A stretch of DNA of 33,173 nucleotides, from contig JAAYVH010000251.1 in NCBI GenBank assembly GCA_012517255.1, positions 1 through 33,173 of the forward strand, given 5' to 3'. Shown here piece by piece: positions 1-33,173 of this stretch. Under the pieces are notes generated by a model. It made no database searches, was not told the DNA's origin, and saw only the letters and a list, made by a program, of their open reading frames with translations. Numbering within the stretch: position 1 is the first letter of the stretch; the number at the start of each line of letters is the position of its first letter. This DNA comes from Chthonomonadales bacterium. GTDB taxonomy: Bacteria > Armatimonadota > Chthonomonadetes > Chthonomonadales > CAJBBX01. Position numbers and translations under genes: made by a program.

Positions 1-1
1 C

Positions 2-961
2 CCGCGCCTTGAGGCCGCCGACGCAGATCTGCGACGCGTCTTCGTTCTCCCCGCCGATCGCGTCGTCACGGTTGCCGATGTTGACATGATCGGAGCAATG
101 ATCGCCGCCGAAAACATCGGATTGCTCGTGCTCGACCCCCTCGCAGCGTTCCTGCCGGGCGCCGCCGACACCCACAGAGACGCCGAGGTACGCGCCATCA
201 TGATGCCCCTCGTCCTCATGGCGCGCCAACGCGGGTGCGCTGTCCTCACGGTTCGGCACCTGAACAAGGGACAGGGGCAGGCCGCCGTCTATCGAAGCGG
301 ATGTTCCATCGCCTTCACCGCCCTCGTCAGGTTCGCCTTCGCCGTCGCCCGTCACCCCGACAACCGGGCCCACCGAGTCCTCGCCTGCGTCAAAAACAAC
401 CTCGCCGCCGAACCGCCCAGCGTCGTCTACGAGCTCGTGCCCGCCAACGACGTCGCACGGATCGCCTGGCGCGGCACGTGTGAGCTGACCGCCGAGCAAG
501 TCCTGAACCGAACCGCCGCCGACATGCCTGCCGATGATGCCGCGCAGTTCCTCCTCGACGCCCTCGCCGACGGACCCAGACCATCCCGCGACATCGAGCA
601 GCAGGCCGCAAGGCTCGGCATATCCGACCGGACCCTTCAGCGCGCCCGAAAGGACGTTGGCGTCACAGCCTATCAGGAGGGCCGCTGCTGGATGCTCCGC
701 CTCCCCGACCGTCAGACCGCCAACCGCTCATCACGTGGCGCTCTGAACCCTGCTCAGACCGCCAACCTCAGAACGCCACCGTGGCGCTCTGACAGTGGCG
801 CTCTGAACCCTGCTCAGGCCGCCAACCCTGCGCCGAGTGGCGCTCTGAACCCTGCTCAGGCCGCCAACGATTCACCACTTGGCGCTCTGAACCACGGTCA
901 GACCGCCACCCGTTCGCCACGTGGCGCTCTGACCGAACCCGACGACTTCGAGGAGTTCTAG
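2..961 (+). CDS. AAA/RecA-fold ATPase (RepA-like, AAA_25 type), 5' end beyond window
   Basis: The frame is open to the window edge, so the N-terminus with the Walker A loop is missing; 319 residues are visible. The first third resembles the RecA-like core of RepA/AAA_25 ATPases of plasmids, phages and integrated elements: a Walker B-like strand LLVLDPLAAFLPG, a VLTVRHLNK strand and a basic VKNNLA segment. Around visible residues 180-235 is a winged-helix-like C-terminal domain containing SDRTLQRARKDVGV. The last 80 residues are low-complexity repeats (GALNPAQ, QTAN) encoded by the 11-bp element array at 712-932. Family knowledge says such ATPases are hexameric helicases or primase partners loading at an origin. 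The next gene starts 3 nt after the stop, so they are probably co-transcribed. Family is fairly sure; precise role is inferred. Confidence 0.8.
   Translation, partial: PRLEAADADLRRVFVLPADRVVTVADVDMIGAMIAAENIGLLVLDPLAAFLPGAADTHRDAEVRAIMMPLVLMARQRGCAVLTVRHLNKGQGQAAVYRSGCSIAFTALVRFAFAVARHPDNRAHRVLACVKNNLAAEPPSVVYELVPANDVARIAWRGTCELTAEQVLNRTAADMPADDAAQFLLDALADGPRPSRDIEQQAARLGISDRTLQRARKDVGVTAYQEGRCWMLRLPDRQTANRSSRGALNPAQTANLRTPPWRSDSGALNPAQAANPAPSGALNPAQAANDSPLGALNHGQTATRSPRGALTEPDDFEEF
712..932. repeat. Array of twelve 11-bp elements (TGGCGNYCTGA) in direct and inverted orientation, inside the ATPase gene
   Basis: Forward copies (TGGCGCTCTGA) start at 736, 782, 796, 838, 880 and 922. Reverse-complement copies (TCAGACCGCCA, TCAGGCCGCCA or TCAGAACGCCA) start at 712, 754, 768, 814, 856 and 898. 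Start-to-start steps are 24, 18, 14, 14, 14, 18, 24, 18, 24, 18, 24, so most copies repeat on a 42-bp period, close to four helical turns. A forward copy followed 7 bp later by a reverse copy can form a hairpin with one mismatch. Copies 768 and 782 are read in different frames from the rest (RTP and WRSD instead of QTAN and GALN), so the DNA, not the peptide, appears conserved. This looks like an iteron-type protein-binding array or origin; function is inferred. Confidence 0.85.
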
Positions 962-964
962 GAC

Positions 965-1198
965 ATGGACATCCGCGACCTGTTCCCGAAAATCGCCGCC
1001 GCCGGCGTGACGCTCCGCGTCGTGGACGGCGCCCTGCGCGCCGGACCCGTCGAGGCCCTCACGGACGAACTTCGCGCCGCCATCCGCGAGCATCGAGAAG
1101 CCCTTCTCGCCGCCCGCTGCCAGCACTGCGGCGAGCCCACCGCCGGATACGGCTTCTGCGACGCCCACGACCCATTCGCCGACCTGCCCGCCCGATGA
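965..1198 (+). CDS. Small TubC_N-like protein with C-terminal zinc-finger motif
   Basis: 77 residues. The N-terminal 45 residues (a DLFPKIAAAGVTLRVVDG strand-helix segment, then ALTDELRAAIREHREALLAA) have the pattern of the TubC N-terminal docking-domain family, best known from NRPS/PKS subunits but also found as stand-alone proteins beside ATPase/primase genes of mobile elements. Residues 52-67 contain C-x2-C-x9-C-x2-H (CQHCGEP to FCDAH), a likely zinc site. The start follows the ATPase stop by 3 nt, with GAGGAG just upstream as ribosome binding site, so the two are likely translated together. It probably adapts or docks onto the ATPase; that is inference from neighbourhood. Confidence 0.65.
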   Translation: MDIRDLFPKIAAAGVTLRVVDGALRAGPVEALTDELRAAIREHREALLAARCQHCGEPTAGYGFCDAHDPFADLPAR

Positions 1199-1533
1199 GA
1201 CCCGGCTGCCTCCGCGTCACCCTCTTCATCGCCCTCCCCGACGGCCCGCCGGTCCCCATCACATACTCCGTGACGCCGAAGGAGGCCGAAACCGCCGCCC
1301 CTCCCGAGTCCCCTGCCTCCAGCCCCGACCGGCCCGCCCAACACGCACCGCACCACGGCGATAGCGACTCGATACCTCCCGGAAACCGTTCCAGCCCCAA
1401 CGCCGCGCCCCCCGCCCCCCACCGGCCCCGCCACGCTCACCACGCACGCAGATCCGCCCCCTATGCGGTACAGGTTTCAGACGCGCCCGCGATACCGGAT
1501 CGAGATACCCCGTCCCCGACTGACAGCCGCTGA
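1195..1533 (+). CDS. Hypothetical protein, Pro/Ala-rich C-terminus
   Basis: 112 residues. The ATG overlaps the preceding stop in an ATGA junction, the usual sign of translational coupling and the main reason to keep it. The first 30 residues look like folded protein (strand-like LRVTLFIALPDG and VPITYSV); the remaining 80 are a Pro, Ala, Ser, His and Arg-rich tail that could be low-complexity read-through of GC-rich DNA. No known family is recognised. It is the last + strand gene before the converging minus-strand group. The true product may be shorter, or the ORF may be only partly real. Confidence 0.4.
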   Translation: MRPGCLRVTLFIALPDGPPVPITYSVTPKEAETAAPPESPASSPDRPAQHAPHHGDSDSIPPGNRSSPNAAPPAPHRPRHAHHARRSAPYAVQVSDAPAIPDRDTPSPTDSR

Positions 1534-1582
1534 CGCCGCCCTCTGCGTCCAGACCACCCAACGAACGCCGCCGTCTGCCCCC

Positions 1583-1616
1583 GCCGTGCCCCTTCCTTAG
1601 CCCCCGGCGGCACGGC
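1583..1616. terminator. Possible bidirectional hairpin between convergent genes
   Basis: GCCGTGCC at 1583-1590 pairs with GGCACGGC at 1609-1616, an 8-bp GC stem with an 18-nt loop, between the end of the + strand ORF and the end of the converging minus-strand gene. Neither side has a clear T-run, so intrinsic termination is only suggested by stem and position. Confidence 0.35.
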
Positions 1617-1645
1617 CCTCGGTGTCCGGAGGGTGGAGCGAGCCA

Positions 1646-1930
1646 CTATGGAACGATTTCGACCTCGATCGGCTTGCCGAGAGAGTTCGTGACCTCGATC
1701 GGCTCGCCGAGAGAGCTCCTTACCTGAATCGGCTCGCGGTTCGTCACCGTCACGGGCAGTCCGTAGCTACCCCACAGTGATCGTCCGACACTGCCTGGGA
1801 CGTCAACGTCGACGATCCGTACATCCGCCGTTGGCCTGCGCCCCGATGCCACACACAGCCACACGACCCCAATGGCTATGACCGTCAGCACCAAGCGGTC
1901 ATATGCGCCCCATCGCCACCTGATCTCCAC
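1646..1930 (-). CDS. Small membrane-anchored protein with C-terminal 10-residue repeats
   Basis: 94 residues from a GTG start, with a GAGGAGAG ribosome binding site 7 nt upstream. One transmembrane helix (about residues 11-29, rich in Leu/Val/Ile) is followed by an exported or cytoplasmic tail of unknown side. The tail ends in three tandem 10-residue units of the form EPIQVRSSLG, EPIEVTNSLG, KPIEVEIVP. At DNA level these are near-identical 30-bp repeats starting at 1661, 1691 and 1721 (GACCTCGATC, GACCTCGATC, TACCTGAATC). No characterised family is recognised. It is the promoter-distal member of the minus-strand cargo group. Confidence 0.6.
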   Translation of the reverse strand: MEIRWRWGAYDRLVLTVIAIGVVWLCVASGRRPTADVRIVDVDVPGSVGRSLWGSYGLPVTVTNREPIQVRSSLGEPIEVTNSLGKPIEVEIVP

Positions 1931-2167
1931 CGTTGCACTCTCCTCTCAGCCTCAATGCCGCTCCAAGTCCTTACTTGCCTTGCGCCTCCAGGGCGGCCCG
2001 AATCGAGCCGCATCGCTCGCTCAAGGCGCAGCCTCTCGCGTATGAGCTGCAAGCACATCGTCCACCCCAGGGCTTCGTCTTCCATAGTGTGCTATCCGTG
2101 TGCCCCCGCCCTCGAGTCCGGCCGGGCTGCACATTGCCCCCCTCATTTGGCCCGTATGCGCACGACG

Positions 2168-2749
2168 CTAGTACTCGTCAGGTCCCTCTCCCTCGTCACT
2201 TTGCAATCTCCAATAGCAGGAAACCAGCAGAGCCTCCTCTACCGGCGTCGGAACAAGCAGATCGCATCCCATCACCTCGATAGGCTTTAGGTCCGCGACG
2301 TAGGACCCGGCATCGCCGCTCACGGATATGTGAACCGTATTCTCGCCTGCCTGCCAGTGCCCCGCACTCTGCCCAGCAGCATTGCCCTCATCATCGTAGT
2401 ACGTCAGCGTTGCGCGGTATCCGTCGGAATCCAGGGCAAGCGTGCGATCCCCGATCACCGACTCCCACTCGCCCTCTACGAACGCCACTGTATCCGCAAT
2501 AGCCTCCGCGGCGCGCTCTTGTGCCGTAGGTTCCCGCGGGGTCTTCCACAGTCCCCCAAGCCACGTGAGCAACGCCAGGGCTGCCAGCGCGATCGCCCAG
2601 CACCCCCAGCTCGACACTCCATCGCCGCCGCGCGTAGATGCCGCCGGGATGCCCGCCGGGCGGTCGTCCTCGGTTTCGACAAACGGGTCAAAATCATCGG
2701 CATCGTCCTCAGGCAAATCGGTGCTGTGATCCTCGTCGGGTTGGGACAC
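2168..2749 (-). CDS. Membrane-anchored protein with acidic N-terminus, unknown function
   Basis: 193 residues. An acidic, disordered N-terminus (residues 1-45, rich in Asp/Glu) precedes a single hydrophobic helix at about 47-66 (CWAIALAALALLTWLGGLW), then a soluble domain with strands such as RTLALDSDGYRATLTYYDD and TVHISVSGDAGSYVADLKP. Two Cys near the C-terminus (VMGCDLLV and VSCYWRL) could pair if exported. The domain suggests a small beta-barrel, lipocalin-like sensor or binding fold, which I cannot confirm. It starts 54 nt after the end of the repeat-rich secreted protein and probably shares its transcript. Confidence 0.6.
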   Translation of the reverse strand: MSQPDEDHSTDLPEDDADDFDPFVETEDDRPAGIPAASTRGGDGVSSWGCWAIALAALALLTWLGGLWKTPREPTAQERAAEAIADTVAFVEGEWESVIGDRTLALDSDGYRATLTYYDDEGNAAGQSAGHWQAGENTVHISVSGDAGSYVADLKPIEVMGCDLLVPTPVEEALLVSCYWRLQSDEGEGPDEY

Positions 2750-2803
2750 CTCAGACCCCTCCTATTCAGCGGTACCTGCGGCCCGTTCGGCTCGGGGAGC
2801 GAA

Positions 2804-3958
2804 TCACGGTGCCTTGAACTGCACCTTGCCAGCACCATCAAACAGAACGATCGAACCTGGGGCCGTTCTCACCATTTCATCACCCCCCGGCCCAGACACG
2901 TATGCGACGCCCATCACGCATCGATGCTTGATCCCAGGGTCAAGAATCTCGACCACAGGGTCCCTCTGCCCCATGACGCCCGCATGCACCCTGAGGGCGC
3001 CAGCTCGATCGAATAGCGCCAGCAAAGGGGCTCCGTCATCGCCGACTGCCAGTTTGGCCCTCATCTCGGCGTCCTCGTGACTAAGAACCAAGCTGGGGGA
3101 ATCATCCTCAGACACACTCAGACGCGCTCGATCTATCCCTGCGCGATCTGCCAGCGTGAGTCCGCTTGTGCCATCATCGAGTGCGAGGAGCCTCGCTGCC
3201 AGTTTCCCCGACTTGCTGTGCAGCGCCAGACCCGGGCCTCTGCTCAGCACTGCGAGACTCGCCCGGACCACCTGCTCAGCATCGCGCAGCGAGAGTCCTG
3301 GCGCGCCATCCGAAGCTACGTCCAAGCAGGCTCGCTCCTTCTTCCGATCATCGTACATCGCCAGCCTCGGGCCGGCGGAGGACACCCCGGCGTGCAACCG
3401 GAGGTCACCTTGCTCATCCCATACGTTAACGCTGCCGCCATCCTCAATGAAGTCTAGAGAAGCTCGGGCACGCCCCTTTGGGTCCCAGACGTCCACGCTT
3501 GGTCGTTCACTGAACCCTAGCGACGCCGCGAGTCCTCCGTCTCCGTCCATTACGCCGATGGTCGGCGACTCCTTCTCGATGCGTATCGCAGCGCGCTCAA
3601 CGCCTTTGGCGTCCTGCAACCGAACGCTCGGTCCGCTCTTCTCCACGGCAATCACAACGCCCCCTGAGGTCTTGTCGGTGCCCAGAAGCAGTTGCGGAAC
3701 ATCCCCAAGCACTGCGAGAGCCACGCGCGGGACTCCCTTGCCATCTTGCGCGGCGAGTACTGGCCCGTCTGCAGTCCCTGTCAAGACCATCACCACTCGG
3801 TCGTTGGGACCAACAACCTCGACGCGGCGAGCCCGCACCACCTCGGGGGTGCCGCTTGCCTGTGTTGCATAGCTCGGCGCAACCGGGCGAGCGGCAACGG
3901 CCCATAACCCCGACCCGACCAACAACATGAGGGCCTTGGTAGTCGCATCCGTCTTCAT
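2804..3958 (-). CDS. Secreted repeat protein with about a dozen RA-x-L-type units
   Basis: 384 residues. The N-terminus is a basic stretch plus hydrophobic core (KALMLLVGSGLWAVAARPVAP), a likely signal peptide cut near residues 25-33. From about residue 40 to 345 the protein is built of 20-25-residue units of the pattern P-x-L-x-L-x-D-x-x-G-x-x-R-A-x-L (for example GLSLRDAEQVVRASLAVL and SLVLSHEDAEMRAKLAV), which predicts a beta-solenoid or repeated beta-hairpin stack. The end (SIVLFDGAGKVQFKAP) is a final partial unit. Similar unit-repeat proteins occur as unannotated secreted proteins in Armatimonadota-like genomes; function unknown. A surface or adhesive role is a guess. Confidence 0.7.
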   Translation of the reverse strand: MKTDATTKALMLLVGSGLWAVAARPVAPSYATQASGTPEVVRARRVEVVGPNDRVVMVLTGTADGPVLAAQDGKGVPRVALAVLGDVPQLLLGTDKTSGGVVIAVEKSGPSVRLQDAKGVERAAIRIEKESPTIGVMDGDGGLAASLGFSERPSVDVWDPKGRARASLDFIEDGGSVNVWDEQGDLRLHAGVSSAGPRLAMYDDRKKERACLDVASDGAPGLSLRDAEQVVRASLAVLSRGPGLALHSKSGKLAARLLALDDGTSGLTLADRAGIDRARLSVSEDDSPSLVLSHEDAEMRAKLAVGDDGAPLLALFDRAGALRVHAGVMGQRDPVVEILDPGIKHRCVMGVAYVSGPGGDEMVRTAPGSIVLFDGAGKVQFKAP

Positions 3959-4045
3959 AGCGGCTAGTCCTCCATTTCTATGCGAACGATCCGTGCTAGG
4001 ACGGCACGCCCGGTGCCCGCTGACGCGCGCCCCGTCCCTTCCGTC

Positions 4046-4831
4046 CTATCCGTCCTTCCCCGACCCCACCGACCTCCTCGGCCTTGCCGTCCACGCCGAC
4101 ACCGCCAGCGTCGCCGCCGTGGCCGCGTTGACCCACCGCCAGGTCTCCTTCCGTAGCTCGACCTCGACGATCGGATTGTAGAATGCCGCCAGAGCCCACA
4201 TCGTCCAGACCCAGCCCGACTGCCCCTGACGCATGGCGCGCGCTCCCGCATACGCGCATACGACGCACGTCACCCAGCGCAGCACCGTGTAGTAGTCGTG
4301 CGACCGCCTGCCCATCGCCAGAAGCAGCACCGCCGCGGCCACCACCCGAACGGGACCATCGCTTCGGATCCACGGCATCATCGGCCCCCACAGCCTTCGC
4401 GTCCATCGCCCCAACGACCGCACGCCGCTGGCCAACCGACGGCGCATCCTCAGGGCCAACACCAGGACCACCGCAACAGCCCCCAGACCCGCCGCGCCGC
4501 CGTAAACTGCCCGAACCGGAACCGTCCATACCCGCTCGTGCACCATCACGGTGAACACCCGCTCCGGCTCCCCGAACCTCCGCTTCCACTCGTCAGCCCA
4601 GATCTTCTCGAACGGTTTGGCATTCCTGTTGCCGCGAACGCGCCAGTAGTGGACCTTGGGCGTCACGCCGCGCTTGGCGTCCGTACCCCACGAGCGGATA
4701 ACGTCGTCTGGCACCTCCCGCATGAGCACAGGGTCTTTGCGGACTACACGAATCACCTCAGCTTCGGTCGGCTCACGCGGCGTCTCGATGTCGAATGTGC
4801 GGCGACCTACCGTCACGATGTACCTTGGCAT
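4046..4831 (-). CDS. Multi-pass membrane protein with C-terminal DUF6804-like segment
   Basis: 261 residues. Residues 1-100 are soluble (MPRYIVTVGRRTFDIETP onward). Hydrophobic helices follow at about 106-127, 160-173, 182-198 and 206-220. The last 100 residues (DYYTVLRWVTCVVCAYAGARA, then GWVWTMWALAAFYNPI and the end of the helix near LRKETWRWVN) match the pattern of small DUF6804-type membrane proteins, whose function is not established. The ATG is preceded by GGAGGGG about 7 nt upstream and lies 3 nt after a TAG in the upstream frame, suggesting coupling to a gene there. A fusion of a soluble domain to a DUF6804 unit is one reading. Confidence 0.65.
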   Translation of the reverse strand: MPRYIVTVGRRTFDIETPREPTEAEVIRVVRKDPVLMREVPDDVIRSWGTDAKRGVTPKVHYWRVRGNRNAKPFEKIWADEWKRRFGEPERVFTVMVHERVWTVPVRAVYGGAAGLGAVAVVLVLALRMRRRLASGVRSLGRWTRRLWGPMMPWIRSDGPVRVVAAAVLLLAMGRRSHDYYTVLRWVTCVVCAYAGARAMRQGQSGWVWTMWALAAFYNPIVEVELRKETWRWVNAATAATLAVSAWTARPRRSVGSGKDG

Positions 4832-4901
4832 CGCCTATCGCCCCCTCCGGCTATTCGCCGGTTTCTCTCTGGTCCCCAAGTACGACAGCCATTCATCGCC
4901 G

Positions 4902-5099
4902 CTAGATTGCCCGCGAGTGCTTTGCCTGGTGGCCGGTCGTTGCCCCTGCCCTATCGGCACGATCTGTGTCGGCACGTACACGCCAACCGACGGCGTCTGC
5001 TGTTGCCGTCTCGCCCTCGGCGTCGGGAGCGGATGCCCGCCTGTTCCGTTGGGCTCGGTATGCGTCCGCCCTTTGGCGGCCTTCAGCGTTCCTCTTCAT
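4902..5099 (-). CDS. Doubtful small ORF, possibly frameshifted
   Basis: 65 residues from an ATG that overlaps the TGA of the upstream ORF in a TGATG junction (5097-5101). The product is charged and Arg/Ala-rich, with no family match. A second minus frame is open from 5095 to the TAG at 4835-4837, has higher third-position GC, and ends in a protein-like stretch (SSGDEWLSYLGTREKPANS) just 3 nt before the next gene. A single frameshift near 4970-4990 would join this ATG to that ending and give one protein of about 87 residues. Whether that reflects a sequencing error, a decayed gene or chance cannot be told from here. Confidence 0.25.
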   Translation of the reverse strand: MKRNAEGRQRADAYRAQRNRRASAPDAEGETATADAVGWRVRADTDRADRAGATTGHQAKHSRAI

Positions 5100-5416
5100 C
5101 ACGGGATTGTTGTCCCCAGCCTGCGGGTTTGCTGCCGCTGCGGTCTCCGTGATTGGCCGACCGTCGCCTTGCCTCGGCGTCCTGTTGGCCACGCCCGCCC
5201 AACACCCGACTCGTTCGCCCCCCGACAGATCCGGAAAGCCTTGCCCCTGCCCTGCTCCGCCTCGTCCGCCGGTTCCTTTCGGCCCCTGTTCAACCCGCGT
5301 TCGGCCTGAATCGTGAAAAACGCCGATCCATATCCGCTGGCCCCTCTGCTGCGTACCCCTCCCCTGCCCCATCCCCTCCTGCGGCGTGCCTGCGTGTGCC
5401 TCACGACAATGCGCAA
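5099..5416 (-). CDS. Doubtful Arg-rich small ORF between hicA and the membrane protein
   Basis: 105 residues, Arg/Gly-rich, with no recognised family. Arguments for it: third-position GC is higher in this frame than in the competing minus frame for most of its length; it lies in the same orientation as its neighbours; and its TGA forms a TGATG overlap with the next ATG. Arguments against: composition is biased and no domain is visible. A competing minus frame (start at 5456) is open across the same stretch. The 650 bp between 4832 and 5481 is therefore best described as probably coding but unresolved. Confidence 0.25.
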   Translation of the reverse strand: MRIVVRHTQARRRRGWGRGGVRSRGASGYGSAFFTIQAERGLNRGRKEPADEAEQGRGKAFRICRGANESGVGRAWPTGRRGKATVGQSRRPQRQQTRRLGTTIP

Positions 5417-5481
5417 TGCAGCTCCTGCCCTTATGCAAGCGCACGACCCGCCCCATCCTCCGGGGCGCCGCGCAGCAGGGA

Positions 5482-5712
5482 CTACACCATGTCCCGGAAC
5501 TCCTCGACCGTCAGGCCCAGATCGTCAATGATCGCGGCGAGCGTCTTGGGCTTGAGCGTTCGCCCGGGGTGAATGGGGATAACCACGCGTCGCCCGTCGC
5601 GCTCGCGGAAGTACACGGCATGACTCCCGCGCTGTCTATCGAACAGGAAGCCCGCACGAATCGCGACCTTCTCCACCTCCCGGCCTGTCACGACCGGAAG
5701 GTTCCGGCTCAT
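5482..5712 (-). CDS. hicA: HicA-type toxin (mRNA interferase)
   Basis: 76 residues, typical HicA length. It shows the double-stranded RNA-binding-like fold pattern: TGREVEKVAIRAGF (helix 1), the catalytic-His strand RQRGSHAVYF with GSH, then VVIPIHPGRTLKPKTLAAIIDDLGL. HicA proteins cleave mRNA and are held inactive by HicB; that is family knowledge. The ATG lies inside the 3' end of hicB with an ATGA overlap (5709-5712), so the two are translated together, antitoxin first. A toxin-antitoxin pair on a putative integrated element would help keep the element. Confidence 0.88.
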   Translation of the reverse strand: MSRNLPVVTGREVEKVAIRAGFLFDRQRGSHAVYFRERDGRRVVIPIHPGRTLKPKTLAAIIDDLGLTVEEFRDMV

Positions 5713-5930
5713 GCCGCGACCTCGACAGGCCGAACGTACAGATCCTCGACGGGCGGCGACTGCCCTTGCGCCTCCAGGCTCTCCAGATACGCCGCCATGG
5801 CTTCGCGGACGTTCTCGAGCGCCTCATCGAGCGTGTCGCCCTGGCTATGGCACCCGCGCAGCGCCGGTACGAAGGCGTGGTACCCCCCGTCCTCTTCCCG
5901 CTCCAGAATCACCGTGTAATGCGCTCTCAT
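5709..5930 (-). CDS. hicB: HicB-type antitoxin, short form
   Basis: 73 residues. The partial RNase-H-like HicB fold is clear: YTVILEREEDGGYHAFVPALRGCHSQGDTLDEALENVREAMAAY contains the standard GGYxAxVPxLxGC and GDTxxEAxxN signatures. The protein ends shortly after this domain (YVRPVEVAA), so the C-terminal ribbon-helix-helix or HTH segment that lets many HicB proteins repress their own promoter is absent. It is the first gene of the minus-strand group; the A/G-rich stretch before its ATG (AAAGGA and GGAAGG) can serve as ribosome binding site. The 54-bp tandem repeats lie about 110 bp upstream. Confidence 0.85.
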   Translation of the reverse strand: MRAHYTVILEREEDGGYHAFVPALRGCHSQGDTLDEALENVREAMAAYLESLEAQGQSPPVEDLYVRPVEVAA

Positions 5931-6039
5931 GCCTTCCGTCGTCCTTTCCCATGCCCTCCGCTCTCAGCCCCGTGCCCCGCGCGCCCCGGCTCCATGCCCG
6001 AGTCCCGCAGCGCCTCCTGCCACCGACGTCGCCTGGCGC

Positions 6040-6263
6040 CTCCCCGCATTCCCCATGCCCTTGAAGGACACATCGGTACGCCCGGAGGAGTGGCTTCCCC
6101 GCATTCCCCATGCCCGTCAAGTACACATCGGTGCGCCCTGAGGAGTGGCTTCCCGGGTTCCCCGTGTCCGCAAGGCTCACATCGGTCCGCCGCAAGGAGC
6201 GGCTTCCCGGGTTCCCCATGTCCGCAAGGCTCACATCGGTACGCCATAAGGAGCGGCTTCCCC
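6040..6263. repeat. Four tandem 54-55-bp imperfect repeats
   Basis: The core ACATCGGT occurs at 6070, 6125, 6179 and 6233, steps of 55, 54 and 54. Each unit also contains a TTCCCC/TTCCCGGG-rich segment followed by CATGCCCG or CATGTCCG, and GGAGTGGCTTCC or GGAGCGGCTTCC after the core. The last two units are nearly identical, the first two more diverged. Both strands are open across the repeat because 54 is divisible by three, but the translations have no protein-like features, so I treat it as non-coding. It lies upstream of hicB and left of the tRNA junction. Function unknown; possible binding-site array or noncoding repeat. Confidence 0.8.
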
Positions 6264-6465
6264 CCTCAACAGAAGCCACGGTCGAGCCCCCACATCGTCG
6301 GAGCGTACCGCACCCCGCCCGTTCGCGGCCACGCGCCTTGCCTCAAAGGACATGACCCTTCGCCGCTTCGCCGGCCATCCCTGGCCCGTAGGCGCACGCG
6401 ATACCAATATGATATACTAACAACTGACATTCTGACTGGCGGGTTCTGGAGGCGTTCCGGACTGC

Positions 6466-6505
6466 CGGTTTGAGCGTGATACGACGCGGTTTGAGCTCAA
6501 AACCG
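6466..6505. repeat. Two direct copies and one inverted copy of CGGTTTGAGC beside the half tRNA
   Basis: CGGTTTGAGC occurs at 6466-6475 and 6487-6496, 21 bp apart (two helical turns). An inverted copy with one extra A (GCTCAAAACCG) follows at 6495-6505, overlapping the second to create the perfect palindrome TTTGAGCTCAAA. The block ends 5 bp before the conserved tRNA anticodon stem. Placement next to a putative attachment core suggests arm-type recombinase or excisionase sites, which is inference. An AT-rich patch at about 6401-6422 lies just to the left. Confidence 0.6.
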
Positions 6506-6509
6506 TCAC

Positions 6510-6556
6510 TCTGCTTCCCAAGCAGAGGGCCGCGGGTTCGAGTCCCGTTTCCCGCT
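6510..6556 (+). other. 3' half of tRNA-Gly(CCC), probable attachment site (att) of an integrated element
   Basis: Visible parts: anticodon stem TCTGC/GCAGA with loop TTCCCAA (anticodon CCC, 6517-6519), variable region GGGCC, T-arm GCGGG-TTCGAGT-CCCGT (6532-6548), acceptor 3' strand TTCCCGC (6549-6555) and discriminator T. The matching 5' acceptor strand GCGGGAA and a D-arm are absent: upstream sequence gives no pairing acceptor strand at tRNA distance. The fragment therefore is not a working tRNA. Integrases commonly use the anticodon-to-3'-end part of tRNA genes, leaving an intact tRNA at one end and a 3' half at the other. This orientation predicts the element to the left and native chromosome to the right, matching the gene content. 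Confidence 0.7.
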
Positions 6557-6569
6557 CATACATTACATC

Positions 6570-6593
6570 AGACCCCGGCAATGCCCGGGGTCT
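6570..6593 (+). terminator. Hairpin after the tRNA-Gly fragment
   Basis: AGACCCCGG (6570-6578) pairs perfectly with CCGGGGTCT (6585-6593) across a 6-nt loop. It lies 13 nt after the tRNA fragment and 18 nt before the next ATG, the place of a tRNA transcript terminator. Only a short T pair follows, so strength is uncertain. Confidence 0.5.
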
Positions 6594-6611
6594 TCGAGTC
6601 TGGAGCAGTGC

Positions 6612-7865
6612 ATGCACATCGAAGCTGTCGAGACGACCACTCTAGCGAATGGTCTTCGCGTCGTGTCGGAACGCGTGCCGTACGTTCAGTCGGCCTCCAT
6701 CGGCGTCTGGGTAGACGTGGGAGCGCGGCATGAGAAACCGGGCGAACGGGGTATCACGCACTTCATCGAGCATATGCTGTTCAAGGGCACCGAACGGCGT
6801 TCGGCCAGGGACATCGCTTCGGAGATCGAATCGGTCGGCGGATCGCTCAATGCGTTCACCGACAAGGAATACACGTGTTATTACGGCCGGGCGCTGTCGG
6901 AGCATGCGCCGCTCGTGCTCGATGTCCTCGCGGACATGATTCGGAACTCCACGCTGGATCCTGAGGAGTTCGCACGCGAGAAGAACGTCGTGATCGAGGA
7001 GATCAAGCGCTACGAGGACACGCCCGACGACCTCGTGCACGATCTGTTCGCTCGCGCCGTATGGCAGTCTCATCCGCTGGGCCGGCCTGTCATCGGCACG
7101 GCTCGCAGTGTCGGGAGCCTCACCGTCGAGCGCGTCCGGAGCTTCATGCGTGACCACTATGTGCCTTCGCGGATGCTCGTGGCTGCGGCCGGCAACATCA
7201 CGCATCGGTCTCTGGTCCGTCTCGCCACTCGGCTCTTTGGCGACATGCCGGACCGATCGGTTCCGGCTCCGACGCGATGCCCGCTTGCCCGTGGCAAGCA
7301 GGTTCGCAGGCACAGGCGGTCGGAGCAAGTGCATTTCTGTCTGGGCGGTCCCACCTTCGCTCAGACCGATGACCGGCGCTATCCGCTCACCATCCTCGAC
7401 ATGGTCCTCGGCGGCAACATGAGCTCGCGACTCTTTCAGGAGGTGCGTGAGAAGCGCGGTCTAGCCTATGCCATCGGCTCCTATGCGACGGCGTTTCGGG
7501 ACTGTGGCCTGTTCACCATCTACGGCGGCACCAGCCCGACGACGCTCCAGCAGGTCCTGGATGTGACTGCCGAGGAACTGGCGACCGTACGGCGGGAGGG
7601 GCTCAGAGACGACGAGATCGCACGTGCCAAGACGCAGATACGAGGCGCCATGGTGATCGGGCTCGAGAACATGAGCGGCCGCATGATGCGCCTCGGCAAG
7701 TCAACGCTCTACCATGGACGGGTCATCCCGCTGGATGAGATATCAGCCTGCGTTCAGAGAGTTACCGCGGAGGACATCCTCGAGGTCGCTCACTACACGC
7801 TGGACCCCGAACGTCTCAGCTTCGCTGCGATCGGCCCGTTCCCGCGAGGAGGCGCATCGCTGTGA
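6612..7865 (+). CDS. M16-family zinc peptidase (processing-peptidase/PqqL-like)
   Basis: 417 residues, normal for single-repeat bacterial M16B peptidases. The inverted zinc motif HxxEH is at His50, Glu53 and His54 (HFIEHMLFKGT), and the third ligand Glu130 lies exactly 76 residues further on (NVVIEEIKRYEDTP), so the enzyme should be catalytically competent. The C-terminal M16 domain carries the standard GGNMSSRLFQEVREKRGLAYAI segment. Proposed role: ATP-independent degradation or processing of peptides in a clam-shell dimer. GGAG at 6602-6605 is the ribosome binding site. It overlaps dapB by 4 nt. This is the first gene of the chromosomal part. Confidence 0.92.
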   Translation: MHIEAVETTTLANGLRVVSERVPYVQSASIGVWVDVGARHEKPGERGITHFIEHMLFKGTERRSARDIASEIESVGGSLNAFTDKEYTCYYGRALSEHAPLVLDVLADMIRNSTLDPEEFAREKNVVIEEIKRYEDTPDDLVHDLFARAVWQSHPLGRPVIGTARSVGSLTVERVRSFMRDHYVPSRMLVAAAGNITHRSLVRLATRLFGDMPDRSVPAPTRCPLARGKQVRRHRRSEQVHFCLGGPTFAQTDDRRYPLTILDMVLGGNMSSRLFQEVREKRGLAYAIGSYATAFRDCGLFTIYGGTSPTTLQQVLDVTAEELATVRREGLRDDEIARAKTQIRGAMVIGLENMSGRMMRLGKSTLYHGRVIPLDEISACVQRVTAEDILEVAHYTLDPERLSFAAIGPFPRGGASL

Positions 7866-8608
7866 TTCGTGTTGCAGTTTCCGGAGCCGCCGGCCGGATG
7901 GGACGCGAGGTTGTGAGAGCTGTGCTCGAGGCGCCTGATCTTGAGCTCACTGCTGCCCTTGACACGGCCCAAATCGGCCAGGATGCGGGCCTGACCGCCG
8001 GTATGCCGGCTTGCGGCGTGCCGATCTCCCCGTGGCCCGATACAGCCGCGCTCGGAGCCACCGCCGAGGTGCTCGTGGACTTCACCACGCCTGCCTCGGT
8101 GGCAGACAACGCACTCCGGGCGCTTGAGGCTGGCGTTGCGCCCGTCATCGGCACAACGGGTCTGGCCCATGCTGACGTTGAACGCATTGCCGACGCTGCC
8201 CGTCGTCATGGGGTTGGCGCGCTCATCGCGCCGAACTTCGCCATCGGTGCGGTGCTGATGATGCGCTTCGCGGAGACGGCGGCGCGGTTCATGCCCGATG
8301 TCGAGATCATCGAACTGCATCATCCCGCCAAGCTCGATGCACCATCAGGCACGGCGAAGCTGACTGCGGCGCGCATAGAGTCCGCGCGAGCTGAGCAGCG
8401 CACCGGCGAGGTGCCCATCCACAGCGTTCGCCTGCCCGGTCTGGTCGCGCATCAAGAGGTCATTTTCGGCGACCTCGGACAGACGCTCTCGATCCGGCAC
8501 GACAGCCTCGATCGGCGATCCTTCATGCCAGGGGTTCTGCTGGCCGTCAGACGCGTGCGCACGTTCCAGGGCCTCGTCGTGGGATTGGACGCATTCCTCG
8601 AAGGATAG
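7862..8608 (+). CDS. dapB: 4-hydroxy-tetrahydrodipicolinate reductase
   Basis: 248 residues, GTG start overlapping the M16 stop (GTGA). It catalyses the NAD(P)H-dependent reduction in lysine/diaminopimelate synthesis. The N-terminal Rossmann motif is VAVSGAAGRMGREV; VDFTTPASV and IGTTGL follow as in the family; the active-site signature is ELHHPAKLDAPSGTA with the catalytic His pair and Lys; and GEVPIHSVRLPGLVAHQEVIFG matches the substrate domain. The first two genes overlap and Mug starts 3 nt after dapB, so the three form one operon. The M16-dapB pairing is common in bacteria. No anomalies seen. Confidence 0.96.
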   Translation: MIRVAVSGAAGRMGREVVRAVLEAPDLELTAALDTAQIGQDAGLTAGMPACGVPISPWPDTAALGATAEVLVDFTTPASVADNALRALEAGVAPVIGTTGLAHADVERIADAARRHGVGALIAPNFAIGAVLMMRFAETAARFMPDVEIIELHHPAKLDAPSGTAKLTAARIESARAEQRTGEVPIHSVRLPGLVAHQEVIFGDLGQTLSIRHDSLDRRSFMPGVLLAVRRVRTFQGLVVGLDAFLEG

Positions 8609-8611
8609 CCC

Positions 8612-9148
8612 GTGTCCATCGCGTTGCGCGCACCCGAGCCGTTGCTTCCCGATATCCTCGCGCCGGATCTGGACGTCGTGTTCATTGGCGCGGCGCCCAG
8701 CCCGTGCGCCGCGCGTTTGGGACACTACTATGCCGGTCGGGGCAATCGGTTCTGGCAACTCCTGTTTCAGGCAGGGCTCACGCCGCGGGAACTGGATGCC
8801 AGCGAGGACAGCACGGTGCTTCGCTACGGCATCGGCCTCACAGCGATCCTGCCGCAGTGCATCTCAACGATGAACTGCCTCCTCCCGCCGCCGACCGACG
8901 AGGATCGCGCGGCTCTGTTCGAGAAGCTCAGGCACTACGGCCCGAGGATTCTGTGCTACAACGGCAAAGACGTGTACCGTATGTGCATGGGGGAGGCGGA
9001 TCCGCCGTGGGGACTGCAGTCGGACGACTTCGATGGCATGCTGACCTACGTGGTGCACAGCTCCAGCGGTCGTGCCGACCGATGGGCCGCGGACCGACTT
9101 CTCCTGTATCGGGAGCTTGGCCAGCTTGTCCGCGGCCTCGCTCGATAG
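8612..9148 (+). CDS. Mug/TDG-type uracil(thymine)-DNA glycosylase
   Basis: 178 residues, GTG start, 3 nt after dapB. Uracil-DNA glycosylase superfamily: N-terminal strand DVVFIGAAPSPCAARLGHYYAGRGNRFWQLLFQAG, where GHYYAGRGNRFW matches the Mug/TDG substrate-pocket signature, then LRYGIGLTAI. The C-terminal motif VHSSSGRADRW stands where the family usually has NPSG-like residues. Role: removal of uracil or thymine from mismatches. Motif 1 reads GAAPSP rather than the NPG(L) of E. coli Mug, so the catalytic residue and substrate range may differ. A related superfamily branch is possible. Confidence 0.82.
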   Translation: MSIALRAPEPLLPDILAPDLDVVFIGAAPSPCAARLGHYYAGRGNRFWQLLFQAGLTPRELDASEDSTVLRYGIGLTAILPQCISTMNCLLPPPTDEDRAALFEKLRHYGPRILCYNGKDVYRMCMGEADPPWGLQSDDFDGMLTYVVHSSSGRADRWAADRLLLYRELGQLVRGLAR

Positions 9149-9187
9149 CCTCGGAACGCTTTGCGCCATGACTCCGTATCAGTGCTG

Positions 9188-9502
9188 ATGGACAGGAAGA
9201 CCAATCCACGCGCGACTACATGGGCGCTGCTTGCGGCGCTTCTGACGCTCTCGCTCGGCCTGCCCGGCGTCGTTCGCCACTCTTGCGGCGCTGATGATAC
9301 GGGCTCGACCGGATCCACCATCCGCAGCCTCCATGTCTGCGTCGCGTGCCAACTTTCCTCGGTCGAGCGGACCGAGCCCCCTGCAGCCCCGGTGTACACA
9401 ACCGAGGCCTCCGGGCCGTCTCAGCCTCTCCGTGCTGTCTTCACGCTCGTCCGGACGCCCAACTTCCCCGTAACGCTCCGCGCCCCTCCCACGCTCTCCT
9501 AG
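9188..9502 (+). CDS. Small secreted or membrane protein with three Cys, zinc-operon leader
   Basis: 104 residues from the ATG at 9188; an upstream in-frame TTG (9161) would add 9. A short basic N-terminus precedes a hydrophobic stretch ATTWALLAALLTLSLGLPG, likely a signal peptide or anchor. It is followed by HSCGADD and CVACQL, whose CxxC and His could bind metal, and a Pro/Thr-rich tail. No named family is recognised. It precedes the zinc-transport genes on the same strand, suggesting a role in metal handling, but the 154-bp gap with a hairpin means it could be independent. Confidence 0.5.
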   Translation: MDRKTNPRATTWALLAALLTLSLGLPGVVRHSCGADDTGSTGSTIRSLHVCVACQLSSVERTEPPAAPVYTTEASGPSQPLRAVFTLVRTPNFPVTLRAPPTLS

Positions 9503-9600
9503 CTGCGTCATCGTTTGTCCCGGTCAGGTACGGACCCTGGCTGGTCACGCACCTGGCCGGTCCCGGGCTTCAGACAAGGTCAGAGACTCCGGGCTCAGCA

Positions 9601-9619
9601 AGCACGGCGGATCCGTGCT
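9601..9619. promoter_or_regulatory. Hairpin upstream of the zinc-transport genes
   Basis: AGCACGG (9601-9607) pairs with CCGTGCT (9613-9619) across a 5-nt loop, 38 nt before the ATG of the outer-membrane protein gene. It could be an attenuator-like element, a terminator for the small upstream gene, or an operator (as DNA it is a 19-bp inverted repeat). No recognisable Zur box or known riboswitch core was seen in 9503-9656. Confidence 0.35.
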
Positions 9620-9656
9620 CAGGCTATGCGCAAACCAACGCACACAGGAGACAACC

Positions 9657-10961
9657 ATGCTCTATTCGCGCTTATCCATGCCGATCATGGCGCTGGCGGC
9701 GACGCTCACGCTCGTTGCCGTTAGAGCCACGCCGGCAGCAGCGCAGACGGACGGTAAGTCGGAGATATCCGAGCTTCGAAAGATCATCGAGGACCAACAG
9801 AAGCTCATCCAACAACTGAAAGAGCGCGTCGAAGCGCTCGAGTCCGGCCGCACGAAAGAGGAACCCTCAGACGAGCTGCCGCCGGCCGAGATTCCCGCCA
9901 CTCCCTTCGAGCGCGCCAGCGGCGGCGCAGCCTTCATGCCTGACCTGGCCGTGATCGGTAACCACCGCGGCACGTTCTTCGTTCCTCGCGGCTATGACGG
10001 GCGCAATCGGTTCGAACTCGGCGAGCTGGAGATCGCCCTGCAGCAGCCCCTCTACACAGGCATGAGCTTCTTCGCGACGCTCGCAGCAGGATCCGACGCA
10101 GGCTTTGGGCTCGGCATCGAGGAGGCCTATGCATCCCTCTCGCGGCCCTTCAAGGCTCCGTTCGACGCCGTGATTGGCAAACGGCGGTTGCAGTTCGGCA
10201 AGCTGAACCCGCTGCACCCGCACGCCTGGCGTCACGTCGATCAACCCGCTCCCATCGCGGCGTTTCTTGGCGAGGAAGGTCTCTTCGGCAACGGCAGCTC
10301 CATCAACTACACGCTGCCGATCGCAAACCTGTTCGCGAACGTCGAAGTTGGTCTCTGGGGCAGCGCCGAAGCGCACGCACATGCCGAAGAAGACCACGAC
10401 GACGACGAAGGACACCATCACCATGCTCATCCCGGCGTCGGCATCGTTGGTGACATGCCTGCGGCCCGCGTCTGGCTGTCGCGAGCTCTCGGTTCCTCGA
10501 CGGAGATCGAGATCGGCGGCAGTCACGCCTTCGGAAAGGCCGACAACGGCGACAACATCCGTCTGACCGGCGCGGACTTCACCTACCGCACGTACCCTTC
10601 GGCCTTCAGTCGCCTGCAGCTTCAGGCTGAAGCGTTCTGGCACAATCGCCGCGACCGCGAAGAGGGGACCGGCTCTCACACGCGATCCGGCCACTACGTA
10701 TTGCTTAGCTACGCTCCGGACAAGTACTACGAGTACGGCATCCGCTACGACAACACACGCTACCCGTGGCCCATCGAAGGCCGCGAGCAGAGCCTGTCGC
10801 TCATCGCGACGCAACGGCTGACCGAGGCTACCCTGGCTCGCCTCCAACTGAAGCTCGGTGACCGAACCAGCGATATCTATCTGCCGGCGCGCAAAGGCTT
10901 CACAGAGGTCTTCTTGCAGTTCATCTGGGGCGCCGGCTCGCACAAGCATCCGCTGCAATGA
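9657..10961 (+). CDS. Outer-membrane beta-barrel protein with His-rich loop, likely zinc entry
   Basis: 434 residues from the ATG at 9657, chosen because AGGAG lies 8 nt before it; the frame is open further upstream. Signal peptide at 1-30 ending TPAAAQ. A coiled coil (about 35-62, EISELRKIIEDQQKLIQQLK) is followed by a linker and a barrel with alternating aromatic strands, ending in F-x-Q-F-I-W-type residues. Around residues 242-260 is a loop of His/Asp/Glu (AHAHAEEDHDDDEGHHHHAH), typical of zinc-binding proteins. The genes behind it are znuA-znuC-znuB-like, so it probably passes zinc across the outer membrane; it has no TonB-type plug. Role inferred from neighbours plus the loop. Confidence 0.75.
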   Translation: MLYSRLSMPIMALAATLTLVAVRATPAAAQTDGKSEISELRKIIEDQQKLIQQLKERVEALESGRTKEEPSDELPPAEIPATPFERASGGAAFMPDLAVIGNHRGTFFVPRGYDGRNRFELGELEIALQQPLYTGMSFFATLAAGSDAGFGLGIEEAYASLSRPFKAPFDAVIGKRRLQFGKLNPLHPHAWRHVDQPAPIAAFLGEEGLFGNGSSINYTLPIANLFANVEVGLWGSAEAHAHAEEDHDDDEGHHHHAHPGVGIVGDMPAARVWLSRALGSSTEIEIGGSHAFGKADNGDNIRLTGADFTYRTYPSAFSRLQLQAEAFWHNRRDREEGTGSHTRSGHYVLLSYAPDKYYEYGIRYDNTRYPWPIEGREQSLSLIATQRLTEATLARLQLKLGDRTSDIYLPARKGFTEVFLQFIWGAGSHKHPLQ

Positions 10962-10978
10962 AACGGAGGACAGCACAC

Positions 10979-11887
10979 ATGAACCGATGGACCGCACATT
11001 ACTCCCTGGTACTCGCTGCGGCGGGAATGCTTCTCACGACTGCGTCATTCGCGCAGATAAAGGTCATTACCGTTGACACCAACCTGGCGGACATTGCGCG
11101 GCAGATCGGCGGCGCCCGAGTCGCCGTGGAGTCCTTGACACGCGGCACCGACGATCCTCACCACATTGATCCCAGGCCGTCCATGGTGGTCAAGCTCGCC
11201 CGTGCCGATGTGTTCGTCCGCATGGGCATGGACCTGGACATGTGGGCAGATGCGGTGCTCGAGCGATGCGGGAACCGCAAGGTGCAGCGCGGCGGCAAGG
11301 GATACGCCGACTGTTCCGGCGGCATCAAGCCCCTCGAAGTGCCAAAGGGGCAGCTTGATCCTTCGCTCGGCGACATTCACGCGTTTGGGAATCCCCACTA
11401 CCTCCTGGATCCGGCCAACGGCGTGATCGCCGCCGCAGCCATAGCGGGAGCGCTGATACGCGTTGATCCCGCCAACCGGGCTGAATACGAATCCCGACTC
11501 GCCGGCTTCCGGCAGCAGATTGCGACAGCCCTCAAACGATGGCGTGAGCAACTCCGACCCCTGCAGGGTGCGAACGTCGTCCTCTACCACCGAACGTGGG
11601 TCTACTTCACCCAGCGCTTCGGGCTCCGCGAGTACGATGCCATTGAGCCAAAACCGGGGGTGCCTCCTTCGCCCGGCCATCTGCAGAGCCTCATCGCTCG
11701 CATGAAGAAGGACGGCGTGCGCATCGTGCTCTTTGAGACGTTCCGCGACCGACGCTACGCAGATCGCATCGGCAGAGAAACAGGAGCTCGCCTGGTCGTC
11801 GCTCCCATCGCCGTGGAGGCCGAGCCGGACGTCACTCGCTATATAGGGCTATTCGACCGTATCGTCGGTCGCCTCCTGGGCTCGTAG
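10979..11887 (+). CDS. znuA: Zinc/manganese ABC transporter substrate-binding protein (cluster A-I)
   Basis: 302 residues. The ATG at 10979 is preferred over an in-frame ATG at 10958 because GGAGGA lies 8 nt upstream. Signal peptide about 1-26 (SLVLAAAGMLLTTASFAQ). Metal ligands of the family are visible: His in DDPHHIDPRPS, His in GNPHYLLDP, His in VLYHRTWVYF and an acidic Glu in VLFETFRD. It delivers metal to the ZnuB/ZnuC transporter; whether zinc or manganese is the main substrate cannot be decided from sequence, but the His-rich upstream protein favours zinc. The stop is 2 nt before the ATPase start. Confidence 0.9.
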   Translation: MNRWTAHYSLVLAAAGMLLTTASFAQIKVITVDTNLADIARQIGGARVAVESLTRGTDDPHHIDPRPSMVVKLARADVFVRMGMDLDMWADAVLERCGNRKVQRGGKGYADCSGGIKPLEVPKGQLDPSLGDIHAFGNPHYLLDPANGVIAAAAIAGALIRVDPANRAEYESRLAGFRQQIATALKRWREQLRPLQGANVVLYHRTWVYFTQRFGLREYDAIEPKPGVPPSPGHLQSLIARMKKDGVRIVLFETFRDRRYADRIGRETGARLVVAPIAVEAEPDVTRYIGLFDRIVGRLLGS

Positions 11888-11889
11888 CC

Positions 11890-12657
11890 ATGGAGCCTCT
11901 GATCCGTCTGGCCGATGCCGCCCTCGGTTACGGAAAGGTGCGCGTCCTCGACGGCGTCACGTTGGAGGTGTATCCCGGAGACTACCTGGGGATCGTAGGC
12001 CCCAACGGATCAGGCAAGACAACGCTCCTGAAAGCCATCCTGGGACTGATCCGGCCGCTGGCCGGATCAGTCCAGATCCCGTCTTCCGAGCACATCATCG
12101 GCTACGTCCCCCAGCGCGATACTCTTGACACAATCTTCCCGCTGACGGTCCTGGACATCGTCCTGATGGGCCTCTTCGACACGCTGTCGCCCATCGGACG
12201 TCCCGCACGACGCCACATCGCGCGAGCAGAGCAGGCGCTCGAGGCCGCCGGCATCGCCGATCTTCGCGACCGGCATTTCGGCAGTCTGTCAGGGGGGCAG
12301 AAGCAGCGGACAATCATCGCCCGCGCCCTGGTGGCAGACCCAAAAGTGCTGCTGCTCGACGAGCCCACCAACGGCATGGACCTGCCCGGCGAAACAGGCA
12401 TACTCTCGTTGATCCGCAGTCTGCACGACGAGCGCAATCTGACAGTGCTGCTCGTCAGTCACCTGTTGAACACCGTCATCAACCACGCCCGACGCATTGC
12501 GTTTGTGGCCAACGGCCGTGTCGAGACGCTCGATCGCTCTGAAGTGATTGCCTCGTCGAAGCTTTCCGACATCTACGGCATGGACGTCGAGGTCACTCGC
12601 CACGATCATCGGTACCTCGTGCTGCCGGCAGCCAACGAAGGGGGGCAACCCGCATGA
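11890..12657 (+). CDS. znuC: Metal ABC transporter ATP-binding protein
   Basis: 255 residues, full ABC length. Walker A GPNGSGKTT (residues 37-45), Q-loop YVPQR, signature LSGGQKQR (133-140), Walker B KVLLLDEPTNGMD and the H-loop in VSHLLNTV are all intact. It powers metal uptake with the ZnuA- and ZnuB-like partners on either side. It overlaps the permease gene by 4 nt (ATGA at 12654-12657), so subunits are made in balance. Confidence 0.95.
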   Translation: MEPLIRLADAALGYGKVRVLDGVTLEVYPGDYLGIVGPNGSGKTTLLKAILGLIRPLAGSVQIPSSEHIIGYVPQRDTLDTIFPLTVLDIVLMGLFDTLSPIGRPARRHIARAEQALEAAGIADLRDRHFGSLSGGQKQRTIIARALVADPKVLLLDEPTNGMDLPGETGILSLIRSLHDERNLTVLLVSHLLNTVINHARRIAFVANGRVETLDRSEVIASSKLSDIYGMDVEVTRHDHRYLVLPAANEGGQPA

Positions 12658-13547
12658 CCGCCGAGGATTTCCTCATGGGCTTGAGGCTAAACGCGCTCGG
12701 CATTATCGGCAGCGTGCTGGTGGCGGCAACCTGCGCGTTCCTTGGCGTCTACGTGGTGCTCAAGCGCGTGGTCTTCGTGGGTGTCTCGCTGGCGCAGATA
12801 TCATCGGCAGGCATAGCTCTCGCGTTCCTCGTGGGGCCGTGGCTGGCATCGGTGGCGCATCGGACGATCCACGGCGCTCCGCCCTTCAGCGCCATAGGCA
12901 TCTGTTTCGAGTGGCTGGCGGTCCGGCCCGTGGTGGTGTCGCTGGTAGTGACATTTGGGGCCGTCTTGCTGTTTGCCCGGCCTCCCACGGGACGCGCGCT
13001 CCCGCGCGAAGCGTCCATAGGGATCGGTTACGTCCTGGCGTCGGCCCTTTCGCTCCTGTTCATCCTCAAGAGCGCCAAGGGCATGGAAGATGTCCGAGAG
13101 CTGCTGGACGGCAGCGTGGTGGCGCTTGGAGCAGCCGATCTATGGGCTCTTGGCGCGGTGTTTGCCGCGGTTGCAGCAGTCCATGCGCTCTTCTACAAGC
13201 AGTTCCTTTTCGTCTCGTTCGATGCCGAGATGGCGGCGTCTCGCGGCTACGCTGTCGCCCGCTGGGAAATGCTGTTCTTCGTCACGCTCGGAGCCACGAT
13301 AGCCGTGGCGATCCAGAAGGCTGGCTTGCTCTCGGTGTTCGCGATGATGCTGCTCCCGGCCGCAACCGGACTGGTGGCGTGCCGACGCATGGCAGGCGTG
13401 TTCATTGTGGCGGTGGCGAGCGCCGTGGTCTCCGCTGCGGTCGGGTTCGCTCTTGCCTTGCTGTGGGACCTACCGGTGAGCCCGCCGACCATTGGGACGT
13501 CCGCCGCGCTTCTCGCTGGAGCCTACCTTGTTCGGGCAGGCCGGTAG
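12654..13547 (+). CDS. znuB: Metal ABC transporter permease (ABC-3 family)
   Basis: 297 residues, about eight membrane helices (for example LGIIGSVLVAATCAFLGVYV, then the VFVGVSLAQISSAGIALAF segment that is characteristic of ABC-3 permeases, and LLPAATGLVA). The cytoplasmic coupling segment follows the family pattern (FVSFDAEMAASRGYAVARWEML). Transports Zn or Mn with the preceding two genes. Ends 3 nt before the end of the convergent zinc-ribbon gene. Confidence 0.93.
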   Translation: MTAEDFLMGLRLNALGIIGSVLVAATCAFLGVYVVLKRVVFVGVSLAQISSAGIALAFLVGPWLASVAHRTIHGAPPFSAIGICFEWLAVRPVVVSLVVTFGAVLLFARPPTGRALPREASIGIGYVLASALSLLFILKSAKGMEDVRELLDGSVVALGAADLWALGAVFAAVAAVHALFYKQFLFVSFDAEMAASRGYAVARWEMLFFVTLGATIAVAIQKAGLLSVFAMMLLPAATGLVACRRMAGVFIVAVASAVVSAAVGFALALLWDLPVSPPTIGTSAALLAGAYLVRAGR

Positions 13548-13550
13548 CCA

Positions 13551-13841
13551 TTACCAGCCAAAGAACGTCGCGAGGAGATACCCGACCACGACGACGAAAA
13601 CAGGAATGCCGACGATCGCGATGATCAGCATACCGGTGCGGCTCCCCGCCCCGAATGGCGACATGTCACCGCAGAACGGGCATCGGGACCAGCTCTTGCC
13701 GATCATCCTGCCGCATGTCGGACATGGGGCCATCCGGGAATGGCCGCGGTGCCGTCGGTGTCTGCGTTTGCTTGTAGAGCTCTTCGAGCCTGATCCGCGC
13801 TCACGCGAATCCCGATCAGGCCCGTCTTCTGCCTGCGCCAT
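13551..13841 (-). CDS. Small zinc-ribbon membrane protein
   Basis: 96 residues from the ATG at 13841; a GTG at 13880 in the same frame would add 13. The ATG is preferred because GGGAGAGG lies directly upstream, although close. A basic disordered N-terminus (KSSTSKRRHRRHRGH) leads to a zinc ribbon CPTCGRMIGKSWSRCPFCG (two CxxC pairs), then one C-terminal transmembrane helix (GMLIIAIVGIPVFVVVVGYLL). Such ribbons are common in small zinc-ribbon membrane proteins of unknown role. It converges on znuB, so its link with zinc uptake may be accidental. Confidence 0.6.
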   Translation of the reverse strand: MAQAEDGPDRDSRERGSGSKSSTSKRRHRRHRGHSRMAPCPTCGRMIGKSWSRCPFCGDMSPFGAGSRTGMLIIAIVGIPVFVVVVGYLLATFFGW

Positions 13842-13939
13842 CCTCTCCCTGCCCTGGTGGATGCGAGAAGCTTTACCCACGGGATGAACGCCAGACTGCT
13901 GCGCAGGCGGTCCGGCTATCCTAGCGCAGACATGTCATG

Positions 13940-14011
13940 TGGGCGATACAAGATTTGAACTTGTGACCTCCTCGGTGTCAACGAGGCGCTCTCCCCCTGA
14001 GCTAACCGCCC
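13940..14011 (-). tRNA. tRNA-Val (anticodon GAC)
   Basis: A complete 72-nt cloverleaf on the minus strand. Acceptor GGGCGGT pairs with ATCGCCC (one G-T pair). The D-arm has the standard TTAGCTCAGGGGGAGAGC core. Anticodon loop TTGACAC between CTCG and CGAG gives GAC; the T-arm is ACAAG-TTCAAAT-CTTGT. CCA is not encoded: the three bases after the discriminator A are ACA. The priA gene starts 73 nt beyond its 5' end on the opposite strand. Confidence 0.95.
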
Positions 14012-14084
14012 AACACCGAGTATTATAGAGCGTAAGCGCAACACCGAATCAAGGGTTGCTCGCGATTTTCCGGAGAACGTCCCC

Positions 14085-16586
14085 TTGACCACAGCAGATA
14101 CTTCCGCCCCCCGCGACTCGGCAGGGCCGCCCTCGGTCATTGTAGGAGACGTGGCAACCACCGCAACAGGTTCCACCTGCAGTGTTCTCACCTACCGGAT
14201 TCCTCCGGCGCTGTCGCAAGGCATACAACCCGGGACAGGCGTGATGGTTACGGTTCGAGACCGTCGGGTGATAGGCTACGTCCTGCGCATTCGGAGCATT
14301 CCGATCACCGACCCCCTCGTACCCAAGCTCGTGGATATCTTGGACGCCCCGCCTGAGATGGAGCCCCTGAGCGAACATGAGCGTGATCTGGCCGAGTGGA
14401 TGGCCGCTCGATGGTTGGCCCCTGTCGCCGAAGCGGTGCGTATCATCAAGGGACCCTATGCGCGCCTTCGCGCAGATTCCGATGTCACGCTCACAGACAG
14501 AGCCCTGCTGGACGCACATACGAGTCAGAGCGCCGCGCTGTCGGAGACCGAACGGCACATTCTCGAGGATCTCCGTGCACACGGGGGATCGAGCCGATCG
14601 AGTTCGATCCAGCGACGCGTCGACGCGCGAGATCTGACTGCCGCGCTCCAACGGCTGGAAAACTCGGGTCTCGTGAGGATCGGTCCAAGAGACACCGTCC
14701 GTGAGACCAAGCCACGCGTCGTCGAGGCCGTCGTTGGATACTCGGAGCCGGACGCTGCACAGAGCCTGACGGAAGCTCAGCGGCGTGTGCTCGCCGTGGT
14801 GCGAGGTTTCGCACCAACGGAAGATAATCCTCTGCCGGTCTCCGAACTGATGCGCGCGGCGAGCTGCTCGGCCTCCCCTATTCGCACACTCGCCGCCAAC
14901 GCAATGCTCGAAGTGCGACCGGCACGTGTCTTCAGGCAGCCGCAACCCCGACAGACACCTACGCGAGCGCCGGAGCTCACCCGGCGGCAGGACGATGCCG
15001 TCCGCGCGGTACTGGACGAGATGGCGAATAGCTCGCAGGATCGGAAGCCGGTTCTGCTGCACGGGGTAACCGGCAGCGGCAAGACCGAAGTCTATCTCGC
15101 TGTCATCGAGGCTGCGCAACGGGCTGGCCGCGGCGCCATTCTCGTTGTGCCTGAGATCGCGCTGACTACGCAGATCGTGGACGTGGTGTCGGCACGATTT
15201 GGCGCAGAGGTGGCCGTCTTGCACAGCGCTCTCGGATCGGGAGAGCGGTACGACGAATGGGATCGCGTTGCGAGCGGGAGAGCTACGGTTGCCATCGGCG
15301 CCCGGTCTGCCGTGTTCGCTCCTGTTCGCAACCTTGGCGTGATCATCCTGGATGAGGAGCACGACCACGCGTTCAAACAGGAGAACACGCCGCGCTACCA
15401 CGCACGCGACGTTGCTATGCAACGCGCTCGGACATGCGACGCGCTCGTAGTCATGGGCAGCGCCACTCCGGCTATCGAGACGTATCACGCGGCTCTCACC
15501 GGACGCTACAGACTGGTGGAGCTGCCGACTCGGATCGCAGATCGCCCTCTACCCACCGTGCATGTTCTCGACATGCGCGAGGAGTTCCGCGCCGCACCTG
15601 CCATGTTCGCGGCGCCGCTGCGCGACGCAATCGCCGCGCGGCTGGCCGCGGGCGAGCAGACGATCCTCTTCCTGAACCGTCGAGGCTTCGCGCAGTTCAT
15701 CCTGTGCCGCGATTGCGGCCACGTTATCCGATGCAAGCAGTGCTCGGTGTCGCTCACCTACCACGCCGGACGCAGTCTGCTCGTTTGCCACCACTGCGGC
15801 GATTCCATCAGGCCGCCGACCCTGTGTCCTCAGTGCCGGGGATCCCGCCTCCGGGGGTTCGGCCTCGGTACCGAGCGGGTTCAACAGGAAGTGCAGCACC
15901 TGTTCCCGTCAGCCAGAGTCGCTCGGATGGATCGGGACACCACACAGCAGAAGGGCTCCCACCGAGCGATACTCCAGCGCATTCGATCGGGCGATGCCGA
16001 CATACTGATTGGTACCCAGATGGTCGCCAAAGGGCTCGATTTCCCACGGCTGACGCTCGTCGGAGTCGTTAGCGCCGACACCGGCCTGAATATCCCCGAC
16101 TTCCGAGCGGCAGAGCGAACGTTCCAGATACTGACCCAGGTTGCTGGGCGAGCCGGACGCAGCGATACGGCAGGCGAGGTCTTCATTCAGGCATTCAGCC
16201 CGGACCATTACGCCGTCCAGTCCGCCGCCATGCAGGACTATCGCGGGTTCTACGAGAAGGAGATCGAGCAGCGCCGTGAGCTCCGCTATCCGCCGTTCTC
16301 CTGTCTCGCAAATGTCGTTGCTACGCATGCCGAAGAGCATGCGGCGATCTCCGCCGCACAAGAGGTGTCGGTGGCATTGCGCGACCTCAGCGTGCCGGGA
16401 CTCGAGGTTCTGGGGCCCTCGCCGGCGCCCATTATGCGGCTCAAAGGTCGCTACCGCTGGCATGTGGTGGTTCGCGGCGAAGACCACGATCAAGTGGCCG
16501 AAGCGTGCCGCCTCGCTGTCAGGGCGATCCGCTCGGGTAGCCGTTCGCTGCTAACCATTGACGTGGACCCGGTGTCGCTGTCGTGA
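14085..16586 (+). CDS. priA: Primosomal helicase PriA
   Basis: 833 residues, TTG start with CGGAG about 10 nt upstream; no better start is near. Restarts stalled replication forks as a 3'-to-5' DNA helicase. Walker A GVTGSGKTE (327-335), helicase motif II DEEH (423-426), motif III GSATP, and eight zinc-binding Cys at about 541, 544, 550, 553, 568, 571, 581 and 584. C-terminal motifs GTQMVAKGLDFP and TQVAGRAGRS are intact. Length is normal for PriA (about 730-830), with an N-terminal region that is divergent, as is usual. Confidence 0.95.
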   Translation: MTTADTSAPRDSAGPPSVIVGDVATTATGSTCSVLTYRIPPALSQGIQPGTGVMVTVRDRRVIGYVLRIRSIPITDPLVPKLVDILDAPPEMEPLSEHERDLAEWMAARWLAPVAEAVRIIKGPYARLRADSDVTLTDRALLDAHTSQSAALSETERHILEDLRAHGGSSRSSSIQRRVDARDLTAALQRLENSGLVRIGPRDTVRETKPRVVEAVVGYSEPDAAQSLTEAQRRVLAVVRGFAPTEDNPLPVSELMRAASCSASPIRTLAANAMLEVRPARVFRQPQPRQTPTRAPELTRRQDDAVRAVLDEMANSSQDRKPVLLHGVTGSGKTEVYLAVIEAAQRAGRGAILVVPEIALTTQIVDVVSARFGAEVAVLHSALGSGERYDEWDRVASGRATVAIGARSAVFAPVRNLGVIILDEEHDHAFKQENTPRYHARDVAMQRARTCDALVVMGSATPAIETYHAALTGRYRLVELPTRIADRPLPTVHVLDMREEFRAAPAMFAAPLRDAIAARLAAGEQTILFLNRRGFAQFILCRDCGHVIRCKQCSVSLTYHAGRSLLVCHHCGDSIRPPTLCPQCRGSRLRGFGLGTERVQQEVQHLFPSARVARMDRDTTQQKGSHRAILQRIRSGDADILIGTQMVAKGLDFPRLTLVGVVSADTGLNIPDFRAAERTFQILTQVAGRAGRSDTAGEVFIQAFSPDHYAVQSAAMQDYRGFYEKEIEQRRELRYPPFSCLANVVATHAEEHAAISAAQEVSVALRDLSVPGLEVLGPSPAPIMRLKGRYRWHVVVRGEDHDQVAEACRLAVRAIRSGSRSLLTIDVDPVSLS

Positions 16587-16646
16587 CGGCGGATCAGAGC
16601 CGGTTGGCAGCGCAAGATCGGCGGTCCGATTGGTAGGAGGGCAGCC

Positions 16647-18818
16647 ATGCACAGACTCGCCTTAGTGGGCATTGCGGCGATTGCGCTCAACTGCGCACTG
16701 CCCGAGCCTGATCGGCAATCCCGCCTCGATCGCTCCACCCTTCTCGTTTCGCCGGCGCCATCGACGCGACTGCCGCTCTTGAAACGCCCAGAGCGCACCA
16801 CCGCAGACTACCCGCAGGCGCGGGACTACCTGCGCGTGATCGAGAGGTTCCCGCTCTATGTCGCCAGGGGCTGGCGCGACCCGGCAACCTCCGGTCATCC
16901 GGTCGGCTTCTTCGGTGACCCCGACCATGCAGAGATGGGCCTGCGATCACTCGGCAACACCGTACTCGTGCTCGCAACGCTGGCAATGGATGCCGACTAT
17001 GACGCGCGCGTTACCGGCTTCGATCGCCGCTGGTGTCTGGCTCGTGCCCGCGATTGCTTGACCTATATGACACGAGGACACGTCACCGGCGACCTCGCGT
17101 GTGCCGACGGCAAGCAATGGGGCAACCACTGGCAGAGGGCCTGGTGGACCGCAAAGATGGCGATGGGCGCGAAGCTGATCTGGTCGCATCTTGACGACAC
17201 TGAGCGGCACGCCGTCGAACGCGTTGTTGCCTTCGAAGCCGATCGCCACCTCTCGCGGAAGGCTCCTGGCGGAGCGCTAAGCAACACGCGATCGGAGGAA
17301 AACGCATGGGACACCGAAGTTCTGGCAGCAGCCGTCGCCCTCATGCCGCAACACGCCAATGCGTCCCGTTGGCGGGCCAAGCTGATTGAGTTCGCCCTGA
17401 ACTCCCTGTCGGCGCCGCAGGACGCCTCGGACTCGAGCGTCGTAGATGGCCGGCCGCTGGAGGAACAGATCTACACCGCCAACATTCACCGGGACTTCAC
17501 CATAGAGAACCACGGCGCCTACCACACGTGCTATATGGCCTGTCCGCTGCATTCGCTGGCCTGGGGCTGCTACGCGATCGAGGCATCGGGCCAACAGCCT
17601 CCCGCAGCGCAGTTCCATCATTTCACCGATGTCTGGAACCGCATGAAGCCGACCTTTCTGCTCCGGCGCTTCGCCTATCCGGCAGGCAAGGACTGGCCGC
17701 GCTATGCCTACGGCATGTCGTTCATCATGCCGGCGCTGGTTGTGCTCCAATACCGGTTCGGCGATGCCGAATCGCGCGCCATTGAGAGGCAACGCATGCT
17801 CGCGCTCGAAGCCGAGCAACTCGCCAACGCCGACGGCAGCTTCTACGGGAAGCGGTTCACCCGTAACATCATGGTGGACAGAATGGCGGAGTACGAGACA
17901 GACACCTACGCGAATCTTGCGCTCTGTTACTTGCTCCACCGACGCTGGGGTCCGCCGGCTCGCCCTGTCTCACTCGCTGCGCTTCACCGTTCCATCTCGT
18001 CATCCCATGTCAGTCGCGAAGCAGGGCTCGCGTGGGTACGAACACCCCGTGCGTTCGCATCGATGGCCTGGCGGCGGCTGGATGGCCCCTTCCCCGCGGC
18101 GTACTTCATCCCCGTTGACCACGAGGACCTCGCAGAGTGGGGCATCAACAACCTGCTGGGCCGGATTGTCGTCGAAGGCGTGGACCCGTCCAGGACGCGC
18201 GTCGACGCGACCAGTGAGGCAAAGGAAGGCCGGCTGAACTGCCGGGGTTCGCTCACCTATCGGTCGAAGGCGGGCGATCCGCTGTACACGCACCATATCG
18301 TCTTCCAGGCGGATCCGATTGCCGGCCACGCTTATGTCGAGTACCTCTTCGTGGCCGACGCCTCCCTGAGGGTGCAGTCGCGCGAAGGGCTGCGGCTGCA
18401 TATCGCGAATGACTTCTTCAACGGCTACCGGCGCGTATGGCATCACGATGGGTCTCGCTACGTCCAGCGATACACCCCCAGGGAGCCGCCTCCCGACCGG
18501 GAGACGCTCCGTGAGGTCCGATTCGCGGGCAACTGCATCAACGTGGATGGCAGGCTCGGCGTGGCGGACCTCGATGACACCGACCGATTCGCCTTGCGCG
18601 TTTCCGACCGCGCGAACGGCCCCTGGGGCAGCGTCCACTACGCAGTGCTCGACTGCCCGCGCATGGACACTCAGCCGCGCACCTATCGCAGAGGCGACAC
18701 GATACTGTCTGGCCGGTTTCTGGTAGTCCTCGGTGACCTTCACAAGACGCGGTCCGCAGCCGCAAGGCTGATCCGCAAGCCATTCAAAACGACATCGTTC
18801 AGGGAGCAACGTCCATGA
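16647..18818 (+). CDS. Secreted lyase-like (alpha/alpha-toroid) protein, putative
   Basis: 723 residues with a short signal-like N-terminus (LALVGIAAIALNCALP, a Cys could be a lipid site). Residues 90-430 are helix-rich and contain conserved-looking polar/aromatic patches: WGNHWQRAWWTAK, SEENAWDTEVLAAA, IENHGAYHTCYM and RYAYGMSFI, the spacing of an Asn, His, Tyr and Arg set found in alginate- and heparin-lyase-like (alpha/alpha) toroids. The remaining 290 residues look like a beta-sandwich. That points to a polysaccharide lyase or a relative, but I cannot name the family or substrate. GGAGGG lies 7 nt before the ATG. It overlaps the next gene by 4 nt. Confidence 0.5.
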   Translation: MHRLALVGIAAIALNCALPEPDRQSRLDRSTLLVSPAPSTRLPLLKRPERTTADYPQARDYLRVIERFPLYVARGWRDPATSGHPVGFFGDPDHAEMGLRSLGNTVLVLATLAMDADYDARVTGFDRRWCLARARDCLTYMTRGHVTGDLACADGKQWGNHWQRAWWTAKMAMGAKLIWSHLDDTERHAVERVVAFEADRHLSRKAPGGALSNTRSEENAWDTEVLAAAVALMPQHANASRWRAKLIEFALNSLSAPQDASDSSVVDGRPLEEQIYTANIHRDFTIENHGAYHTCYMACPLHSLAWGCYAIEASGQQPPAAQFHHFTDVWNRMKPTFLLRRFAYPAGKDWPRYAYGMSFIMPALVVLQYRFGDAESRAIERQRMLALEAEQLANADGSFYGKRFTRNIMVDRMAEYETDTYANLALCYLLHRRWGPPARPVSLAALHRSISSSHVSREAGLAWVRTPRAFASMAWRRLDGPFPAAYFIPVDHEDLAEWGINNLLGRIVVEGVDPSRTRVDATSEAKEGRLNCRGSLTYRSKAGDPLYTHHIVFQADPIAGHAYVEYLFVADASLRVQSREGLRLHIANDFFNGYRRVWHHDGSRYVQRYTPREPPPDRETLREVRFAGNCINVDGRLGVADLDDTDRFALRVSDRANGPWGSVHYAVLDCPRMDTQPRTYRRGDTILSGRFLVVLGDLHKTRSAAARLIRKPFKTTSFREQRP

Positions 18819-19906
18819 CAAGCCGGTTGCTGGAGTCGCCAGTCTCGCCCGACTGGCAAGCGCTGATGCGGTGCATCATGCGTCAGGAGACGCCTCGTCG
18901 GGTCCATTACATCGAGCTGTTTCTCGACCCGGAAGTGAACGACGCCGTGGCGGAGCGCTACGACCTGGACACTTCCACGGCGGGAGATCCGTTCGACCGG
19001 TATATGGAGCGGTACGTGGCCATCCAGCGCTGCCTCGGCTATGACTATGTGCGCTGCGGCGTCGAGGACATGGCATGGCCCATGAACCGGGACGCGACCG
19101 AGGACACCGCAGCCCTGGCGCGAGCAGGCGGCCGGAGCTACATCGACGAGCACCGGGGCCCCATAACATCATGGGAGGAGTTTGAGCGCTACCCGTGGCC
19201 AGACCCGGCAAAGGCAGGAACCAGAGCCCTAGAGTGGTGCGAAAAGCACCTGCCCGACGACATGTGCGTCATCGCCGGCGGCGGATTCGGACACATCGCG
19301 GAGCATCTCATCTGGCTCATGGGCTATGAGACAATTTGCTACGCGCTCTACGATCAACGCGATCTGGTCCAGGCAATCAGCGACAAGATCGTGGCCATCT
19401 TCGTCGACGTGATGCGGATCGTCCTTCAGTTCCCTCGCGTCAAGGCAACGTGGGGCAGCGACGATCTGGGCCACAAGACGGGCACTCTGATCAGTCCCGC
19501 CGACACGCGGGAGTTCATGTTGCCTGGCCACAAGCTGCTGGCGGCAATGAGCCATGACGCGGGCAGGCCGTATCTTCTTCACTCATGCGGGAACCTGTCC
19601 ACGATCATGGACGACCTCATCCATGACGTCCGCATAGATGCCAAACACTCGTTCGAGGATACGATCGAGGACGTCACCGAGGTCAAAGACACCTACGGAC
19701 GCGAGATAGCCCTGCTCGGCGGCATAGACGTGGACTTCCTGTGCACAGCCGATGAACAGATGATCCGCAAGCGGGTTCGTAACACGCTCGACAAGTGCAT
19801 GCCGGGCGGAGGTTACTGCCTCGGCACAGGCAACAGCGTCGCCAACTACATCCCGCTGGAAAACTACCTGATCATGCTGGATGAGGGGCGACGCTGGCGC
19901 GGATAA
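18815..19906 (+). CDS. Uroporphyrinogen-decarboxylase-family protein (not heme UroD)
   Basis: 363 residues, TIM-barrel URO-D superfamily. The C-terminal half has RPYLLHSCGNLSTIMDDLI, with the His-x-Cys-Gly-Asn motif that binds zinc in corrinoid or methyltransferase-type members, and a final GGGYCLGTGNSVANYIP. It lacks the Arg-rich FAGxPWT start motif of true HemE. These proteins are common in Armatimonadota-like genomes beside sugar genes, and most have no assigned substrate; a methyl transfer or related carbon-sulfur chemistry is a guess. ATGA overlap with the lyase-like gene and a convergent cupin gene after it suggest a common pathway. Confidence 0.75.
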   Translation: MTSRLLESPVSPDWQALMRCIMRQETPRRVHYIELFLDPEVNDAVAERYDLDTSTAGDPFDRYMERYVAIQRCLGYDYVRCGVEDMAWPMNRDATEDTAALARAGGRSYIDEHRGPITSWEEFERYPWPDPAKAGTRALEWCEKHLPDDMCVIAGGGFGHIAEHLIWLMGYETICYALYDQRDLVQAISDKIVAIFVDVMRIVLQFPRVKATWGSDDLGHKTGTLISPADTREFMLPGHKLLAAMSHDAGRPYLLHSCGNLSTIMDDLIHDVRIDAKHSFEDTIEDVTEVKDTYGREIALLGGIDVDFLCTADEQMIRKRVRNTLDKCMPGGGYCLGTGNSVANYIPLENYLIMLDEGRRWRG

Positions 19907-19921
19907 GGTATCGGCGCAGGC

Positions 19922-20260
19922 CTATTCGGACGATTGTCCGCGGGCCGCTTTCACCATGTAGAGAAGCATCACGGTCTTGGTCCGTGCCACGATGCTGTGC
20001 GGCATGTTGGCGGGCATCCAGGCCCAGAAACCGGGACGCGCATCGGAACGCTCAGCGCCGATCGTCACGTCGGCTTCGCCCTCGAGAATGTGGATCGTGG
20101 CAGGTACCGATGCCGTATGCTCGCTCAGCTCCTGCCCTTTGTCGAAACCGAACAATACCACCTTGATGTTGTCGTCCGACAGCAGCGTGCGGCTGATGAT
20201 TCCGGAGTCGGGGATCTCGGCGGCGCTGTGGATGTTGAGATGGTACACGATGTCAGCCAT
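19922..20260 (-). CDS. Single-domain cupin protein
   Basis: 112 residues, conserved cupin barrel pattern: ELSEHTASVPATIHILEGEADVTIG (motif 1 with His and Glu) and PGFWAWMPANMPHSIVARTKTVMLLYMV (motif 2). Metal ligands would be His47, Glu60 and His87-type residues; a binding role for sugar or signal is possible, catalysis uncertain. The ATG is preceded by AAAGGA about 8 nt upstream. It reads away from the UroD-like gene and ends 15 nt from its stop. Confidence 0.85.
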   Translation of the reverse strand: MADIVYHLNIHSAAEIPDSGIISRTLLSDDNIKVVLFGFDKGQELSEHTASVPATIHILEGEADVTIGAERSDARPGFWAWMPANMPHSIVARTKTVMLLYMVKAARGQSSE

Positions 20261-20305
20261 GGGTCATCCTTTCACCATCATCCGGATGGTTGTGATCTTG
20301 AGCAT

Positions 20306-20334
20306 AGTATACCTACCTCGATGTCTGATATTTG
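20306..20334 (-). promoter_or_regulatory. Possible promoter for the cupin gene, with TGTCTGAT repeats
   Basis: On the minus strand TATACT lies at 20306-20311, about 46 nt before the cupin start; only a poor -35 (CAAATA at 20329-20334, spacer 17) is present. Two direct copies of TGTCTGAT start 10 bp apart at 20323 and 20333, spanning this region and making it a plausible regulator-binding site. Evidence is weak. Confidence 0.3.
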
Positions 20335-20340
20335 TCTGAT

Positions 20341-20628
20341 CTTCGCCGCGACCTTGACGGTGTTGGTTTTCTTGCGTCTGTACAATGCCAAGAGGGCGCC
20401 CTTCGCGTTCATCGCGCCCAGTGAACCGCCCACTGGGGGCAGCTCTGGTGCTGGCCAAACTTGACGCGGTTGGTTCTCCCACGCCAGCCTGAGGCGGCCC
20501 TTGACTCGCTTTGGCACACCAGCCGCATTGAGACCGCGGCGGCGCCGAGAGCCCGGTGACATGCAACCGGATCGATTCGCGCCGTGTTGCTCGCTCAGCC
20601 CGGCACTGCCACCGCCCGATGCGTCTGT
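20341..20628. other. Intergenic stretch with no convincing gene
   Basis: Open frames here (for example a 47-residue + strand frame starting at 20321 with one hydrophobic stretch, MSDICLIFAATLTVLVFL) have no ribosome binding site and no family signal. I see no RNA gene structure I can name. The whole gap between cupin and isomerase genes is about 455 bp, larger than usual for this genome, so a small RNA or a lost gene cannot be excluded. Confidence 0.4.
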
Positions 20629-20658
20629 TTGACTCGCCAAGCAGAGGTGCGGTAAGAT
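20629..20658 (+). promoter_or_regulatory. Sigma-70-like promoter before the sugar isomerase gene
   Basis: TTGACT at 20629-20634 and TAAGAT at 20653-20658 with an 18-bp spacer; five of six and four of six positions match the consensus. It would start transcripts about 50 nt before the ATG at 20716. Inference from pattern only. Confidence 0.45.
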
Positions 20659-20715
20659 ACGCTGAGCGTCCGGGTACGGCAGTGTCCGGGCGCAATCCGT
20701 GTATGGGTGGCTCCA

Positions 20716-21564
20716 ATGAAGCTATCAGCCATAACCGACGAGATATCGCAGGACTTTGAACACGCGCTGGATGTCCTTGCCGAGTATGGGGCCACAGGCG
20801 CGGAACTGCGCGGCCTCTGGGGCACGAACGTCGGCGAGCTGTCCGACGAGCAGGTGAAACGGGCACGCCGGGCGCTCAGAGAGCACGGCATGCATGTGAG
20901 CTGCCTGGCCAGTCCGTTCTACAAGTGCGACATCGAGAGTTCCGAGGCCTCCGTCGCGGGCCGTATGCATCTGGCGACCGCCCGCGGATATGATCAGCAG
21001 CTTGACCTGCTTCGCCGATTGTGCGACATCGCGGATGCGGTGGAGACCGACCTGATCCGTGTGTTCGCCTTCTGGCGGCGAGGCGATCTGACGCCTGAGA
21101 TCGAGCAGCACATCATCGAGGCATTCCATGCGCCGCTTGAGATCGCGGCGACCCGCAACAAGGTCCTCGTACTGGAAAACGAGCACGCCTGCTACCTCGG
21201 AACCGGCGCCGAGATCGCGCGTGTCATAGCCTCCATCAATCATCCCAATCTGCGGGCATGCTGGGATCCGGGAAACGCGCTATCGGCTGGCGAAACGCCC
21301 TACCCTGATGGGTATGCTGCCGTTCGCCCCTACGTCAAGCACATTCACATCAAGGATGCTGTATTCGTAGACGATGAGCCCCGATGGTGTGTCGTCGGCG
21401 AAGGGGTCATAGACTACTCCGGACAGTTCGCCGCCCTCCGTGCCGATCACTATGACGGCTACATATCGCTCGAGACGCACTACGTGCCCAAGGACGGGAC
21501 CCCCGAAGAAGGCTCTCGCCCCTGTCTGGCAGCACTTAACCGACTTCTGAAGGACAACGCCTAG
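20716..21564 (+). CDS. Sugar phosphate isomerase/epimerase-like TIM-barrel protein
   Basis: 282 residues from the ATG at 20716; a GTG at 20707 would add 3. AP-endonuclease-2/xylose-isomerase-like fold: MKLSAITDEISQDFEHAL start, GAELRGLWG, then LVLENEHACYLG and RACWDPGNAL, HIHIKDAV and ISLETHYVPKDGTPEEG carry the metal-binding Glu, Asp, His and Glu positions of the family. Sugar or inositol-derivative isomerisation is the usual role; the substrate is not recognisable. The next gene starts only 1 nt after its stop. Confidence 0.85.
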   Translation: MKLSAITDEISQDFEHALDVLAEYGATGAELRGLWGTNVGELSDEQVKRARRALREHGMHVSCLASPFYKCDIESSEASVAGRMHLATARGYDQQLDLLRRLCDIADAVETDLIRVFAFWRRGDLTPEIEQHIIEAFHAPLEIAATRNKVLVLENEHACYLGTGAEIARVIASINHPNLRACWDPGNALSAGETPYPDGYAAVRPYVKHIHIKDAVFVDDEPRWCVVGEGVIDYSGQFAALRADHYDGYISLETHYVPKDGTPEEGSRPCLAALNRLLKDNA

Positions 21565-21565
21565 T

Positions 21566-23377
21566 ATGGCCAGCAAGCAAGCTCCTCGTCGAAGGTCACG
21601 TCAACCCGGCATCACATCCATCACCTACTGGCGTCGGTTCGCCTCGCTCCGACTGATCTACGTCGGTCTTGCGGCGCTGATCGGCTTCAGCATCATCGCC
21701 TACTTCGGCACGAGTCCGTGGGGAGGCGGTTCCGGAGCTGCCCGCGAGCAGTACCTGTCCGACAGCATCGCCACCGTCAACGGCGAGCCGATCGCTCGTC
21801 GTGACTACGAGCAGCAGGCCGAGATGGTCAGGCGCCGCAGCGCAGGTTCGCCCGCCATGTCAGCAGCCGAGGAAGGCCTCGTCCTCTCAAGTCTCGTAGA
21901 CGCGGCCATTCTCAGGGCCGCCGCCAAGCAGCGCAGGCTGTCTGTAACCGACGCCGACATCGACAAAGCGATCGAGGATATCCGGAAGGTCCAGCAGGGC
22001 AACCAGAAGACCCGCCTGAGCGACGAGGATCTGCTGCAGCTTATGGGCGCCCTCAGCATGAACGACCTGCGCGATACCTTGCGGCGCGACCTGCTGCCAA
22101 GGCGATTGGGCGAGAGTCTCGCCGGCGCAGATCGGCTGAACTATGACGACCTCGCGAAGTCGTACGATGAGATCAAGGTTCGGCACATCCTGATCGCCGT
22201 GTCGTCGGCCGAGAACCCGGCCCCCAGGGGGCTTCCTGAGGAGCAGGCCAAACGCAAGGCCGAACAGATCCTGAAGGAGCTGCGTGCCGGCGCCGACTTC
22301 GCGGCCCTGGCGAATAAGTACACCGATGATCCCAGCAATCAGCCTACCAAATGGGATCAGAAGAGCTCGAAGATGGTTCCGGACGGCGCTCCCAAGGGCG
22401 GCAGTCTCGACTGGTACAAGCGGGGCGGCGGCTTCCATAAGGACTTCGAGAAGGCTGCGTTCGCACTGAAGCCCGGCGAGATCAGTGACCTGGTCAAGAC
22501 GCCGTTCGGCTATCACATCATCAAGGTTGATGAGACGCGGCGGAACCTCCCACCCGATTACGAGAAGAAGAAGGCTCAGCTACTCGAGGAGCTTCGATCC
22601 CGCAAAATCTCGGAGGCGGTGTCCGAGTTCCTCTCGCAGGAGCGCCCAAAGGCCAAGATCACGTGGAATGACCCTGCTCTCGCATGGCGCTACGCCTATT
22701 CCAAGTCATCCCCGATGGGCGGCTTCGGCATCCAACCCGCTGAACGAGACAAAGCCGAAGCCGAGCTGATCAAGACGTTGCGCGCCTACATCCCGACACA
22801 TAAGACCGACTCTGCAGCCGCACTCGTGCTCGGGCAGATGCTGTACCGACAGTACATCATGGCAGGTCTGCCTGCCGGCATTGCCGGTCAGAATCCGCCC
22901 AAAGTGGACCGCGATAAGCTCCTCGCCGAGGTCATGGAGAACTACGAACTGGCCCTGCAACACCTTGAGGACCAGGACACGCGTCTGACCCTGGCGCGGC
23001 TCTACCGCGAAAACAAGCAGCCCGAAAAGGCGCTCACGCACTACCGGCAGATGCACAAGATGCTCTCGTGGGACAGCAAGCCGGAGTCCCTGCCCGTGCG
23101 AGAGCAGATCGAGAAGGCCCTGCGCGAGCTTGGCGATACCGAGAAAGCTGATGCCGAAGCAAAGCGCATTGCCGAGATCAAAGCGAAGCAGGAAGCCGAT
23201 CGCAAGGCCGAACAGGAGCGTGCCGCTCGCGAGAAGGCCCGGAAGGATGCTCAGGCAGGAGCCAAGCCCGGCGCGAATGCCGGCGTAAAGCCGGGCGCTC
23301 CTTCGCAGCCGACAACTCCGGCCACCACCGGCACGATCAAGGTGCCGCTTGCGAACCCCGATACCAGCAAGCCCTGA
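21566..23377 (+). CDS. SurA/PrsA-like foldase with parvulin PPIase domain, membrane anchored
   Basis: 603 residues. One transmembrane helix (about 30-50, LIYVGLAALIGFSIIAYF) anchors it, then a SurA_N-type helical domain (about 70-190), a parvulin domain (about 205-320, KVRHILIAVSSAE to GGSLDWYKRGGGFHKDFEKAAFALKPGEISDLVKTPFGYHIIKVDE), then helices around 440-520 that look like TPR repeats (ALQHLEDQDTRLTLARLYRENKQPEKALTHYRQ). The C-terminal 80 residues are a Lys/Ala/Glu coiled coil and a Pro/Thr-rich tail. It should act in the periplasm on exported or outer-membrane proteins, which would suit the barrel protein seen earlier; TPR plus parvulin is less common. Confidence 0.85.
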   Translation: MASKQAPRRRSRQPGITSITYWRRFASLRLIYVGLAALIGFSIIAYFGTSPWGGGSGAAREQYLSDSIATVNGEPIARRDYEQQAEMVRRRSAGSPAMSAAEEGLVLSSLVDAAILRAAAKQRRLSVTDADIDKAIEDIRKVQQGNQKTRLSDEDLLQLMGALSMNDLRDTLRRDLLPRRLGESLAGADRLNYDDLAKSYDEIKVRHILIAVSSAENPAPRGLPEEQAKRKAEQILKELRAGADFAALANKYTDDPSNQPTKWDQKSSKMVPDGAPKGGSLDWYKRGGGFHKDFEKAAFALKPGEISDLVKTPFGYHIIKVDETRRNLPPDYEKKKAQLLEELRSRKISEAVSEFLSQERPKAKITWNDPALAWRYAYSKSSPMGGFGIQPAERDKAEAELIKTLRAYIPTHKTDSAAALVLGQMLYRQYIMAGLPAGIAGQNPPKVDRDKLLAEVMENYELALQHLEDQDTRLTLARLYRENKQPEKALTHYRQMHKMLSWDSKPESLPVREQIEKALRELGDTEKADAEAKRIAEIKAKQEADRKAEQERAAREKARKDAQAGAKPGANAGVKPGAPSQPTTPATTGTIKVPLANPDTSKP

Positions 23378-23384
23378 TGACAGG

Positions 23385-24251
23385 GTGCCGGGCCAATGCG
23401 AGCCATGCAAGCCCGGCACTCTGTACGTTGTCGCCACACCCATTGGGAACCTTGAGGACATCACGCTCAGGGCTCTGCGCATCCTGCGCGAAGCGGACCT
23501 GATCCTCGCCGAGGACACGCGCATCACGCGCAAGCTCCTGAGCCGCTACGACATCCACACGCCTCTGGCATCCTACCATGCACATTCCGAGTCCCAACGG
23601 ACCGACGAGTACGTGCGTCGGTTAGTCGAAGGCGGCTCGCTGGCGCTTGTGACGGACGCCGGTACGCCGACTGTCTCGGACCCGGGCGATCGTCTTGTGG
23701 CTGCTGCGGCACAGGCAGGGGTCCCCGTGACGCCCATCCCCGGCCCGAGCGCACTAACCGCCGTGCTCTCCGTTAGCGGCGTGCCGGGAGGCCGCTTCGT
23801 CTTCGAGGGCTTTCCCCCACGCGGTCGAAGTGACCGTCGCGAGTTCTTTGAGGGTCTGCGTGACGAGCCGCGCGCGATTGTCCTGTATGAGGCGCCGCAG
23901 AGGCTTGTTTCGACGCTGCGCGCAGCCTTTGCGGCCCTCGGAAACCGAGAAGCTGTCATCGGTCGAGAGCTGACTAAGACCTTCGAGGAGATCATCCGTG
24001 GGACACTGGAGGCGGCCATCGAACGGTTCTCTGCGACGCCTCCCCGCGGCGAGCTGACCATCGTCATTCATCCCGCACTCCCAGTCGTCGCCGGCGGCGG
24101 TCCTGCTGACGACGAAGTCCGTTCCGCAGTGGCTGAAGCTCTCGGTCGCGGCCTTACGCGCTCAGACGCTGCGCGCTACGTGGCGACGGCGCTGGGCATC
24201 TCTCGAAGGGACGCATACCGTGCAGTCCTTGAGCACGTTGATCATGGGTGA
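23385..24251 (+). CDS. rsmI: 16S rRNA (cytidine1402-2'-O)-methyltransferase
   Basis: 288 residues from the GTG at 23385, 7 nt after the foldase stop; the frame continues upstream into that gene, so the exact start is uncertain. Methylates C1402 of 16S rRNA. Clear RsmI motifs: GTLYVVATPIGNLEDITLRAL, ILAEDTRITRKLL, ALVTDAGTPTVSDPGDRLV, PGPSALTAVLSVSG and GRELTKTFEEIIRGTL. It overlaps the next gene by 32 nt. Confidence 0.93.
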   Translation: MPGQCEPCKPGTLYVVATPIGNLEDITLRALRILREADLILAEDTRITRKLLSRYDIHTPLASYHAHSESQRTDEYVRRLVEGGSLALVTDAGTPTVSDPGDRLVAAAAQAGVPVTPIPGPSALTAVLSVSGVPGGRFVFEGFPPRGRSDRREFFEGLRDEPRAIVLYEAPQRLVSTLRAAFAALGNREAVIGRELTKTFEEIIRGTLEAAIERFSATPPRGELTIVIHPALPVVAGGGPADDEVRSAVAEALGRGLTRSDAARYVATALGISRRDAYRAVLEHVDHG

Positions 24252-24984
24252 GGCGCGGCAGACTGACCGTGCGACTGCTGCCGATGCGCCAACGGTCTTG
24301 CTGTCGGTGATCATGCCCGTGTTCAACGAGCGCGACACGGTTCTCGCTGTCATCGATAGAGTGCGGAAGTCCCCCGTCCCCAAGGAGCTCATTGTCGTGG
24401 ATGACGGCTCAACCGATGGCACGACCGAGCTGCTGAAGGGCCTGGAGGGATCCCACTCCGACGTGCAGGTGTGCTACCATGAACGGAATCGCGGTAAGGG
24501 GGCTGCCATCCGAACTGCCATTCCGCTATGCCGGGGCGAGTTCATCTTGATCCAGGACGCCGATCTCGAGTATGACCCTGCCGAGTACGCGGACCTGCTC
24601 AGACCCCTTCTCGACGGTCGAGCGGACGTGGTATACGGTTCGCGCTTTCTCGGCGCAGGGGCGCACCGAGTCCACCTCTTCTGGCACCGGGTCGGAAACG
24701 GCTTACTGACAACGCTATCAAACATGCTGACCAACCTGAACCTAACCGACATGGAAGTAGGCTACAAGGTCTTTCGCGCCGACGTACTCAAGAGCCTTCG
24801 CCTCCGGTGCGAGCGGTTCGACTTTGAGCCCGAAGTGACCGCAAGGGTTGCGCGCCGCAGGTGCAGGATCTACGAGGTCCCCATATCGTATTCCGGCCGC
24901 GACTACTCCGAGGGGAAGAAGGTTGGTTGGCGAGACGGTCTGGCGGCGCTCTGGACCATCATCCGGTGCAGGTTCACCGATTGA
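24220..24984 (+). CDS. Family-2 glycosyltransferase (dolichyl-phosphate-mannose-synthase-like)
   Basis: 254 residues. GTG start at 24220, with GAAGGGA 7-8 nt before it inside rsmI; an ATG at 24244 is the alternative. GT-A fold: LLSVIMPVFNERDTV, LIVVDDGSTDGT, RGKGAAIRTAI and the DxD-type metal site IQDADLEYDPAEY, followed by VYGSRF and a DMEVGYKVFRADV segment typical of DPM1/polyprenyl-phosphate sugar synthases. It probably transfers a sugar to a lipid carrier, with a putative substrate from the dTDP- or UDP-sugar pathway next to it. No membrane helices seen. Confidence 0.88.
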   Translation: MQSLSTLIMGEARQTDRATAADAPTVLLSVIMPVFNERDTVLAVIDRVRKSPVPKELIVVDDGSTDGTTELLKGLEGSHSDVQVCYHERNRGKGAAIRTAIPLCRGEFILIQDADLEYDPAEYADLLRPLLDGRADVVYGSRFLGAGAHRVHLFWHRVGNGLLTTLSNMLTNLNLTDMEVGYKVFRADVLKSLRLRCERFDFEPEVTARVARRRCRIYEVPISYSGRDYSEGKKVGWRDGLAALWTIIRCRFTD

Positions 24985-25003
24985 AACAGGCGGAACAACG
25001 CGC

Positions 25004-25975
25004 ATGATTCTTGTGACTGGCGGCGCCGGCTACATCGGCAGCCACTATGTTCTGTATGAGCGGGAACGAGGCAACGAGGCGCTGGTGCTCGACGATCTGA
25101 GCCTGGGCCATCGGGAAGCCGTGCTGGATGCGCCGCTCATCGTGGCCGACCTTAGCAATGAAGCTGTCCTCGACGCGGTCTTCAGATCGTATCCCATCGA
25201 CGCAGTCGTTCACTTTGCGGCGCTGGCGTCGGTACCGGAATCCGTTGCGAAGCCGCACCGCTACTACCGCCACCACGTGGCGCACACCATAACCCTGCTG
25301 GATGCCATGCGTCGCCACTCGATCCCGTACCTCGTTTTCTCATCGTCGTGCGCTACCTACGGTGACCCGCAGTACACCCCCATGGACGAGCGTCATCCGC
25401 AGAATCCGATCAACCCGTACGGTGAGTCCAAACGGATCTGCGAGCGCATGATGCAGAGCTTCGACGAGGCATACGGTCTTCGGTACGTTTCGCTCCGGTA
25501 CTTCAACGCATCGGGGGCGGATCCGGAGGCCAGAATCGGCGAAAGCCATGATCCGGAGACGCATCTCATACCCATCGTCCTGCAGGCGGCTAACGGAAAA
25601 CGCAGGTCGGTGGCTGTATATGGCAACGACTACGCCACTCCGGACGGTACATGCATTCGGGACTACGTCCATGTCAACGATCTCGCGCAGGCTCACGCGC
25701 TGGCGCTGGATCGTCTGCGAGCAGGCGGTCCAAGCGCCACTTACAATGTCGGGTCGGGCACGGGACACTCCGTGCAGGATGTGATCGCCGCCTGTCGCGA
25801 GGTCACCGGTCGGCAGATACCCGTTGAGGAGGCTCCGCGCCGTGCAGGTGATCCGCCGATCCTCGTTGCCTCGTCGGCCAAGGCGGAGGCCGAGCTCGGA
25901 TGGCGTCCGCAGTACGCCGACCTCCATACCATAGTGGAGACGGCATGGCGCTGGGAAGAAAACAGGAGGTTCTGA
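25004..25975 (+). CDS. galE: UDP-glucose 4-epimerase-like SDR enzyme
   Basis: 323 residues from the ATG at 25004 (a longer in-frame stretch upstream lacks a matching fold). Extended short-chain dehydrogenase: MILVTGGAGYIGSHYVL (NAD site), LDDLSLGH, VVHFAALASVPESV, FSSSCATYGDPQYTPMDE, catalytic YGESK (with Ser in the SSSCATYG strand), YFNASGADP and CIRDYVHVNDLAQAH. Interconverts UDP-glucose and UDP-galactose in this family. It opens the sugar-nucleotide block; the next GTG starts 3 nt later. Substrate specificity within the family is inferred. Confidence 0.88.
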   Translation: MILVTGGAGYIGSHYVLYERERGNEALVLDDLSLGHREAVLDAPLIVADLSNEAVLDAVFRSYPIDAVVHFAALASVPESVAKPHRYYRHHVAHTITLLDAMRRHSIPYLVFSSSCATYGDPQYTPMDERHPQNPINPYGESKRICERMMQSFDEAYGLRYVSLRYFNASGADPEARIGESHDPETHLIPIVLQAANGKRRSVAVYGNDYATPDGTCIRDYVHVNDLAQAHALALDRLRAGGPSATYNVGSGTGHSVQDVIAACREVTGRQIPVEEAPRRAGDPPILVASSAKAEAELGWRPQYADLHTIVETAWRWEENRRF

Positions 25976-25978
25976 GAG

Positions 25979-26440
25979 GTGAACGACATAGGAAGCGCGA
26001 TCCCGGGAGTTACGATGCGCCGACTCGTGCTTCACAGTGATCCCCGGGGCTGGCTCGTGGAACTGATCCGCGAAGACGATTTGCCCGGAGGCGTGGTGCC
26101 GCGCATGGCATACCTCTCGGTGACCCATCCTGGTATCGGTCGCGGACCGCACGAGCACGTGCATCAGACCGATGTGTTCTGTTTCGTGTCGGGTCGCTTC
26201 AGCCTGCATCTCTGGGATCGCCGACCGGGAATGACGCCGCGCGACGAGGTCCATGTCGTCGGCGAAGATGCGCCCGTGCTGGTTACCGTCCCCCCGGGGG
26301 TGGTGCACGGGTACCGCAATACCGGCGATACGGATGCCTTCGTGGTGAACCTACCGGACCGACTGTACGCAGGCTGGGGCAAACGAGAGCCCGTGGACGA
26401 AATCCGCCATGAGGACCTCGGCTCGGAGTTTCAGTGGTGA
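25979..26440 (+). CDS. dTDP-4-dehydrorhamnose 3,5-epimerase-like cupin
   Basis: 153 residues, GTG start, 3 nt after galE. RmlC-type cupin: RLVLHSDPRGWLVELIRED start (as in RmlC), RGPHEHVHQTDVFCFVSGRFSLHLWD, then VTVPPGVVHGYRNTGDTDAFVVNLPDRLY. It is about 25-30 residues shorter than standard RmlC, and the first His motif reads HEHVHQTD rather than RGLHxQ, so it may be an RmlC or a related WxcM/FdtA-type ketoisomerase. It overlaps the rmlB start by 7 nt, which supports a dTDP-sugar role. Confidence 0.72.
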   Translation: MNDIGSAIPGVTMRRLVLHSDPRGWLVELIREDDLPGGVVPRMAYLSVTHPGIGRGPHEHVHQTDVFCFVSGRFSLHLWDRRPGMTPRDEVHVVGEDAPVLVTVPPGVVHGYRNTGDTDAFVVNLPDRLYAGWGKREPVDEIRHEDLGSEFQW

Positions 26441-27471
26441 CCGGCTCGATCTTGATCACGGGCGGCGCCGGGTTCATCGGCTCGAACTTCGTGCGTTACT
26501 GGGCCGAGCGACATCCTGACCAACGTATCATCGTGCTGGATGCCCTGACGTACGCCGGGAATCTGGCCAACCTGTCCGAGTTCGACGGAGACGCGCGGTT
26601 CCGGTTCTATCCCGGCCGCATCGAGGATCCGACCGTAGTCTCCGGAATCTTTCGCTGCGAGAAGGTGACCCACGTCGTCAACTTCGCTGCGGAATCGCAC
26701 AACGACCGGAGTATGCTCGACCCAACGGGCTTGATCGGCTCCAATGTCACCGGCGTTAGCGTGTTGCTGGAGGCAGCGTCTCGCTATGGCGTAGAACGCT
26801 TCGTGCACGTCTCGACCGATGAGGTCTACGGGCAGATACATTCCGGCCTGTTTCGTGAGGATGACCCGCTCTTGCCCCGCACGCCCTATTCGGCCGGCAA
26901 GGCTGGCGGGGAGATGCAGGTCCGGGCCCACGTCATCGCGTTCGGCACTCCTGCTATGGTGACGCGTGGCAGCAACACGTTCGGACCCTATCAGTACCCG
27001 GAGAAGATTCTGCCGTTCTTCATCACGCGTGCGCTCGACGGCAAGGCATTGCCGCTGTACGGCGACGGACGACAGGTGCGCGACTGGCTGTTTGTCGAGG
27101 ACCACTGCGCAGGCATCGCCGTCGTGCTGGAGAAGGGCCAGAAGGGTGAAGCCTACAACATCGGCGGCGGCAACGAGTTCACGAACGCAGATCTGACGCG
27201 GAGGGTACTCGGTCTTCTCGGGAAGCCCGAGTCTCTCATCCGACACATACCCGATCCGCGCGGTGCGGCCCATGACGCTCGCTACGCCCTCGACACGGCC
27301 AAGGCCGCGGCCCTCGGGTGGAGCCCTGGCGCCGACTTCGATGACGCCCTCGAGGCAACCGTCCGTTGGTATGTGGACCACCCGAGTTGGTGGCGTCCCA
27401 TCGTGGAGTCCGAGCCTTATCAAGCTTACATCCGCCGGTATTACGGCCCGACCCTTGGAGCGGACCTTTAG
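26434..27471 (+). CDS. rmlB: dTDP-glucose 4,6-dehydratase
   Basis: 345 residues. Start is a GTG at 26434 (a second GTG at 26437 is possible). SDR fold: ILITGGAGFIGSNFVRY, LDALTYAGNLANL, NFAAESHNDRSM, then the catalytic STDEVYGQI (Thr, Asp, Glu) and YSAGKAGG (Tyr and Lys), followed by NTFGPYQYPEKILPFFITRAL and GRQVRDWLFVEDH. It converts dTDP-glucose to dTDP-4-keto-6-deoxyglucose, the step before RmlC and RmlD. One difference: the usual YSASKA reads YSAGKA, which should still function. Confidence 0.93.
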   Translation: MVTGSILITGGAGFIGSNFVRYWAERHPDQRIIVLDALTYAGNLANLSEFDGDARFRFYPGRIEDPTVVSGIFRCEKVTHVVNFAAESHNDRSMLDPTGLIGSNVTGVSVLLEAASRYGVERFVHVSTDEVYGQIHSGLFREDDPLLPRTPYSAGKAGGEMQVRAHVIAFGTPAMVTRGSNTFGPYQYPEKILPFFITRALDGKALPLYGDGRQVRDWLFVEDHCAGIAVVLEKGQKGEAYNIGGGNEFTNADLTRRVLGLLGKPESLIRHIPDPRGAAHDARYALDTAKAAALGWSPGADFDDALEATVRWYVDHPSWWRPIVESEPYQAYIRRYYGPTLGADL

Positions 27472-27474
27472 GAC

Positions 27475-27978
27475 ATGAGCAGCGCAGCGTCTCAAAAGAT
27501 CGTGTCCCGCGAACGCCTTCGCGAGATCATGGACGCCAGCCATGCCGAACATCGTACGGTGGTGTTCACGAACGGCTGTTTTGATCTTCTCCACATCGGG
27601 CATGCTCGGTACCTCGCCGAGGCCCGTGCGTACGGCGATCTCCTCGTCGTGGGTCTGAACAGCGATGCCTCGGTACGGGCGCTCAAGGGTCCTCGTCGCC
27701 CGCTGATCCCACAGGCAGAGCGTGCCGAGATGCTCGCCCACCTCGCGTCTGTTGACTATGTGTCGGTTTTCGACGAGACAACCGCCGACGCGCTGATCGA
27801 GGTCGTTCGTCCCCGGTTCTATGTGAAGGGCGGCGATGTGGATGTTGCGCGCATTCCGGAGCTGCCGACAGTCGAACGGTGCGGCGGTCGCGTTATAGTG
27901 GCGCAGTATGTTGCAGAGCGCTCGACCTCCGAGATCATCACGCGAGTTCTGACGGCGTATGAGCAAGCCGGTTCCTAG
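27475..27978 (+). CDS. rfaE2: D-glycero-beta-D-manno-heptose 1-phosphate adenylyltransferase (RfaE2-type)
   Basis: 167 residues. Nucleotidyltransferase fold with TNGCFDLLHIGHARYLAEAR (HxGH site), VVGLNSDASVRALKGPRRPL, ALIEVVRPRFYVKGGD and the end motif STSEIITRVL (family form is ST-x-I). In heptose synthesis this is the activating step that makes ADP-heptose. The kinase half (RfaE1 of HldE) is absent here, so it must be elsewhere or this copy acts on another sugar phosphate. It overlaps the prenyltransferase by 20 nt, an unusual association worth noting. Confidence 0.9.
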   Translation: MSSAASQKIVSRERLREIMDASHAEHRTVVFTNGCFDLLHIGHARYLAEARAYGDLLVVGLNSDASVRALKGPRRPLIPQAERAEMLAHLASVDYVSVFDETTADALIEVVRPRFYVKGGDVDVARIPELPTVERCGGRVIVAQYVAERSTSEIITRVLTAYEQAGS

Positions 27979-28867
27979 CGTCCCTGCGCCTCAAGTCAGC
28001 GCACATCGAACCGCCGTGGCGCTCCTTCAGGCAATGCGGCCACGCCAGTGGACCAAGAACCTCTTCCTGTTCGTGGGAATGGTGTTCACCGACAACTGGC
28101 ATCTTCTGCCGCGTGCCCTGTCGGCGTTCGTTCTCTTCTGTGCACTGTCCTCCGGTATGTACCTTCTGAACGACGTGCGTGACCGCGAACGTGACCGGGT
28201 CCATCCAACCAAACGGAACCGTCCGGTGGCGTCGGGCGCATTGGCAGTGGGCGCTGCCACGGCGTTCGGGATCGTCCTGATTGCCGGAGGTCTCGCCGGT
28301 GCGCTGCTCTTGGGCAGACGATTCGCTGCAACAGCGCTCCTGTTCGTCGCCTTGCAGGTGGCGTACACATACGGACTCAAGAATGCCGTGATCCTGGACG
28401 TGTTCGCAATCGCGATGGCGTTCGTTCTCCGTGCCATTGCTGGAGCCGCAGCCGTTGGGGTACCGGACTCCGTGTGGCTGCTGGTCTGCACGTTGCAGCT
28501 CGCTCTGTTCCTCGGTTTCGGCAAGCGTCGCCATGAGCTAGTCGAGCTGGAGCAGGAGGCCGGCAGCCATCGCGATACCCTCGATCACTACAGCGTTCCG
28601 TTCCTCGACCAGATGATTTCAATCGTGCTCGGCGCTCTGGTTGTGTCGTATGCGGTCTACTCGGTGTCGTCCCCGACAGCCGCTTCGCATCCCGGCATGG
28701 TGTTCACGTTGCCGTTCGTCCTGTACGGTATCTTCCGGTACCTGTATCTCATCCACATACGACGCATGGGCGGCAGCCCGGAGGCTGTCCTTCTGAGCGA
28801 TCGGCCGCTCCAGATGGCTCTTCTACTGTGGTTGCTGTGCGTCGTTGCCGCCTTCAAACTCCGTTGA
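27959..28867 (+). CDS. UbiA-family prenyltransferase, decaprenyl-phosphate phosphoribosyltransferase-like
   Basis: 302 residues, about eight to nine membrane helices. UbiA superfamily: RPRQWTKNLFLFVGMVF start, then the Asp-rich NDVRDRERDRVHPTKRNRPVASG (first NDxxD motif), YTYGLKNAVILDVFAIAMAFVLRAIAG (second motif, though less acidic) and GFGKRRHELVELE. This pattern is that of 5-phosphoribosyl diphosphate:polyprenyl-phosphate transferases (Rv3806c-type), which start arabinose-type glycan precursors. The neighbour genes (rmlB, rmlD, GT2) suit a lipid-linked cell-surface glycan. Substrate is inferred. Confidence 0.82.
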   Translation: MSKPVPSVPAPQVSAHRTAVALLQAMRPRQWTKNLFLFVGMVFTDNWHLLPRALSAFVLFCALSSGMYLLNDVRDRERDRVHPTKRNRPVASGALAVGAATAFGIVLIAGGLAGALLLGRRFAATALLFVALQVAYTYGLKNAVILDVFAIAMAFVLRAIAGAAAVGVPDSVWLLVCTLQLALFLGFGKRRHELVELEQEAGSHRDTLDHYSVPFLDQMISIVLGALVVSYAVYSVSSPTAASHPGMVFTLPFVLYGIFRYLYLIHIRRMGGSPEAVLLSDRPLQMALLLWLLCVVAAFKLR

Positions 28868-28880
28868 GAGGTAACCACCC

Positions 28881-29750
28881 GTGAAGGTACTCGTCACAGG
28901 CGCCAACGGCATGCTCGGCAAGGCCATCTGCCTGCAGACTGCGCCGGCCGATGTGGAGCTTCATGCCGCCGACATTGTGGGCGCTCAGATCGACCTGGAC
29001 ATCACCTGCCCCACCGCCGTGCGGGAAGTCATCCATTCCATCGCGCCCGACGTGATCATTCATTGCGCCGCGTATACGCAGGTGGACCGAGCCGAGGAAG
29101 AGCCCGATGTCGCCTATCGAGTGAACGCACTGGGCTCCGAGCTGGTTGCGCTGACCGCCGACCGTGTGGCCGCCGCAATGTGTTACATCAGCACCGACTT
29201 CGTTTTCGACGGCGCCAAGCGGGCCGCCTACCACGAATATGACGAGCCTAATCCCCTCAGCGCGTATGCGCGCACCAAGCTGGCGGGTGAGCTCGCCGTT
29301 GCGAGACACTGCCGCCGCCATTGGATTGTCAGAACGGCATGGCTATACGGCGAGCACGGACGCAACTTCCCGGCGACCATCCTGCGGGCCGCACGCGAGG
29401 GCAGGCAACTGCGGGTGGTCGCGGATCAGACCGGCTCGCCGACGTATGCTCGCGATCTTGCACGAGCCATATGGCGTCTCATCGCTCACGCCGGGTACGG
29501 GACCTACCATATCGTGAATCTCGGAAGCGCCTCGTGGTACGAGCTTGCTCGCCGCACGCTCGACGCCGCAGGACTTTACGACGTCCCGGTTCAACCGATA
29601 CCGTCCTCCGACTGGCCATCGCCCGCTCGACGTCCCGCCTATTCGCCGCTCTCGTCGCTCCGCGGACCGGCCGAGGGTTTGCCTCCGTTGCGCCCCTGGC
29701 AGGACGCAGTCAGCGAGTTCGTATCCCATGTGAGGAAGGAACAACCGTAG
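28881..29750 (+). CDS. rmlD: dTDP-4-dehydrorhamnose reductase
   Basis: 289 residues, GTG start with GAGAGG about 8 nt upstream, 13 nt after the prenyltransferase stop. RmlD motifs: VLVTGANGMLGKAI, DLDITCP, PDVIIHCAAYTQVDRAEEEPD, YISTDFVFDGAKRAAYHEYDEPNPLSAYARTKLAGE (catalytic Tyr-x3-Lys is YARTK), TAWLYGEHGRNF and DQTGSPTYARDLA. It reduces dTDP-4-keto-rhamnose to dTDP-L-rhamnose. Together with rmlB and the rmlC-like gene this gives three of the four steps; rmlA is not in the window. Confidence 0.94.
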   Translation: MKVLVTGANGMLGKAICLQTAPADVELHAADIVGAQIDLDITCPTAVREVIHSIAPDVIIHCAAYTQVDRAEEEPDVAYRVNALGSELVALTADRVAAAMCYISTDFVFDGAKRAAYHEYDEPNPLSAYARTKLAGELAVARHCRRHWIVRTAWLYGEHGRNFPATILRAAREGRQLRVVADQTGSPTYARDLARAIWRLIAHAGYGTYHIVNLGSASWYELARRTLDAAGLYDVPVQPIPSSDWPSPARRPAYSPLSSLRGPAEGLPPLRPWQDAVSEFVSHVRKEQP

Positions 29751-29754
29751 GCAC

Positions 29755-31506
29755 ATGACGGATCTCCGAGTGCGCGGAGCGATGCACGTTGCCATAGGGC
29801 TCGTGTTGGTGGCCTCATGGCACGCGCCGAGCGCAGCGCAGACAGACCTCTCGCCGCCATTCACCCGAGCCCTCAGCTACTACGCTCGGCTGCAGCCGCG
29901 CGTGCTGTGGGTAGACGCTACGGCCAACCTGTCCAGGATCACGCATCGTGCGGGCGTCGCCGACATCGTTGAGAATGCACGGCGTTCGAACGTCAATATC
30001 ATCGTTGTAGACGTGAAACCGATCAGCGGCCAGGTCCTCTATCCAAGCGCCATCGCCGAACGCATGACGTCATGGCGCGGGCAGACATACCCCGAGTTCG
30101 ATGTACTGCAGGCGTTCATCGAGGAGGCGCACAAGGCCGGCATCGAGGTTGCCGCATCGCTGAACGTGCTCGCAGAAGGCCACAAGATGTTCGGCGTCGG
30201 GAAGGCGTACCAGAAGCGGGATTGGCAAGCCGTTGTTCTGACTGTGCAACGTTCGCTTCGCTCCCCTGATGGGGCGCGGCTGCGCGTTCGGGGCGCCGAG
30301 GACCCAGAGGAGGTGGGCACGACGCTGGTACAGGGCCCCGAAACACTCATCGAAGGGACGTCCACGCCGGGACAGGAGCTGGCGGTAGTCCTCGAGCATA
30401 GCGGCCGCGTGGCGGGTATGGTGGATCCGGCGCTGTTGGGAGACGTGCCGCTTGCGCCGCCAGATGAGGGGCGCATGTTGTTGCTTCGGGACGATGCGCG
30501 AACATGGGCCACCAGCCACCTTCGGGCGGGCGACACTGCCCGATTTGAAGCGGTCACCCGTCTTGTGCCGATCACGGAGGCCCCGGGCGAACGGATAGCG
30601 GCCTTCGTGAACCCGCTGCATGCTGAAGCCCGGAATCATCAGTTGGCGCTGATTCGCGAGATTGTCCAGCGGTATGACATAGACGGCATCGTACTGGATA
30701 GGACCCGCTATGCGTCCCTGTACGCCGACTTTGGACCCATCATGCGCAACGCGTTCGAGCGCTGGCTCGGACAGTTCATCGAACGATGGCCCGACGACGT
30801 GCTGGCGATCAGCCCGATTCCGGGGGAGTCGGTGCGGCCGGGACGGCACTTCAAGGCGTGGCTTGAGTTTAGGGCACGGGTGATCCGGGATCTGGTTCGC
30901 GACATCCGCGAAACCGTCAAGCAAGTGAAGCCCAATGTCACGCTGGGCGCCTACGTAGGGTCATGGTTCTCCGAGTACTATGGCGTGGGAGTCAACTGGG
31001 CAAGCGAACGCTACCCGGTTGGGTACTCATGGGCATCGCAGGCATACAATGAGGCAGGGTACGCCGAACTCCTCGACTGGTTGACGACAGGCTGTTACTA
31101 CGGTATACCTACGCGCGATCAGGCTCGTGCCCTGGGCCAGAGAGAGGGCGCGACTGTTGAGACGGCCGCCATCCTCTCCACACGGGTCGTTGCGAATGCC
31201 GTACCTGTCGCCGCGGGCCTGTATGCACTGAACTACGAAGGACGACCCGCTGACTTTCGGTCCGCCATGGACGTCGCCATGCGTCGGTCCGCCGGAGTGA
31301 TGCTGTTTGACACCTCGCACATCTACGATTACGGTTGGTGGGATATCGTGGCGCAAGCCATGCCGGATCAGGCGTATCCGCTCCATGCCTGCGCCGGCCT
31401 CCTGTCGCAGCTTCGTTCGGCCCATGATGCGGTTGTGGGTGTCGGTGAGCCGGATCCTCTTGCCAGTCGCATGCCTATTGTCCCCTATCAACCGGGCGGA
31501 GGCTAG
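29755..31506 (+). CDS. Secreted family-10-glycosidase-like (GHL10) protein
   Basis: 583 residues, ATG 4 nt after rmlD stop. Signal peptide about 1-28 (MHVAIGLVLVASWHAPSAAQ). TIM-barrel-like GHL10/DUF187-type core: RVLWVDATANLSRITHRAGVADIVENARRSNVNIIVVDVKPISGQVLYPS at the start, EAHKAGIEVAASLNVLAEG, then after an insertion of about 130 residues (GTTLVQGPETLIEGTS onward) the barrel resumes with AAFVNPLHAEARNHQLALIREIVQRYDIDGIVLDRTRYASLYADFG, and later LISPIPGESV-like and LGAYVGSW strands. Activity and substrate are not known for most members. It may trim or remodel the surface glycan; that is inference. Confidence 0.78.
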   Translation: MTDLRVRGAMHVAIGLVLVASWHAPSAAQTDLSPPFTRALSYYARLQPRVLWVDATANLSRITHRAGVADIVENARRSNVNIIVVDVKPISGQVLYPSAIAERMTSWRGQTYPEFDVLQAFIEEAHKAGIEVAASLNVLAEGHKMFGVGKAYQKRDWQAVVLTVQRSLRSPDGARLRVRGAEDPEEVGTTLVQGPETLIEGTSTPGQELAVVLEHSGRVAGMVDPALLGDVPLAPPDEGRMLLLRDDARTWATSHLRAGDTARFEAVTRLVPITEAPGERIAAFVNPLHAEARNHQLALIREIVQRYDIDGIVLDRTRYASLYADFGPIMRNAFERWLGQFIERWPDDVLAISPIPGESVRPGRHFKAWLEFRARVIRDLVRDIRETVKQVKPNVTLGAYVGSWFSEYYGVGVNWASERYPVGYSWASQAYNEAGYAELLDWLTTGCYYGIPTRDQARALGQREGATVETAAILSTRVVANAVPVAAGLYALNYEGRPADFRSAMDVAMRRSAGVMLFDTSHIYDYGWWDIVAQAMPDQAYPLHACAGLLSQLRSAHDAVVGVGEPDPLASRMPIVPYQPGGG

Positions 31507-32275
31507 GCAGTCCATTTCGCCCTCACCACCGAGTGCGACAGTCTGGATGCGCATACAGAACACCGCGCTGGGAGCCATTGATATGGCGACCACGCGCGAC
31601 GGCCCCTGGACGCTCGTAGCGCGCACGGAGCAGCCGGCGCTCATCGATGCCCCGTGTGCGGAGTCAGGGCTGGCACAGGGCGCTTTGCGCGTGTCCGGAA
31701 CGGCCGCAGTGCTAGCCCTGAGCGCCGGTCGGGCGATCAAGGTGATACCGGCACGTTCGACCCCAGCGGCGCGGGACGTGCTGACGGTCCGGCCTGCGGA
31801 ATCTCTTGGCGCCATCCTTAAGCTGGTTCGCGACGGCACAGCCACGATCGGGCTCCTGTACGGAGGCCGCATCGTGCCGGTGCGGGAGGGCTACGCCCCG
31901 TCGGACGGCGATTGGCTTGTGCTGGAGCTGCCAATCTCGGGAGTGTCAGCCGAAGAAGTCCAGAAGCAGCTTGCGCAGCTAGGCGCCGACTACCGCAAGC
32001 ACGCCTCCGAAACGCTGCGAGCCCGTGGCGGCAAACCGACGAAGGGCGCGCTGCGGGTCTCGGCCAATCTGAAGCCAGGCACGTCCGCCATGTCGGTCAC
32101 GTTTCTCCTCGACGGCGTTCCCGTAGCCCTGTTGAACAGAGCGCCGTTTCAGGTGCTCTGGGACACGCGCGACTGGTCGGATGGCGAACACCTGATCGAG
32201 GTGCGTGCTCTCGATGAACGGGGCATGGTCCTGACGCGCACGAAGACGCTTGTGCTCGTCGCGAACGCAGGGTAG
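31424..32275 (+). CDS. Secreted protein with C-terminal Ig-like domain, overlapping the upstream gene
   Basis: About 283 residues if begun at the ATG pair at 31424/31427, which sit 80-83 nt inside the previous gene. This start is preferred because it gives a classic signal peptide (MRLWVSVSRILLPVACLLSPINRAEA, cut after AEA); the frame stays open to 31307, and an ATG at 31541 would remove the signal. The middle is unassigned; residues about 190-280 form a beta-sandwich pattern (SVTFLLDGVPVALLNRAPFQVLWDTRDWSDGEHLIEVRALDERG) like bacterial Ig-like domains of exoenzymes. No family is named. It probably works outside the cytoplasm beside the glycosidase-like protein. Confidence 0.6.
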   Translation: MMRLWVSVSRILLPVACLLSPINRAEARQSISPSPPSATVWMRIQNTALGAIDMATTRDGPWTLVARTEQPALIDAPCAESGLAQGALRVSGTAAVLALSAGRAIKVIPARSTPAARDVLTVRPAESLGAILKLVRDGTATIGLLYGGRIVPVREGYAPSDGDWLVLELPISGVSAEEVQKQLAQLGADYRKHASETLRARGGKPTKGALRVSANLKPGTSAMSVTFLLDGVPVALLNRAPFQVLWDTRDWSDGEHLIEVRALDERGMVLTRTKTLVLVANAG

Positions 32276-32279
32276 AGAG

Positions 32280-33173
32280 ATGGCACGAAGGCCTGCTTCC
32301 GCCGGCAGCCAATCCTCGGCTGGCCCTCCGGCGACGATCGAAGGCGTATTCGGTGTCGAAGGCCGGCTGAGCCATTTGTTCTCCAACTTCGAGTATCGCC
32401 CGCAGCAGGTTGAGGCCGCCCAGGCCATCGCAGACGCCCTTGAGGCCGGTCGCAAGTGCATCGTCGAGGCTGGCACAGGCGTCGGCAAGTCCCTCGCCTA
32501 TCTGGTACCTGTGGCGCTCAGTCTAGGTCCGGACCATCGCGCCGTCATCTCCACGTACACCATTAACCTTCAAGAGCAGCTCATCAAGCAGGACATTCCT
32601 GCGCTCACGGCTCTCTTGCCCGAGGTCTCCATCAAGGCATGTCTCGTCAAAGGCAAGGGGAACTACCTGTGCAAGCAGGATCTGGACGTCGCTTCCGGCG
32701 ATCTCTTTCACAGCGCTGAGCCTCTGTTCCGGCGCATATCATCCTGGGCGCGAAGAACCAGGACAGGAGATCGCGCCGAGCTGAGCTTCGACTATCCGCA
32801 CTGGAATGAGATCGCCTGCAATAACGATACATGCCGGGTGCGGGACTGCCACTACTTCGACACATGCTTCTACTATCAGGCGCGACGTCGAGCCAACGCC
32901 TGCAATCTGATCGTTGTGAATCATGCCTTGCTCCTCACGGACTTGATCGCGCGCGGGTCGTCGGAAACAGGCGAGGGTATCCTGCCGCCCTACGATGTGC
33001 TGGTCGTCGACGAAGCGCATCATCTCGAGGATGCGGCTACCTCGACCTTCGACATGGCGCTCGGAAGCTGGGAGCTGCCGGTGCTCGCGGACCGCATGCG
33101 GCGAGCAGCCGGAGCAGCCATGGATATGCGTCTGTGCGATCAGATCGAGGATCTCAACGCGGCTTTCTTCCGG
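32280..33173 (+). CDS. dinG: DinG/XPD-type ATP-dependent DNA helicase, 3' end beyond window
   Basis: 298 residues visible; the frame is open to the last base. ATG is 5 nt after the preceding stop, GAGAGA just before it. Helicase motifs: YRPQQVEAAQ, Walker A EAGTGVGKS (about residue 60-68), STYTINLQEQL, NHALLLTDLI and Walker B VVDEAHHLED (DEAH). Cys residues at NYLCKQD, IACNNDTCRVRDCHYFDTC provide the likely iron-sulfur cluster of DinG/XPD. It unwinds DNA with 5'-to-3' polarity in this family. C-terminal motifs are outside the window. Confidence 0.88.
   Translation, partial: MARRPASAGSQSSAGPPATIEGVFGVEGRLSHLFSNFEYRPQQVEAAQAIADALEAGRKCIVEAGTGVGKSLAYLVPVALSLGPDHRAVISTYTINLQEQLIKQDIPALTALLPEVSIKACLVKGKGNYLCKQDLDVASGDLFHSAEPLFRRISSWARRTRTGDRAELSFDYPHWNEIACNNDTCRVRDCHYFDTCFYYQARRRANACNLIVVNHALLLTDLIARGSSETGEGILPPYDVLVVDEAHHLEDAATSTFDMALGSWELPVLADRMRRAAGAAMDMRLCDQIEDLNAAFFR

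Follow-up and report, generated by a model that had tools for sequence, protein, structure and literature searches.

Genes and features at the start of the window

The window, that is, the whole stretch of 33,173 nucleotides analysed here, shares its first base with contig C95 of a Chthonomonadales bacterium, and the 5' part of the gene found there is therefore cut. What remains on the forward strand (2-961, stop codon 959-961) is the 3' part of a primase-helicase gene, which encodes positions 90-194 of the AAA_25 domain followed by a winged-helix domain (residues 175-236; 524-709, forward strand), delimited by AlphaFold2 modelling and by the half-site covariation described below. The recognition helix of this domain spans residues 209-219 and the wing lies near residue 230. 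The model is confident both in the core and in the winged helix, with a pLDDT of 92-98 across residues 181-230. The C-terminal tail (710-958, forward strand) is encoded by an array of short repeats and is predicted to be disordered (pLDDT < 50, residues 245-319). Directly 3' of the primase-helicase gene is a gene for a small TubC_N-domain protein (965-1198, forward strand; PF18563, 31.6 bits), an arrangement seen in seven loci, namely the window and six more.

Full-length relatives are composed of a Zn-ribbon/Toprim primase, an AAA_25 helicase and a C-terminal helix-turn-helix region or winged helix. The RecA-like core of AAA_25 (PF13481) scores above cut-off in the window protein as well as in its relatives, and 115 of the 131 relatives with uncut ORFs carry a Walker A motif. 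Compared with the PDB, the family profile matches RSF1010 RepA (1g8y, E 0.0084) and RadA, and a Foldseek search with the modelled core retrieves DnaB, RadA, KaiC, T7 gp4 and RSF1010 RepA (1olo). When the winged helix served as the query in Pfam, PHROGs and the PDB, no informative relative was found. The window gene is thus the 3' half of a Zn/Toprim-AAA_25-winged-helix primase-helicase, and the array-bearing gene, described in the initial annotation as being of helicase type, is identified by its domains, profile and modelled core as a replicative primase-helicase.

An element integrated at tRNA-Gly(CCC)

The 5' part of the gene, comprising CHC2, Toprim and AAA_25 positions 16-83, was located in the same genome at the end of contig C2 (L227:4600-5619) and contains the Walker A motif GDPGLGKS. 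Contig C2 breaks off at the residues LLSAEDD and the window opens with PRLEAA; about six residues are missing between the two contigs, because relatives read GEDDxADTxxPRLEAAGAD across the break. We infer that C2 and C95 are joined in one gene.

Along C2 the order is an intact tRNA-Gly(CCC) at the left end (L227:1820-1892), an adjoining tyrosine integrase (Phage_integrase, E 4e-37), a ribbon-helix-helix protein, an HTH_3 protein, the CHC2/Toprim part and the start of AAA_25. At 6510-6557 (forward strand), 48 bp from the 3' end of tRNA-Gly(CCC) are repeated and form the right attachment site, recognised from the intact tRNA at the left end and from the single copy in relatives. At this site, two genomes from the same family carry just one tRNA-Gly, which is intact, and in one of them (G006) a homolog of the window peptidase gene (6612-7865) lies downstream. 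Judged by its integrase, the intact tRNA and the attachment-site copy, this is an element of ~10 kb integrated at tRNA-Gly, of which C2 holds 3.8 kb and C95 holds 6.6 kb, and the earlier suggestion of an integrated element is borne out.

In a genome of the same genus (G001:C34:54722-57728, L215), two tRNA-Gly copies stand 2.9 kb apart and enclose an insert collinear with window positions 4134-6558; the window replicase gene has no match at that tRNA-Gly site. The insert is therefore a reduced or separate passenger element, and the right part of the window element may itself be a separate or reduced piece. This right part encodes a DUF6804 protein on the reverse strand (4046-4831, 73 bits). Two further tandem repeats were also observed, one of 54 bp in four copies near the right end of the element (6041-6262), which is not obviously coding, and one of 30 bp in 2.6 copies (1661-1737) within a small reverse-strand ORF (1646-1930).

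The array of half-sites

Twelve half-sites, TCAGRNCGCCA/TGGCGNYCTGA, occupy positions 712-932 and are regarded here as the iterons of a putative origin on the basis of exact matching, codon randomisation, stop-region enrichment and covariation. Exact matches to TGGCGNYCTGA start at 712, 736, 754, 768, 782, 796, 814, 838, 856, 880, 898 and 922, with spacers of 13, 7, 3, 3, 3, 7, 13, 7, 13, 7 and 13 bp, which reproduces in full the twelve copies in both orientations, and the spacers, of the initial annotation. Some 0.24 matches would be expected in the whole window, and twelve were never reached in dinucleotide shuffles. Elsewhere in the same genome the 54 matches are scattered, and no second array of this word was found.

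The copies are best grouped into convergent dyads of the form TCAGRNCGCCA ... TGGCGCTCTGA, set 24 bp start to start. The first dyad (712-746) joins a reverse-strand half-site at 712-722 to a forward-strand one at 736-746. It is followed by a nested double dyad with 14-bp steps (754-806), in which 754-764 and 768-778 on the reverse strand face 782-792 and 796-806 on the forward strand. Three further dyads complete the array, each with its reverse-strand half-site first: the third at 814-848 (814-824, 838-848), the fourth at 856-890 (856-866, 880-890) and the fifth at 898-932 (898-908, 922-932). A strongly AT-rich melting region is absent from the array.

Relative to ORF 2-961, ten of the twelve copies share one codon register and those at 768 and 782 are read in other frames, just as had been noted at the outset. 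Much of the array is made up of a 42-bp tandem repeat with 83% matches, so that the copies do not represent independent events. The tandem repeat and the predominance of a single frame could be taken to indicate an in-frame minisatellite or peptide repeat in which the DNA itself has no role, a reading that is already disfavoured by the coding sequence: the repeated peptide words are encoded by invariant codons (GALN is written as GGCGCTCTGAAC all 4 times), the peptide is predicted to be disordered, and randomisation of synonymous codons with the peptide kept yields a mean of 0.19 copies and a maximum of 3, against the 12 observed.

Arrays in related loci

Comparison was extended to a set of 145 related loci, comprising both bacterial genomes and viral contigs. 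A similar array lies at or just 3' of the stop codon in about half of 144 related genes of many phyla, and in about half of the homologs a clear array is absent by the metric used. Over the 144 loci, inverted-repeat coverage is highest at the stop codon (0.12, compared with ~0.03 elsewhere), the stop coincides with the best inverted-repeat window for 37 loci out of 136 where 7.0 were expected, and the best repeated 10-mer scores at least 6 in 38% of stop regions but in only 2.9% of control regions.

Every locus has its own word of ~10 bp. Among the 76 aligned words, 63 fit an xAG-containing half-site with the consensus AAGRTGSYCA; the order with the AG strand first prevails by 44 loci to 9, which corresponds to convergent pairs. 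The alignment took the better-fitting strand of each half-site, and the consensus was hence checked by position. At stops, AAGRTGNNCA is enriched 23-fold in genome loci and 10-fold in viral ones, and it is present in 34 of 144 loci compared with 5.2 expected; a control motif resembling the reversed letters reaches 0.6-fold in genome loci and 3.3-fold, from 5 hits only, in viral ones.

With regard to position, 36 of 76 loci have the array wholly inside the ORF, 24 wholly past the stop and 16 in both places. Inside ORFs, same-orientation copies agree in codon frame in 55% of pairs, and one frame is kept in only 29 of 86 same-orientation groups. A test set beforehand was whether the codon frame varies in related genes while the DNA is kept, and these counts answer it in the affirmative. 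With arrays outside the ORF and mixed codon frames in relatives, selection therefore acts on DNA and not on peptide, as first proposed, and a peptide repeat has next to no probability left as the explanation.

Elsewhere in the family, same-orientation neighbours are usually 9, 19, 8 or 18 bp apart (8-9 and 18-20 bp) and convergent pairs 21-25 bp; by these spacing statistics the 42-bp phasing on one face of the helix put forward initially holds as a property of the window array but not as a rule of the family. Convergent repeats could also fold into RNA hairpins that terminate transcription or structure the 3' end of the mRNA; many arrays, however, consist of tandem same-orientation copies at the 8-9 and 18-20 bp steps, for which pairing is not needed. 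Dyad spacers in the related loci are AT-richer than their surroundings (0.47 vs 0.36, P 5e-6). In three circular plasmids carrying the gene, GC skew has no consistent extreme near the gene or array.

Another member of the primase-helicase family, distinct from the first, is encoded on a further contig of the same genome (G000:C112, L026/L035). Its array starts across the stop codon and has at least eleven half-sites with the word TAGGCGCTCA, in convergent pairs 24 bp apart.

Covariation of winged helix and half-site

Across 57 loci, in which relatedness was handled by dropping close relatives only, half-site similarity correlates with winged-helix identity (r 0.37, permutation P 2e-4), and once the winged helix is accounted for it has no significant correlation with ATPase-domain identity (partial r -0.03). 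Residue-base pairs that covary at z > 3.5 are concentrated in the recognition helix (207-215), where they make up 6.7%, and in the wing (4.4%), compared with 0.5% for the other winged-helix residues and for the ATPase domain. Residue 230 (z 8.6) is the sole one above the 95% permutation maximum of 5.6, and the recognition-helix signals (z 4.8-5.2) fall just under it.

In the residue-210 column, Arg accompanies C at base 8 in 16 of 19 cases and Ala accompanies T in 8 of 10; in the residue-213 column, Arg goes with G at base 6 (23 of 25), and Asp209 goes with A at base 4 in all six cases. D209 and R210 of the window protein are consistent with its own word, cAGAnCGCCA. As judged from these comparisons, half-site and winged helix coevolve, and the array word follows the winged helix and not the ATPase. 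Such coevolution is a further point against a peptide repeat. Covariation with a DNA-binding helix is not predicted by a role in RNA either, and hairpins in the transcript are accordingly most improbable as the function of the array.

A putative iteron origin

In our judgement the array is quite probably the replication origin, an iteron cluster, of the integrated mobile element, situated inside the 3' end of its own primase-helicase gene and read by the winged helix of that enzyme. This is in essence what the initial annotation had envisaged, an integrated element replicating from within its own helicase gene, and the primase-helicase identity, the integration at tRNA-Gly and the winged-helix covariation support it. 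The array itself, the element with its attachment sites, the domain order, the kept position of arrays in relatives and the coevolution of helix and half-site are read directly from sequence; from these we infer binding, strand opening and origin activity along the following lines. The element would first be excised from tRNA-Gly(CCC). Each half-site of ~10 bp would be bound by the C-terminal winged helix of the enzyme, and where two half-sites converge, the proteins on them would face each other, head to head, with a short spacer between. Once bound, the AAA_25 rings, of DnaB/RSF1010-RepA type, would melt the DNA and load, with synthesis being primed by the fused Toprim domain.

Binding of the array by the winged helix could instead serve autoregulation, partition or copy-number control and not initiation. 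wHTH proteins encoded by elements are often repressors of their own operon, and the array may extend over the stop codon and is located ahead of the next gene, both of which would suit such a role. Here, though, the domain that reads the array is part of a primase-helicase and not of a repressor, the arrays stand at the 3' end and not at promoters, and the layout is that of proven PICI origins and of P4 crr, which makes a regulatory function unlikely in comparison with an iteron origin.

Comparison with known replicons

The principle of an initiator with iterons next to its own gene is already known. In SaPIs, the rep gene is immediately followed by the origin, whose iterons are bound by the C-terminal domain of Rep, SCCmec Cch2 being similar (PMC7581432). 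SaPI and PICI Rep-ori systems resemble the present one in having multiple short iterons directly 3' of an initiator helicase gene and C-terminal recognition, which is predicted here (PMC7581432, PMC6092414), as well as iteron sets around an AT-richer spacer and an integrated island with an integrase. They differ in that the Rep of SaPI and SCC is of D5/DUF927 type, whereas the enzyme here has a RecA/DnaB-like helicase, AAA_25, to which a Toprim primase is fused; the Pfam domains detected in it are AAA_25 and Toprim/CHC2, and neither D5_N nor DUF927 is among them. Unlike in SaPI/PICI, the array can also lie inside the ORF. Of the criteria applied to PICIs, iterons immediately 3' of the initiator gene have their counterpart here in array position alone, and an integrase with a tRNA attachment site is present (Phage_integrase 4e-37, tRNA-Gly(CCC), 48-bp copy at 6510-6557). 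No PICI genes were recognised in the examined part of the element.

The alpha protein of P4 has a helicase type other than AAA_25. It is nevertheless a Toprim primase-helicase with the same domain order as the enzyme here and a C-terminal winged-helix origin-binding domain (PMC4234260), and in both systems short repeats in both orientations are located just beyond or at the gene end. In P4 (X51522, L197), crr, a known replication site, starts 46 bp past the stop of the alpha primase-helicase gene and contains ten 8-bp repeats in both orientations. The P4 word AAGGTGAACA (type 1 repeats) fits the AAGRTGNNCA consensus. Homology of the alpha C-terminus to the winged helix described here was considered and none is detectable (hhalign probability 0.1), and since hhalign found no homology the likeness of the half-site words may be convergence; convergence and very remote kinship are both possible.

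P4 differs in possessing a separate ori besides crr, and it requires both (ori, 9086-9809; crr, 4291-4590), with the same repeats in each. By analogy, the window array could be an accessory cis site of this kind, with the main origin located elsewhere on the element. The window word, however, forms no second cluster in the genome, and the signal in relatives is limited to the surroundings of the stop codon; an accessory role is therefore rated as rather remote, and as less probable than a regulatory one.

Other replicons share single aspects with the putative iteron origin. Lambda O is no helicase and its iterons are in mid-gene; the likeness lies in the placing of initiator binding sites, putative in our case, within the initiator's own coding sequence. 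The RSF1010 RepA/RepB'/RepC system has a hexameric AAA_25 helicase, RepA, to which the enzyme here is related, and an iteron-based oriV comparable to the origin proposed here, but its three proteins share out what one fused protein combines here, namely primase, helicase and the binding of iterons (PMC4234260). For the archaeal plasmid pRN1, the essential origin is within 166 bp downstream of orf904 (PMC4234260). The orf904 product is, like the present enzyme, a multifunctional primase-helicase with a C-terminal winged helix, and differs in that its primase is archaeo-eukaryotic, its helicase belongs to SF3 and the origin is an iteron-free stem-loop (PMC4234260).

Significance and distribution

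What appears to be new is a class of Toprim-AAA_25-winged-helix replicases whose genes carry a half-site, diversified yet recognisable, in or at their 3' end, and which have a readable protein-DNA code. A description of the system was not found in the literature on TubC_N, AAA_25, DUF3991 and IME origins, among searchable papers that include few subscription ones. A survey of PICIs stated that their origin layout occurs in no other bacterial replicon (PMC6092414), and the present loci would extend a PICI-type layout to another helicase superfamily.

We lean towards a wider interpretation, in which these loci would represent a large class of replicons that are self-contained and occur across many phyla, phages and plasmids. 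A single Toprim-AAA_25-winged-helix protein would recognise and open an origin in or overlapping its own ORF, and helix and half-site would co-diversify under a readable code that sets incompatibility. An odd repeat in one metagenomic gene would then lead to a general rule, that in many mobile elements the primase-helicase gene has the origin at its 3' end or within it, where origins could be located and their words read from sequence alone. Dozens of natural protein/site pairs would become available for the study of how winged-helix specificity changes, and predictions could be made as to which elements are able to share or exclude one another's origins.

The class spans Armatimonadota, Planctomycetota, Chloroflexota, Actinomycetota, Proteobacteria and Firmicutes, together with viral contigs. 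A Firmicutes-type version with the order DUF3991-Toprim-AAA_25 is found on an 8.5 kb circular sequence (OY725856.1, L188) and on the Campylobacter coli plasmid pCOS502 (L196). Past the stop codon, both carry tandem repeats, an AT-rich centre and inverted repeats; this version as a whole is nearly identical in the two records, and on the circular sequence the gene is accompanied by a MOBQ relaxase and a serine recombinase.
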